A stretch of DNA of 64,000 bases from Selenomonas sp. TAMA-11512 (GTDB lineage Bacteria; Bacillota; Negativicutes; Selenomonadales; Selenomonadaceae): assembly GCF_037076525.1 (NCBI RefSeq), contig NZ_AP029018.1, positions 806,001 to 870,000 of the forward strand. Direction: 5' to 3'. A program made the position numbers and the translations under genes. Positions 1 through 64,000 of the stretch are shown one piece after another; the first letter of the stretch is position 1, and each line of letters starts with the position of its first letter. The notes under the pieces are model-generated. The model saw only the letters and a program-made list of their open reading frames with translations. It searched no databases and was not told the DNA's origin.

Positions 1-930
1 CTGCAGAAGTACGACAAGAAAACGACGGGCATGCACTGGCACATCCACAAGAACGGCGCGGAGAACTATCGGGGCGCGGCGGCAAAGGGAATGCAGCGCA
101 TAGAGGCGGCGGTCGCCATCGGCACGGACCCTGTCCTGACGTACGCGGCGACGGCGCCGCTGCCGCGCGATATAGACGAGATGGTCTTCGCCGGCTTCCT
201 TCGCAAGAAGTCGGTCGAGCTCACGAAGTGCAGGACGGTCGATCTCGAGGTGCCGGCGACGGCGGAAATCATCCTCGAGGGCTATGTCGAAATCGGCGAG
301 CTGCGCCGCGAGGGTCCTTTCGGCGACCATACGGGCTACTATTCGCTGGCGGATGACTACCCGGTCTTCCACATCACCTGCATCACACATCGCAAGAACC
401 CCATCTACCCGGCGACGGTCGTCGGCAAGCCACCGATGGAGGACTGCTTCCTCGCAAAGGCGACAGAGCGCATCTTCCTGCCGCTTCTCCAGCAGGTCGT
501 GCCGGAGATCATCGACATCAACATGCCGCTCGAGGGGGTATTCCATGACTGCGTCATCGTCTCGATTCACAAGACGTACCCGATGCAGGCGCGCAAGGTC
601 ATGCACGCCATTTGGGGCATGGGGCAGATGATGTTCTGCAAGCTCATCATTGTCGTCGATTTGCATGTCAACGTGCAGGACATGAAGGAGGTCATGTGGC
701 GCGTCTACAACAACATCGACGCCAAGTATGACTTTGAGATGGTCACGGGGCCGCTGGACGCGCTCGATCACTCCTCGCCGATGGCGAAGTGGGGGACGAA
801 GCTCGGCATCGACGCGACAAAGACGTGGCCGGAGGAAGGGCACGCGCGCGAATGGCCGGATGAGATCGTCATGAGTGACGAGATCAAGGCAAAGGTGGAC
901 GCGAAATGGGAGGCATTAGGCCTTGGCTAA
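1..930 (+). CDS. UbiD-family decarboxylase, 3' part (menaquinone pathway type)
   Basis: The frame is open from base 1, so the N-terminal part lies outside the window; 309 codons are visible. UbiD enzymes are prenylated-FMN-dependent decarboxylases of aromatic or unsaturated acids. The visible part carries the family motif EGPFGDHTGYY, which holds conserved acidic residues of the active site, and the usual C-terminal half rich in hydrophobic beta strands. The next gene, a UbiA-type prenyltransferase, overlaps it by 8 bases. That pairing is typical of organisms making menaquinone by the futalosine route, so decarboxylation of the prenylated naphthoate intermediate is the likely job (inference). 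The upstream prenyl-FMN binding residues cannot be checked here. Confidence 0.9.
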   Translation: MQKYDKKTTGMHWHIHKNGAENYRGAAAKGMQRIEAAVAIGTDPVLTYAATAPLPRDIDEMVFAGFLRKKSVELTKCRTVDLEVPATAEIILEGYVEIGELRREGPFGDHTGYYSLADDYPVFHITCITHRKNPIYPATVVGKPPMEDCFLAKATERIFLPLLQQVVPEIIDINMPLEGVFHDCVIVSIHKTYPMQARKVMHAIWGMGQMMFCKLIIVVDLHVNVQDMKEVMWRVYNNIDAKYDFEMVTGPLDALDHSSPMAKWGTKLGIDATKTWPEEGHAREWPDEIVMSDEIKAKVDAKWEALGLG

Positions 931-1777
931 ACTCTCCGCACACGTCAATAACGTCGCCCTGCATCACACGATATTCTCGCTGCCCTTTGCCTACATGAGC
1001 GCGTATCTCGCCTTCAAGACGCACGGCATGGCCGTCGATCTTTGGATATTCGTATGGATTACGCTTGCCATTACGGGCGCAAGGAGCGCGGCGCTCGCCC
1101 TCGATAATCTCGCCGATCTCAAGTACGACAGTCAGCAGGAGCGCCTCTCCTATCGCGCGATGGTCAAGGGGGAGGTGACGCCGCGGGAAGCGAAGATCTC
1201 GATCGTCATCTTCCTCGCGGTTTTCATCCTTGCCGTGCTGCAGCTGCCCCGCATCTGTCTCTATCTGCTGCCCGCGGCGGCGCTGCCGTTCCTCATCTAT
1301 CCCTACACGAAGCGGTTTACATGGCTCTGTCATTTTGTGCTGGGGATTGCGATCGCCATGGCTCCGGCGGGGGCGTGGGTCGCGGTGACGGAAGAGGTCG
1401 TCGCCATGCCGATGCTCATGCTGTGCTTCGCGGTGGCGCTTTGGATCGCCGCCTTTGACGCCGTCTACGGCTCGCAAGATGAGTCGTTCGATATAAGTCA
1501 GGGGCTTCATTCGATGGCGACGCGGTTCGGCGCGCACGGGGCGCTCATCATCTGTCGCTGGCTCCACGCGATCAGCGTCATCTGCTTTCTTGCGCTGGGG
1601 TCGATGCTGGGGCTGAACGCGCTCTACTTCGTCGGCGTCTGTGTGGCGGCGGTCACGCTCTTCTACCAGCACCGCATCGTCCGTGCCGACGACTACAGCC
1701 GGGTGACGCAGCGATACTTCATGCGCAACGGCATCGTTTCGATTGCCATGCTGCTTTTTACCGTATTCAGTATATAA
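923..1777 (+). CDS. UbiA-like polyprenyltransferase (menaquinone type)
   Basis: An integral membrane prenyltransferase of 284 residues that attaches a polyprenyl chain to an aromatic acid. The sequence is a chain of hydrophobic helices with the first Asp-rich motif DNLADLKYD near residues 62-70 and the second, DAVYGSQDESFD, near 178-189; both bind the prenyl diphosphate through Mg2+. The start is TTG at 923, preceded by GGGAGG at 908-913, and overlaps the stop of the UbiD gene, so the two are translationally coupled. The sequence resembles the putative 4-hydroxybenzoate polyprenyltransferase branch found in futalosine-pathway bacteria. No other quinone gene is visible. Confidence 0.9.
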   Translation: MAKLSAHVNNVALHHTIFSLPFAYMSAYLAFKTHGMAVDLWIFVWITLAITGARSAALALDNLADLKYDSQQERLSYRAMVKGEVTPREAKISIVIFLAVFILAVLQLPRICLYLLPAAALPFLIYPYTKRFTWLCHFVLGIAIAMAPAGAWVAVTEEVVAMPMLMLCFAVALWIAAFDAVYGSQDESFDISQGLHSMATRFGAHGALIICRWLHAISVICFLALGSMLGLNALYFVGVCVAAVTLFYQHRIVRADDYSRVTQRYFMRNGIVSIAMLLFTVFSI

Positions 1778-1795
1778 AAATAAGGGGAGAATTCT

Positions 1796-2677
1796 ATGAC
1801 AGCCCGCTTGCTGGAAGGAAAGGTCTTTGCCGCGAAAATCAAGGAAGAGGCAAAAAGAGAGGCAGAGGAATTCGCCGAAGCGTATGGCAGAATGCCGGGA
1901 CTCGCCGTCATCATCGTCGGTGAAGATCCGGCATCGCAGGTCTATGTCCGCAATAAGGAAAAGGCGTGCGAGGAGCTGGGCTTTATCTCAAAGCAAATAC
2001 AGCTGCCGGAGACGGCGACAAAGGAAGAGCTTCTTGCGCGGATTGACGCGCTCAATCGGGACGAGGAGATTTCGGGAATCCTGTGTCAGCTCCCGCTGCC
2101 CGAGGCAATCGCTCCGTATGAGAGCGAAATCCTCGAGCGCATCGATCCGCTGAAGGATGTGGACGGGTTTCATCCGGTCAACGTCGGCCTTCTTGTCATG
2201 GGGAAGAAGGCGCTGAGCCCCTGTACGCCTGCCGGATGCATGAAGATGCTCGAGCTGTCGGGGATTCCCGTGGACGGTAAGCGTGTGGCTGTCATCGGCC
2301 GCAGCAATATCGTCGGCAAGCCGATGTTCCATCTCCTGCTGGCGGGGCACGCGACGGTCACGCTCTGCCACTCGCATACGGAGAATCTGAAGGAGATCTG
2401 CCGCGAGGCGGACATCCTCGTGGCGGCCGTCGGCAAGCCGCACTTCGTCACGGCGGACATGGTAAAGCCGGGAGCGACGGTCATCGATGTCGGCATCAAC
2501 CGCATTGCGCCGAAGAAGCTGGTCGGCGATGTTGACTTCGAGAGCGTCAAAGAGGTCGCGGGAGCGATTACACCGGTGCCCGGAGGCGTCGGACTGCTCA
2601 CCATCGCCACGCTCATGATGAACACCGTCGAGGCGGCGCGATTACAGCAGGAGAAACAAGGAGAAACAAGGATATGA
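1796..2677 (+). CDS. folD: Bifunctional methylene-THF dehydrogenase/methenyl-THF cyclohydrolase FolD
   Basis: Interconverts 5,10-methylene-THF, methenyl-THF and 10-formyl-THF in the cytoplasm. The 293-residue protein has all family signatures: [17 protein letters not shown] near residue 45 with the catalytic Lys, the segment KDVDGFHP near 120, the NADP-binding loop GRSNIVGKP near 165 and the C-terminal [24 protein letters not shown] lies just upstream of the ATG. It is the first gene of a folD-fhs-metF cluster, and its stop overlaps the next start (ATGA), so formyl-THF production and use are co-expressed. Eighteen bases separate it from the prenyltransferase, so it may share that transcript. 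Confidence 0.98.
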
Positions 2678-4341
2678 AAACGGATGTAGAAATCGCGCAG
2701 CAGGCGGCGATGCGCCCCATCACCGAGGTCGCGGCGTATCTCGGCCTGTCGGCGGACGAACTTGAGCTGTACGGCAAGTACAAGGCGAAGATCTCCTTGG
2801 AGGCATGGGAGCGGGTCAAAGACCGGCCGAACGGAAAGCTCATCCTCTGTACGGCGATCAATCCGACGCCGGCGGGCGAGGGCAAGACGACGACAAGCGT
2901 CGGTCTCGGCGACGCGTTTCATCGATTAGGCAAGAAGACGGCAATCGCGCTGCGCGAGCCGTCGATGGGCCCCTGCTTCGGCATGAAGGGCGGCGCCGCG
3001 GGCGGCGGCTACGCGCAGGTCGTGCCCATGGAGGATATCAACCTTCACTTCACGGGCGACTTCCACGCTGTCACAACGGCGCACAACCTCCTTGCTGCCG
3101 TCATCGATAACCACATACAGCAGGGCAACGCGCTCGATCTCGACGTGCGCCGCATCACGTGGAAGCGGGTCCTCGATCTCAATGACCGCGCACTCAGAAA
3201 CGTGACGATCGGTCTCGGCGGCAAAGCGCACGGCGTGCCTCGTGAGACGGGTTTCGATATCACGGTCGCGTCCGAGCTGATGGCGATTCTCTGCCTTTCC
3301 TCGTCGCTGACGGACATGAAGGAGCGCATCGGCCGCATCCTCATCGGCTATACGCGTGACGGCCGTGCCGTTTGCGCGGAGGAGCTCGGTGTCACGGGCG
3401 CGCTCACGCTGCTCTTCAAGGATGCCGTCAAGCCGAATATCGTACAGACGTTGGAAGGAACGCCCGCACTTATCCACGGCGGTCCGTTCGCGAATATCGC
3501 GCATGGCTGCAACAGCGTTATGGCGACAAAGTTCGCTCTGAAGTTCGCCGACCGCGTCGTCACGGAGGCGGGATTCGGCGCGGATCTCGGCGCGGAAAAG
3601 TTCTTCGATATCAAATGCCGTTTCTCGGGCCTTCGTCCCGATGCGGTCGTCATCGTGGCGACGGTCCGTGCGCTCAAGATGCACGGAGGAATGGATAAAA
3701 AGGCGCTTGGCGAAACGAATATGGAGGCGCTCGCGGCCGGATTTGCAAATCTCGCGAAGCACATCGAGAATGTCCACAAGTTCGGACTTCCCGCGGTCGT
3801 TGCCATCAATGCCTTCCCAACGGATACAAAAGAGGAGCTCGACTTCGTCCGCGAAAGATGCGAGTCGATGGGCGCCAGTGCCGCGCTGTCGACCGTCTGG
3901 GCGGATGGAGGCAAGGGCGGCGAGGAGCTCGCGAAGGAGGTTGAGAAGGCGCTTGAAAAGGCGAGCGACTTCCGCTTCCTATACGATGCGGACGCTTCCA
4001 TAGAGGACAAGATCGGCACGATCGCGCGCGAGATTTACGGCGCGGATGGCGTTGACTTCACGCCGGAAGCGAAGAAGACGCTCGCTGAAATCCATGAGCT
4101 CGGCCTTGATAAGTGTCCTGTCTGCATGGCGAAGACACAGTATTCCCTGTCCGATGACGCGGCAAAGATCGGTCGTCCCGAGGGCTTTACGATTACGGTT
4201 CGTGAGCTCAGAATTGCCGCCGGTGCGGGATTTGTCGCGGCATTGACGGGAAGTATTCTGACGATGCCGGGACTTTCGAAGAAGCCCGCCGCAGAGAATA
4301 TGGACATAACGGAAGACGGTAAGATTACAGGATTATTTTAA
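2674..4341 (+). CDS. fhs: Formate--tetrahydrofolate ligase
   Basis: ATP-dependent ligase making 10-formyl-THF from formate and THF. The 555 residues match the family length. The P-loop-like segment [17 protein letters not shown] lies near residue 65, followed by the strongly conserved [20 protein letters not shown] and a His-rich segment [13 protein letters not shown] that shapes the substrate site. The ATG overlaps the folD stop. In a non-acetogenic anaerobe the enzyme usually supplies formyl groups for purines and initiator tRNA; with metF directly downstream it can also feed the methyl branch. No carbon monoxide dehydrogenase genes are seen, so a full Wood-Ljungdahl pathway is not supported by this window. 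Confidence 0.98.
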
Positions 4342-4395
4342 GACCACCCGCATGGTCGCCTTCTCATGAGGTGCGCGGAGTTAGAAGGAGAATGT

Positions 4396-5160
4396 ATGAG
4401 CAAAGTATCCGTGGAGCTCATTCCACGAAGTGTTGAGGAGCTGCAGGCGGAGTTCGAACAGCTGAAGCCGTTTATCGATCAGGTGGATGCGGTGAACATT
4501 CCCGACCTGTTGCGGTTCGACCTCAGAAGCTGGCAGGGGGCTGCCCTTGCAAAAGAACACTATACACAGTCCATTCCGCATATCCGCGCCATGGACATCG
4601 ACCTCAATAAGCCTCTGCCCATGATCGAGGAGATGCGTAAGGCGGACATCAAGCAGGTGCTCGTCATCCAAGGCGATGTGCCGCAGGATATGATGCACAC
4701 GATCTATCCGACGGAGAGCGTCGATGTCATCTGGAAGTTCCGCAACGAGATGCCGGAGGTCAAAGTCTATGCTGGCATCGATCAGTATCGCTCCAATATG
4801 CGGGACGAGGAGTACCGCATCCGGCGCAAGCTGCAGGCGGGGGCTACGGGCTTCTTTACGCAGCCCTTCTTTGACATGCGGTTCCTCGAGATGTACGCGG
4901 AGATGCTCGAGGGCTCGGAGGTCTATTGGGGCGTGTCGCCCGTTGCCTCGGAGCGTTCGAAAAGCTATTGGGAGATGAAGAATCAGGTCATCTTCCCGAA
5001 GGACTTTGAGCCGACGAAGGCGTGGAGCATATCCTTCGCGTCCAAGGTCCTGGAGTTCGCCGCGAAAAACGACGGCAACGTCTACTTCATGCCGATCCGC
5101 ATGAACGTCGGCGACTATGTCGGCGGTGCGCTGGCACCGTTTGGCGGAAAGCATATATAA
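4396..5160 (+). CDS. metF: Methylenetetrahydrofolate reductase (MetF family)
   Basis: Flavoprotein reducing 5,10-methylene-THF to 5-methyl-THF for methionine synthesis. The 254 residues form a single TIM barrel of the MetF family, with VEL near the N-terminus, VIQGDVPQD near residue 95 and TGFFTQPFFDM near residue 155, positions where the family contacts FAD and folate. I chose the ATG at 4396 because GAAGGAG lies seven bases upstream; an earlier in-frame ATG at 4366 has no ribosome site. It is shorter than E. coli MetF (about 296 residues). A zinc-binding MetV partner, common beside acetogenic MetF, is absent. Confidence 0.9.
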   Translation: MSKVSVELIPRSVEELQAEFEQLKPFIDQVDAVNIPDLLRFDLRSWQGAALAKEHYTQSIPHIRAMDIDLNKPLPMIEEMRKADIKQVLVIQGDVPQDMMHTIYPTESVDVIWKFRNEMPEVKVYAGIDQYRSNMRDEEYRIRRKLQAGATGFFTQPFFDMRFLEMYAEMLEGSEVYWGVSPVASERSKSYWEMKNQVIFPKDFEPTKAWSISFASKVLEFAAKNDGNVYFMPIRMNVGDYVGGALAPFGGKHI

Positions 5161-5178
5161 GGAATGTTTCCTGTTTTA

Positions 5179-5228
5179 GGGAATAGAGAAGCGGCGGCTG
5201 CACTCGCAGCCGCCGCTTCTCTATTCCC
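5179..5228. terminator. 23-bp perfect hairpin between metF and nfo
   Basis: A perfect 23-base stem (arms 5179-5201 and 5206-5228) closes a four-base loop ACTC. It lies between the convergent metF and nfo genes and includes the last codons and the stop of nfo. It should stop or protect both transcripts, but neither side has a T tract, so it may act mainly as a 3' RNA-stabilising structure or need Rho. Confidence 0.7.
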
Positions 5229-6054
5229 GATACGCTTCCTGCAGCATGGCGATTTCCCGCGCGTAGCCGTCGTGGTCGTTCGGCGTCTCCAGGATGAAGG
5301 GGAGATCCTTGAGCGCCGGGTGATTGATGACGCGGACGAGGGCGTCAAACCCGATTTCACCTTCGCCGATGCGCGCGTGGCGATCCTTGCGGCTGCCCAG
5401 CGGATTGAGACTGTCGTTGAGGTGAACGGCCTTGAGACGCGAAAGTCCGAGGATGCGGTCAAACGCCGTGAGCACGCCGTCGAGGTCGTGAACGATATCA
5501 TAGCCCGCGTCCCACACGTGGCAGGTGTCGAGGCAGACTCCCATCTTGTCGGACAGCGCGACACCGCCGAGAATGGCGCGCAGCTCCTCAAACGTCCTTC
5601 CGACCTCGGAGCCCTTGCCCGCCATCGTCTCCAGCAGGACGACCGTCGTCCCGTCTTCTTTCAGGACGGCGTTGAGCTGCTCCGTGATGAGCTCGATGCC
5701 CTTTTCCGCGCCTTGCCCTACATGGCTGCCGGGGTGGAAGTTGTAGAGGCTGTGCGGCGTGTGCTCGAGGCGAACCAGGTCGTCTGCCATCATTTCACGG
5801 GCGAAGGTGCGCAGGCTGTCTTTGGCGGCGCAGGCGTTCATCGTGTAGGGGGCATGGGCGACGAGATGCGTGATGCCGTGCTCCTCTCTATAGGCGAGAA
5901 AGGCGGCGATGTCGGCAGGGTCGATGTCTTTCGCGCGTCCTCCTCGCGGATTGCGCGTGAAAAAGGCGAAGCTGCTGCCGCCGAGAGAAACAATTTCCTT
6001 TCCCATCGCAAGGTACCCTCCTGCCGATGAGACGTGATTTCCGATGTGAAGCAT
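5221..6054 (-). CDS. nfo: Deoxyribonuclease IV (AP endonuclease)
   Basis: Zinc-dependent endonuclease that cuts 5' of abasic sites in base-excision repair. The 277 residues match the family length. Visible signatures are HIGNHVSSAGGY at the N-terminus, the AP-site motif LVAHAPYTMN near residue 65, the metal-binding GVCLDTCHVWDAGYD near residue 175 and LKAVHLNDSLNPLGS with DRHARIGEG near residues 210-230, supplying the His, Glu and Asp ligands. The ATG follows AAGGAG. It is a single-gene unit read from its own promoter (6118-6146), with its stop codon inside a strong hairpin. Confidence 0.97.
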   Translation of the reverse strand: MLHIGNHVSSAGGYLAMGKEIVSLGGSSFAFFTRNPRGGRAKDIDPADIAAFLAYREEHGITHLVAHAPYTMNACAAKDSLRTFAREMMADDLVRLEHTPHSLYNFHPGSHVGQGAEKGIELITEQLNAVLKEDGTTVVLLETMAGKGSEVGRTFEELRAILGGVALSDKMGVCLDTCHVWDAGYDIVHDLDGVLTAFDRILGLSRLKAVHLNDSLNPLGSRKDRHARIGEGEIGFDALVRVINHPALKDLPFILETPNDHDGYAREIAMLQEAYRE

Positions 6055-6117
6055 AAAAAACTCCTTCTCAATATATGGTGGCTATGTGAATGTTTTTCAA
6101 TGATTTCTTCCAGTGGT

Positions 6118-6146
6118 AGTATAGCAAAATTTATGCGGACAGGCAA
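6118..6146 (-). promoter_or_regulatory. Sigma-70-type promoter of nfo
   Basis: On the minus strand TTGCCT (6146-6141) and TATACT (6123-6118) are spaced by 17 bases, about 65 bases before the nfo ATG. The insertion sequence at 6186 lies about 40 bases upstream of the -35 box, so the promoter is intact. Confidence 0.6.
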
Positions 6147-6176
6147 TGACACCGAAAGATGGGACGGAAGTGCGAT

Positions 6177-6185
6177 TTTCAAATG
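6177..6185. repeat. Left 9-bp target-site duplication of the ISLre2-type element
   Basis: TTTCAAATG occurs here and again at 7753-7761, exactly at the outer edges of the inverted terminal repeats. A 9-bp duplication is what the ISLre2 family generates. Confidence 0.85.
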
Positions 6186-7752
6186 GTAAGTGTAAAATAG
6201 TTCTCGGAGGGGGTTGCAAAAAGAGAAAGAGACCAGTACCCTAAAGTGTATGCTAACGAGGCGAATACACAAGAAGGAAGGTCTCTTATGGAAACCATTG
6301 TAACAGAAATCCTGGAAATAATAAAGGGTACAAAAGACAATATCTCACAAGAAGAACAACTGCGCAGTTACTTTGAGATCCTGATATGCCGTGCAGTTAG
6401 TGAGGCATTCGAACGAATTGACAAAGAACTGGCAAAGCGATACGCAGCCAAAGGCTGGCACGTGGAACGGCTTGATGCACGGTGCGTGCAAGCAAGCTAC
6501 GGAACGATTCAAATCCGTCGCAGGCGCATGAAAAAAGAAGGAGAAGCCAGTATATACCCCTTGGACAAAGAAGTGGGTATTCGCCCTTACCGGAGATACA
6601 CCGCCTATTTGGAATACGTTATTGCCTGTATTGCAGCCAAGAGCGTCTACCGTGATACAGCCGCTGTCGTCAACCTGCTGAGTCCCGTCACGATAAGCCA
6701 CCAACAAGTTGCACATGTCGTGAGACGAGTAGGAGAAACCTATGGTGCTTGGGAGAAATTGCAGGAAAGCACCGATCCCATGGAAGAGACAGAACTGCGC
6801 CGACCGGAAGTTCTCTACATCGAAGGGGATGGACTCATGCTGCACGGGCAGAATAAGAAACAGCTCGAGCTCCATCGATTCCAAATCGCCGAAGGCGTGC
6901 AAGAAAACGGCAACCGTCGTACCCTTATTGGCACCCACTATGTAGCGAATCTCGATCACGAGAAAGCCAAAGAGAGTCTGCTGCACTATCTGGGGAGCCA
7001 CTATGATCTAACCCATACCCTGGTTCTGAGCAACAGTGATGGAGGTGCCGGTTACACCTGCGGCGTCTTTGAAGAAATCCTTGGAAGCGTCGGCCAGCAT
7101 GAGCACTTTCTGGATTGGTACCACGTACAAAGGAAATGCAGAGAACGCCTTTTATGGGCGAATTCGACCCTGTGTAAGAAACTACACAAAGCGCTGTATA
7201 TACATGAGCGTGAGGAAGTGAGCCTTGTATTGGATACCGTGGAATCTATGTCCCAAGATGAGCGACAAACGGAACAAGTGGAGCTTCTTCGAAAGTACAT
7301 AGAAAGAAACTGGATATACCTTGCCGGCTTGGAAGAACGAGGGATCGGGGAATACAGGAAGCTTTTGGGGACGTGTGAAAGCAACCATAGGCTCTATAGC
7401 TACCGGATGAAGAAGCAAGGCAGACGATGGAGTCGAGCCGGTGGCGAAGCGATGGTAAAGATCATCACTGGATTGAAGAATGGTGATCTGCGAGAGGCCA
7501 TGGCGGCGAAGGCGAAATTGTTCAATGAGAAGGTAGGAAGAGACTTCCGCGGAGCCGTGCGAGAGGCATTGAAAAGAAGCAAGAGCACGACGTATGACGG
7601 GATCCGACACGGGAGGATTACAGTAAGTGCGCCGATGAGCAGTGGGATTGGACATTTGTCCAAATGCTTTGCTTAGAGGCAAAAAAGGCTATACCACGAA
7701 GGCAGACACATCAAGGGTGAAAACTCACCACCGAGAAAATCTTGACACATAC
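6186..7752 (+). mobile_element. Complete ISLre2-family insertion sequence (1567 bp)
   Basis: The left end begins GTAAGTGTAAAATAG and the right end, read on the minus strand, begins GTATGTGTCAAGATT; about 19 of the first 28 bases agree. Both ends are flanked by the same 9-bp target sequence TTTCAAATG. One long transposase gene fills the element. The identical duplications and unbroken transposase indicate a fairly recent, probably active insertion into the gap between nfo and a permease gene. Confidence 0.88.
6288..7676 (+). CDS. ISLre2-family transposase (UPF0236)
   Basis: A 462-residue transposase that recognises the ends of its element and moves it. The N-terminal 60 residues look like a helical DNA-binding part, followed by an Arg/Lys-rich stretch near residue 85. 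Acidic residues for a DDE-type site are plausible in YIEGDGLM, LSNSDGGAGY and CESNHRLYSYR; the last segment is a strongly conserved family block. AAGGAAGG precedes the ATG at 6288; an in-frame upstream start at 6246 has no ribosome site. It is more AT-rich than its neighbours, as expected for transferred DNA. The family is recognised from the overall sequence; the exact catalytic residues are inferred. Confidence 0.93.
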   Translation: METIVTEILEIIKGTKDNISQEEQLRSYFEILICRAVSEAFERIDKELAKRYAAKGWHVERLDARCVQASYGTIQIRRRRMKKEGEASIYPLDKEVGIRPYRRYTAYLEYVIACIAAKSVYRDTAAVVNLLSPVTISHQQVAHVVRRVGETYGAWEKLQESTDPMEETELRRPEVLYIEGDGLMLHGQNKKQLELHRFQIAEGVQENGNRRTLIGTHYVANLDHEKAKESLLHYLGSHYDLTHTLVLSNSDGGAGYTCGVFEEILGSVGQHEHFLDWYHVQRKCRERLLWANSTLCKKLHKALYIHEREEVSLVLDTVESMSQDERQTEQVELLRKYIERNWIYLAGLEERGIGEYRKLLGTCESNHRLYSYRMKKQGRRWSRAGGEAMVKIITGLKNGDLREAMAAKAKLFNEKVGRDFRGAVREALKRSKSTTYDGIRHGRITVSAPMSSGIGHLSKCFA

Positions 7753-7761
7753 TTTCAAATG
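7753..7761. repeat. Right 9-bp target-site duplication of the ISLre2-type element
   Basis: Second copy of TTTCAAATG, directly outside the right inverted repeat; pairs with 6177-6185. Confidence 0.85.
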
Positions 7762-7816
7762 TTTTCCACTTGCTGTAAAGAAAAAATCATAGTACAATAA
7801 AACCGATTTGTTTTTT

Positions 7817-7849
7817 TAGGATGCGCTGTATGCATCAGCGATTCCTTTA
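7817..7849. repeat. Minimal copy of the dispersed inverted-repeat element (copy C)
   Basis: About 33 bp in which the two terminal repeats almost touch: AGGATGCGCTG, then five to seven bases, then CAGCGATTCCT. It matches the termini of the longer copies at 62277-62441 and 21252-21310. It lies directly before the ribosome-binding site of the following permease gene. Confidence 0.6.
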
Positions 7850-7878
7850 AAGGGGGGAGCAGATCGCAGATTCCATTT

Positions 7879-8970
7879 GTGTTATTCCTGGCAGTGCTCT
7901 ATACAAAAGCGGGGTTCGGATTGGAGACTGCGCTTTTCCTGTGCTTGCTGTGCGCCCTGTGCGCGCCTCTTTACAGGAAGCTCGTGCGCGGCTGTCTGCC
8001 GATGCATTTCTGGATAACGGTATCAATATGGCTTGTCTACGGACTTGTTCTGAGTAATGGAGCGGCGCTCTCCGGCATTGTCTTTCTCCTGTTGGCGCTG
8101 CTCCTGTGGCTGCCTGTGTACGCCCGCTCCTCCGCGCTGCAGCGTTGGATGGCCCGCGCCTTGCCGGCAGGAATCAGAGAGGGGCTCTATATGGGGAGCG
8201 CCGTACTCCTCGTGTACGCGGCGCTCATCCGCGGACGTCTCGTCGTCGGCTCGCCCGTGACGGTGACGATGATAGGGGACGTGCTGGAGCCGGTGGCTTT
8301 CTATGCGCTCTTCGGCGCTGCTGCGGCGATGGGCGCGTACGCTGCCGGCTATACGCGGTCGGCGGCGCTTGGCGGAATGCTCGCGTCTGCTGCGGCAGCA
8401 TGGGTGGACGGCTTTTTGGCTTTTCCCGTACCGTGCTTCGGTGTGCTGCCGCTGACGCTGCCCCTTGCCGTGCCGCTCGATGTGCCTGCGGAACCGGCTG
8501 CATGGATTGCTCTCCCCGTGCTCTTTCTGGCTGCAGCGGCCTTTTATGTGCCGGATAAAGCGCCGAAGGAGGCGACGGGTACAGCCCTTGCTTCAGACCG
8601 GTGGCCGAGAGGCCGACGGGCGGCGGACACGGCAGCTCTGCTGCTTCCGGTGCTTTTCTATCCCGTGGTGGAGGAGATCGCTTACACCCCGGCGCTTTTG
8701 ACGGGGGCGGTGCTGGTCGTCGGCATGCAGGCATTCCGGCAGGCCGGACGCATCCGTGCATTGCCGATTGATACGAGACCTGCCCGTGCGGCGTTTCTCG
8801 TCGGCAGTATGTGCCTGCCGCTCTCGTTCAGTCTGACGGCGGGGCTCTCTCTCATGTATATTGCCTATGTCACGGCTGCTCTTCCGGGCGGCGGATGGCG
8901 TACGGTATCAGGCGCGGTCCTTGTGTTGGCACTGTTGTCGCTCGTTCAATGGATTTCTTTTGCGCCGTAG
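7879..8970 (+). CDS. Reduced, divergent NCS2-like (AzgA-type) purine permease homologue
   Basis: A very hydrophobic 363-residue protein with roughly ten membrane segments. The order of segments recalls the AzgA branch of NCS2 purine permeases: an AGFGLETALFLCLL region like the second helix, LPAGIREGLYMGSAVLLVYA like the family's helix after a short amphipathic stretch, and a C-terminal EEIAYTPALLTGAVLVVG and LPLSFSLTAGLSLMYIAY resembling the family's last helices. The first helix and the central substrate-binding block are missing, and the protein is about 70-90 residues short. The start is unclear: GTG at 7879 sits 19 bases after AAGGGGGGAG, whereas ATT at 7870 has ideal spacing. Transport function is doubtful; it may be decaying. 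Confidence 0.55.
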   Translation: MLFLAVLYTKAGFGLETALFLCLLCALCAPLYRKLVRGCLPMHFWITVSIWLVYGLVLSNGAALSGIVFLLLALLLWLPVYARSSALQRWMARALPAGIREGLYMGSAVLLVYAALIRGRLVVGSPVTVTMIGDVLEPVAFYALFGAAAAMGAYAAGYTRSAALGGMLASAAAAWVDGFLAFPVPCFGVLPLTLPLAVPLDVPAEPAAWIALPVLFLAAAAFYVPDKAPKEATGTALASDRWPRGRRAADTAALLLPVLFYPVVEEIAYTPALLTGAVLVVGMQAFRQAGRIRALPIDTRPARAAFLVGSMCLPLSFSLTAGLSLMYIAYVTAALPGGGWRTVSGAVLVLALLSLVQWISFAP

Positions 8971-9038
8971 ACGAAAGTGTGTTTAAGCTTTATTTTTATG
9001 TCGCTGTTGGTGATGTGTTTTGAGGAGGAAATGATCTG

Positions 9039-9809
9039 ATGAAGTTCGGTATGACGAGTAAGAAGTCGCTCTCTCGTGTGCTTGCGGCAGCTGTGCTGTC
9101 CGGAGCGGTGGTTCTGTCGAGTTCTGCGGATGACGCGGAGGCGAAGCGCCTCCACGATCCGGCGGTTGATACGCAGGTGACGACGACGGCAAAGTCGGAG
9201 CGCGTCTCTATCAAGGATAGAATCCAAAGCATTCTGGACGAGGGCAAGTCGGATTCGTCGGCATCGTCGATGCCGGATCCGTACGCGCTTGTGCCGTACA
9301 GCGCGACGAGTGATATTCTTGGGAAGCCGATGGCAACGGCGGAGCAGTGTGTACGCTATCTCCTGTCGGTCAATCCGTCGCCCAGCATCTCGGTCACACC
9401 GGAGGAATTGGTATCTTATTACTACGAAGAGGGCGCGCGTGAGGGCATTCGTCCGGATGTGGCGTTTGCGCAGGCGCTCAAGGAGACGGGCTTTTTCCGC
9501 TATGGCGGAACGGTCACGCCGGATCAGAACAACTACTGCGGTCTCGGTACGACGAGCGCACATGTCAAGGGAGCATACTTCCCGACAGCGCGCATCGGCG
9601 TCCGTGCGCACATCCAGCACCTCAAGGCGTATGCCTCGACACAGAAGCCTGCCGAGAGGGTTGTCGATCCCCGCTATGATCTCGTACGCAGCACCTACGG
9701 TAAGCGTACACTGGGCAAGTGGCAGGATCTCAACGGACGCTGGGCCGTACCGGGTACGACGTACGGACAGAGTATCCTGCAGATGCACCGCACGATGGTG
9801 GGACACTAA
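9039..9809 (+). CDS. Secreted glucosaminidase-domain protein (peptidoglycan hydrolase)
   Basis: A 256-residue exported protein. Residues 1-34 form a signal peptide (two Lys, a hydrophobic core, and an Ala-rich cleavage region near SSADDAEA). A low-complexity linker of about 60 residues follows. The C-terminal 140 residues match the endo-beta-N-acetylglucosaminidase fold: ITPEEL-like entry, the catalytic Glu in AQALKETGFFRYGG, NNYCGLGTT, and GVRAHIQHLKAYAS, with the terminal YGQSILQMHRTM. It probably cleaves glycan strands of the cell wall in the periplasm or at the surface. GAGGAGGAA precedes the ATG by eight bases. It stands alone between the permease and the ABC-F gene, with no clear promoter of its own. 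Confidence 0.9.
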   Translation: MKFGMTSKKSLSRVLAAAVLSGAVVLSSSADDAEAKRLHDPAVDTQVTTTAKSERVSIKDRIQSILDEGKSDSSASSMPDPYALVPYSATSDILGKPMATAEQCVRYLLSVNPSPSISVTPEELVSYYYEEGAREGIRPDVAFAQALKETGFFRYGGTVTPDQNNYCGLGTTSAHVKGAYFPTARIGVRAHIQHLKAYASTQKPAERVVDPRYDLVRSTYGKRTLGKWQDLNGRWAVPGTTYGQSILQMHRTMVGH

Positions 9810-9813
9810 GTAA

Positions 9814-11460
<1,647 letters not shown>

Positions 11461-11602
11461 GAACAGTTTTCGCGTTTTGCGCTGTCCGCGTTCCTGCGCG
11501 GCCGTCAGACGGCGGCAGCATGCTCTTCCGGACGCAGCGTCAAACCGGAACGCTGTGCGGTGCTTATCGATGTGCATGACGCTTGAGGCAAGGAGGGAAA
11601 CC

Positions 11603-13213
11603 ATGTTCGAGAAGCTGGCGGAAACAGCGGTCATTGCGCGCGAAGATCGGTTTGCCGCTCCTCGCCTCAAGGAAATGATCCGAGTGCTTCGGGAGCGCGA
11701 GATCGTCCGGGGCATCACGCCGGAGAAGTTTCGGCTGATCTTGGAAGATCTCGGTCCGACATTTGTCAAGCTCGGACAGATCATGAGCATGCGCCCGGAC
11801 TTTCTGCCGCAGGAATACTGCGATGAACTGATGAAGCTGCAGTCCGAAGCCTGTCCTCTGCCCTTTCCGGAGATACAGAAGGTCTTGGAGGAGGAGTACC
11901 AGAGGCGGTGGACGCAGGTCTTTGCATCCATCGATGAGGAGGCTCTCGGCTCCGCTTCCATCGCGCAGGTGCACCGCGCGGTTTTGAAGAGCGGCGAAAG
12001 AGTCGTCGTCAAGGTGCAGCGCCCCGGCGTTCACGATGTGATGAGCAAGGACATCGTCCTCCTGAAGCGCGCGGCGACGATTCTGAACCTCCTGGGACCC
12101 ATGCAGGATGTCATCGATTTTCGCATGATTCTCGACGAGATGTGGGAAATCGCCAAGCAGGAGATGGACTTCCTGATGGAGGCGAATCACATTGAGGAAT
12201 TCCGTCATCTCAACAGCGATGAACCGAATATCCTGTGCCCGCGTGTCTACCATCAGCTGACGACGCAGCATGTGCTCGTCATGGAGTACATCGAAGGACT
12301 TCCCATCGATGACATTGAAGGAATCCGTGCATCGGGGTATGACATCACGAAGATCGGCACACGGCTCGGCGAGAACTATGTCAAACAGATTGTCGAGGAC
12401 GGCTACTTTCATGCCGACCCGCATCCGGGGAATATCTGGGTGCGGCAGGGCAAGATTGTGTGGCTTGATCTCGGCATGATGGGGCGCATCTCGAACAAGG
12501 ACCGTGCGGCCATACAAAAAGCTATCTTTGCGCTGGCGCAAAAGGATACGCTCGAAATGAAGACCGCGGTGCTTGCTCTCGGAGTGGCGAAGGCGAAGAT
12601 TGATCATACGCGTCTGTATGAGGATATCGATGCATTGATTGCACAGTATGGGGATCTCGATTTTCAGTCGCTGGAGATGGGGGTGCTCTCCAGGCAGATC
12701 ATGCATGTCCTGCGCGTCCATCACATCGCCATGGCTCCCGGAATCAGCATGTTTTGCCGCGGCATCATGACGATTGAAGGCGTCATGCGGCTGGTGTGTC
12801 CTGACGTCAGCTTTGTGGAAATTCTGGCGCGGAGCATGCAGCTCAAGCTGAAGCGTGATTTTCACTGGCGGGATGAGGTCAGCAAGGCAAAGCGGGAAGG
12901 CTACCTGATGCTCAGGAAGTCCTTGCAGTTGCCGGAGCAGATATCGGATATACTCAAGATGACCATGAGCGGGCAGACAAAGGTCAACCTCGATCTGACA
13001 GGCTCCGAAGAACCGCTCAGACGTATCGATAAGATGATCAACAAGTTGATTGCCGCTGTTTTGAGCGCGGCATTGCTCTTGGGGTCGAGCATCATATCGA
13101 CGACACAGATGACGCCGAAGATGATGGAGATTCCGCTTCTCGGGGTGATCGGCTATATAGCGGCGATCCTGATTTCGGGACGGCTTTTATGGAGTATTTT
13201 AAAGCATCGATGA
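11603..13213 (+). CDS. ubiB: UbiB/AarF (ABC1) atypical kinase-like protein
   Basis: A 536-residue membrane-anchored protein of the UbiB/ADCK family, needed for quinone biosynthesis or lipid handling in many bacteria. Family marks are the KxGQ motif in FVKLGQIMSMRPD near residue 57, the Ala-rich nucleotide loop GSASIAQVHRA near 115, VVVKVQRPGV with the invariant Lys, HADPHPGNIW near 270 and the metal-binding LDLGMMG. Two hydrophobic helices close the C-terminus. I chose the ATG at 11603 because AAGGAGGG lies just upstream. About 140 bases separate it from the ABC-F gene with no terminator. The role in menaquinone metabolism is inferred from the family and the UbiD/UbiA genes nearby. Confidence 0.93.
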   Translation: MFEKLAETAVIAREDRFAAPRLKEMIRVLREREIVRGITPEKFRLILEDLGPTFVKLGQIMSMRPDFLPQEYCDELMKLQSEACPLPFPEIQKVLEEEYQRRWTQVFASIDEEALGSASIAQVHRAVLKSGERVVVKVQRPGVHDVMSKDIVLLKRAATILNLLGPMQDVIDFRMILDEMWEIAKQEMDFLMEANHIEEFRHLNSDEPNILCPRVYHQLTTQHVLVMEYIEGLPIDDIEGIRASGYDITKIGTRLGENYVKQIVEDGYFHADPHPGNIWVRQGKIVWLDLGMMGRISNKDRAAIQKAIFALAQKDTLEMKTAVLALGVAKAKIDHTRLYEDIDALIAQYGDLDFQSLEMGVLSRQIMHVLRVHHIAMAPGISMFCRGIMTIEGVMRLVCPDVSFVEILARSMQLKLKRDFHWRDEVSKAKREGYLMLRKSLQLPEQISDILKMTMSGQTKVNLDLTGSEEPLRRIDKMINKLIAAVLSAALLLGSSIISTTQMTPKMMEIPLLGVIGYIAAILISGRLLWSILKHR

Positions 13214-13232
13214 GATGGAGAAGGGGACGTTT

Positions 13233-13589
13233 ATGCAAGGCATACGAGGTGCAATAACGGTTGAAGAGGACACGAAGGAAATGATCTTTCAGTCGGTCAG
13301 ACTCTTGGTCACGGATATCTGCCGCATGAACAGAATATCATCGGAGGATATCGGGGCCGCCATATTTACGGCGACCAAGGATCTGACAGCCGCTTTTCCG
13401 GCAGCTGGTGCCAGAGAGTTAAAGGGGTTTGATACGGTCCCTCTCTTTGACGCACAGCAGATGGATGTGACAGACTCCCTCGAGCGTTGTATTCGCGTAC
13501 TGCTTCTCGTCAATACGGATAAGAAGCAGAACGAGATTCATCATATATACCTCGGTGAGGCGAGAGGTCTTCGCCCGGATCTGAGATAA
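13233..13589 (+). CDS. aroH: Chorismate mutase, AroH type
   Basis: Converts chorismate to prephenate, the first step towards Phe and Tyr. At 118 residues it has the size of the small trimeric Bacillus AroH rather than the helical AroQ type. GIRGAITVEEDTKEMI at the N-terminus carries the active-site Arg, PLFDAQQMDVTDSLERCIRV the middle conserved block, and HIYLGEARGLRPDL the C-terminal Tyr and Arg-containing block. The ATG at 13233 follows GAGAAGGGG, and the gene begins 19 bases after ubiB, so the two are probably co-transcribed. No other aromatic amino acid gene is nearby. Confidence 0.95.
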   Translation: MQGIRGAITVEEDTKEMIFQSVRLLVTDICRMNRISSEDIGAAIFTATKDLTAAFPAAGARELKGFDTVPLFDAQQMDVTDSLERCIRVLLLVNTDKKQNEIHHIYLGEARGLRPDLR

Positions 13590-13629
13590 ATGTATTCGTG
13601 TTTGCGTAACTATCAAAGGAGTGTTTTTC

Positions 13630-14028
13630 ATGAAGAAAATCATTACAACAGACAAGGCGCCGGCAGCGCTCGGGCCATACTCACAGGGCATCCGCACATC
13701 GGGCGGATTCATTTTCGCTTCGGGGCAGATTGCCATTGATCCCGCAACGGGCGAGCTCGTCGCCGGCGGCATCAAAGAGCAGACGACGCAGGTCATGGAG
13801 AACCTCGCGGCGGTTCTCGCGGCGGAGGAATCCACGTTTGACGATGTCGTAAAAACGACCATTTATCTGAAGGATATCAACGATTTCGTTGCCGTAAATA
13901 CGGTCTATGCGAAGTATTTCTCGGAGAATCCGCCCGCCCGCGTATGCGTTCAGGTAGCGGCTCTTCCAAAGGACGCTCTCATCGAGATAGAGCTCATCGC
14001 CGAAGAGGGGCACGCATACAGCTATTGA
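13630..14028 (+). CDS. ridA: RidA family reactive enamine/imine deaminase
   Basis: A 132-residue member of the YjgF/RidA family, which hydrolyses reactive enamines and imines released by pyridoxal enzymes such as threonine dehydratase. The N-terminus APAALGPYSQGIRTSG, the segment FASGQIAIDP, and the C-terminal block PARVCVQVAALPKDALIEIE with the conserved Arg and Glu are all present, which supports an active RidA-type site. AAAGGAG precedes the ATG at 13630. It is the last gene before a clear terminator and could be in the ubiB-aroH transcript. Confidence 0.96.
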   Translation: MKKIITTDKAPAALGPYSQGIRTSGGFIFASGQIAIDPATGELVAGGIKEQTTQVMENLAAVLAAEESTFDDVVKTTIYLKDINDFVAVNTVYAKYFSENPPARVCVQVAALPKDALIEIELIAEEGHAYSY

Positions 14029-14060
14029 TTTGCATGTGAAAAATTGCATCCGAATGTGAG

Positions 14061-14105
14061 AAGAGGCTGCCGCACGGTTTTATATCCGCGCGGCAGCCTC
14101 TTTGT
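14061..14105 (+). terminator. Rho-independent terminator after ridA
   Basis: A 13-bp perfect stem (AAGAGGCTGCCGC with its complement at 14090-14102) and a 16-base loop, ending in a short TTT run. It lies 32 bases after ridA. Confidence 0.85.
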
Positions 14106-14223
14106 GTGCCGCGCCGGCAAGGGAATACTCGCACCGCAATACGTGATGTGCCGTGAACAGCTCTGCATTTCTTGCCGCAGAACAGATACAGTTTCCGTTC
14201 CCCTTCTTTCCTATTGCCGTGCT

Positions 14224-14252
14224 TTGTATTGTATGATAGTATTTAATATAGA
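14224..14252 (+). promoter_or_regulatory. Possible promoter of the uxu operon
   Basis: TTGTAT and TATAGA are spaced by 17 bases, about 45 bases before uxuA, in an AT-rich pocket after 120 bases in which I see nothing else. No UxuR/ExuR-type operator is obvious. Confidence 0.4.
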
Positions 14253-14295
14253 TAACAGAATATAAAGTTTTTGATGCGCGGAGGAGGCCTTCAGA

Positions 14296-15375
14296 ATGAG
14301 AATGACTTTTCGCTGGTATGGCAAAAAAGATGATCAGATTACACTGCAGCAGATCGAGCAGATTCCCGGTATGGACGGTATCGTCGGTGCGCTCTTTGAT
14401 ATTCCCGTGGGCGCGGTATGGCCGGCAGAACCGTTGCTTCATATTAAAGAAGAAGCAGCTAAACATAATCTCGTATTCAAAGATCTGGAGAGCATCAATG
14501 TCCACGAAGACATCAAATTAGGGCTGCCGAGCCGTGACCGATACATTGAAAACTATATCTGTTCTCTGAAGAACGCGGCTAAGGCCGGTATGGAAACGGT
14601 CTGCTACAATTTTATGCCCGTATTTGACTGGACCCGGACGGATCTGGCCAAGCCACTTTATGACGGCTCCACCTGTTTGGCGTATGACTATCACGTCATC
14701 GTTGGCAAGACGCCGCAGGATATGGCGCGGGAAATCCTCGACAACAGCAACGGATTTGTCATGGCCGGATGGGAACCGGAACGCCTGCAGGAGCTGTCTC
14801 TCCTTTTTGAACAGTACGAAGGCATGGATGAAGACGGTCTGCGCAAGAACCTGGAATATTTCCTGAAAGCCGTCGTTCCCGTGGCGGAGGAATGCGGCAT
14901 CAAGATGGGCATTCATCCGGATGATCCGCCGATCTCCGTATTCGGTCTGCCGCGCATCGTCAAGAACGAAGCTGACCTTGATAAAATCGCGGCTATGGCA
15001 GACAGTGAAAGCAACGGCTTTACGATCTGCACGGGGTCTCTGGGGTCGAACCTCCAAAACGATATCCCGCATATCATCCGCAAATTCGGCCGTCGGAATC
15101 GAGTCAGTTTTGTTCATCTGCGCAATGTACAGGTCCATGAACCTTGGGTCTTCAATGAAGTGGCCCATAAGTCATCCATCGGTTCCCTTGACATGTTTGA
15201 AATCGTCAAAGCTCTCCATGATATACGTTTTGACGGGCCGATTCGTCCGGATCACGGCCGCATGATCTGGGGGGAAGAAGGACGTCCCGGCTATGGCCTC
15301 TATGACCGGGCTCTTGGCGCCAACTACATCTGCGGTCTATGGGATGCGGTCAACCGTCTGTGCGGACAGTTTTGA
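14296..15375 (+). CDS. uxuA: D-mannonate dehydratase
   Basis: Removes water from D-mannonate to give 2-keto-3-deoxygluconate in glucuronate catabolism. The 359-residue TIM-barrel protein shows the family's metal and substrate residues: MTFRWYGKKDDQI at the start, KMGIHPDDPP near residue 205 with a metal-binding His, FTICTGSLGSN near 245 with a conserved Cys, VSFVHLRNVQVH near 270 and IRPDHGRMIWG near 315. GGAGGAGG precedes the ATG. It heads a three-gene set with a fructuronate reductase and a zinc alcohol dehydrogenase. No transporter, kdgK or kdgA is present in the window. Confidence 0.96.
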   Translation: MRMTFRWYGKKDDQITLQQIEQIPGMDGIVGALFDIPVGAVWPAEPLLHIKEEAAKHNLVFKDLESINVHEDIKLGLPSRDRYIENYICSLKNAAKAGMETVCYNFMPVFDWTRTDLAKPLYDGSTCLAYDYHVIVGKTPQDMAREILDNSNGFVMAGWEPERLQELSLLFEQYEGMDEDGLRKNLEYFLKAVVPVAEECGIKMGIHPDDPPISVFGLPRIVKNEADLDKIAAMADSESNGFTICTGSLGSNLQNDIPHIIRKFGRRNRVSFVHLRNVQVHEPWVFNEVAHKSSIGSLDMFEIVKALHDIRFDGPIRPDHGRMIWGEEGRPGYGLYDRALGANYICGLWDAVNRLCGQF

Positions 15376-15411
15376 TAATCGTCATAAGTCTTACTGCGGG
15401 AGGAATGTTCT

Positions 15412-17013
15412 ATGTTGCATTTGAAGCGGCGGGAAATCGCTGACCATCCTTCTCTTTGGGAAGAAAAAGGATTTGCGCTCTATCACTTTGATGATCGGAG
15501 CATCACGGAAGAAACAGGAAAGGCGCCGCAGTGGCTCCACATCGGCGGCGGCAATCTGTTCCGCGCCTATATTGCCGTCCTGCAGCAGCGTCTCCTCGAT
15601 CAGGGGCTTGTTCATACGGGGCTGATTGCGGCGACGACCCACAATGCCGCTGTCGTGGATGATGTTTTCCGGCCGCACGATAACCTCCATGTCCATGTGA
15701 CCATGACAACGGACGGTCAGTTCGGCAAAGAAGTCATCGGCAGTGTCTGTGAAACCGTAGCGATCAAACGGGATCGATCGGATGATTGGCAGCGGCTGCT
15801 CCAAATCTTTACGGCGCCGTCGATGCAGCTGGTCAGCTTTACGATTACGGAAAAAGGCTATAATCTGAAAGATTATGACGGCAACTATTATGCCGATGTG
15901 GCATCGGATCTGGAGAAGGGTCCGGAGCAGACCGTAAGTTCCATGGGCAGTCTCGCGGCGCTTACCTACGTCCGTTATCAGGCCGGTGTTTCGCCGATTG
16001 CCTTCGTCAGCATGGACAATTGCTCTCACAACGGGGACCGGCTTCGACTGGCGTTCCTGACCTTTGCCGAGGCTTGGCAGGAAAAGGGATATACGGATGC
16101 CGGCTTCACGGCCTATATAGCGGAAAAGACGGCATTCCCCTACAGTATGATCGATAAAATCGTGCCCGGCCCTTCGCCGAATGTGCAGACATATCTCAAG
16201 GACTGCGGCTTTGCCGATACGGATTACATTAAAGCCGGCAACAGCAGCTATGCTCTATTTGTCAACTCGGAAGCCAAGGAATACCTGGTCATTGAAGACG
16301 ACTTCCCAAATGGCCGCCCTCCCCTTGAAAAGGCCGGCGTCATCTTTACGGATAGGGAAACTGTCAATCAGTGTGAACGCATGAAAGTCGGCACCTGTCT
16401 CAATCCGCTCCACACGACGCTGGCCGTCTACGGATGCCTCCTGGGCTATGTCAAGATTGCTGATGAAATCGGTGATCCCCAGCTCAGAGGGCTGGCGGAA
16501 AAGATCGGCTATGACGAAGGACTGCCCGTCGCGGTCAATCCCGGCGTGCTCAATCCGAAGGCGTTTATCGATGAACTGCTCCAAGAACGGCTGCCCAATC
16601 CCAACGTACCCGATACACCGCAGCGCATCGCTTCGGATACCTCGCAGAAAGTGGGCGTCCGCTACGGGAATACCATCAAAGCCTATGGCGAGAAAGCGAA
16701 GAACCTGAAGTACATTCCTTTGGCTATTGCCGGCTGGTGCCGTTACCTTCTCGCTGTCGATGATACGGGCAAAGATTTTGAGCCCAGCCCGGATCCGCTC
16801 CTGAAGGAGCTGCAGCAGACACTCTCTTCCGTCCGCTTCGGGCAGCCGGAGACGGCGGAAGGATCCCTGCATGAGATTCTCTCCAACCGCGACATCTTCG
16901 GCGGTGCAGATCTCTGCAAAGCAGGCTTGGAATCGGTTATCGAAGGCTATTTCAAAGAGCTTATTGCCGGCCCCGGAGCAGTCCGAGCCGTTCTGAAGAA
17001 ATATGTAGGCTAA
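15412..17013 (+). CDS. uxuB: Fructuronate reductase (mannitol dehydrogenase family)
   Basis: NAD-dependent polyol dehydrogenase of 533 residues; next to uxuA it most likely reduces D-fructuronate to D-mannonate. The Rossmann segment IGGGNLFRAYIAVLQQ lies near residue 45. The family block FPYSMIDKIVPGPSP near 245 and KVGTCLNPLHTTLAVYG near 330, with the catalytic Lys and nearby Asn/His, mark the long-chain mannitol/fructuronate dehydrogenases. GGGAGG lies upstream of the ATG, 36 bases after uxuA. Longer than E. coli UxuB (about 486), as in other Firmicute versions. Tagaturonate reductase activity cannot be excluded. Confidence 0.9.
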   Translation: MLHLKRREIADHPSLWEEKGFALYHFDDRSITEETGKAPQWLHIGGGNLFRAYIAVLQQRLLDQGLVHTGLIAATTHNAAVVDDVFRPHDNLHVHVTMTTDGQFGKEVIGSVCETVAIKRDRSDDWQRLLQIFTAPSMQLVSFTITEKGYNLKDYDGNYYADVASDLEKGPEQTVSSMGSLAALTYVRYQAGVSPIAFVSMDNCSHNGDRLRLAFLTFAEAWQEKGYTDAGFTAYIAEKTAFPYSMIDKIVPGPSPNVQTYLKDCGFADTDYIKAGNSSYALFVNSEAKEYLVIEDDFPNGRPPLEKAGVIFTDRETVNQCERMKVGTCLNPLHTTLAVYGCLLGYVKIADEIGDPQLRGLAEKIGYDEGLPVAVNPGVLNPKAFIDELLQERLPNPNVPDTPQRIASDTSQKVGVRYGNTIKAYGEKAKNLKYIPLAIAGWCRYLLAVDDTGKDFEPSPDPLLKELQQTLSSVRFGQPETAEGSLHEILSNRDIFGGADLCKAGLESVIEGYFKELIAGPGAVRAVLKKYVG

Positions 17014-17057
17014 GAGCCGGCAGATAGAATATCTTTTGTACATGAGGAGGAAACAAG

Positions 17058-18077
17058 ATGAAAGCAGTAGTCGTTGAAAAGCCGGGCAGTATTGCCATTG
17101 CAGAACGGGAAGTTCCGTCTATTACGGAGACACAGGTATTAGTCAAAGTCAAAGCTGCCGGCATCTGCGGGTCGGATGTACACATTTTCCACGGGAAAAA
17201 CGCCTTTGCCACGTATCCTCGTGTAGTCGGTCATGAATTCGTGGGGGAAGTCGTCAAAGTGGGCAGTCAGACGGAAAATACCGCTGTCGGCGACCATGTC
17301 GCTGTCGATCCTGTCGTCTCCTGCGGTCATTGCTACGCCTGCCGCACGGAACGCCACAATGTATGCAAGACGGTGCAAGTCATGGGTGTCCATCGTGACG
17401 GCGGCTTCCAGGAATATGTGGCTGCCGACTATAGGCAGGCATACAAGCTGCCGCAGGATCTTCCTTGGGACATCGCATCTACCGTCGAGCCCTATTCCAT
17501 CGGGGCGCAGGTAGCGCATCGCGGTCGCCTTACGGGGGATGATACGGTCCTCATCTGCGGCGCCGGTCCGATCGGTCTGATCATTCTCCAGATCGCCAAG
17601 ATGAAAGGTGCTCGCGTGGCCATTCTTGACATTGTCGACAGTCGTCTCGAGAAGGCAAAGGAAATGGGCGCAGATCTGGCAGTCAACGGCAAGACGATGA
17701 ACATTGTCGACGCTATGAAGGAATTTACCGGCGGCGAAGGGTTCAACCTCATCTATGAAGCGACAGCCAACACGAAGCTGCTGGCCACCTGCATTCGTGA
17801 ACTGCCCAGTCAGGCCGGGCGCATCGTCGTCCTCGGCTTCACGACGGATGAGCTGCCTATCCGCCAGGTGGATATCATGGGTCGGGAACTGGAAATCATC
17901 GGCACCCGACTGAACAACCATCGATTCCCCGAAGTCATCGGTTGGTTCCGGGACGGAAAGGTGCAGCCGAAAGAAATCATCACGCATACCTTCCCCTTTG
18001 AAAAGGCTGCAGAAGCCTTCCGTTTCAACGATGAAAATCCCGATAAAGTGCTGAAAATCGTCCTTACCTTCGATTAA
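17058..18077 (+). CDS. Zinc-dependent alcohol dehydrogenase of the sugar-acid/polyol type
   Basis: A 339-residue medium-chain dehydrogenase. The catalytic zinc ligands are in GICGSDVHIFHG (Cys near residue 37) and VGHEFVGEV (His-Glu near 60); the structural zinc is bound by four Cys in CGHCYACRTERHNVC near 90-104. The cofactor site is GAGPIGLIILQ near 170. In uxu contexts such enzymes act as a second hexuronate or hexonate dehydrogenase (for example galactonate or idonate oxidation), but the substrate cannot be read from the sequence. GAGGAGG lies 8 bases upstream of the ATG. A terminator follows at 18094. Confidence 0.9.
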   Translation: MKAVVVEKPGSIAIAEREVPSITETQVLVKVKAAGICGSDVHIFHGKNAFATYPRVVGHEFVGEVVKVGSQTENTAVGDHVAVDPVVSCGHCYACRTERHNVCKTVQVMGVHRDGGFQEYVAADYRQAYKLPQDLPWDIASTVEPYSIGAQVAHRGRLTGDDTVLICGAGPIGLIILQIAKMKGARVAILDIVDSRLEKAKEMGADLAVNGKTMNIVDAMKEFTGGEGFNLIYEATANTKLLATCIRELPSQAGRIVVLGFTTDELPIRQVDIMGRELEIIGTRLNNHRFPEVIGWFRDGKVQPKEIITHTFPFEKAAEAFRFNDENPDKVLKIVLTFD

Positions 18078-18093
18078 CAGGCGATGTGAATCG

Positions 18094-18150
18094 AAAATTC
18101 CCCCCGCTCTTTCCCTTGGGCGACTCCCTTGGGATCGGGCGGGGATTTTT
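18094..18150 (+). terminator. Terminator after the uxu operon
   Basis: An imperfect long stem pairs AATTCCCCCCG with CGGGCGGGGATT, with the palindromic unit CCCTTGGG twice inside, followed by TTTTT at 18146-18150. Confidence 0.7.
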
Positions 18151-18284
18151 ATGAGCTTCAAAAGAAAGCGGGCATTCACTGCACTGTGCCTCTGCAGGGG
18201 ACTGCGTGCCTACGCACCAAGGCTTTTCCCATTCGGGATGCATTCCCCTAAAGAGGCGCATTTCTATACGCTCTTTACAGCATG

Positions 18285-18293
18285 TGCTATAAT
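18285..18293 (+). promoter_or_regulatory. Extended -10 promoter of map
   Basis: TGC directly before TATAAT (18288-18293), about 50 bases upstream of the map ATG. The -35 region is weak, as allowed for extended -10 promoters. Between the uxu terminator and this site I see no gene. Confidence 0.5.
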
Positions 18294-18344
18294 AGAGAAT
18301 TGAAAATATATCTCTATAGACGGATAGGACAAAGGAGTAAATAT

Positions 18345-19223
18345 ATGAGTACAAATCGCAACGACGTCTGCTGGTGCGGTAGTGGAAAAAAGTACAAGAA
18401 GTGCCACATGGCCATGGACGAGCGTATCGATAGCATAAAGTACGACGTTTATCGCGGACAGGTCCCGCCGCCGCACGACATCATTAAAACTGCCGCTGAC
18501 ATCGAAGGCATCCGAAAGAGCGGCGTCATCAATGACGGGGTGCTCGATCTCATGGAGAGTCTGGTTAAGCCGGGGATTGATACCGAGAGCCTCAATCAGG
18601 CGGCGCACGAGTACATCGTCAGCCATGGGGCAATTCCCGCGTGTCTCAACTACGAGGGATTTCCGAAGAGCGTCTGCATCTCCATCAACGAAGTTGTCTG
18701 CCATGGCATTCCATCAAAGGATACGATCCTTAAAGAGGGAGACATCGTCAATGTCGATACGACGACGATCCTCGACGGTTACTATGCAGATGCATCGCGC
18801 ATGTACATCGTGGGCGAGGCGTCCAAGGAGGCGCGGGACCTTGTGCGAGTCGCGAAAGAGTGCATGGAGCTCGGTATCGAAGCAGCGCGTCCATGGCATT
18901 TTCTCGGCGATATCGGCGCCGCAGTCGACGCGCACGCGAAGAAGCACGGGTACTCCATCGTCACGGCGCTCGGCGGACACGGCGTGGGCAATGATTTCCA
19001 CGAAGAGCCTTTCGTGCCGCACGTCGGCGAGACCGATACGGGGATGCTCCTCGTGCCGGGCATGGTGCTGACCGTGGAGCCGATGGTCAATGCGGGAAAG
19101 TACAAGGTCGTGACCGACAAGAAGGACGGTTGGACGGTCCGGACGCGTGACGGCTCGCTCTCCGCGCAGTGGGAGAAGACGATCCTCATTACGGAAACAG
19201 GGACGGAGGTGCTTTCGAGTTGA
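18345..19223 (+). CDS. map: Methionine aminopeptidase with N-terminal SEC-C zinc motif
   Basis: Removes the initiator Met from nascent proteins. Residues 1-25 form a SEC-C-type zinc motif (NDVCWCGSGKKYKKCH), the ribosome-tethering extension known from some type I enzymes; the rest is the pita-bread metalloprotease domain. Metal ligands are visible: NVDTTTILDGYYADAS (Asp and Asp), GHGVGNDFHEEP (His), LTVEPMV (Glu) and QWEKTILIT (Glu). Total 292 residues. AAAGGAG precedes the ATG at 18345. The stop overlaps the TTG start of the helicase gene, so the two are translationally coupled. Confidence 0.96.
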   Translation: MSTNRNDVCWCGSGKKYKKCHMAMDERIDSIKYDVYRGQVPPPHDIIKTAADIEGIRKSGVINDGVLDLMESLVKPGIDTESLNQAAHEYIVSHGAIPACLNYEGFPKSVCISINEVVCHGIPSKDTILKEGDIVNVDTTTILDGYYADASRMYIVGEASKEARDLVRVAKECMELGIEAARPWHFLGDIGAAVDAHAKKHGYSIVTALGGHGVGNDFHEEPFVPHVGETDTGMLLVPGMVLTVEPMVNAGKYKVVTDKKDGWTVRTRDGSLSAQWEKTILITETGTEVLSS

Positions 19224-27394: not shown

Positions 27395-27422
27395 AGGCTG
27401 CCAGTTTATCCGCGCTTTCTTG
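27374..27422. repeat. Short copy of the dispersed inverted-repeat element (copy E)
   Basis: About 49 bp. The left end AGGAATCGCTGATAAAATGA is nearly that of copy D (62278-62295), and the right end on the minus strand, AAGAAAGCGCGGATAAACTG, is its inverted partner. It supplies the stop codon of the GNAT gene. Confidence 0.65.
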
Positions 27423-27443
27423 CTAATCGAATACTGCAAAGAG

Positions 27444-27482
27444 AACGGTCATGCGAGTATTCGGCTTGCACGGCCGTTTTTA
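27444..27482 (+). terminator. Terminator after hxlR-GNAT
   Basis: An 11-bp stem with one mismatch (AACGGTCATGC with GCACGGCCGTT) and a run of five T at 27477-27481. Confidence 0.75.
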
Positions 27483-27501
27483 TCATGCCTGTTCGGCGCC
27501 C

Positions 27502-27544
27502 CAAAAAAGCAAGGGCCGCCGCATGTTGATGTGCAGCAGCCCTT
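27502..27544 (-). terminator. Terminator of the TAXI-TRAP operon
   Basis: On the minus strand AAGGGCTGCTGCA pairs with TGCGGCGGCCCTT, followed by GCTTTTTTGG. It lies five bases beyond the permease stop. Confidence 0.85.
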
Positions 27545-27549
27545 GTCTG

Positions 27550-29487
27550 TCATGCTTGAGGAAGCTTTTTCCGCGTCTTGTACTGGGAGAGTATGCCGAA
27601 GAAAAGAAGCGCAAAGCCGATGATGTCGGTCGTGAGCCCCGAGTGGACGAGGAGAAGACCTCCGAAGAAGAGAAGGACTCTCTCGAGCATCGTCGTCGGC
27701 ACGAGGAGGCAGCCGATCAGGGAGGCGCTGATCCCGATCATGCCGATCAGCGCGGTGATAAGAATGTGGGCAACGCCGAGAGGTGTCGGGTTGATCATCA
27801 GAATCTGCGGTGACAGGACGAAGATATAGGGGATGATGAACGCCGCGATGGCGAGCTTGGAGGCGTTGACACCCGTACGAAGAGGATTGCCGCCGGAAAT
27901 CGCGGAACCGGCAAAGGCTGCGAGGGCGACAGGCGGCGTGACGTCCGCAATGATGCCGAAGTAGAAGACAAACATGTGCGCCGCAAGGATGGGAACCCCC
28001 ATCTGAATGAGAGCCGGTGCCGCGATCGTCGAGGTGATGACGTAGTTCGCCGTTGTCGGGACACCCATACCGAGGATGATGGAGGTGATCATCGTGAAGA
28101 AGAGCGTGGGAAGGAGCATGCCTCCGGAAAGCTGCAGGAGTGCGGAGGCAAGCTTCAGGCCGACGCCTGTCTTTGTGACGACGCCGATGATGATGCCCGC
28201 AGCGGCACAGGCGACGAGGACGCCGAGAACATTCTTTGCGCCGAGCTCCAGACCGTGGATGATCTCTCTTGGCGACATGCGCGTCGAAGCGCGAAGCGAA
28301 GCGGCAAGGATGGAAAGAATGATTGCCCAAAGCGCGGCTTTCATCGGCGTGTAGCCGGAGACAAGGAGGTAGACGATGACGATGAGAGGAATGGCAAGAT
28401 GACCGCGCTCCTTTAGGATGTTCATCGCGGAGGGAAGCTCGTTTCTCGGAATGCCTTTTAGATTGCTGCGGCGCGCCTCGAGGTGAACGCCGATCCAGAT
28501 GCCGGTGAAGTAGAGAAGGGCCGGAATCGTAGCCGCGGCGACAACCTCGACATAGGGAACGCCGACAAACTCCGCCATGAGAAATGCAGCGGCACCCATG
28601 ACGGGCGGCATGAGCTGACCGCCCGTGGAAGCCGCGGCTTCGACAGCGCCGGCAAAGTTCTTGTTGTAGCCGAGCTTCATCATCATGGGAATGGTGAAGG
28701 AGCCTGTACCGGCGACATTCGCGACGGAGCTGCCGGAGACGGTGCCCATGAGCCCCGAGGAGAGGACGGCGACCTTGGCGGGACCGCCGCGCGCCCAGCC
28801 GGCGACTGCATTGGCAATGTCGATAAAGAAGTGACCGAGTCCCGTCGCCTCAAGGTAAGCGCCGAAGAGGATAAAGAGGAAGATAAATGTGGAAGAGACA
28901 CCGAGAGGAATGCCGAAGACACCCTCTGTTGTAAAGAAAAGATGCGATACGAGTTGCTCCAGGTTGAGGCCTCGATGCGCAAGGAGGCTCGGCATATAGG
29001 GCCCGAGAAAAGCGTAAGCGAGGAAGAGGAGGACGACCGTGACCATCGGCATGCCGACAACGCGGCGTGCCGCTTCGATGACGAGAAGGAGTCCGATGAT
29101 GCCGAAGACGAGATCGATATTCGTCGTTGAGCCTGCGCGGAGGACGAGGCTCTCATAGCTTGCCACGATGTAGAGCGGAGCCGCGGCGCCGAGAAAGGCG
29201 AAGATGACATCAACGGTATGGAGACTTTTCCGCGACCACGACTGCCGCATGGGATAGAGGAGGTAGACGAGGAAGAGACCGAAACCGAGGTGAACAGCGC
29301 GCTGTATATGCGCGTCAAGGACGCCGAAGAGAGCGGTGTAAACCTGAAAGAGAGAAAAGATGATAGCGACGAGTGTAATGCCTTTGCCAATCCAGCCATC
29401 ATGCTCGATGGTGTTTGATTCACGGTCATATTTCTTGAGTGCTTCTTCCGCTTTGGTTCGTGCCTCCGCGGAGGGGGTATTTGTCAT
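27550..29487 (-). CDS. Fused TRAP transporter permease (DctQ-DctM type)
   Basis: A 645-residue membrane protein combining the small (about residues 30-190, four helices) and large (about 200-640, about twelve helices) TRAP permease subunits, the arrangement found in TAXI systems. The large-subunit signature is seen in GLMGTVSGSSVANVAGTGSFTIPMM near residues 250-275 and the repeat-like block SIILGMGVPTTANYVITSTI near 475. It imports an organic acid using an ion gradient, with substrate delivered by the TAXI receptor upstream. AAAGGAA precedes the ATG. The substrate is unknown; dicarboxylates or glutamate-like acids are usual for TAXI systems. Confidence 0.93.
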   Translation of the reverse strand: MTNTPSAEARTKAEEALKKYDRESNTIEHDGWIGKGITLVAIIFSLFQVYTALFGVLDAHIQRAVHLGFGLFLVYLLYPMRQSWSRKSLHTVDVIFAFLGAAAPLYIVASYESLVLRAGSTTNIDLVFGIIGLLLVIEAARRVVGMPMVTVVLLFLAYAFLGPYMPSLLAHRGLNLEQLVSHLFFTTEGVFGIPLGVSSTFIFLFILFGAYLEATGLGHFFIDIANAVAGWARGGPAKVAVLSSGLMGTVSGSSVANVAGTGSFTIPMMMKLGYNKNFAGAVEAAASTGGQLMPPVMGAAAFLMAEFVGVPYVEVVAAATIPALLYFTGIWIGVHLEARRSNLKGIPRNELPSAMNILKERGHLAIPLIVIVYLLVSGYTPMKAALWAIILSILAASLRASTRMSPREIIHGLELGAKNVLGVLVACAAAGIIIGVVTKTGVGLKLASALLQLSGGMLLPTLFFTMITSIILGMGVPTTANYVITSTIAAPALIQMGVPILAAHMFVFYFGIIADVTPPVALAAFAGSAISGGNPLRTGVNASKLAIAAFIIPYIFVLSPQILMINPTPLGVAHILITALIGMIGISASLIGCLLVPTTMLERVLLFFGGLLLVHSGLTTDIIGFALLFFGILSQYKTRKKLPQA

Positions 29488-29505
29488 GAATGTATATTCC
29501 TTTCT

Positions 29506-29976
29506 TTAGTATAACAGTACCTCGTACCCCTTCAGAATTTTCACATCAACTCGACTTCCCAAGGGAACAAGGCGGTACAGCGGATACCGTTCACTGTCAA
29601 TGCAGAGCGTCAGCTCTGTCCCCACGCCGGGGCGCAGAGAAAGATGGGGAATCGGGCGATTCATGTCTCTTAAGGAAAATCCCTGCTCCGTAATGGAAAA
29701 TGAGCCGTCGCTCGTGAGGAACGGCAGCCCAAATCCGAAAGAGGAGTATTCCGTCTCATTTAAGCAAAACCCGTCGAGACGTTCGTTGACGATGAGGTGC
29801 TCTGAAACCTTTGTCCGCTGCACGGAGTGAATGAACGCAATATCGATCGAGGTGTTTTTTCCGGCGGGACGGATTGCGATGATTCCCTCCTCGCCCAGCA
29901 CGGCTATGACCGGCTGACTGAAGAGCAGCCACAGCCAAGCCAGGAGAAGGAGAAAATCCATGCACTTTGCCTTCAT
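29506..29976 (-). CDS. DUF1850 protein of the TAXI-TRAP operon
   Basis: A 156-residue protein with one N-terminal hydrophobic segment (LLLLAWLWLLFSQPVIAVL) acting as signal or anchor, so it is probably periplasmic. The remainder is a small beta-rich domain with FIHSVQRTKVSEHLIV and GFSLRDMNRPIPHLSLRPG, recognisable as DUF1850, which occurs almost only between TAXI receptor and permease genes. It sits ten bases after the receptor and 18 bases before the permease, all on the minus strand. Its role (receptor docking or gating) is unproven. Confidence 0.85.
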   Translation of the reverse strand: MKAKCMDFLLLLAWLWLLFSQPVIAVLGEEGIIAIRPAGKNTSIDIAFIHSVQRTKVSEHLIVNERLDGFCLNETEYSSFGFGLPFLTSDGSFSITEQGFSLRDMNRPIPHLSLRPGVGTELTLCIDSERYPLYRLVPLGSRVDVKILKGYEVLLY

Positions 29977-29985
29977 TGTCGGCGC

Positions 29986-30960
29986 TTACTTCGAAAGATA
30001 TTCGGCAGCGCCTTCGCTCATCTCGATGGACAGACCGTCCTTTGCGTGTTCCTTGGAGATTGCCTTGGCGGCCGTGTGCGCAGCCTGCAGCGCATCTAAG
30101 TTTTCAAAGAGGGCCTTCGTGATATCTCGGCTGAGCGACTTGTCGAGTTTGTCGGTCGCTACGAGCATCGCCATGACGGAGACGGCAGGCGTGTCCGTCG
30201 TGACACCTGCGTAGGTGTTTGCCGGGATGACGGTCTTCGTGTAGTACGGATACTTTGCGATCATCGCATCCGCCTTGTCGGCATCGACAGCGAGGAGGCG
30301 AATCTGATTCTGTGAGGAGATATCCTGGAGAGCTGCCGTCGGGAAGCCCGCCGTGACAAAGGCGGCGTCTATGTTTCCGTCGCGGAGCGCATTGGACGCC
30401 TCACCGAAGGACAGGTACTGCACCTGAATATCGTCATAGGTGAGACCGTAGGCCTCGAGAATCTGACGTGCGTTCGCGACAACCGAGGAGCCTGTTGCGC
30501 CGACGGCGACGCGCTTGCCCTTGAGATCGGCAATGCTGTTAATGCCGCTGTCCGCAAGCGTGACGATCTGGCATGTCTCCGGATAGAGGCTGGCAATGGC
30601 GCGAAGCCCCTTATACGCCTTCCCCTCAAACATCTCCGAGCCGTTCTGCGCATAGAACGCGATATCGTTCTGAATGATGGCGAGGTCGATATCGCCGCTC
30701 TGCAGCATGTTGATGTTGGCGACCGAGGCTCCCGTCGACTGCGCGCTCGCGTTCATATTCGGGATGGCCTTGTTGAGGATATCCGCCATGGCTCCGCCGA
30801 TCGGGTAGTATGTGCCGGCTGTGCCGCCCGTACCGATGTTGATGAAGGTATTGGCTGCACCACCGCCGCCGCCTTCCGAGCCGCAGCCGGCTGCGGCCGC
30901 GAGAAGCAGTGCGGCGGACAGACCGACGGCAATACGCTTCTTTAGGTTCTTGAAAAACAT
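29986..30960 (-). CDS. TAXI-family TRAP transporter solute receptor (lipoprotein)
   Basis: A 324-residue periplasmic binding protein. The signal peptide (KNLKKRIAVGLSAALLLAAA) ends in the lipobox AAAGC, so it is anchored to the membrane by a lipid. The mature protein starts with a Gly-rich spacer and the TAXI mark INIGTGGTAGTYYPIGGAMA, and continues with LKGKRVAVGATGSSVV. The ATG at 30960 follows AGGGAGG; an in-frame start 21 bases earlier lacks a ribosome site. First gene of a three-gene importer operon, with a promoter at 31014-31043. Confidence 0.95.
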   Translation of the reverse strand: MFFKNLKKRIAVGLSAALLLAAAAGCGSEGGGGGAANTFINIGTGGTAGTYYPIGGAMADILNKAIPNMNASAQSTGASVANINMLQSGDIDLAIIQNDIAFYAQNGSEMFEGKAYKGLRAIASLYPETCQIVTLADSGINSIADLKGKRVAVGATGSSVVANARQILEAYGLTYDDIQVQYLSFGEASNALRDGNIDAAFVTAGFPTAALQDISSQNQIRLLAVDADKADAMIAKYPYYTKTVIPANTYAGVTTDTPAVSVMAMLVATDKLDKSLSRDITKALFENLDALQAAHTAAKAISKEHAKDGLSIEMSEGAAEYLSK

Positions 30961-31013
30961 GAAAAAAACCTCCCTGCACACAACTATAACATTTCCTATA
31001 TATTACGCATGAT

Positions 31014-31043
31014 ATTTTAATATATATAATGGACAAATGTCAA
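31014..31043 (-). promoter_or_regulatory. Promoter of the TAXI-TRAP operon
   Basis: On the minus strand consensus TTGACA (31043-31038) and TAAAAT (31019-31014) are spaced by 18 bases, 54 bases before the receptor ATG. The palindrome GTGTATACAC lies immediately upstream at 31053-31062. Confidence 0.6.
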
Positions 31044-31156
31044 GCTGTATGTGTGTATACACGGTACATAAAAATAAAACCGACGAAAGGAATTGTCTGA
31101 CTTTTATCGAATTAAAAGATGGGAATAGAGGAGATCTCCGGAAGGAAGTGAGAGCG

Positions 31157-31747
31157 ATGCCGATGCCGCGAAAGTCCATGATCGTATTGCTGGTGCTGCT
31201 TTTCGCCGCCTTTGCGGGGGTGATGTACGGGTTGTCCGCGCAGGAGGACGCGTTGGTCGCCGTTAGTCGGGACGCTTCGAACGCGGACGGAAAAGCGGCC
31301 GTGCCCGCGCAGGAGCGCATCGTCGTCTATGTGACCGGCGGCGTGCGTGACCCGGGCGTCTACGAGATGGCTTCCGGCAGCCGCGTCGAGGCTCTCGTCA
31401 GAGCCGCCGGCGGCGCGCTTGAGACGGCCGACCTCGAGAACATCAATCTCGCGCAGTCGCTCAAGGACGGGATGCAGGTGCGTGTGCCGGAGCGCATCCA
31501 AGAGCGTGCACCGGGAGCAGGCGATGATGCAAAGGGGACAGGCACACACGAGGACGGGCGTGTCAATATCAATACGGCCGATGAAAAGCAGCTCGATGCG
31601 CTTCCCGGCATCGGTCCCGCGATGGCGCAGCGGATTCTGGAATACCGCAGGGAGAACGGCTCCTTCCAATCGGCGGAGGATCTCAAAAAGGTGCGCGGCA
31701 TCGGTGATGCCAAGTTTGAGAAGCTCAAGGACAAGGTCAAACTATGA
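31157..31747 (+). CDS. comEA: ComEA-type competence DNA receptor
   Basis: Binds double-stranded DNA during natural transformation. The 196-residue protein has an N-terminal membrane anchor (residues 8-25), an SLBB domain (IVVYVTGGVRDPGVYEM near residue 56) and two C-terminal helix-hairpin-helix motifs (VNINTADEKQLDALPGIGP and SAEDLKKVRGIGDAKFE) that grip the DNA backbone. The ATG at 31157 follows GGAAG. Its stop overlaps the comEC start (ATGA). Confidence 0.95.
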   Translation: MPMPRKSMIVLLVLLFAAFAGVMYGLSAQEDALVAVSRDASNADGKAAVPAQERIVVYVTGGVRDPGVYEMASGSRVEALVRAAGGALETADLENINLAQSLKDGMQVRVPERIQERAPGAGDDAKGTGTHEDGRVNINTADEKQLDALPGIGPAMAQRILEYRRENGSFQSAEDLKKVRGIGDAKFEKLKDKVKL

Positions 31748-34161
31748 AGGCGGACTTTTATGCTCTGTCTTTTTTGAATACGTGCCTGCTCGCACTGGGT
31801 GCGGGCATTTTTCTTATCGATTACGCCGTATCCCGGAATATGGATTTGCCGTCGATGCTCTTTCTGCAGGGGCTGCTTATCGCGCTGTTTCTCGCGGCGG
31901 CGGCTGCGGTCCGGCTGCGTCATCGTGCTGCCCGATACGCGCTGATCATCCTGTGCGCACTGCTCGGCGCATGGCGGCTGCTCTCTGTCGAGATCCTGCC
32001 GGCGCATGATGTATCCGCTTATCTTGGACAGGAAGTGCAGGTCACGGGGACGCTCCTTGAGGCGCCGCGTATCCGGGAGCTGCCGGAGGGCGTGTCGTAT
32101 CGCTATACGCTGGAGGTCGGGCAGGCTGTCGTGCATGGCGAGCGGAAGGCCTCCGCGGGGCGGCTCTACGTATCGGAGTTCCGCAAGACGGGAAGCGAGG
32201 CGAAGCCGGTTCCGGAGATCGGCGATATACTTCAAGCGCAGGGCGAGATAAAACCCATCCATACCTATAAGAATCCGGGACAGATCGACTTCACCCGCCA
32301 GGCGGCGCTGCATGGTGTCCGCGGACGACTGTCCGCGAGGCAGGGCGTCGATGTGACACCCGCCGATGCGCATCCCGTTCGGCGGCAGATAGAACATATC
32401 CGCACGTTCTATGCGAAGCTGCTCGCCGCAAGTATGAGTGAAGCGGATGCCGCCGCGATCTTCGCGATGCTCTTCGGCGGCTATGAAGGGGTCAATCCGG
32501 ACTTGGTCGAGGCGTTTGCGGTGACGGGGCTCATTCACATCCTGTCGGTATCGGGCTCTCATATCACGCTCCTGGCGGCGGTCATCGCGGCGTTCGGCCG
32601 CATGCTGCACATGCCCGTTCGGATGACGACGGTCTTGGTCCTTCTCGCGGTCGGCGTCTATACGGCGCTGTCCGGCTTTGCGGTGCCTGCCGTGCGCTCG
32701 GCGCTCATGGGAGGTCTGGCGTGTATCGCTCTCGCTTTGGAGCGGGAGTCGGATGCGCGGCGCCTGCTGGCGATACTGGCGATCTTCCTGCTCCTGCTGG
32801 AGCCGCGCTGGCTGTTTGATGTGAGCTTTCTGCTGTCGTTCGCGGCGACCGGAGGGCTCCTGTATCTGGCACCCGTGTTTCATCGGCGGATGACGGCTTG
32901 GAAGACGCCTCGCTTCATCTCGCTTGCCGTCTCCGTGACGCTCGCGGCGCAGCTTGCCGCGCTTCCCGTGATGGCTTGGTATTTCGGCCGCTTTTCCATA
33001 AGTGCTTTCCTTGCCAATATCGTACTCTTGCCGCTCGTCGAGATCATTCTCATGTTGGCGCTGGGCGCGGGCATTCTCGCTCTTTGCCTGCCGTTCCTGT
33101 CAAAGCTTGTCTTTGCGGCGGCGAGTCTCCTGCTCGGGATCGTCTTCGAGGGGACACGGTTTCTGTCGCGGCTGCCCTACAGCGAGGTACATATGGCGGC
33201 ATTGCCCGCCTGGCTGACATGCGTCTACTATTCCCTGCTCAGCATCCCCGCACTTCCCGAGGAGGAGCGGAGCAGGCTGTGGGCACCGCTGCAAAAGGTG
33301 AGGGGACGATCGCTTGCCGGCGTGCTGCTGATGCTGTTCCTTGGAGGAATCCTCTGCACGGCGTATTTAAAAAGCGATGAGATGACCGTGCACTTCATCG
33401 ACGTGGGGCAGGGGGACGCCGCCGTTGTCGTAACGCCGCACGGGCACGCCTTCATGATCGATACGGGAGGAACGAGAGACGGTCTCTTTGATGTGGGAGC
33501 GCGGGTCGATGTGCCGTACCTGCGGCATCATGGCGTGCAGCGGCTCGATGCGATCTTTCTGACACACGCGCATGAAGATCACGCCGGCGGTGCGGGGAGC
33601 GTTATGAAGAGCATCGAGACGGGACTCCTTGTGACGGCGTCGGAGGAGCGCAGGGAGTACGCGAAGAGCATGCAGCTGCCCTTTTCGAGCGCGCTCCTGG
33701 ATAAGCGGCACGTCGCCCGGACGGGGGAGCGCTATGCGATTGACGGTGTGGACATCGAGGTGCTCTACGCGCCTGCGGCGCAGTCGGCGGCCAAACGCGA
33801 AACGGGCAATGAGCTCTCCACGGTCATACGCGTATCCTATGGGGACGCATCCTTTCTCTTCACGGGGGATTTGACGGCGGAGCAGGAGGCGGAGGTTTTG
33901 CGGATAACGAGCCCGCGGGCGACAGTGCTGAAGGTCGCTCATCACGGCTCAAAGACGTCGTCGACGGATGCTTTTCTCAAGGCGGCGGCGCCTCTGTACG
34001 CGGTCATCAGTGTCGGCGCGAACAACACGTTCGGGCACCCGGACCCGTCGGTGCTTGAACGGCTTGAGACGACGGGCGCGCGCGTGCTGCGTACGGATTG
34101 TGACGGAGCGATACGGTTTGCGACAGACGGCAGGATGCTGCGCGTGAAAACGTATCGATGA
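31744..34161 (+). CDS. comEC: ComEC/Rec2 DNA-uptake channel
   Basis: The channel that passes single-stranded DNA into the cytoplasm. The 805-residue protein has an N-terminal DUF4131 membrane region, the competence core with GLIHILSVSGSHITLL near residue 265, then several membrane helices, and a C-terminal metallo-beta-lactamase-like domain with VHFIDVGQGDAAVV, LTHAHEDHAGG, FTGDL and KVAHHGSKTSS, whose His and Asp could bind metal and degrade the second strand. All three family domains are complete. Together with ComEA this suggests competence, but pilus genes are not in the window. Confidence 0.96.
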   Translation: MKADFYALSFLNTCLLALGAGIFLIDYAVSRNMDLPSMLFLQGLLIALFLAAAAAVRLRHRAARYALIILCALLGAWRLLSVEILPAHDVSAYLGQEVQVTGTLLEAPRIRELPEGVSYRYTLEVGQAVVHGERKASAGRLYVSEFRKTGSEAKPVPEIGDILQAQGEIKPIHTYKNPGQIDFTRQAALHGVRGRLSARQGVDVTPADAHPVRRQIEHIRTFYAKLLAASMSEADAAAIFAMLFGGYEGVNPDLVEAFAVTGLIHILSVSGSHITLLAAVIAAFGRMLHMPVRMTTVLVLLAVGVYTALSGFAVPAVRSALMGGLACIALALERESDARRLLAILAIFLLLLEPRWLFDVSFLLSFAATGGLLYLAPVFHRRMTAWKTPRFISLAVSVTLAAQLAALPVMAWYFGRFSISAFLANIVLLPLVEIILMLALGAGILALCLPFLSKLVFAAASLLLGIVFEGTRFLSRLPYSEVHMAALPAWLTCVYYSLLSIPALPEEERSRLWAPLQKVRGRSLAGVLLMLFLGGILCTAYLKSDEMTVHFIDVGQGDAAVVVTPHGHAFMIDTGGTRDGLFDVGARVDVPYLRHHGVQRLDAIFLTHAHEDHAGGAGSVMKSIETGLLVTASEERREYAKSMQLPFSSALLDKRHVARTGERYAIDGVDIEVLYAPAAQSAAKRETGNELSTVIRVSYGDASFLFTGDLTAEQEAEVLRITSPRATVLKVAHHGSKTSSTDAFLKAAAPLYAVISVGANNTFGHPDPSVLERLETTGARVLRTDCDGAIRFATDGRMLRVKTYR

Positions 34162-34188
34162 GGTATATGGACGGAAGGGATGGAGAGA

Positions 34189-35703
34189 ATGAGACGTCGA
34201 GCGGAGGATGCGGGACGCGCGTATGCGGCGATTGATCTGAAGTCCTTCTACGCGTCGGTGGAGTGCATGGAGCGCGGCCTCGATCCGCTGCGCACCTGCC
34301 TCGTGGTAGCGGATGCGTCAAGGACGGATAAGACCATCTGTCTCGCCGTCTCTCCCGCGCTGAAAGCCTATCGTGTGCCCGCCAGACCCCGGCTTTTTGA
34401 AGTCAGGCAAATCCTGCAGGAGGTCAATGCCGCAAGACGATACAAAGCGCCGGGGCGCAAGCTGGAAGGAGCCTCTGCGGACAGCGCCGAGCTCGAGAAG
34501 AATCCTTCCCTGGCGGCGGACTTCGTCATCGCCGTGCCGCAGATGGCAAAATACATGGAGATCAGCCGCAGGATCTACGGCATATACCTTCGGCACATCG
34601 CGCCGGAGGATATTCATGCGTATTCGATCGATGAGGTATTCATCGACCTGCATCCCTATCTCCTGTCCAATCGCATGACGCCGCATGAGATGGTCGTAAG
34701 CCTCCTTCGGGAGGTTGTCCGGGAGACGGGCATCACGGCGACGGCGGGCATCGGTACGAATCTGTATCTCGCCAAGGCGGCGATGGATATCATGGCGAAA
34801 AAGATGTCGGCCGATGAAGACGGTGTGCGCATTGCGGAGCTGGACGAGGAAACGTATCGGAGAGAGCTGTGGACGCATCAGCCGCTGACGGATTTCTGGC
34901 GCGTGGGCAAGGGGACGGCGAGAAAGCTGGCGGAGAACGGCTTGTACACGATGGGAGATATAGCCGCCACGATGCTGGACAGCGCTCCCACCGGCAGGGA
35001 TGAACGCATGATGTTCCGCCTCTTCGGCGTCAATGCGGAGCTCCTCATCGACCACGCATGGGGCGTAGAGCCGTGTACGATAGCGGATATAAAAGCCTAT
35101 CGCTCGCAGGATACGAGCGTGGTATCCGGGCAGGTGCTGCAGGAGCCGTATACATTTGACAAGGCGCGCATCGTCGCGCGGGAAATGGCGGAAAGCGTGG
35201 CGATCGACCTGCGGGCAAAGGGACTCGTCACGAAGCGGATCGTATTGATCGTGGGCTATGATGCGGAGAATCTCAAGGGAGCTGCCGATTATCAGGGCGA
35301 GGTCAAAATCGACCGTTACGGGCGAAAAGTGCCGAAGCACGCGCGCGGCACACAAAACCTCTCTTCCTATACGGCGCTCTCCAACAGCCTGATCGAGCAT
35401 GTCACCCGCCTGTACGAGCGGATCACGGACAGGACGCTGCTCGTGCGCCGCCTGACCATAGCGGCGACGCAGCTCAGGACAGGCGAGGAAGCTGAAGCCG
35501 TGCAGCGGGAGATGGACTTGTTTGCCGAAGCGGACGGGGAAACGGCAGATGCGGCTCGCGAGGAGAAGGAGCAGAGAATCGACGATGCGGTGCTCGCCAT
35601 CAAGCAGAGATTCGGAAAGAATTCCGTCCTGCGCGGAACGAACCTGCTGGAGGGAGCGACGCAGCGGGACAGAAATCAGATGATCGGAGGACATAAGGCG
35701 TGA
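34189..35703 (+). CDS. Y-family DNA polymerase (UvrX/UmuC-like)
   Basis: A 504-residue translesion polymerase. The catalytic palm has AAIDLKSFYASVE (first Asp, steric-gate region) near residue 13 and YSIDEVFIDL (second Asp-Glu) near 148; the thumb contains a helix-hairpin-helix around FWRVGKGTARKLAENG near 235; a little-finger domain and a longer C-terminus follow. The length and the polymerase plus YolD-like gene pair match the Firmicute UvrX/YqjW type rather than DinB. I chose ATG 34189, nine bases after GGAAGGG; 34180 is an alternative but too close to that site. The stop overlaps the next start. Confidence 0.92.
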   Translation: MRRRAEDAGRAYAAIDLKSFYASVECMERGLDPLRTCLVVADASRTDKTICLAVSPALKAYRVPARPRLFEVRQILQEVNAARRYKAPGRKLEGASADSAELEKNPSLAADFVIAVPQMAKYMEISRRIYGIYLRHIAPEDIHAYSIDEVFIDLHPYLLSNRMTPHEMVVSLLREVVRETGITATAGIGTNLYLAKAAMDIMAKKMSADEDGVRIAELDEETYRRELWTHQPLTDFWRVGKGTARKLAENGLYTMGDIAATMLDSAPTGRDERMMFRLFGVNAELLIDHAWGVEPCTIADIKAYRSQDTSVVSGQVLQEPYTFDKARIVAREMAESVAIDLRAKGLVTKRIVLIVGYDAENLKGAADYQGEVKIDRYGRKVPKHARGTQNLSSYTALSNSLIEHVTRLYERITDRTLLVRRLTIAATQLRTGEEAEAVQREMDLFAEADGETADAAREEKEQRIDDAVLAIKQRFGKNSVLRGTNLLEGATQRDRNQMIGGHKA

Positions 35704-36110
35704 CTTTGGAAGAGCTCTACACGATGCCCGCCCCGGCACTGAAGCACCACCCGCGCATGGAGCGGGCGAAGCGGGCGGCGCAGTTCATGCCCTTTGCCGC
35801 ACTCACGGGGTATGCAGCGGAGCTGCAGGAAGAGAGCCGATGTACGGAGCAATTCATCGAGCAGGATGAATACGAGAAGGAGGAAATCAACCGGCGGCTG
35901 GCGGAGCTGTTGGAGGACGCGGACGGCGCGCCCTGTGTCCGCATCGTGTTCTTCGTGCCGGACGCGCGAAAAGAGGGCGGAGCATATACGGCCGCGGAGG
36001 GACGATTGAAAAAGTATCGGACGGATGAGCGCGTGCTTGTCTTGGATGACGGGACGGAGATACCGACGGAGTTCATCTGCAGCGTTGAGCTGTCGGATCG
36101 CGACGGATAG
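35700..36110 (+). CDS. YolD-like accessory protein of the Y-family polymerase
   Basis: A 136-residue soluble protein with the family N-terminus HHPRMERAKRAAQFMPFAAL followed by a helical, acidic middle and a small C-terminal strand region. YolD-like proteins are encoded beside UvrX-type polymerases and may modulate them; the biochemical role is unknown. The start is GTG at 35700, overlapping the polymerase stop (GTGA), so the two are translationally coupled. Confidence 0.82.
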   Translation: MTLEELYTMPAPALKHHPRMERAKRAAQFMPFAALTGYAAELQEESRCTEQFIEQDEYEKEEINRRLAELLEDADGAPCVRIVFFVPDARKEGGAYTAAEGRLKKYRTDERVLVLDDGTEIPTEFICSVELSDRDG

Positions 36111-36161
36111 AAGCAATTTTTTATAAAAAGTCTGTTTCAGTCGATTTTGCGGCGCCAAGTA

Positions 36162-36170
36162 TGTTATAAT
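36162..36170 (+). promoter_or_regulatory. Extended -10 promoter of the DUF1232 gene
   Basis: TGT directly before TATAAT (36165-36170), 35 bases before the ATG; no good -35 box. Confidence 0.5.
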
Positions 36171-36205
36171 GGCAGAGCCGATGTTTCATGGAGAGGAGTC
36201 TGACT

Positions 36206-36598
36206 ATGTGGCTGCGCTTATTTACGCTGTTTAAGATGTTTCGCAGGGATTTCATCGTGCTGCTGGCGGCATTCAAAAATCCACGCACACCGAGAAGTGT
36301 CAAGATTGCCTTTATTGCGGCGATGCTCTACATGATCAGCCCCATAGATATCATCCCCGACTCCATACCGTTTTTGGGGGTTCTTGACGATGCGGTGATC
36401 CTGCCGACGGCGATCTACGGAATTCGGCAGATGCTCTCGCCCCGTGTGCGCTATGAGGCGGAGGAACAGGCTTCCGTCGTGGAGCGATACATGCCGCACA
36501 TCCTGATCGGCGTCACGGTCTTTCTCGTCCTATGGCTCCTCATACTGGGATATGGAGCGTACTCCCTTATTCGCTGGCTGATCGGCGCTTTAGGCTGA
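36206..36598 (+). CDS. DUF1232 (YkvA-like) membrane protein
   Basis: A 130-residue protein. The DUF1232 core, here IAFIAAMLYMISPIDIIPD with the invariant SPIDIIPD, spans about residues 35-75, followed by GVLDDAVILPTAIYGI. A second hydrophobic helix closes the C-terminus. The family is widespread and uncharacterised; some members are membrane-associated. GAGAGGAG precedes the ATG at 36206. The repeat element copy B begins directly behind the stop. Confidence 0.85.
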   Translation: MWLRLFTLFKMFRRDFIVLLAAFKNPRTPRSVKIAFIAAMLYMISPIDIIPDSIPFLGVLDDAVILPTAIYGIRQMLSPRVRYEAEEQASVVERYMPHILIGVTVFLVLWLLILGYGAYSLIRWLIGALG

Positions 36599-36599
36599 G

Positions 36600-36716
36600 C
36601 AGGTACGGACGCGTAGACTTGCTCTGCAGGGGATGGAGGGCAAAGAGAGGGCGGAAAAGATGCGCCGGGACGGCTGTGCCGCATGTATCCGCGCTTCCTT
36701 CATCAGCACTTACCTA
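36600..36716. repeat. Copy B of the dispersed inverted-repeat element
   Basis: The inner part shares GCGTAG, GAGAGGGC, GATG and GGCTG, in the same order, with copy D (62377-62420). The block GGAAAAGATGCGCC and the GGCTGTGCCGCAT region match copy A. The right end CATCAGCACTTACCTA is the inverted terminal repeat; the left terminus appears lost at the DUF1232 stop. Confidence 0.6.
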
Positions 36717-36807
36717 AAAAGAAATCCGATGACAAGGAATTTTCCTGCATAGGATAGAATATCTATATTTATACTATACACTGAAATAAATTTGAGGAGA
36801 AATTCGT

Positions 36808-37641
36808 ATGTCGGTTCATATTCCTATTCAGCTGCAGGGAATATTATCGACGATTAGCATTCTGGACCTGCTGGACATTCTAATCGTTGCCATTATTCTT
36901 TATAAATTGTACCAGATGCTTCAGGACACGAGAGCCATCACGCTCGTGAAAGGCATCCTCATGCTCCTGATGCTCTCCATTGCCACCAACTGGATGGGGA
37001 TGCACGTTATCTATTGGCTTTTGCAGCAGACGGTGACGCTTCTCTTCGTGGCGCTGCCGATCGTCTTTCAGCCGGAGCTGCGGCGTACGCTCGAGCACAT
37101 CGGGCAGGGGAGCTTCTTCGGCAGATCCGTGCTGCTCGACGTCGATCAGGCACGTCTCCTGATCAACGAGCTGGATCGGGCGGTCATGCTTCTGTCCTCG
37201 AAAAAGATCGGCGCGCTTATCGTCATTGAGCGCAATATGAAGCTGGACGATGTGAGCGCGACGGGAATCCGCATTGAGGGACTCATCACGGCGGACTTTC
37301 TGATGAATGTCTTTATACCGAATACGCCGCTGCACGACGGTGCGGCTGTCATCCGTGGAAACCGTCTGATTGCCGCGGGCTGCATCCTGCCGCTGACGGA
37401 CAATCGGATGCTCTCGACCGAGCTCGGTACGCGTCATCGTGCCGCCATCGGCCTGTCGGAGCAGTGCGACGCATTGATTATCGTCGTCAGCGAGGAGACG
37501 GGAACGGTTTCCATCGCGGAAAACGGCAAGATCATTCGATATCTGAATTCGGAGCGTCTGAAGGGATACCTGCGGCCGGTTTACGCGCCGAAGAAGACGG
37601 GCTTTAAGGACCTCTTGAAAAACTGGAGGAGGAAGCAGTGA
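36808..37641 (+). CDS. cdaA: Diadenylate cyclase CdaA
   Basis: Makes the second messenger c-di-AMP from two ATP. The 277-residue protein has three N-terminal membrane helices (to about residue 95) and a DisA_N cyclase domain with the catalytic DGAAVIRGNRLIAAGCILPL near residue 180 and LGTRHRAAIGLSE near 210. This is the membrane-bound CdaA/DacA type. It is followed by its regulator cdaR (overlapping) and, after a flavoprotein gene, glmM, the conserved Firmicute order linking c-di-AMP to cell-wall synthesis. Confidence 0.97.
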   Translation: MSVHIPIQLQGILSTISILDLLDILIVAIILYKLYQMLQDTRAITLVKGILMLLMLSIATNWMGMHVIYWLLQQTVTLLFVALPIVFQPELRRTLEHIGQGSFFGRSVLLDVDQARLLINELDRAVMLLSSKKIGALIVIERNMKLDDVSATGIRIEGLITADFLMNVFIPNTPLHDGAAVIRGNRLIAAGCILPLTDNRMLSTELGTRHRAAIGLSEQCDALIIVVSEETGTVSIAENGKIIRYLNSERLKGYLRPVYAPKKTGFKDLLKNWRRKQ

Positions 37642-38582
37642 TGATGACAAAAATGCGGCAGCTCATCCAGCGCAACCTCCTCGCCAAGGTGATCGCGCTT
37701 GTCGTGGCGATCGTTCTTTGGCTGTATGTCATGAATGAGCAGAATCCGACGATCGAAGGCGATTTTGTCGTGCCCATCGAGCTGACGAATGTGCCGGACG
37801 AATACCGGATGACGCAGTCCGTCAAGTCGGCAAAGATCTACGTTCGCGGCGCGCGGTCGAACTTTGTGTCGGCGTCGCCGAACAGCTTCAAAGCCATCGC
37901 GGACTTGACGGGGTTGGAATCGGGCTCGTATGACGCGGCACTTCGTGCCGTGATGCCGCAGGGGTTTGAGCTTGTATCCATCGAGCCGGCGACCGTCCAT
38001 GTGGAGCTGGATCAGATCATCAGCCGCAATATGCCCGTTGAGATCGTGCAGACGGGGATGGCGGGGCCGGATGTGACGGTCGCGAAGATCGAGCAGGAGT
38101 ATCCGTACGTCAAGATCGAGGGCCCCGCCTCGCTTGTAAATCGCGTGGCGGCGGTTGTGGGATATATCGCGCTGGGCGGCAACAAGGAAGACTTTTCCAC
38201 ATTGACATCGCTCAACGCGCTCGATGCGGAGGGGCGGAGCGTCAGCGGCGTAGAGATTACGCCTGTGTCCATGCAGATCAAGGTGCAGCTGGCGCGAGGC
38301 CTCGCAAAGAAGGTCGTCACGGTCCACCCCGTACTGGACGGCGTGCTGCCCGACGGACTGACACTGGGCGATGTGACGGTGGTTCCCTTGAAAATCGAGG
38401 TTGCCGGCAGTGCCGAGACCCTGGAGAAAATCGTGTCGATCGATACGGCGAAGGTTCTTTTGAGCAATTTCACCGCCGAAGGCAAGCATACGATAAAGTC
38501 GGAGCTCTTACTTCCGAAGGGCGTCACCGTCACAAATCCGGAAGTATCTCTGACGGTTGAGGTTCGGGCGAGAAATGATTAG
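37641..38582 (+). CDS. cdaR: YbbR-domain protein CdaR, regulator of CdaA
   Basis: A 313-residue extracytoplasmic protein anchored by one N-terminal helix (residues 12-30: LLAKVIALVVAIVLWLYV). The rest consists of about three YbbR repeats (for example VPDEYRMTQSVKSAKIYVRG and VKIEGPASLVNRV). In other Firmicutes CdaR binds CdaA and sets its activity. GGAGGAGG precedes the ATG at 37641, which overlaps the cdaA stop. Confidence 0.92.
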   Translation: MMTKMRQLIQRNLLAKVIALVVAIVLWLYVMNEQNPTIEGDFVVPIELTNVPDEYRMTQSVKSAKIYVRGARSNFVSASPNSFKAIADLTGLESGSYDAALRAVMPQGFELVSIEPATVHVELDQIISRNMPVEIVQTGMAGPDVTVAKIEQEYPYVKIEGPASLVNRVAAVVGYIALGGNKEDFSTLTSLNALDAEGRSVSGVEITPVSMQIKVQLARGLAKKVVTVHPVLDGVLPDGLTLGDVTVVPLKIEVAGSAETLEKIVSIDTAKVLLSNFTAEGKHTIKSELLLPKGVTVTNPEVSLTVEVRARND

Positions 38583-40230
38583 GATACGAAATCTTGCGCT
38601 TCCCTTTGCTTGGGAGGGGCGTTTGGAGGAGGCGGTATATGATCGCCTCCGTTTCCATGCCGCCGCCGGTAAAAGCGGTGAAAGCGAATATAAAGACGTG
38701 CTGAAAAGCGTCACGCTGCGGCGCAAGGGACTGGATGCGCGGCGCTATAAAGGGAAGCCGATTCACTATACGTATATGGTGGACGTGGAGCTTGCCTCAC
38801 CGTCGCTTGAAAAACAAGTGCTCGCGAAGTTCCGCAAGGACAAGGATGTCGAGCGCGTGGAGCCGGAGCGTGAACGCACGCCCGCGCCGATTCGGGCGCG
38901 CGGAGAAAAGCCGCCCGTCGTCGTCGGCTTCGGACCGTCTGGGATGTTTGCCGCGCTGACTTTGGCGGAAGCGGGCTTTTCGCCGATCGTGCTTGAGCGC
39001 GGCGCACAGATCGAGGAGAGGCAGAGGCTCGTTTCACACTTTTGGGAGACAGGCGAGCTCAGCCCCCTGTCGAATGTCCAGTTCGGCGAGGGCGGGGCGG
39101 GGACGTTTTCGGACGGAAAGCTCACGACACGCATACAGGATCCGGAGGTGCGCCGCGTCCTCGAGGCATTTGTCCGCGCGGGCGCGCCGGAGGACATCCT
39201 CTATCTCCAAAAGCCGCACCTCGGCACAGATAAGCTGCGCGGGATTGTCCGCCGCATCCGTGAAGAGATCATCCGCCTCGGCGGTACGATCCGCTTCGGC
39301 GCGCATGTCACGGGACTGGAGCGGAAGGACGGCAAAGTCACGGCGCTTTTTATCAACGACGAGGAGCGCATGGAGATGGAGGCCGTATTTCTCGGCATCG
39401 GCCATTCGGCGCGCGATACATACGAGCTGCTGCATCGAAGCGGCCTGCCGCTCGAGGCGAAGGCCTTTGCCGTCGGCGTGCGCATCGAGCATCCGCAGGA
39501 ATTGATTGACGCGGCGCAGTATCGGGAGGATGCGGGACATCCGATGCTTCCCGCTGCCGACTATGCGCTGAGCTATCAGGATCGGGAGGCCGGTCGGGGC
39601 GTGTACTCCTTCTGCATGTGTCCCGGCGGCGAGGTCGTCGCCGCCGCGTCGGAAAAGGGCGGTGTCGTGACGAACGGCATGAGCCGATACGCGCGGGCGA
39701 CGGGCATAGCGAATGCCGCCCTTGTCGTGACCGTTACGCCGGAGGATTTTGGCGGGGATCCGCTGGCGGGCATTGCCTTTCAGAGGAAGTACGAGCAGCT
39801 TGCGTTCACACTGGCGGGCGGAGATTATACGGCGCCCGTGCAGAGCGTCGGGGACTTCCTCGCGGGGAAGTCGGGTTCGGCGGACTTTCTGACGACGCCG
39901 ACCTACCGGCCGCGCGTCAAGCCGCTCGATCTGCGCGACTGCCTGCCCGGATTCGTGACGAAGTCGCTGGCGCTTGCCCTGCCTCATTTTGACCGGAAGA
40001 TTGCTGGGTTCGCAAGGGATGACGTCGTCATGACGGGCATTGAGACGCGCACCTCGGCGCCCTGCCGCATTCCCCGCAATCGGGAGACATTGGAGACAAT
40101 CGGGCTCGCGGGGCTCTATCCCATAGGCGAAGGGGCCGGTTATGCGGGCGGCATCATGAGTGCCGCCGTCGACGGCCGAAAAGCCGCGCAATGCTTCCTT
40201 AAGGAAAAAGCGGCTAATATATTCGAATAG
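38575..40230 (+). CDS. FAD-dependent dehydrogenase of the c-di-AMP/glmM operon (COG2509 type)
   Basis: A 551-residue cytoplasmic flavoprotein. An N-terminal domain of about 100 residues with YTYMVDVE is followed by the FAD-binding Rossmann motif VVGFGPSGMFAALTLAEAG near residue 115. Further family blocks are QFGEGGAGTFSDGKL near 180 and a C-terminal GLYPIGEGAGYAGGIMSAAV, where the flavin is bound again. The substrate is unknown. The ATG overlaps the cdaR stop by eight bases. Homologues commonly occur between cdaR and glmM, suggesting a cell-envelope link, which is inference only. Confidence 0.88.
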   Translation: MIRIRNLALPFAWEGRLEEAVYDRLRFHAAAGKSGESEYKDVLKSVTLRRKGLDARRYKGKPIHYTYMVDVELASPSLEKQVLAKFRKDKDVERVEPERERTPAPIRARGEKPPVVVGFGPSGMFAALTLAEAGFSPIVLERGAQIEERQRLVSHFWETGELSPLSNVQFGEGGAGTFSDGKLTTRIQDPEVRRVLEAFVRAGAPEDILYLQKPHLGTDKLRGIVRRIREEIIRLGGTIRFGAHVTGLERKDGKVTALFINDEERMEMEAVFLGIGHSARDTYELLHRSGLPLEAKAFAVGVRIEHPQELIDAAQYREDAGHPMLPAADYALSYQDREAGRGVYSFCMCPGGEVVAAASEKGGVVTNGMSRYARATGIANAALVVTVTPEDFGGDPLAGIAFQRKYEQLAFTLAGGDYTAPVQSVGDFLAGKSGSADFLTTPTYRPRVKPLDLRDCLPGFVTKSLALALPHFDRKIAGFARDDVVMTGIETRTSAPCRIPRNRETLETIGLAGLYPIGEGAGYAGGIMSAAVDGRKAAQCFLKEKAANIFE

Positions 40231-40260
40231 ATTATTCTGTGCATATCAAAGGAGCATACA

Positions 40261-41610
40261 ATGACGAGATTATTCGGGACAGACGGTGTACGCGGTGAGG
40301 CAAATACGGACTTGACACCGGAGCTTGCATATCGGCTCGGCTGGGCGGCCGCGCTCTACTTCGGCAGGGATAAAAACGAGCCGCCGATGATCTACATTGG
40401 CCGCGATACGCGCCTTTCGGGCAAGCTCTTTGAAGCCGCGCTCGCGACGGGTATCTGCTCGGCGGGCGGACGCTGCGAGATCATCGGCACTTGTCCGACG
40501 CCCGCGATTGCTTACCTCACGAAGCAGCAGGACGCGGATGCGGGAATCGTCATTTCCGCATCGCATAACCCGTTTCAGGATAACGGCATCAAGTTCTTCG
40601 GGGCCGACGGCTATAAGCTTCCCGACGCGGTCGAGGATGAGATCGAGGCGCTCGTTCGCCGTCTCGAGGCGGGAGAAAAGCTGCCCCGTGCGACAGGGAG
40701 ACGGATTGGCGACATCACGGGACGCCGCGAGTACCTTGTCCGCTACATCAACTACGTCGCGGGCACGACAACGGAGCGTTTCGACGGCATGAAGATCGTC
40801 CTCGACTGCGCGAACGGCGCAGCCTCCGAGGCGATGCCGAAGGTGCTTGCCAAGCTCGGCGCGGATGTCACGGTCATCCATGCCACGCCAAACGGCGTCA
40901 ATATCAATGAGAACTGCGGCTCAACACATCTGGAATCGCTCATCGATACGGTGAAAAAGCTCGGCGCGGATATCGGCATCGCACACGACGGAGATGCGGA
41001 TCGCTGCCTCTGCGTCGATGAAAACGGCGCTGTCATCGATGGAGACCGCATCCTTGTCATGTGTGCGCAGGATATGATAAAGGAGGGCTCGCTCAAGGAC
41101 AATACCGTCGTCACGACGGTCATGGCAAACATCGGCTTCCACAAGGCCATTGAGGCGGCGGGAGCCAAGACGGTCGTCACGGGCGTCGGCGATCGCTATG
41201 TGCTTGAGAACATGCTTGCCAACGGATACAATCTCGGCGGCGAGCAGTCCGGACATATCATCTTCAAGGATTTCGCGACGACGGGAGATGGGCTCATCAC
41301 CGCGGTGCAGGTGCTGACATCTCTGAAGCGCAGCGGCAAAAAGGCCTCCGATCTCGCCGGACTCATGAAGAGCTATCCGCAGCTCCTCGTAAATGTCCGC
41401 GTCAAGAGCAAGGACGGATGGGAAGACAATGTGGACATCAGGGAAGCCGTCGAAAAGGGGGAAGAGCAGCTCGGCAAGGATGGCCGCATTCTCGTTCGCG
41501 CCTCGGGTACGGAGCCGCTCATTCGCGTCATGGCGGAGGGGCCCCATCAGGTAGAGCTGGAGACGATTTGTCGGACGATTGCCGATCGAATCAAGCAGGT
41601 GCAGGGATGA
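40261..41610 (+). CDS. glmM: Phosphoglucosamine mutase
   Basis: Converts glucosamine-6-phosphate to glucosamine-1-phosphate for UDP-GlcNAc, the peptidoglycan precursor. The 449-residue protein has FGTDGVRG at the start, the phosphoserine loop ISASHNPFQDNGIK near residue 100, metal-binding DGDADRC near 243, the sugar loop GGEQSGHIIF near 325 and the phosphate-binding RASGTEPLIRVM near 410. AAAGGAG precedes the ATG. It closes the cdaA operon core; cbiK overlaps its stop. Confidence 0.98.
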   Translation: MTRLFGTDGVRGEANTDLTPELAYRLGWAAALYFGRDKNEPPMIYIGRDTRLSGKLFEAALATGICSAGGRCEIIGTCPTPAIAYLTKQQDADAGIVISASHNPFQDNGIKFFGADGYKLPDAVEDEIEALVRRLEAGEKLPRATGRRIGDITGRREYLVRYINYVAGTTTERFDGMKIVLDCANGAASEAMPKVLAKLGADVTVIHATPNGVNINENCGSTHLESLIDTVKKLGADIGIAHDGDADRCLCVDENGAVIDGDRILVMCAQDMIKEGSLKDNTVVTTVMANIGFHKAIEAAGAKTVVTGVGDRYVLENMLANGYNLGGEQSGHIIFKDFATTGDGLITAVQVLTSLKRSGKKASDLAGLMKSYPQLLVNVRVKSKDGWEDNVDIREAVEKGEEQLGKDGRILVRASGTEPLIRVMAEGPHQVELETICRTIADRIKQVQG

Positions 41611-42413
41611 TGGCACCCGCTGTCCTGTTCGCCGGCTTCGGCACGGCCGATAAGACGGCGCGTGAAGCAGCCATCTCTTCGATTGTGCGAGATGCCGCCG
41701 TGCAGTTTCCCGATCTGCACTTCGTCGAGGCATATACGTCAGCGTTTATTCGGAAGCGGTTGGCTTCTCTTGGCGAACACGTGCCGTCGCCGGAAGAGTG
41801 TCTGGAGGAGCTGGCGGCAGAGGGGCGGGATACGGTCTATATCCAGCCGCTTCATCTGACGCCAGGTGAAGAATATGACAATAAGCTGCGGCCGCTGCTT
41901 GAGAGATACGGCAACCGATTTCGGCGCCTCGTCCTCGGCGAGCCGCTCTTTTACCATTGGGCGGAGGGCGTGGATGATGACTATGCCGCTGTCTTGGACG
42001 TGCTGCGCGAGCTGTATCCGCCGTCGGCAGAGGAAGTGATTGTCCTCTTGGGGCACGGTTCCCCGCATCGGCATAATCCCGTCTACGAGCGACTGCAGAA
42101 TGTAATCGAGCAGGGGAGACTGCCCATCTGCATCGGAGTTGTAGAGGAGACGGACACGCCTGATTTCTCCATGGTGGAGATCCGACTTTCCGAGTATGGG
42201 GTGCGGCAGATTTGCCTGGCGCCGCTACTTCTCTCCGGAGGCATCCACGTTACCGAGGATATGGCGGGGAAGAGCGATGCTTCGTGGAAGAGCCGATTGG
42301 AGACTTTGGGATATCAAGTCCGTACGAATCTTCGCGGGCTTGGAGAATACCCGGCGTTTCGGCAGCTTTACATGAAAAAACTTGCAAATCTCCTGGAAAA
42401 GGGAAAATTGTAA
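41607..42413 (+). CDS. cbiK: Anaerobic sirohydrochlorin cobaltochelatase CbiK
   Basis: Inserts cobalt into sirohydrochlorin early in anaerobic cobalamin synthesis. The 268 residues match the single-chain CbiK size. FAGFGTADKTARE at the start, a VIVLLGHGSPHRHN block with metal-binding His, GVVEETD with a Glu, and LLLSGGIHVTEDMAG with the second His correspond to the His-Glu-His site of CbiK. The start is ATG at 41607, overlapping the glmM stop; the coupling of a cobalamin gene to glmM is unusual. No other cobalamin gene is in the window. Confidence 0.9.
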   Translation: MMAPAVLFAGFGTADKTAREAAISSIVRDAAVQFPDLHFVEAYTSAFIRKRLASLGEHVPSPEECLEELAAEGRDTVYIQPLHLTPGEEYDNKLRPLLERYGNRFRRLVLGEPLFYHWAEGVDDDYAAVLDVLRELYPPSAEEVIVLLGHGSPHRHNPVYERLQNVIEQGRLPICIGVVEETDTPDFSMVEIRLSEYGVRQICLAPLLLSGGIHVTEDMAGKSDASWKSRLETLGYQVRTNLRGLGEYPAFRQLYMKKLANLLEKGKL

Positions 42414-42498
42414 GAGGATTTCTACTTTTTGTGGCGAAGAGAAAAAGAATGAAGAGAATAGTTTAGGATTTTGAGGGATTTTTTAATGAGGTGAATAC

Positions 42499-42840
42499 AT
42501 GTCACAACCAGTAACAACAAACCCTTTTATTATCATGATTATCAACATGACGATCGTATTCCTTGTTCTTACTGCAATTTGGGGAATGATCACGCTTCTT
42601 CACGCCATCGATCCGACGAAGAAGCCAAAGGCGGCACCGGCCGCACAGCCGTCGGCTGCACCTGTACCGAAACCGGCGGCTCCGACTGTAGCACCGACGG
42701 GGATGCCGCAGGAAATTATTGCCGTCATCGCCGCTGCCGTGCAGGCAATGGGGTATCGGCTCGCCGATGTCAAAGCTGTTCGCCCCGTTGAGCGTCCCGG
42801 ATGGAAAGAAGCCGGCCGCACGCAGGGCATGCGTGGTTAA
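42499..42840 (+). CDS. oadG: Sodium pump decarboxylase, gamma (OadG/MmdD-type) subunit
   Basis: A 113-residue protein with one N-terminal membrane helix (MIINMTIVFLVLTAIWGMI), an Ala/Pro-rich linker and a short conserved C-terminal domain (IIAVIAAAVQAMGYRLADVK). This is the organisation of the OadG/MmdD subunit, which holds the carboxyltransferase against the membrane pump. It lies 15 bases before the beta subunit. Gamma subunits of oxaloacetate and delta subunits of methylmalonyl-CoA decarboxylase are hard to separate from sequence alone, so the substrate is open. Confidence 0.82.
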   Translation: MSQPVTTNPFIIMIINMTIVFLVLTAIWGMITLLHAIDPTKKPKAAPAAQPSAAPVPKPAAPTVAPTGMPQEIIAVIAAAVQAMGYRLADVKAVRPVERPGWKEAGRTQGMRG

Positions 42841-42855
42841 GGAGGGAGCGTAAAC

Positions 42856-43992
42856 ATGGAATTCATAAATGCATTTCTAGTCTCCCTGCAAGCCGTATGG
42901 GCAAGCTCCGGCTTTGTCAGCTTTACACTCGGTAACTTCATCATGATTGTCGTCGGGCTCGTGCTCATCTACATGGCGTTTGTCAAGGAGTTTGAACCGC
43001 TTCTCTTGGGGCCTATCGCCTTCGGCTGTATACTGGCGAATATCCCGGCAACGGGATTTTTCGGCGAAGAGATGAACGTCATGAAGCTCATCGGCATGGG
43101 AATCACGTTTGAGATCTTTCCACCGCTCATCTTCCTCGGTGTCGGCGCGATGACGGACTTCGGGCCGCTTATCGCGAACCCGAAGACGCTCCTCTTGGGC
43201 GCCGCGGCGCAGTTCGGTGTATTCATCGCTTTGGGCGGTGCTATGGCTGTCGGTTTCACCGTGCCGCAGGCATCGGCTATCGGCATCATCGGCGGCGCGG
43301 ACGGCCCTACATCCATCTACCTTGCCTCGAAGCTCGCGCCTGAGCTCCTCGGTGCAATCGCCGTTGCGGCCTATTCCTATATGTCGCTCGTCCCTCTGAT
43401 TCAGCCGCCTGTCATGAAGCTGTTCACGACACAGAAAGAGCGTGAGGTCGTCATGGAGCAGCTCCGTCCTGTGTCGAAGTTTGAGAGGGTCGCGTTCCCC
43501 ATTGCGTCCACGATTCTTATCAGTTTACTGCTTCCGTCCATCGCCTCGCTTCTCGGCATGCTGATGCTCGGCAATCTCTTTCGTGAGAGCGGCGTTACGG
43601 ATCGTCTCTCGGATACATCGCAGAACGCCCTCATCAATATCGTCACCATCTTTCTTGCAACGGGTACCGGTCTTACGATGTCGGCGGAGAGTTTCCTCAC
43701 GGCGGATACGCTTCTCATCATCGGACTCGGCCTTGTCGCCTTTATCGGCGGTACGGCAGCAGGTGTTGTCTTCGGTAAGATTATGTATGTTGTTTCCGGA
43801 GGAAAGATCAATCCGCTTATCGGTTCGGCAGGTGTTTCAGCTGTCCCGATGGCGGCTCGCGTTTCGCAGGTCGTCGGTGCACAGTCCAGACCGGGGAACT
43901 TCCTCCTCATGCACGCTATGGGACCGAATGTCGCCGGCGTCATCGGCACGGCAGTCGCTGCCGGTACGATGCTCGCCATGCTCGGCAAATAA
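42856..43992 (+). CDS. oadB: Sodium pump decarboxylase, beta (Na+-translocating) subunit
   Basis: The membrane pump of the biotin-dependent decarboxylases: it decarboxylates carboxybiotin and exports Na+. The 378-residue protein has about nine to eleven helices and the conserved ion-site segments [20 protein letters not shown] near residue 145 with the catalytic Asp, and [16 protein letters not shown] near 325. It belongs to OadB/MmdB/GcdB; Veillonella-type methylmalonyl-CoA decarboxylase and oxaloacetate decarboxylase are equally possible. The carboxyltransferase and biotin carrier genes are not next to it. GGAGGGAG precedes the ATG. Confidence 0.95.
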
Positions 43993-44006
43993 TCGCATAA
44001 AAAGAG

Positions 44007-44048
44007 AAGGACACTGCACGAAGGTAAAATTTCGGCAGTGTCCTTTTT
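44007..44048. terminator. Terminator between oadB and the convergent oxidoreductase gene
   Basis: An 11-bp stem AAGGACACTGC with GCAGTGTCCTT, 17-base loop, then a T run on the plus strand; the A-rich left flank gives T residues for the minus strand, so it can serve both genes. Confidence 0.85.
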
Positions 44049-44059
44049 ATGTACTAAAT

Positions 44060-44701
44060 TCATGCGAAATCGCGGATGTCCTGTCCTTCGACGATTCTTG
44101 TGCCGCCTGCCGCATTCGCGCCCAGTGACATCATGGAGCGCGCGACGACGGCGGTTTCCATCGGGGCGAGCCGCTTTGCCAAGCCGACGGCGTTGACGGC
44201 CTGCAGGAGCTTGACGGATACGGTTTCGCCGAGACGCTTGCTTTTCTCGCGTATGAGGCTCGGCGGGCGCACGATGGTCAGCGAATCGAAGCCAAGACCC
44301 TGCACAGCGTCGTCGAGCTCACCCTTCAGGCGCAGATAGAAGATGCTCGACTTGCTGTCCGCGCCTATGGAGGAGAGGAGTACAAGACGCTTCACGCCGT
44401 TTTCCTGCGCGGCCTTGGCGAAGGCGAGCTGGTAATCATAGTCGATGCGGCGCTGCGCTTCCTTGGAGCCCGCCTGCTTGAGCGAGGTGCCGAGCGTCGA
44501 GAAGAGGACGTCGCCTTTGACAAGCTCCCGCCACGTCGCGGGCGCGTCGAAGTCGATCGTATGCTCCGTGAGCTTTTCGTGCGTCACGCCGAGCGCGCGC
44601 CGCGCGAACGCAATGACCTCCGTATAGCGCTTATCCTCGAGAAGCGCACGCAGCAAGTCTTTGCCGACGGCGCCCGTCGCGCCGATTAAAACAGCTTTCA
44701 T
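44060..44701 (-). CDS. NAD(P)-binding oxidoreductase (HTATIP2/NmrA-like)
   Basis: A 213-residue atypical short-chain dehydrogenase. The Rossmann motif LIGATGAVGKDLLRALL lies at residues 5-21, KGDVLFSTLGTSLKQAG near 65, and RLVLLSSIGADSKSS near 110 at the place of the usual active site; the segment FYLRLKGELDDAVQ has the Tyr-x-x-x-Lys-like spacing displaced. The group includes HTATIP2 and YbjT-like proteins; the substrate is unknown. I chose ATG 44701 because AGAGGAG lies at the right distance. Two tiny ORFs precede it on the same strand, and a truncated TetR gene lies divergent. Confidence 0.85.
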   Translation of the reverse strand: MKAVLIGATGAVGKDLLRALLEDKRYTEVIAFARRALGVTHEKLTEHTIDFDAPATWRELVKGDVLFSTLGTSLKQAGSKEAQRRIDYDYQLAFAKAAQENGVKRLVLLSSIGADSKSSIFYLRLKGELDDAVQGLGFDSLTIVRPPSLIREKSKRLGETVSVKLLQAVNAVGLAKRLAPMETAVVARSMMSLGANAAGGTRIVEGQDIRDFA

Positions 44702-44731
44702 AGTCATCTCCTCTTTCGTACGATGTATCTT

Positions 44732-44890
44732 TTATTTGATTTCAGCGAGCAGCGTTTCTGCCGCAAGCTTGCCGAGGGCGTTGGAGAAGATTTTCCAAAA
44801 CACGCTCAAAGTCTATAGGGAAACGCCCTTCGCAAGAACCGCAGTGATCTTCCGCCTCGTAGGGCGGTACGTCGTCTCCGTATATTTCAT
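44732..44890 (-). other. Tiny ORF with an in-frame amber codon, upstream of the oxidoreductase
   Basis: On the minus strand an ATG eight bases after AGGAGG opens a 25-codon frame (MKYTETTYRPTRRKITAVLA and five more), interrupted by TAG at 44815-44813, and continuing for another 26 protein-like codons (TLSVFWKIFSNALGKLAAET and six more) to TAA. The start overlaps the stop of another tiny ORF. I do not recognise it. It is either a disrupted small gene, a 25-residue peptide, or a readthrough case. Confidence 0.35.
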
Positions 44891-44952
44891 GATATTCCAT
44901 CCTCCTGTCCTTTTTTCCTGTTCCGATAGAAAACGAATGTAATCGTCAGCAA
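44887..44952 (-). CDS. Tiny ORF (21 residues), first in the oxidoreductase transcript
   Basis: The start is TTG at 44952, six bases after GGGAGG. The peptide is MLTITFVFYRNRKKGQEDGI plus a Ser: a short hydrophobic stretch followed by a basic tail. Its stop overlaps the ATG of the following small frame (ATGA). Good ribosome site and coupling suggest it is translated, perhaps as a leader peptide; it could also be the remnant of a larger membrane protein. Confidence 0.35.
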   Translation of the reverse strand: MLTITFVFYRNRKKGQEDGIS

Positions 44953-44972
44953 GGTAAGCCTCCCTTATTCAT

Positions 44973-45000
44973 GTTATATGTGTCAATAGTGTGCGGGCAA
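44973..45000 (-). promoter_or_regulatory. Possible promoter of the tiny-ORF/oxidoreductase transcript
   Basis: Minus strand TTGCCC (45000-44995) and TATAAC (44978-44973) with 16-base spacing, about 20 bases before the TTG start at 44952. Confidence 0.45.
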
Positions 45001-45044
45001 GTGATACAAAAGCGCTGCTTTATCACAAATGTATCTGTGCATAG

Positions 45045-45081
45045 TGTTACTCTTGTAACATGTTGTCAAAGAGGTCATAAT
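45045..45081 (+). promoter_or_regulatory. Promoter with overlapping inverted repeat before the TetR fragment
   Basis: TTGTAA (45053-45058) and CATAAT (45076-45081) are spaced by 17 bases. The inverted repeat TGTTAC-TCTT-GTAACA (45045-45060) overlaps the -35 box, the layout of an autoregulated TetR-type promoter. Confidence 0.5.
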
Positions 45082-45116
45082 GAAGAGCATATCAATATTT
45101 TGAAAGGGGGAGGCCT

Positions 45117-45230
45117 ATGCAGGAGATACAAAACCCCATCGCGCTGCGCTACCGTCGGATGATTCTCGACGCCTTCGCCGCGCTGCTCGACAAAACGTTT
45201 GATTGCGTGCAGGAGCGGAATTTGAGTTGA
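45117..45230 (+). pseudogene. TetR-type regulator fragment (37 codons)
   Basis: GGGGGAGG lies four bases before an ATG that opens a 37-codon frame. IALRYRRMILDAFAALLDKT is like the first helix of TetR-family DNA-binding domains, which normally continues with the helix-turn-helix; here the frame stops after DCVQERNLS. A terminator follows at 45254, so the remaining 150 or so codons are deleted rather than frameshifted. Assignment rests on one helix and the operator-like repeat, so it is tentative. Confidence 0.4.
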
Positions 45231-45253
45231 AGGAATAAGGTGTGCGCATCTTG

Positions 45254-45310
45254 AGACAGGGACTGCCGCACGAAGTGAACGGCTTCGCGCGGCAGTCCCT
45301 GTCTTATTGT
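45254..45310 (+). terminator. Strong terminator before smc
   Basis: A 16-bp perfect stem (45254-45269 with 45289-45304) extended inside by CGAAG/CTTCG pairing, followed by TTATTGTTT. Confidence 0.9.
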
Positions 45311-45339
45311 TTAATTAGTCGCTTTATCCTATGGATTAC

Positions 45340-45366
45340 TTGCTTTTTTGTCTGTTTCCATATAAT
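45340..45366 (+). promoter_or_regulatory. Probable smc promoter
   Basis: A perfect TATAAT at 45361-45366, with TTGCTT at 45340-45345 only 15 bases upstream, about 56 bases before the smc start. The spacing is short, so the -35 choice is uncertain. Confidence 0.4.
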
Positions 45367-45421
45367 ATATACATTATATATGCTATACGTGGATTCGACA
45401 TTTTAGAGAGGAGACAGCGGC

Positions 45422-48400
45422 TTGCGATTGAAGCGTCTCGAGTCTTATGGATTTAAGTCGTTTGCGGATAAAACAGAGATTGTCTTCAATGAAGGCATTA
45501 CCGCCATCGTGGGACCGAACGGCAGCGGCAAGAGCAATGTCACGGATGCGATTCGCTGGGTGCTCGGTGAGCAAAACATCCGCAATCTGCGCGGTACGAG
45601 GGCGGAGGATATCATCTTCACGGGCAGCGCGACGCGCCGTGCGCTCGGTGTGGCGGAGGTCTCTCTCTACTTTGACAACGACGGAACGATGCCGGTTGAC
45701 TTCAAGGAAGTCGTCATTACGCGCCGCCTCTATCGATCGGGAGAAAGTGAGTTTTTCATCAACAAGGCGCGATGCCGTCTGAAGGATATCAGCGGACTCT
45801 TTGCCGACACCGGTCTCGGTCAGGACGGCATGAGCGTCATCGGGCAGAATAAGATCGATGAAATTCTGAACGCGCGCCCGGAGGAGCGTCGTCTCTACTT
45901 TGAAGAGACAGCGGGCATCACGAAGTATCGCAACCGCAAGCGTGAAGCCGTGCGAAAGATCGAGGATATGAAGGGGAGCCTCGTGCGTCTCGGCGATATC
46001 ATGCGTGAAATCGATGCGCAGCTGGGACCCCTTGCAGAGAGCGCGGAGAAGACGCGCCGCTACAACGAGCTTCACGAAGACTTCCGGCGCGCCGCGCTCA
46101 CCGTGCTCTATCATCGGGAAGAGGAGCTGCATCGGGAGAAGGAGGATGGAGAGAAGGACATTCTCGCCGTGCGGGATCGTGAAGAGCTCGCCCGAACGGA
46201 GCTGCAGCTCCTGGAAGGGGAGCGTGAGGAGCTCCGTCATGCCGTACTGGAGCTGGATCGGGCGATGACGGAAAAGGCGGAAGCGGGAAATGTCCTTCGC
46301 ACGGAGCTGGAGGAGACGGGCAAGGAGATCGCGACGCTTGAGGAGCGCTCCCGTCAGTATGACGAAAACCGCGCGCGTCTTGAGAAGCAGCGTGAAGAAC
46401 TCGCCTCGCTGGAGAAAGAGACAGATATCGAGATTGCCACGTTCAAGGGGCTGAAAAAAGACAGCGAAGTCCGCCTCGAAGCGCTTGTAAAGACGATTGC
46501 GCAAAATCGTACGAAGTCCTCGGAGCTGGGCGAGAAGCTGCGCGCACAGAAAAAGGCATACAAGGACCTCGAAGAGGACAAAGGGGCGAAGGAGCGGACA
46601 CTGCGGGAAAAAGAGAGCGAGCTTGCCCTCCTGACACAGGAGCTCTCGATGACCTCGTCGACGGACAGCAGCCGACAGGCGGAGCTGTCGGAAATCGGAC
46701 GCGCGCTCGACGCTTTGACGGCGGAAAAGGAACGCGTGCTGAAGCTCTTGGAGGAAGCGCGCGCGAAGGAGAGCGAGCAAAAAGCGCTCTATGATGAGCT
46801 GCAGAGAGAATCCTCCGGGCTTCGAGAGGAGAGCGACCGCCTGCGGCAGGAGACAAACCGCCTGCAGGCGGCAGTCAAGACAAATGAAAACAAGCTCCAA
46901 TTCCTGACGAATATGCAGTCGTCCTATGAGGGCTTCGGGCGCGCGCCGAAGGCCATCCTCAAGGCAAAGGAGCGTTGGAGCAAGGGTGTGTGCGGCGCCG
47001 TAGCGGAGCTTCTCCGCGTGCCGAGCCGCTACATCACCGCCATTGACATCGCCCTCGGAAGCAGCGTGCAGAACATCGTCACGGAGGACACGGACACGGC
47101 AAAGGCCGCCATCGGGTACTTAAAGGAGCGGCGTGAAGGGCGCGTCACGTTTCTTCCGCTCTCGACCATTGCGGATCGCCGTTCCGGGGATGCCCGCGTC
47201 CTTGACGAGGAGGGGGTTATCGGCTATGCCAACGACCTCGTGCAGACGGATGAAAAGTATCGGATCGTAGCGAACTTCCTGCTTGCCCGTACGGTCGTCG
47301 TCGACACGCTCGACCATGCGCTCGCCCTTGAGCAGAAGCGCGGCTGGAACCTGCGCGCCGTCACGCTCGAAGGGGAGCTGCTGAATGTAGGCGGTTCTCT
47401 CTCGGGCGGCGGAAGGCAGCACAAGGAGACCAGCTTTCTCAATCGCAGCAGCGAGATAGAAAAGCTCCAATCGTCTCTGGCAGAGGAGCGCGCCGAGCTC
47501 GAGACTGCAGAGCGGCAAGGCCGCGAGCTGCAGGAGTCGCTGCAGAGAAATCGAAATGCGCGTCACGCTGCTGAGGAGCGGCTGCAGAGCTGCTCCATCC
47601 AGCATTCGACGCTGGAGCTCAGCCTCGAGCACATCGATGAGAACTACGAGGAAAAATCGAGACAGCATCAGTCGCTGCAGGAGCGCATTCAGGAAGCGCA
47701 GCAGTCATTCTCCAAGGCGAAGGAGAGACAGAACCGGCTGCAGCGCGAGCAGGAGGAGGCAAAGACACGCTTCCACTGTGCCGTCGAGGCGTGGAAAAAC
47801 GCGGAAGAGGAGCTCGACGATCTCGAGCAGGACGCGGAAGATCTGGCTGCCTACATCAACGGAATGGAGCTCGAGGAGGTGCGCAGGTCACAGGAAAAGC
47901 GCAGCTTCGAGGAGCGCATTCTTCTGAAGGAGCGCGAACGCGAGCGCATCGGGAAGCAGCAGCAGGACAATCAGACTGCGGTGAGCGCCCTGGAGGAAGA
48001 GCACGCGACAGGTGCCGACCGCCTGCAGGAGCTGCTCGAGACAGAGGGGGAGCAGCAGGAGCGCTACAACGACAACAAGCGCGCCGCGGACGCTCTCCAC
48101 GTCGAGAAGCTTGAAAAGCAGGATGTGTCCATGCAGAAGGAGAAGGCGATCCGCGCCGCATCGGAGAAGCAGCGTGCCGCGGAAGCCGCGGTGCACAAGC
48201 TGGAGCTGACAGCGGCCTCCGTCCTGACGCGGCTTGAGCAGGTGCAGCAGGAGATGCTCGAAAAGTACGGGCATACTATCGAAACCGCGGTGCATGATAT
48301 CTTAGCCGTCGAGCCGGAAGAGGCGGAGACGCGCAGGAAGGCTCTCGAGCGGCAGATGTCCGCGCTCGGCACCGTAAATCCGAATGCGATTGAAGCGTAT

Positions 48401-48982
48401 GAAGAGACGAAGGCCCGCTACGAGCACTATCGGACGCAGGCCGACGATCTTGAGAAGGCGCACGAAAACCTCCTCATCGTCATTCGCGATATGGACAACA
48501 CGATGACGGAGCAGTTTAAGAAGGCCTTCAAGGAGATACAGTTACACTTCGACGAAATCTTTGTGCGCCTCTTCGGCGGCGGCAAGGCGAAGCTCTCGCT
48601 GACCGATCCGAAGGACGTTCTGCACGCAGGTGTGGAGATCGACGTGCAGCTCCCCGAAAAAAGGCAGCAGAACCTTTCCGTCCTTTCCGGCGGTGAACGC
48701 GCGCTGACGGTGATTGCGCTGCTCTTTGCGTTTTTGCGCTACAGACCGTCGCCGTTTTCGGTGCTCGACGAGATAGACGCACCGCTCGATGAGGCAAATG
48801 TCGTTCGCTTCAGCAACTTCCTCAGCGAGTTTGCCAAGGATACGCAGTTTATTGTCGTCACGCACCGCAAGGGGACGATGGAGTCGGCAAATTATATGTA
48901 CGGCATCACCATTGAGGACGCGGGCGTGTCCAAGGTGATTTCCGTGTATTTGGACGATGTCGCCAAACAGGAAGGAAGATAG
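45422..48982 (+). CDS. smc: Chromosome segregation protein SMC
   Basis: The long coiled-coil ATPase of bacterial condensin, 1186 residues. N-terminal Walker A is IVGPNGSGKSNVTDAIRW near residue 32. Two long coiled-coil arms (about 170-500 and 670-1000) flank a hinge (about 510-650, with IDIALGSSVQNIV and LARTVVVDTLDHA). The C-terminal head carries the signature LSGGERALTVIALLFAF and Walker B VLDEIDAPLDEANV. The start is TTG at 45422, after GAGAGGAG. rnc, often upstream in Firmicutes, is absent; ftsY follows after five bases, the conserved order. Confidence 0.98.
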   Translation: MRLKRLESYGFKSFADKTEIVFNEGITAIVGPNGSGKSNVTDAIRWVLGEQNIRNLRGTRAEDIIFTGSATRRALGVAEVSLYFDNDGTMPVDFKEVVITRRLYRSGESEFFINKARCRLKDISGLFADTGLGQDGMSVIGQNKIDEILNARPEERRLYFEETAGITKYRNRKREAVRKIEDMKGSLVRLGDIMREIDAQLGPLAESAEKTRRYNELHEDFRRAALTVLYHREEELHREKEDGEKDILAVRDREELARTELQLLEGEREELRHAVLELDRAMTEKAEAGNVLRTELEETGKEIATLEERSRQYDENRARLEKQREELASLEKETDIEIATFKGLKKDSEVRLEALVKTIAQNRTKSSELGEKLRAQKKAYKDLEEDKGAKERTLREKESELALLTQELSMTSSTDSSRQAELSEIGRALDALTAEKERVLKLLEEARAKESEQKALYDELQRESSGLREESDRLRQETNRLQAAVKTNENKLQFLTNMQSSYEGFGRAPKAILKAKERWSKGVCGAVAELLRVPSRYITAIDIALGSSVQNIVTEDTDTAKAAIGYLKERREGRVTFLPLSTIADRRSGDARVLDEEGVIGYANDLVQTDEKYRIVANFLLARTVVVDTLDHALALEQKRGWNLRAVTLEGELLNVGGSLSGGGRQHKETSFLNRSSEIEKLQSSLAEERAELETAERQGRELQESLQRNRNARHAAEERLQSCSIQHSTLELSLEHIDENYEEKSRQHQSLQERIQEAQQSFSKAKERQNRLQREQEEAKTRFHCAVEAWKNAEEELDDLEQDAEDLAAYINGMELEEVRRSQEKRSFEERILLKERERERIGKQQQDNQTAVSALEEEHATGADRLQELLETEGEQQERYNDNKRAADALHVEKLEKQDVSMQKEKAIRAASEKQRAAEAAVHKLELTAASVLTRLEQVQQEMLEKYGHTIETAVHDILAVEPEEAETRRKALERQMSALGTVNPNAIEAYEETKARYEHYRTQADDLEKAHENLLIVIRDMDNTMTEQFKKAFKEIQLHFDEIFVRLFGGGKAKLSLTDPKDVLHAGVEIDVQLPEKRQQNLSVLSGGERALTVIALLFAFLRYRPSPFSVLDEIDAPLDEANVVRFSNFLSEFAKDTQFIVVTHRKGTMESANYMYGITIEDAGVSKVISVYLDDVAKQEGR

Positions 48983-48987
48983 ATACG

Positions 48988-49908
48988 ATGGGATTTTTTG
49001 ACCGGCTGAAGCAGGGCCTCACGAAGACGCGTGAGAGCCTGACAGATAAAATAGAAAAGCTCGTCATCGGCTATGCGGATATAGATGAAGATCTTCTCGA
49101 CGAGCTCGAAGAGACGCTCATCATGGCGGATGTGGGCATGGAGACGACGGAGCGTCTGATGGCGGATGTCCGTCAGGGCATCAAGAAAAAGGAAATCCAT
49201 GAGCCTGCCGACTTAAAGCCCTTTCTTGAAGGAAAGATCAGCGAAATCCTCAAAGAGGGAAGCGATGATATCCGCATGGCGGCAGAAGGGCCGACCGTCT
49301 TTCTCGTCATCGGTGTCAACGGCGCGGGCAAGACGACGACGATCGGCAAGCTTGCCGCCTACTATAAGGGGCAGGGGAAGTCGGTCATGCTGGCCGCCGC
49401 CGATACGTTCCGCGCCGCCGCCATCGATCAGCTGCAGGTATGGGGCGATCGGTCGGGTGTGACGGTCATCCGTCACGAGGAGGGCTCCGATCCGGCAGCC
49501 GTCGCCTTTGACGCGGTCAAGGCTGCCGCTGCGCGCCGCGTCGACGTGCTGCTGATCGATACGGCCGGACGCCTGCAGACGAAGTCGAATCTCATGGAAG
49601 AGCTCAAGAAGATCAATCGCGTGATCGGAAGGGAGCTCCCCGAAGCCCCGCACGAGACGTTCCTGGTGCTTGACGCGACAACGGGACAGAACGCGCTGAG
49701 CCAGGCCGACCTATTCTCCAAGGCGGCGCCGATTACGGGCGTCATCCTGACGAAGCTTGACGGTACGGCAAAGGGCGGCGTCATCATCGGGCTCAAGGCG
49801 TCGCTGTCGCTTCCCGTCAAGTGGGTCGGCGTCGGCGAGGGTATCGATGATCTGCGCCCCTTCGTGGCGGAGGAGTTCGCCAAGGCGCTCTTTGATAGAG
49901 AAGAATAG
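48988..49908 (+). CDS. ftsY: SRP receptor FtsY
   Basis: GTPase that receives ribosome-SRP complexes at the membrane. The 306 residues form the N (helical bundle) and G domains only; the long acidic A domain of E. coli is absent, as usual in Firmicutes. G-domain motifs: GVNGAGKTTTIGKLA near residue 109, DTFRAAAIDQL near 145, DTAGRLQ near 190, TKLDGTAKGG near 253 and GVGEGIDDL near 278. It begins five bases after smc and works with the SRP RNA encoded at 21074. Confidence 0.98.
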   Translation: MGFFDRLKQGLTKTRESLTDKIEKLVIGYADIDEDLLDELEETLIMADVGMETTERLMADVRQGIKKKEIHEPADLKPFLEGKISEILKEGSDDIRMAAEGPTVFLVIGVNGAGKTTTIGKLAAYYKGQGKSVMLAAADTFRAAAIDQLQVWGDRSGVTVIRHEEGSDPAAVAFDAVKAAAARRVDVLLIDTAGRLQTKSNLMEELKKINRVIGRELPEAPHETFLVLDATTGQNALSQADLFSKAAPITGVILTKLDGTAKGGVIIGLKASLSLPVKWVGVGEGIDDLRPFVAEEFAKALFDREE

Positions 49909-49911
49909 TAT

Positions 49912-49940
49912 TTGTAAAATGACGGAACTCCATGTATAAT
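49912..49940 (+). promoter_or_regulatory. Promoter of the RodZ-like gene cluster
   Basis: TTGTAA and TATAAT with exactly 17 bases between them, 30 bases before the ATG at 49971. It probably drives the long run of genes to pyrR. Confidence 0.7.
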
Positions 49941-49970
49941 GGAAATAAATGCGTTCAAGAGGTGAAAAGC

Positions 49971-50894
49971 ATGGTAGGCGATTTGCTGCGTACGGAGCGT
50001 GAAAGACAAAAGCTGACAATCGCGGATGTGGAAAAGGGAACGAGCATCCGAGGATACTATATAGAGTCCATCGAACAGGGAAATGTGGAAGCATTGCCGG
50101 GAATGGCTTACGCGAAAGGGTTCGTGCGAAAGTATGCGGGCTTTTTGGGTCTGGATGCCGACGCGGTCATACAGGAGTTTTCGACGGAGCAGAGCGGCGC
50201 GTCATCCCGTACGGAAGAACGCGTCGAGGTGCAGCCGCGCAAACTGGAGAAGGTCGTGCCTGTACGCGAAAAACCCGTCTCCATCAATGATATAGAGAGA
50301 AAGCAGTCGAGCAGCGGCACGCTCACCGTCAACCGCTACGAAGGCAAAAGCGGCGGTTCCGGCAGCTGGAAGAACATTCTCCTCGCCGCTGTCGTGCTGC
50401 TCGTAGTCGGCGGAGCGGGAGTGCTGTACTTCTCCTCCGGGCATACCATCGATGTGCATATCCTGCCCGAGACGACGGCGGGGAGCGATGACAAGAAGGA
50501 CGATGCATCGAAGAAGGATGCGCCGCCCGCGGAAAAGAAAGCGGAGGAGAAGGCCGCGCCGGAACAGCCGAAGGCGGACGGTGTGGAGCTCACGCTGGAT
50601 TTCACGGATCGCTGCTGGACAGAGGTCACGGTCGACGGAAAGACCGCCTTTGAGGGAACTGCTGAAAAAGGCAAGAGTATGACGTTCAAGGGCAAGGAAC
50701 GTGTCCATATCCGTGCGGGGAACGCAGGCGCCATGCAGGTTGCGCTGAACGGAAGGAAGATGGGCGCCGCAGGCAATGTCGGTCAGGTCATTGACAGGGA
50801 GTACACGCCGACGGGCGAGACCGTTTCTCAAGCCGAGGCGCCGGCAAAAGAAAAGCCGGAGGAGCCGAAAAGCAGTACGCGTACACGCAGATAA
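49971..50894 (+). CDS. RodZ-like membrane protein with helix-turn-helix and DUF4115 domains
   Basis: A 307-residue protein. Residues 3-70 form a Cro-like helix-turn-helix (LRTERERQKLTIADVEKGT, YYIESIEQGNVEALPG, YAKGFVRKYAGFLGLD), a linker follows, then one membrane helix near 138-155, a Lys/Ala/Glu-rich spacer, and a C-terminal beta domain (LTLDFTDRCWTEVTVDGKTA) of the DUF4115 type. RodZ links MreB to the membrane to keep rod shape. The ATG at 49971 is preceded by AGAGGTG. Confidence 0.88.
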   Translation: MVGDLLRTERERQKLTIADVEKGTSIRGYYIESIEQGNVEALPGMAYAKGFVRKYAGFLGLDADAVIQEFSTEQSGASSRTEERVEVQPRKLEKVVPVREKPVSINDIERKQSSSGTLTVNRYEGKSGGSGSWKNILLAAVVLLVVGGAGVLYFSSGHTIDVHILPETTAGSDDKKDDASKKDAPPAEKKAEEKAAPEQPKADGVELTLDFTDRCWTEVTVDGKTAFEGTAEKGKSMTFKGKERVHIRAGNAGAMQVALNGRKMGAAGNVGQVIDREYTPTGETVSQAEAPAKEKPEEPKSSTRTRR

Positions 50895-50922
50895 CGCAGT
50901 ATGTAAGTAAGGAAGTGACGAT

Positions 50923-51384
50923 GTGCGTTGCCCTTTTTGTAAAGAGATGGATAGCCGTGTTGTAGATTCCCGCTCGGCGGAGGACGGCAATACAATCCGT
51001 CGCCGCCGTGAGTGCATTTCCTGCGGGAAACGCTTTACGACGTATGAGACGGTGGAACAGATACCGCTTATGGTCATCAAGAATGACGGCCGACGTGTGC
51101 TCTTTGACAGCAATAAGATTTTGACGGGGCTTGTCCGCTCGTGTGATAAGCGCGACATTTCCATGGAGAGCATCATCAAGCTGTCCAATGAAATTGAAAA
51201 AGAGATACGCAATACGATGGAACGCGAGGTTTCCAGCAAGAAAATCGGTGAACTTGTCATGGAGAAGCTGCGCCATTTTGACGATGTCGCCTATATCCGC
51301 TTCGCTTCGGTCTATCGGAAGTTTGCCGATATCACGAGCTTTAAGGAAGAGCTGGAAGAACTCCTGAAGGCAAAGGGGAAATAA
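50923..51384 (+). CDS. nrdR: Transcriptional repressor NrdR
   Basis: ATP/dATP-sensing repressor of ribonucleotide reductase genes. The 153-residue protein has the N-terminal zinc ribbon (CPFC at residue 3, CISC near 31) followed by the KRFTTYETVE block and the ATP-cone domain (VIKNDGRRVLFDSNKILTGL). The start is GTG at 50923, seven bases after GGAAG; an ATG two bases earlier is out of frame. Its targets are not in this window. Confidence 0.98.
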   Translation: MRCPFCKEMDSRVVDSRSAEDGNTIRRRRECISCGKRFTTYETVEQIPLMVIKNDGRRVLFDSNKILTGLVRSCDKRDISMESIIKLSNEIEKEIRNTMEREVSSKKIGELVMEKLRHFDDVAYIRFASVYRKFADITSFKEELEELLKAKGK

Positions 51385-51389
51385 CGAAC

Positions 51390-53144
51390 TTGGCATGGAA
51401 GATCAGAGAGCGTTTGAAAGCGCAGCTGGAGTCGGAAAAGGGCTATGTCGTCTATCCTCCCGGAACGAGAGACAGATTCGCCCTGTGCTACCCGAATTCC
51501 TACTTTGTCGGAATGTCCAATCTGGGACTGCATATCATCTATGATATCTTAAACAAGAAACGCTCCGATACAGCATGTGAGCGTTTCTTTTTGCCGTCCG
51601 GGGAGGAGGCTGTCCTATATCGGAAAGAGAAGGCGCCCCTCCTTTCCATGGAGACGCAGTCGCCGCTGCATCAGTTTGATATCGTGGCGTTTGCACTCTC
51701 CTATGAGATGGACTACTTTCATGTGCTCTCCATGCTGCGTCTGGGCAAGGTCAAGCTCTTTTCACGCGATCGTGATGCGCGCGATCCGATCGTCATCGCG
51801 GGAGGCCCATGTGCGACGTTCAACCCGGAACCGCTTGCTGACGTCATCGATGCCTTTATCATCGGTGAGGGTGAAGAGACGATACAGCGCTTTATGGATG
51901 CTTACCGGTGCGGAAAAGCGGACGGACTGTCACGCGGGGAGCTTCTCCTGCTGTTCGCGCGGGTGCCCGGCGTCTATGTGCCGAGCTTGTATAAACACGA
52001 ATATGCGGAGGAGAGCGGCAGGCTCTCCTCCATTACGGTTCTCGACGGCGCGCCCGAACATGTGCATCGGCAGTGGGTACGACGCATCGACGACTATCCG
52101 GGACATACGGCGATTGTCACGGACAATACGGAATTCAACCTGTACCTGATCGAGACGGCACGCGGCTGCGGGCGGCACTGTCGCTTCTGTATGGCGGGCT
52201 ATTGCTTCCGCCGGCCGCGCAACCGATCGCTCGAGAGCCTGAAGGCGCAGGTGCAGGAAGCGAAGCCATACGGAAAGCGCATCGGACTGATGGGCGCCGC
52301 CATTTCGGATTATCCGGAAATCAATGCGCTCAGTCAGTACATTCTCGATGAGGGGCTGGGCATGTCGGTCGCTTCTTTTCGTGCGGATTCGGTGACACGG
52401 GAGCTGATGGCGGCGTTGGCGTCCTCGGGCCTTAGAACCGTGACGCTCGCCCCGGAGGCGGGAAGTGTGCGCATGCGCGCCGTCATCAACAAGGGCATTG
52501 AGGAGAAACACCTGTTTCAGGCGATCGATCTGGGTGTCGAGGCCGGTATCCGGCAGTTTAAACTGTATCTGATGATCGGGCTGCCCGATGAGACGGCGGA
52601 GGATATCGCGGCGATTACAGACATGGTGCAGCGCCTGCACGATTACATTCTCGAGAAGATCCGGCACGTGCAGCTCACACTGAGCGTCAATCCCTTTGTG
52701 CCGAAGCCGTTCACTCCTTTCCAGTGGAAGTCGATGGCATCGAAGCAGTGGATAGAAAAGAGCTTCAAGGAGATCCGAACCTCCCTGCGCCATCTGAAGG
52801 GGCTCAAGATCATCACGGAGTCACCCAAGGAGGCAATCATTCAATCCGTCCTCGCTCGCGGCGATCGGCGCGTGGGTGCGGCACTGGCAAGAGCCGTCAT
52901 GGAGTATGACGGCAGCAAGGGATTTCTAAAGGCAATGAAGGACGAGGGGCTCACGGCCGACTTCTATATCTATCGGGAGCGAGAGGAGACGGAGCTCTTT
53001 CCGTGGGAGAGCCTTCACATGGGATTTACGCGGGAGTATCTCTATGGAGAGCTGAAGCAGGCACTTGCGGAGCGGGGGACAAAACCGTGCTTTGCGGGCT
53101 GTCGGCGCTGCGGCGTCTGTACGAAGGAGGATGGATTACAGTGA
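51390..53144 (+). CDS. B12-binding-domain-like radical SAM protein (TIGR03960-like)
   Basis: A 584-residue protein. The N-terminal 170 residues resemble the cobalamin-binding fold seen in this group (CYPNSYFVGMSNLGLHIIY, IVIAGGPCATFNPEPLAD). The radical SAM motif is ETARGCGRHCRFCMAGYCFR near residue 260, with Cys-x3-Cys-x2-Cys binding the 4Fe-4S cluster; APEAGSVRMR follows in the barrel. A C-terminal Cys cluster, CFAGCRRCGVC, could bind a second cluster or zinc. Start TTG at 51390 after AAAGGGGAA. The substrate is unknown. The yggS start overlaps its stop. Confidence 0.88.
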   Translation: MAWKIRERLKAQLESEKGYVVYPPGTRDRFALCYPNSYFVGMSNLGLHIIYDILNKKRSDTACERFFLPSGEEAVLYRKEKAPLLSMETQSPLHQFDIVAFALSYEMDYFHVLSMLRLGKVKLFSRDRDARDPIVIAGGPCATFNPEPLADVIDAFIIGEGEETIQRFMDAYRCGKADGLSRGELLLLFARVPGVYVPSLYKHEYAEESGRLSSITVLDGAPEHVHRQWVRRIDDYPGHTAIVTDNTEFNLYLIETARGCGRHCRFCMAGYCFRRPRNRSLESLKAQVQEAKPYGKRIGLMGAAISDYPEINALSQYILDEGLGMSVASFRADSVTRELMAALASSGLRTVTLAPEAGSVRMRAVINKGIEEKHLFQAIDLGVEAGIRQFKLYLMIGLPDETAEDIAAITDMVQRLHDYILEKIRHVQLTLSVNPFVPKPFTPFQWKSMASKQWIEKSFKEIRTSLRHLKGLKIITESPKEAIIQSVLARGDRRVGAALARAVMEYDGSKGFLKAMKDEGLTADFYIYREREETELFPWESLHMGFTREYLYGELKQALAERGTKPCFAGCRRCGVCTKEDGLQ

Positions 53145-53830
53145 TCGCGGAAAATCTGAAAAAGACGATGGAGACGATCGAGGCAGCGAAAAAAAAGCGC
53201 AAAGAGGGCATGGCGGAAGATGTCACACTCGTTGCCGTCACGAAGAACCACACGCTTGAGAGCATGCGAGCCGCGATCGACGCGGGCGTCACGGATATCG
53301 GAGAAAACCGCATCCAAGAGTCCCGACAGAAGTTTGATGCGCTTGATCGGGAGGTCACGTGGCATCTCATCGGGCACCTGCAGAAGAATAAGGCGAAGTA
53401 TGCCGTTCGGATGTTTGACCTCATTCATTCCGTCGATACGATCGAGCTTGCAAAGGAGCTTGACAGGGAAGCGGCAAAGCATGATAAGGTGCAGGATATC
53501 CTCGTGCAGGTCAACCTTGCGAAGGAGGACTCCAAGTCCGGCGTCTATGAGGAGGAATTGAAAGCGCTCCTGTTCGCCATAGACGGGCTTGAGAACCTGC
53601 GTCTCAAAGGACTCATGTGCATTGCACCCAACTATGACGATGTGGAGGACACACGTCCTCTTTTCCGCAGAATGCGTGAAATTTTTGAGGAAATAAAGGA
53701 ATATCCCTTGGAGAGGGCGAATATAAGAATATTATCTATGGGGATGACACATGATTATGATATAGCGATAGAAGAAGGGGCCACCGTTGTCCGTGTCGGC
53801 ACGGGCATTTTTGGAGCCAGAGAATATTGA
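53141..53830 (+). CDS. yggS: YggS-family pyridoxal phosphate homeostasis protein
   Basis: A 229-residue PLP-binding single-domain TIM barrel without known catalytic activity, needed for vitamin B6 balance. The PLP Lys is in VTLVAVTKNHT near residue 31; DIGENRIQE, WHLIGHLQKNKAKY, IHSVDT and the phosphate-binding LSMGMTHDYDIAIEEGATVV, VRVGTGIFG complete the family pattern. Start GTG at 53141, ten bases after GAAGGAGG and overlapping the radical SAM stop. Its place before sepF and proC is the conserved Firmicute order. Confidence 0.96.
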   Translation: MIAENLKKTMETIEAAKKKRKEGMAEDVTLVAVTKNHTLESMRAAIDAGVTDIGENRIQESRQKFDALDREVTWHLIGHLQKNKAKYAVRMFDLIHSVDTIELAKELDREAAKHDKVQDILVQVNLAKEDSKSGVYEEELKALLFAIDGLENLRLKGLMCIAPNYDDVEDTRPLFRRMREIFEEIKEYPLERANIRILSMGMTHDYDIAIEEGATVVRVGTGIFGAREY

Positions 53831-53876
53831 ACGCGCAGGGTGCGGATGCACACACGCAGTTAGAGGAGGAATTCGT

Positions 53877-54374
53877 ATGGGCTTCATAAACAAGGTCTAC
53901 AGCAAGATCGGCTTTGGCGACCAAGACGATTTGGACGACGGTGTGGACGCACTGTTGGAGGAAGAGGAAGAGCGGGAAAAGGCGCGGGAGCGCGAATCTC
54001 TTCGCGGTGCGAAGTCACAGAATATCGTTGATTTTCAGCCGACATCGCCGACAGCGCCCGCGAGCGTGTCGACTGTGACGAACTATAAGATGAAGGTCAT
54101 CGTGATAGAGCCGAAGTCCTTTGATGACGCGCAGCAGGTCGCGAACTGCCTCAAGGAAAAGCGTCCCGTCGTCATCAACTTCGGCGAAACGGATACGGAA
54201 GATGCGAAGCGCATCATTGATTTCATCAGCGGTACGACGTATGCTCTGAGCGGTGAGATCAAGAAGGTCGGGCACAACGTGTTCCTGTGCGCACCGTCGA
54301 ATGTCAATGTCTCCTACGCGGAGGAGAAGCGGGGTTCAGTCACGGCGGAGATGCCATGGCTGAAGAAGAAATGA
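53877..54374 (+). CDS. sepF: Cell division protein SepF
   Basis: Membrane-associated protein that aligns and anchors FtsZ filaments. The 165-residue protein has an N-terminal amphipathic anchor (MGFINKVYSKIGFG), an acidic, charged linker (residues 15-60) and the DUF552 core (VIVIEPKSFDDAQQVANCL, RPVVINF, AKRIIDFISGTTYALSG). GAGGAGGA precedes the ATG at 53877. The proC start overlaps its stop. Confidence 0.96.
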   Translation: MGFINKVYSKIGFGDQDDLDDGVDALLEEEEEREKARERESLRGAKSQNIVDFQPTSPTAPASVSTVTNYKMKVIVIEPKSFDDAQQVANCLKEKRPVVINFGETDTEDAKRIIDFISGTTYALSGEIKKVGHNVFLCAPSNVNVSYAEEKRGSVTAEMPWLKKK

Positions 54375-55180
54375 AGCTTGCCATCATCGGCGGGGGACAG
54401 ATGGCGGAAGCCGTCATCGCCGGCCTTTGCAAAAGCGGTCAAGTATCGCCCCGCGATATATACGTCTCCGACCACAAGGAAGAGCGGATCGATGAGCTGA
54501 AAAAACGATATGGAATACAGGGGAGCGTGGGCGCGGAGGGCTTTCTCCCCCGTGCGGATACGGTTCTGTTCGCCGTGAAGCCGGCAGCGATGCAGCTCGC
54601 GATGCAGGAGACGCGCGCGCATATCGCGCAGGATGCATGCATTATATCGATTGCGGCGGGTGTATCCATTCGGAGTATAAAGGAAGTCTATCCGTCGAAT
54701 CCGACAGCTCGAGTCATGCCGAATACGCCGTTGATCGTGGGCGAAGGCATGACTGTTTTTGCTGTCTCAAAGGAGGAAACGCCTGCGGACACGGAGAGAC
54801 TTCGAGCGAACGTGGAGCGTATTTTCTCATCAGCGGGGCGCCTGCAGGAGCTCACGGAGCCTTTGATCGACGTGGCGACAGGCCTTTCGGGGAGCGGGCC
54901 CGCGTACGCTTTTCTCATAATTGAGGCGCTCGCCGACGGGGCGACAGCGCTCGGTCTCAAGAAGCAGGACGCACTGCGGATGGCGGCACAGACGCTCTTG
55001 GGAGCATCCAAGCTCGTACTCGAGACGGGGACACACCCCGCCGTCCTGAAAGACAGCGTTACGAGCCCTGCAGGCACGACGGCGGCAGGGCTTGCCGTAT
55101 TGGAAGAGGGGGCTCTTCGCGCGGCGCTGCAGAAAGCCGTCAAAGCCGCGGCAGCGCGGGCGGCAGAAATAGGAAAGTGA
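54371..55180 (+). CDS. proC: Pyrroline-5-carboxylate reductase
   Basis: Last step of proline synthesis, reducing pyrroline-5-carboxylate with NAD(P)H. The 269-residue protein begins with the Rossmann motif IIGGGQMAEAVIAGL and ends with the family signature SVTSPAGTTAAGLAVLE. SGSGPAYAFLIIEAL near residue 175 is the dimer/active-site segment. I chose ATG 54371, which overlaps the sepF stop (ATGA); an in-frame ATG at 54356 would add five residues and has a slightly better ribosome site, so either is possible. Confidence 0.95.
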   Translation: MKLAIIGGGQMAEAVIAGLCKSGQVSPRDIYVSDHKEERIDELKKRYGIQGSVGAEGFLPRADTVLFAVKPAAMQLAMQETRAHIAQDACIISIAAGVSIRSIKEVYPSNPTARVMPNTPLIVGEGMTVFAVSKEETPADTERLRANVERIFSSAGRLQELTEPLIDVATGLSGSGPAYAFLIIEALADGATALGLKKQDALRMAAQTLLGASKLVLETGTHPAVLKDSVTSPAGTTAAGLAVLEEGALRAALQKAVKAAAARAAEIGK

Positions 55181-55182
55181 AC

Positions 55183-55968
55183 ATGTCAAATCGAGATAAA
55201 ATACTGCGTTATTACCGCGGAACGGAAGGCGAAGAGGTCGCGGTACGCCTCATTGAGGCGGCAGAGCAGACTTCGCAGAGCGGGAAGTTTCGACGAACGG
55301 AGTTCCTGGATCCCTACGGACAGGAGATTGCCGAGGTCATCGCGGCCAATTATTCGGAGCTGACTGTCTCCTTTGAGGGAGGGTACCCCGGTGCGGAGCG
55401 CCAGCGCGCTATATTCCGAGACCGCACGTTTGAAGTGGAGCCGCCTTGGGAGATCAACGTTGTAAAGGCAAGCTGGGGCGGCGGATTCTATCATCTGACG
55501 CATCGAGACATATTGGGAGCTCTCATGGGGCTGGGCATTGACCGGGCCGTCTTGGGAGATTTTTCCATTCGCGAGGGCGAAGTCAAGATTATATGCGATG
55601 AAAAGGTGTCCGAATTTCTCCTTCGAGAGGTGATCTGTATCGGCTCCGTGAAGGTCACCTGCACGACGGATACGCTCGACAGCATTCCGCCCAAAGAGGA
55701 GCGCGTCAAGGAGATCAAGGCGACGGTCGCATCGCTGCGCGTCGACTCCATCGCGGCGGTCGGCTTCGGCATGTCGCGCAGCCGCGCGGCGAGCGATATT
55801 GAAGCCGATAAGCTCAAGCTCAACTGGCAGTCCGTCAAGAGCAATTCGCAGACGGTCAAGGTGGGGGATGTCCTCTCCATGCGCGGCCGAGGCCGCTTGG
55901 AGGTCGCGGCAATCACCGGAATGACGAAAAAGGGCAGAACAGGTGTCTGCTTGAAGAGATATATGTAA
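55183..55968 (+). CDS. ylmH: S4-domain RNA-binding protein YlmH
   Basis: A 261-residue protein of the YlmH family, encoded in Firmicute division clusters and recently tied to rescue of stalled ribosomes. The N-terminal part has EFLDPYGQEIAEVIA and the middle HRDILGALMGLGIDRAVLGD block; the C-terminal S4 domain (SVKSNSQTVKVGDVLSMRG) binds RNA. AGGAAAG precedes the ATG at 55183, just after proC. Confidence 0.93.
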   Translation: MSNRDKILRYYRGTEGEEVAVRLIEAAEQTSQSGKFRRTEFLDPYGQEIAEVIAANYSELTVSFEGGYPGAERQRAIFRDRTFEVEPPWEINVVKASWGGGFYHLTHRDILGALMGLGIDRAVLGDFSIREGEVKIICDEKVSEFLLREVICIGSVKVTCTTDTLDSIPPKEERVKEIKATVASLRVDSIAAVGFGMSRSRAASDIEADKLKLNWQSVKSNSQTVKVGDVLSMRGRGRLEVAAITGMTKKGRTGVCLKRYM

Positions 55969-55986
55969 AGAAAGGGAGGGGCTCTT

Positions 55987-56426
55987 ACGCAAGCGGTATG
56001 CATAGCGGCCATTGTTATTTTGGTCGATCAACTGACGAAGTGGCTTGTGCAGGAGCTGTTTCAGCCGGGCATGAGCCTTCCCCTTTGGCAGGACATCTTT
56101 CATCTGACCTATGTGCAGAATCCGGGAGCCGCCTTCGGAATTTTCGCCCATCAGCAGCTCTTCTTCATTCTGACGACGGTCGTTCTGTTCGCTGTATTCC
56201 TCCGCTTTCTGTCGTATATCAGGCGGCAGGGGCGATGTATGATCCTCGGCGTGGCGCTTCTTTTAGGCGGAGCGGTGGGAAACCTCGTGGACCGCGCGCG
56301 CTATGGCTACGTGGTGGACTTCTTTGACTTTCGCATCTGGCCCGTATTCAACGTGGCGGATATCGCGATCTGCGTCGGCGTGGGATTGATGGTATACGCG
56401 ATCCTCTTCCACATGAAGGAGGCGGA

Positions 56427-56430
<4 letters not shown>
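55987..56430 (+). CDS. lspA: Lipoprotein signal peptidase (signal peptidase II)
   Basis: Aspartyl membrane protease that removes lipoprotein signal peptides. Helix 1 (AVCIAAIVILVDQLTKW), NPGAAFG near residue 50, GGAVGNLVDRARYGYVVDFF near 98 with the first catalytic Asp, and PVFNVADIAICVG near 120 with the second are all intact. No ATG, GTG or TTG exists between the ylmH stop and the end of helix 1. The only standard start, TTG at 56020, would delete helix 1. GGGAGGG (55974-55980) is ideally placed for ACG at 55987, so I annotate that unusual start provisionally. Its stop region overlaps rluD. Confidence 0.85.
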
Positions 56431-57909
<1,479 letters not shown>

Positions 57910-57930
57910 AATGCGTATATGCATTATGTG

Positions 57931-57966
57931 AAAATCCGCCCTCCGATTGCCGGGGAGCGGATTTTA
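57931..57966 (+). terminator. Terminator after pyrR
   Basis: AAAATCCGC-CTCC pairs with GGGGAGCGGATTTT around the short loop; the closing A/T pairs provide the T tract. It lies 22 bases after the stop. Confidence 0.8.
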
Positions 57967-58023
57967 AACTTTCTGGAAGAATCTGCCGCCATACCCCGAT
58001 CCGGGAGGGCAAGGCACTATACC

Positions 58024-58677
58024 TCAGCGCTGCCGCACGGGAACCTCTCGGAGGCTCGCCGCGATGGTAATATGCGGGAATCGGCGGAAGGCTTCGACAC
58101 CTGTCGCGCCTGTGGTGACGGCTAAGAAGGGGACATTCGCCGCTTCGGCGGCCTTGGCGTCGACGATATTGTCGCCCGTGTAGAGCGTTTCATCCGCCGC
58201 TGTGCCGAAGTGCTCCATGGCGAGGAGCAGTCCCTCGGGGGACGGCTTACACGCTTCGACCTCATCACAGCCGATGACGATATCGAGCAAGTCGCTGACG
58301 CCGTCCCGCTCGAATTTCTCGAGAATGCGGCGCTTCGTCTTTGTCGAGATGATCCCGATTTTTTTATGATGCGCTTTCAGCCTTCGGAGAAGCGGCAGTG
58401 TGTCCGGATAAAAGTGGGTATTGGGCGTCATGTGCTCGTTCGCATGGACGCGGTACCGCTTCAGAAAATCCTCCTGCCATGCGCGGTCGCTCTTGCCGGT
58501 GAGGATGAAGATCGCCTCGTGCATTGTGAGACCTATCGTCGCGTGAATATCCGCGTCCGGGACATCGGGGAGCCCACAGTCGGCGAGCGTCTTGTGAAAG
58601 CAGAGCGTAATGCCGGTGGAAGAGTCGGCAAGCGTATAGTCAAAGTCAAAGAGATACAGCTGATAGTCTGTTTTCAA
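58024..58677 (-). CDS. HAD-family phosphatase (phosphoglycolate phosphatase-like)
   Basis: A 217-residue HAD hydrolase. Motif I is FDFDYTLADSS near residue 9 (nucleophile Asp and acid Asp), motif II IISTKTKRR near 107, motif III Lys in EACKPSPEG near 140 and motif IV YTGDNIVDAKAA near 165. The small alpha-helical cap after motif I is that of Gph/PpaX enzymes. The substrate is probably a small phosphate ester such as phosphoglycolate or pyrophosphate. It is a single gene on the minus strand, convergent with pyrR. Confidence 0.9.
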   Translation of the reverse strand: MKTDYQLYLFDFDYTLADSSTGITLCFHKTLADCGLPDVPDADIHATIGLTMHEAIFILTGKSDRAWQEDFLKRYRVHANEHMTPNTHFYPDTLPLLRRLKAHHKKIGIISTKTKRRILEKFERDGVSDLLDIVIGCDEVEACKPSPEGLLLAMEHFGTAADETLYTGDNIVDAKAAEAANVPFLAVTTGATGVEAFRRFPHITIAASLREVPVRQR

Positions 58678-58744
58678 TGTGATTCACCTCGGGATAAGTA
58701 TAGCACAATTCACTGCGGAATGTAACGCACATCCGAGACACCAT

Positions 58745-58772
58745 TTGACAGAAAGCAGGATCCGCATATAAT
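58745..58772 (+). promoter_or_regulatory. Consensus promoter of the amidohydrolase gene
   Basis: Perfect TTGACA and TATAAT boxes with 16-base spacing, 68 bases before the ATG at 58841. Confidence 0.8.
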
Positions 58773-58840
58773 AGAGGAAAGAGATGTCCCAAGGAAGCAT
58801 TACGCGATACGCGCGGAAAGACGGAAAATGAGGAAGACAG

Positions 58841-59653
58841 ATGAAAATCATTGACGCACATCTTCACTTTTGTGAGGAAGAGTATTTTGATACGATTGCC
58901 GCAACTGCGGGGCATGCAAACACCGCCGAGCACCTGATGTCCGAGTATGAGCGGCTCGGAATCGCGGGCGGCGTCGTCATGGGCAACCGCAGCCTGGAGC
59001 CGGCATATCATGCCCGATACCCGAAGAAGCTCCGCTATTGCATCGGTGTAGATACGAGCATGACGGGCATCCCCATCCCCGACCAGGTGGAAAAAATCGA
59101 GGAAAATCTGAAGCTGGAAGCATGTGTGGGCGTCAAGCTATACCCCGGCTACAGTCATTTTTACGTTTACGATGAGACGCTTGACCCCGTCTATGAGCTC
59201 GCAAAGAAGTACGATAAGCCCGTCGCTGTCCATACGGGGCTGACGGCGACAGACCATGCCGTCTTAAAGTACGCGCATCCCCTGACGCTCGATGAAGCGG
59301 CTGTGCGTCATCCCGGCGTGCAGTTCGTCATGTGCCACTTCGGCAACCCGTTCCTGGAGGCCGCCGTCGCCGTCGTCGAGAAGAACCCAAATGTCGCGGT
59401 CGATCTCTCCGGGCTCATCGAGGGGAAAATCACCGATATGGATCGCTTCTCGAAGAAGAAAAAAGGCTATCTGCGCATGATCAATGATTGGCTCGAATAC
59501 ATGAATCTGTACGATCGATTCATGTACGGGACGGATTGGCCGCTTGCCAATATCGAGGATTACATCGCGTTTTTAAAGCTCTTCATACCTGAAGAGGAGT
59601 GGGAGAAAGTATTCTTCCGAAACGCCAACTGCATCTATGGGCTGGGACTGTAA
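58841..59653 (+). CDS. Amidohydrolase-2 family metal-dependent hydrolase
   Basis: A 270-residue TIM-barrel hydrolase or decarboxylase of the ACMSD-like amidohydrolase-2 group. The metal ligands are visible: DAHLHF at residue 4 (His-x-His), VAVHTG near 131 (His), VMCHFGNP near 165 (His) and YGTDWPLAN near 230 (Asp). GVKLYPGYSHFYV contains a conserved Lys. AGGAAGAC precedes the ATG. The substrate cannot be read; the gene stands alone behind a near-perfect promoter. Confidence 0.87.
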   Translation: MKIIDAHLHFCEEEYFDTIAATAGHANTAEHLMSEYERLGIAGGVVMGNRSLEPAYHARYPKKLRYCIGVDTSMTGIPIPDQVEKIEENLKLEACVGVKLYPGYSHFYVYDETLDPVYELAKKYDKPVAVHTGLTATDHAVLKYAHPLTLDEAAVRHPGVQFVMCHFGNPFLEAAVAVVEKNPNVAVDLSGLIEGKITDMDRFSKKKKGYLRMINDWLEYMNLYDRFMYGTDWPLANIEDYIAFLKLFIPEEEWEKVFFRNANCIYGLGL

Positions 59654-60060
59654 TTTTGGACAGCCTTACTAAGGTACAGAAAAGGATGATTTCTGCTATA
59701 ACCACCTTGCGCCGCCTTGTCAAAGAGTCGTCTTTTGTTATGGAAAAAATATGAAAATCCTAGTTCTCGTTGGCGCTTCACCTTTGTTCTGCAAAGCCGC
59801 TGAATTTTATGGCGAGCTTGTTATATCGTTGGGAGGTTTCATCGATTTTCTGTTTGTCTCGGCATTTCTAGAAGGGGGAGAGCTCTGTGAAAGGGGAGGA
59901 ACGTTTCAGCTCTGTCGTGCAACTCGTGGCGAGCATGCAATTGCCTGATGAAGTGTTCAACGCGGCAAAGAAGGGGATTCTCATACTAATCTCAAGTTAA
60001 ATTAGTTCGTCCGTTCTATTGTGATATAATGCTGAAAGCGTAAACAAAATGAATAGGAGA
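59654..60060. other. 407 bases with no convincing full-length gene
   Basis: The only credible frame is GTG 59887-60000 (37 codons, SD GGGGGAG six bases upstream; starts MKGEERFSSVVQLVASMQLP). It ends within what looks like the left edge of the IS630-like element (about 59980-60020), so it may be the start of a gene cut by that insertion. A short minus-strand stretch around 59790-59866 is protein-like (KIDETSQRYNKLAIKFSGF) but has no start. Confidence 0.4.
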
Positions 60061-60066
60061 ACACAT

Positions 60067-60573
60067 ATGCGCAGATTCATCATAGAACCGGAAGAATACG
60101 CAAAGATCGCAGCAGAGGAGAAGGCAACACAGGATAAGAAAACATCACGGAAATTAAGGGCCCTCATGCTTCGCTATGAAGTCTTGAGTAACATAGAAGC
60201 AGCAAACAGGCTTGGCCTTGGCAGAGTGAGAATCAGCCAACTGGTGAGCGAATACAAGAAAAACGCTCTTGCATCCTTTCTCGAGAATAAATACAAGGGA
60301 AACAATCGCAACATGACGGAAGCCGAAGAACTGGAAATATTGGAACGTTTTCGTAAGAAGGCAGAGGCAGGTCAAGTGGTTGTTGTAAAAGACATTAAGG
60401 CGACCTTTGACGAAAAGCTGGGTAGAGATACGGGACGCGGCTATATCTATATGTTGCTCAAAAGACATGGCTGGCGTAAGATAATGCCGCGCTCCAAGCA
60501 TCCGAAAAAAGCAAATGAAGAGGCGATCGAGGCCTCAAAAAAATTAAGGGAGTCGCAGACGATCTTTCTATAA
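60067..60573 (+). pseudogene. IS630-like transposase, N-terminal half only
   Basis: A 168-codon frame after AGGAGA. It carries the helix-turn-helix half of an IS630-type transposase: RKLRALMLRYEVLSNIEAAN, RLGLGRVRISQLVSEYKK, then the winged part ending GYIYMLLKRHGWRKIMPRSK and HPKKANEEAIEASKK. The DDE catalytic half should follow at once; in the next frame a trace (FDGGGFPYSAVS) might be a mutated version of its first Asp block, but no catalytic domain remains. It is therefore a frameshifted or deleted remnant. TATAAT at 60025-60030 could be its promoter. Confidence 0.75.
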
Positions 60574-60840
60574 GACCCCTTCGACGGCGGAGGGTTTCCT
60601 TATTCGGCAGTGTCAGCCGGAAAGTTCTAGAGGGATCCGGTTACACCAGCATCACTGTAAAATGGCCGTATTCGACGCATATACATATCGAGATGGCAGA
60701 ACGTATTAAGAAGAGTATGGCTGTTGAAAAGGCAATCGCATACATCCATGTACTATGTAAGGAAGGAGCTGTTTCATGTGGCAAAATTAATTCTTGCCAC
60801 ATGAAACAGCTTTTTGGCGCCAAATAGGCATGATCATGAT
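60574..60840. other. Degraded mobile-element debris
   Basis: Between the IS630-like fragment and the IS200-like remnant no complete gene is visible. A 44-codon frame (60693-60827, MAERIKKSMAVEKAIAYIHV at its start) is helical and might be a transposase end, but it runs through a strong hairpin and I do not trust it. Confidence 0.4.
60767..60815 (+). terminator. Strong hairpin with T tract
   Basis: An 18-bp perfect stem, AGCTGTTTCATGTGGCAA with its complement at 60794-60811, nine-base loop, then TTTTT. It may end transcription from the element upstream. Confidence 0.8.
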
Positions 60841-61163
60841 AAAATCCCCCAGTTCAACTGGGGGTAGATAAAAAATCTTACAGAAAAGGGTAGCGCCTCC
60901 TATGCTAAACTATAAGTGGCCTGACAACCACAAAGATAGCATAGGAGGTGCTTGTCAATGCAAGACGTAAAAAGTTTATCACATAGTAAGTGGAGATGTA
61001 AATATCTTATAGTGTTTGCTCCGAAATATCGACGACAGGCGATATACAAATAGATTAAGACGGATGCAGGAAAAATTTTGAGGGATTTATGTGAACGTAA
61101 AGGCGTAGAAATTTTAGCCGCGGAGTAGTTCCGTTTTTTTTTGCAGGATAGAATCCTCCCCCT
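60841..61163 (+). mobile_element. IS200-type element remnant
   Basis: The left part carries the palindromic end typical of IS200 elements (CCCCCAGTT-CAA-CTGGGGG, about 60845-60863). A decayed tnpA start follows at 60958. The right part, with AGGATAGAATCCT and a CCCCC run near 61146-61162, resembles the other end. The whole is about 320 bp, so most of the transposase gene is deleted and movement would need help in trans. Confidence 0.65.
60958..61128 (+). pseudogene. IS200 transposase (TnpA) fragment
   Basis: The frame after ATAGGAGG reads MQDVKSLSHSKWRCKYLIVF then APKYRRQAIYK, the conserved IS200 TnpA N-terminus. A TAG stop at 61051 interrupts it; beyond it ILRDLCERKGVEILAAE still matches the family before the frame ends. 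The catalytic Tyr and His-x-His motif are missing, so the protein is inactive. Confidence 0.8.
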
Positions 61164-61182
61164 ATAATGCAGAATCATCGCA

Positions 61183-61211
61183 TTGATTTTGAATTATGCG
61201 AATATTATAAT
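61183..61211 (+). promoter_or_regulatory. Promoter of the iron-type ABC operon
   Basis: TTGATT and TATAAT with 17-base spacing, 49 bases before the ATG at 61260. The palindrome TAACGTTA lies just downstream (about 61217-61224). No clear Fur box is seen. Confidence 0.65.
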
Positions 61212-61259
61212 ACATTTAACGTTATTTATGGTGTAATAAAAGAGAAGGAGGGTATTTTC

Positions 61260-62276
61260 ATGCGTAAGATGTGGGTATTATTCGTATCCGGCGTGCTGCT
61301 GCTGACGACCGCAGTCTTTGCCGGCTGCGGCAGTGAGGATGCGTCGACGGGAGACAAAGGCAGTGGTGATAAGACGCTCGTTGTCTATAACTGCAATCCG
61401 GACGACTGGACGGCGCCCATTGTCAAGGAATTCCAAGAGCAGACGGGGATTGAAGTACAGCTTGTATCAGGCGGATCGGGCGAGCTGATGGCACGTGTCC
61501 GCGCGGAAAAGGACAATCCGCTCGGCGATGTCATGTGGGGCGGTTCCGGCGACTCGTATGTTGCGCTGTCGCCTTATCTGCAGCCGTATAAGTCAACCGA
61601 AGATGCGGCAATTAAGCCGGAGTTCCGCGTAGAGGGGAATGCCTTCTACAACATCACGATGGACCCCTATGTCATCGCCTACAATACGGATCTCGTCAGC
61701 GAGGCGGAGGCGCCGAAAGGCTGGAAGGACCTGCTCGATCCGAAATGGCGGGGCAAAATTTCCGTTGCTGATCCTGCAAAGTCGAGTTCGACGTATGCGG
61801 TGCTCCTGACGATGATGGATCGACTCGGCGGCGATCCCGCAATCATCGCACAGCTTGTGGAGAACCTGGACGGCAAGATTGCCAGCGGATCGGCTGCACA
61901 GATCAAGGCGCTCTCCGATGGAGAATACGCTTTGACGGCGACGTTTGAAGAAGCGGTCATGAAGTATATCGCACACGGCTCGCACATGAAGATCGTGTAT
62001 CCGGCAGAGGGGACGGCGATCAGCACAGGTGGTATCGGCATCATCAAGGGAGCCAAGCATTTGGAAAATGCGCAGAAGTTCATTGACTTTGCGATGAGCA
62101 AGGGCGTGCATGAGCGCTTCACAAATTATCAGCGCCGCTCGACACGCGGGGACATCGGTGCGCCGAGCGGTCTCCCGGCGGTCACGGAGATTGTGTATGA
62201 GCCGTTCGATACGAAGCGCGCTGTAGACTATAAGGAGACATTCCTCCAGCTTTGGCGCGAGGCTGCAATGAAATAA
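61260..62276 (+). CDS. ABC transporter substrate-binding lipoprotein (ferric iron/2-aminoethylphosphonate type)
   Basis: A 338-residue periplasmic binding lipoprotein. The signal peptide (VLFVSGVLLLTTAVFAGC) ends in the lipobox VFAGC. The mature domain begins LVVYNCNPDDWTAPIVKEF, the pattern of FbpA/FutA-like proteins, with GDVMWGGSGDSY, DPYVIAYNTDLV and GWKDLLDPKWRGKISVADP typical of the group that includes ferric-iron and aminoethylphosphonate binders. GAAGGAGGG precedes the ATG at 61260. Followed by ATPase and permease genes, so it is a complete importer operon; Fe3+ is the best guess for the ligand. Confidence 0.9.
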   Translation: MRKMWVLFVSGVLLLTTAVFAGCGSEDASTGDKGSGDKTLVVYNCNPDDWTAPIVKEFQEQTGIEVQLVSGGSGELMARVRAEKDNPLGDVMWGGSGDSYVALSPYLQPYKSTEDAAIKPEFRVEGNAFYNITMDPYVIAYNTDLVSEAEAPKGWKDLLDPKWRGKISVADPAKSSSTYAVLLTMMDRLGGDPAIIAQLVENLDGKIASGSAAQIKALSDGEYALTATFEEAVMKYIAHGSHMKIVYPAEGTAISTGGIGIIKGAKHLENAQKFIDFAMSKGVHERFTNYQRRSTRGDIGAPSGLPAVTEIVYEPFDTKRAVDYKETFLQLWREAAMK

Positions 62277-62441
62277 GGGAAGCGCTGATAAAATGAAGTC
62301 GCCCGGATTTGCACAGATGCACTGTATCTATCTAGGAGACAAACCGCAGGCGTAGTGGTGCTATGTCGAGGATTTGTCGACGAGGAGAGGGCAGCGCAGA
62401 TGTGTGAAGATGGGTGGCTGAATGCATCAGTGGTTCCTAAG
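62277..62441. repeat. Longest copy of the dispersed inverted-repeat element (copy D, about 165 bp)
   Basis: The left end GGGAAGCGCTGATAAAATGA and the right end on the minus strand TTAGGAACCACTGATGCATT are imperfect inverted repeats. It begins at the base after the binding-protein stop and sits inside the ABC operon. No reading frame of note is inside. Related shorter copies are at 7817, 21252, 27374 and 36600. Confidence 0.7.
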
Positions 62442-62454
62442 ATAAGGGTAGAGT

Positions 62455-62489
62455 GAAAAGGGAGGGGGCAGACCGCTCCCTTTTCGCGT
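62455..62489 (+). terminator. Weak intra-operon terminator or attenuator
   Basis: A 10-bp stem GAAAAGGGAG with CTCCCTTTTC, 11-base loop and a short T run inside the arm. It lies between the binding-protein and ATPase genes and would allow higher levels of the binding protein. Confidence 0.6.
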
Positions 62490-62542
62490 ATCAGAGAGCT
62501 GTATGGAAGATGATATGAAACGAAGAAGAAAGGATGAGCGCG

Positions 62543-63607
62543 ATGAGCTATGCGGTGCATATCAAGGAGGTTGTCAAGAGGTACGGTGATTTTCACGCGG
62601 TCAATCATATCACACTGTCGATCGAGAACGGCGAGTTCTTTACGCTGCTCGGTCCCTCAGGCTGTGGAAAGACAACGCTTTTGCGCATGATCGCAGGGTT
62701 CAATTCAATTGATGGCGGTACAATTTCCTTTAATGATCGCGTTGTCAATGACATTCCGGCAAACTATCGGAACATCGGCATGGTATTTCAAAACTACGCG
62801 GTATTCCCGCATATGAGTGTAGCGGAAAATGTTGCCTATGGACTGAAGGCGCGAAAGGTCAAGGGCGAAGAGCTGAAACGGCGCGTGCGGGAGGGCCTTT
62901 CTATAATGCGCATTGAAAATCTCGCAGAGCGCATGCCGTCGCAGCTCTCCGGCGGGCAGCAGCAGCGTGTCGCGCTTGCGCGTGCGATTGTCATTGAGCC
63001 GGATGTCATGCTGATGGATGAGCCGCTTTCCAATCTTGATGCGAAGCTGCGCCTGGAGATGCGGGCAGTGATTCGAGGCATTCAGCAAAAACTGGGGATT
63101 ACGACCATCTATGTCACACACGACCAGGAGGAGGCATTGGCGATTTCGGACCGCATTGCCGTCCTGGACAGCGGAACCGTTCGTCAGGTGGGGTCGCCGG
63201 AGAGCATTTACAATCACCCGGATAATGCCTTTGTGGCGAACTTTATCGGCACCTCAAACTTCCTTCGCGGCACGCTGCAGGGAGGAGAGCTTGACATACA
63301 CGGCTATGTGATGCCCTTTGTCCCACGACAGCCCTATGAAGGAGCTGTGCGGCTCTCTGTGCGCCCAGAGCAAATCGAACTGATTCCAGCGCAAGGGGCA
63401 CCGCTTTGCGGAAAGGTGCTTCGCGATGTATTTCTCGGGAACCATCATGAATACGAGATTGAGGTATCGGACGGGACGTCCGTTCAGGTGAACACCTATC
63501 ATACGCCTGACGGAATGGAGATTCGAGAGGGAGAAACCGTCGGACTGCAGCTTTCCGAAAGGCATGTGACAGTCTATGATGAAAGCGGGGAGGTGGCACT
63601 GTCATGA
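62543..63607 (+). CDS. ABC transporter ATP-binding protein (iron/polyamine type)
   Basis: A 354-residue ATPase of the CUT1/FbpC-PotA class. Walker A is GPSGCGKTT near residue 38, Q-loop in [13 protein letters not shown], signature [14 protein letters not shown] near 135, Walker [15 protein letters not shown] near 158 and the switch His in [10 protein letters not shown]-terminal TOBE regulatory domain (about 250-350, [12 protein letters not shown]) follows. I chose ATG 62543, eight bases after AAGGA; 62534 is an alternative. Its stop overlaps the permease start. Confidence 0.95.
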
Positions 63608-64000
63608 GCACAAGTCTGAGAAAAGCCTCATGCTTTGACAAATTCAACAGCTGGGTTATCATCACGGCGGCGGCTTTGATACTGATCCTTGTGTTTATCA
63701 TCTATCCCTTTTCCGTACTGGTCATTCATTCAGTCCTTACGAATACGGGGGAGATTTCCTTTGCCAATTACCTTGTTTTTTTTCGGAGCGGCTACTACAT
63801 GCAGACGCTCTTTAACAGCTTTCTGGTCTCTTTTTCGGCGAGCATTTTGGCGCTTCTCATCGGCGTGCCTGTTGCCTACTTCCTGGCAAGGTATCGTATT
63901 CGCGGCAAGTCCGTGATCGACCATCTCTTTATTCTGGCAATGCTGTCGCCTCCCTTTATCGGCGCGTATTCGTGGATCGTGCTCCTGGGACGGGCGGGTT
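63604..64000 (+). CDS. ABC transporter permease, 5' part (FbpB-like)
   Basis: The first 132 codons of an inner-membrane permease, cut by the window edge. It begins [19 protein letters not shown], followed by a first helix (ALILILVFIIYPFSVLVIHS) and a helix pair around LFNSFLVSFSASILALLIG and VPVAYFLARYRIRGKS, the start of the binding-protein-dependent transport domain. The ATG overlaps the ATPase stop. FbpB-type proteins are usually fused two-domain permeases of over 500 residues, so more sequence is expected outside. Confidence 0.9.
   Translation, partial: MSTSLRKASCFDKFNSWVIITAAALILILVFIIYPFSVLVIHSVLTNTGEISFANYLVFFRSGYYMQTLFNSFLVSFSASILALLIGVPVAYFLARYRIRGKSVIDHLFILAMLSPPFIGAYSWIVLLGRAG

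Follow-up and report, generated by a model that had tools for sequence, protein, structure and literature searches.

The gene at positions 7870-8970 of the window (the whole 64,000-nt stretch analysed, from the 2.59-Mb, single-contig genome of Selenomonas sp. TAMA-11512, hereafter G000) encodes a shortened membrane protein without an obvious start codon and lies just behind mobile and repeated DNA. Where is it translated from, and is its odd 5' end inherited or the result of damage? The original prediction offered two answers: either a repeat insertion had removed the 5' end of a gene that is now decaying, or the gene represents a divergent NCS2 subfamily with a minimal core. The features of the locus are as follows.

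6177..6185 (no strand): left copy of the 9-bp target duplication, TTTCAAATG
6186..7752 (+): ISLre2-family insertion sequence (NF033529, E 8.7e-94; UPF0236), transposase reading frame ending at 7676
7753..7761 (no strand): right copy of the target duplication, TTTCAAATG
7770..7798 (+): sigma-A type promoter, TTGCTG-17 nt-TACAAT, -35 beginning 17 nt past the end of the insertion sequence
7820..7848 (+): fragment of a dispersed genomic repeat in the 5' leader, downstream of the -10/T-tract and upstream of the ribosome site
7850..7859 (+): Shine-Dalgarno sequence, AAGGGGGGAG
7870..7872 (+): proposed AUU start codon
7870..8970 (+): reduced AzgA/NCS2-like membrane protein, 366 aa, from the proposed AUU start to TAG 8970
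9039..9809 (+): glucosaminidase-domain protein, syntenic neighbour
9838..11460 (+): syntenic neighbour, which we take from its sequence type to be an ABC-F ATPase

The open reading frame at 7870-8970 is real. As originally described, it comprises 363 codons from GTG 7879 (366 from ATT 7870) to TAG 8970 and stays open upstream through the repeat, with no stop as far as 7801. The claim that no ATG lies near the 5' end also held, and it extends to all canonical codons: no ATG, GTG or TTG stands in frame at a workable distance from the Shine-Dalgarno sequence. Counted from its GGAG (7856-7859), ATT 7870 lies ~10 nt and GTG 7879 ~19 nt downstream, leaving a near-cognate codon at Shine-Dalgarno spacing with no canonical alternative. 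Folding of the leader RNA (7804-7872) gave a z of -2.12, and the U-tract may pair with the Shine-Dalgarno sequence, mostly through G-U pairs. The GC3 of the gene is 0.69, compared with 0.60-0.80 in its neighbours.

The relationship to AzgA/NCS2 permeases, proposed by eye, was confirmed through orthologues. The window protein itself has no Pfam or NCBIfam match at E<=1, PF00860 included. It matches 92 of 151 family genomes. Where tblastn matched an orthologue (27 loci), the glucosaminidase was matched as well in 26 cases, L032 being the exception; at L030 and L042 this search matched the glucosaminidase but no orthologue. A profile built from 23 sequences finds 180 of 189 family genomes, a count that takes in other NCS2 permeases too, and in genus g13 the best profile matches fetched do not adjoin a glucosaminidase when read by hand. 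Pfam tests on nine orthologues (six without a match) and on a second set, with L025 in both, covered 11 distinct sequences, three of which match PF00860 (L028, 3.2e-45; L024, 4.6e-20; L046, 2.8e-10) and eight of which have no Pfam match. Against solved structures, the orthologue profile hit AZG1 at E 2.6e-49, and the model of the full-length orthologue L160 (pLDDT 92.8) resembles AZG1 with a TM of 0.80. Together with the PF00860 members, these matches identify the clade as NCS2/AzgA in both descent and fold. The window gene is an orthologue in this fast-diverging, syntenic AzgA/NCS2-type clade of Selenomonadaceae, beside the glucosaminidase/ABC-F pair, and the divergent subfamily of the original prediction is supported.

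Selection persists in this clade. Across 17 close orthologue pairs dN/dS ranges from 0.014 to 0.30 (synteny being unconfirmed for the 0.014 pair, L083/L084), and the pair from the related genus g30 gave 0.18. The genus of the window organism is sampled by one genome, and a peptide-based contig scan found no close sister species. One AzgA study (PMC11527162) names Asn in TM3, Asp in TM8 and Glu in TM10 as substrate residues. We surveyed them in 107 distinct sequences (135 loci before duplicate removal), of which 23 were set aside by hand because synteny was absent or unknown; the TM8 position was mapped by alignment only. All three residues are kept in 20 of the 23 set-aside sequences but in only 13 of the 84 syntenic ones; 71 of the 84 thus lack the full triad of the AzgA/AZG subfamily, and 29 have lost every residue of it. 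Triad loss alongside low dN/dS suggests that the syntenic clade moved away from the canonical purine site under continued selection, and a new transport specificity is possible. The clade, mostly missed by family databases, offers a tractable case of transporter repurposing, in which purine-binding residues were repeatedly eroded under persisting selection. The window copy has Ser at the TM3 site, Glu at TM10 and an Asp inside its eroded TM8, where the alignment is uncertain.

A minimal core is not the conserved state of the clade. Orthologue frames are mostly 420-450 aa long; those of genus g21 (383-399 aa) are short through a missing C-terminal end, and the two losses of the window copy recur in no other row of the orthologue alignments. 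Compared with L160, the window copy lacks residues 1-28, 220-241 and 261-272, besides smaller gaps. These losses comprise the first half of TM1 (~28 N-terminal residues) and most of the TM7-TM8 region (at least 34 residues around TM8), and what stands in place of TM8 is a proline-rich stretch. The missing central block of the original prediction was thus recovered, whereas its missing first helix is lost only in part. A structure search against NCS2 proteins, which succeeded for L160, gave the window protein no Foldseek match at E<=0.001 (top AZG2, E 0.48); its AF2 model has a pLDDT of 68.4, too poor to decide which helices fold, although the C-terminal part reaches ~90, and VIA-align placed this model on AZG2 with Z 10.2 and rmsd 5.8 over 256 residues. 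Its mean NCS2-to-neighbour distance ratio (4.47) is the highest of 37 taxa, the next being 4.26, and its terminal branch ratio is 7.0. Nevertheless, there are no stops in the 366 codons, and the deleted blocks preserve the frame. In a neutral drift simulation (200 runs), the frame stayed stop-free in 5% of runs at 20% amino-acid change and in 1% at 30%, limits that tighten with an assumed indel rate. Most of the divergence therefore arose with the frame kept, and the decay originally proposed, if any, must be recent. Purine transport by the window copy has probably been lost or altered. The genome also encodes three other, intact PF00860 permeases, which could make the gene dispensable. In G084, the orthologue L154 has a frame of only 308 aa, possibly an independent truncation.

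Two features beyond the original prediction, the complete ISLre2-family insertion sequence and the intact promoter, lie upstream of the gene. The element combines a transposase match, a target duplication and a site upstream of a sigma-A promoter. According to Guerillot et al. 2014 (PMC3942029), the ISLre2 family prefers a fixed distance upstream of sigma-A promoters, with an enrichment at 16 bp. The 20 copies in G000 (L002-L021) agree with this and show nothing unusual: the best -35 begins 14-17 nt past the right end in 18 insertions, although the promoter match is poor in a few of them, and 24 and 30 nt past it in the remaining two. A simple promoter scan did not list the promoter at 7770-7798 because its -35 is weak, matching the consensus at just 3 of 6 bases; the arguments for this promoter are the target rule of the insertion sequence, a -10 shared with g30 and its position. 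The insertion sequence ends 117 bp before ATT, with its 9-bp duplication intact and with the promoter and Shine-Dalgarno sequence in between; its target site being upstream of an intact promoter, the gene was left untouched. As an observation on the genome at large, the position of the 18 copies means that this family may influence many promoters in G000.

The repeat is real, but it belongs to the 5' leader and precedes the ribosome site. Searching the whole genome with the leader DNA returned only the leader itself at E<=0.001, so the repeat was tested by pattern, and its core has 58 genome matches at <=2 mismatches compared with none for a reversed-pattern control. The fragment belongs to a longer dispersed unit, many copies of which read as protein; this repeat may be protein-coding. 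Further copies occur at 62417-62437 of the window and genome-wide (L217-L236), the longer ones reading as protein, e.g. ...ERAEKMRQDGCAAFISASL.

The genus g30 provides the comparison that bears most directly on the start. In both of its species (G029 and G051), AAGGGAGG is followed by 10 nt and then ATT, with no ATG, GTG or TTG in frame upstream. Homology at the N-terminus begins at this ATT (FSFP...RREVLGG, compared with WFAF...FRTEILAG of canonical members), giving a full-length N-terminus. With the 29-nt repeat (7820-7848) left out, the leaders of the window gene and of g30 can be aligned from the -10 through the Shine-Dalgarno sequence to ATT with a score of 42, which was reached by none of 2000 shuffles (max 30). 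Of 123 orthologue leaders, none reached it when compared with the window and one did when compared with g30. Two neighbouring cuts scored 38, and keeping the repeat in scored 31. With lax gaps the alignment is weak, its score being reached in 37 of 1000 shuffles and by 7 of 996 segments drawn at random from the window, with several other orthologue leaders higher; part of the similarity is also expected, because the -10 and Shine-Dalgarno sequences are functionally constrained. In a tree of the glucosaminidase and ABC-F proteins, the window and g30 are sisters (UFBoot 91).

Leader collinearity, taken with the full-length g30 N-terminus, the absence of a canonical start upstream and a dN/dS of 0.18, makes AUU initiation look inherited and not a product of mobile-DNA damage. 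The window gene is likely translated from AUU 7870, a start that probably descends from an ancestor shared with g30. Several results count against the AUU reading. An internal GTG 21 codons downstream in g30 also has a strong SD-like sequence upstream (-10.9), which leaves the g30 case strong but not airtight. In addition, the coding sequences of the window gene and of g30 do not align directly behind ATT, and when the NCS2 tree is left unconstrained, the window copy falls outside a clade that includes g30. Codon preference of the window gene is low (0.061 per codon, against 0.066-0.216 in nine neighbours), with -0.157 in its first 61 codons. Finally, an automatic start count over 81 orthologues, from which the non-syntenic set and six loci truncated at their ends were excluded, found 76 canonical starts with a Shine-Dalgarno sequence, 4 canonical codons with a weak one and a single copy, that of the window, with no canonical candidate; the g30 copies and the copy of G027 fall into its canonical class because in-frame canonical codons lie inside the limit.

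On balance, we favour, with some reserve, a divergent permease orthologue that would have shrunk in this lineage, is started at AUU as in g30 and has been repurposed or is in early decay. The ancestor common to g30 would already have had the AUU start, and g30 would have kept a full-length copy by purifying selection, in a fast-evolving clade where most canonical purine-binding residues were lost. In the window lineage, a repeat fragment would have entered the leader and an ISLre2-type element would have inserted ahead of the promoter. The protein would have been shortened by ~28 residues at its N-terminus and by much of the TM7-TM8 region. Transcription would run from the gene's own promoter and translation from AUU would be weak, being disfavoured by IF3. 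This protein probably still inserts into the membrane, but it is unlikely to work as a normal purine symporter. The main rival is that the gene is a recent pseudogene which, having lost two blocks as well as its start, is now neither translated nor selected. This is a distinctly less probable but serious reading: the outlying distance and branch ratios, the poor model next to that of L160, the proline-rich remnant of TM8, the low codon preference and the three other permeases all speak for it. Against it stand the stop-free frame with its in-frame losses, a GC3 within the neighbours' range, the intact promoter and Shine-Dalgarno sequence and the lack of a canonical start behind the Shine-Dalgarno sequence in g30 as well, whose gene is under purifying selection.

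A start at GTG 7879 or another canonical but poorly spaced codon, with ATT coincidental, would use a standard codon and finds a parallel in the internal GTG of g30. It is unlikely, given the ~19 nt from the Shine-Dalgarno sequence and the recurrence of ATT at matching spacing behind collinear leaders in two genera. A minimal NCS2 transporter working with fewer helices would fit the well-modelled C-terminal part and its alignment to AZG2, but no other aligned orthologue shares the two losses, the TM8 block that carries the substrate-binding Asp in AzgA is largely missing and the best Foldseek hit is insignificant, making it very unlikely. Removal of the original 5' end by the repeat or the insertion sequence has in its favour that both elements lie directly upstream. 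It is extremely unlikely, as both insertions are upstream of the ribosome site, the 9-bp duplication is intact, promoter and Shine-Dalgarno sequence separate the insertion sequence from ATT and, once the 29-nt repeat is disregarded, the leader is collinear with that of g30.

If the preferred AUU start is correct, the closest known parallel is infC. As reported in PMC5472188, IF3 discriminates against noncanonical starts, E. coli infC starts with AUU, and the GTC start of sigR in Streptomyces is repressed by IF3. The window gene resembles infC, whose AUU start serves IF3 autoregulation, in having a near-cognate start behind a strong Shine-Dalgarno sequence; it differs in that infC encodes a translation factor, whereas the window gene encodes a membrane permease. 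The sigR case sets a precedent for an IF3-controlled noncanonical start outside infC, although it differs from the window gene in codon, gene and phylum. In a comparison that leaves out G022 (L213), infC starts with AUU in G000, G029, G051 and G026 and apparently with AUA in G027. The G026 permease starts with ATG despite the AUU of its infC, so the parallel is not general. Searches of an open-access library found nothing on Selenomonas start codons with IF3 or on a conserved AUU-started, IF3-linked permease. It is a speculative and rather doubtful idea that in some Selenomonadaceae a near-cognate start matching the organism's own infC (AUU in G000, G029 and G051, AUA in G027) couples translation of this permease-like protein to the IF3 level, with the gating conserved between genera. 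If true, the permease would be a rare non-housekeeping member of the IF3-gated genes, and a cross-genus AUU start outside infC would provide a ready test of wider IF3 gating. Gene finders assume ATG, GTG or TTG starts, and genes started at AUU are therefore mis-annotated or dropped.

In G027 (genus g28; L216, L157), where infC apparently starts with AUA, the permease-like gene also has ATA at Shine-Dalgarno spacing, but GTG and TTG codons lie in frame upstream of the Shine-Dalgarno sequence and an ATG lies 10 codons downstream, and we set this copy aside as ambiguous.
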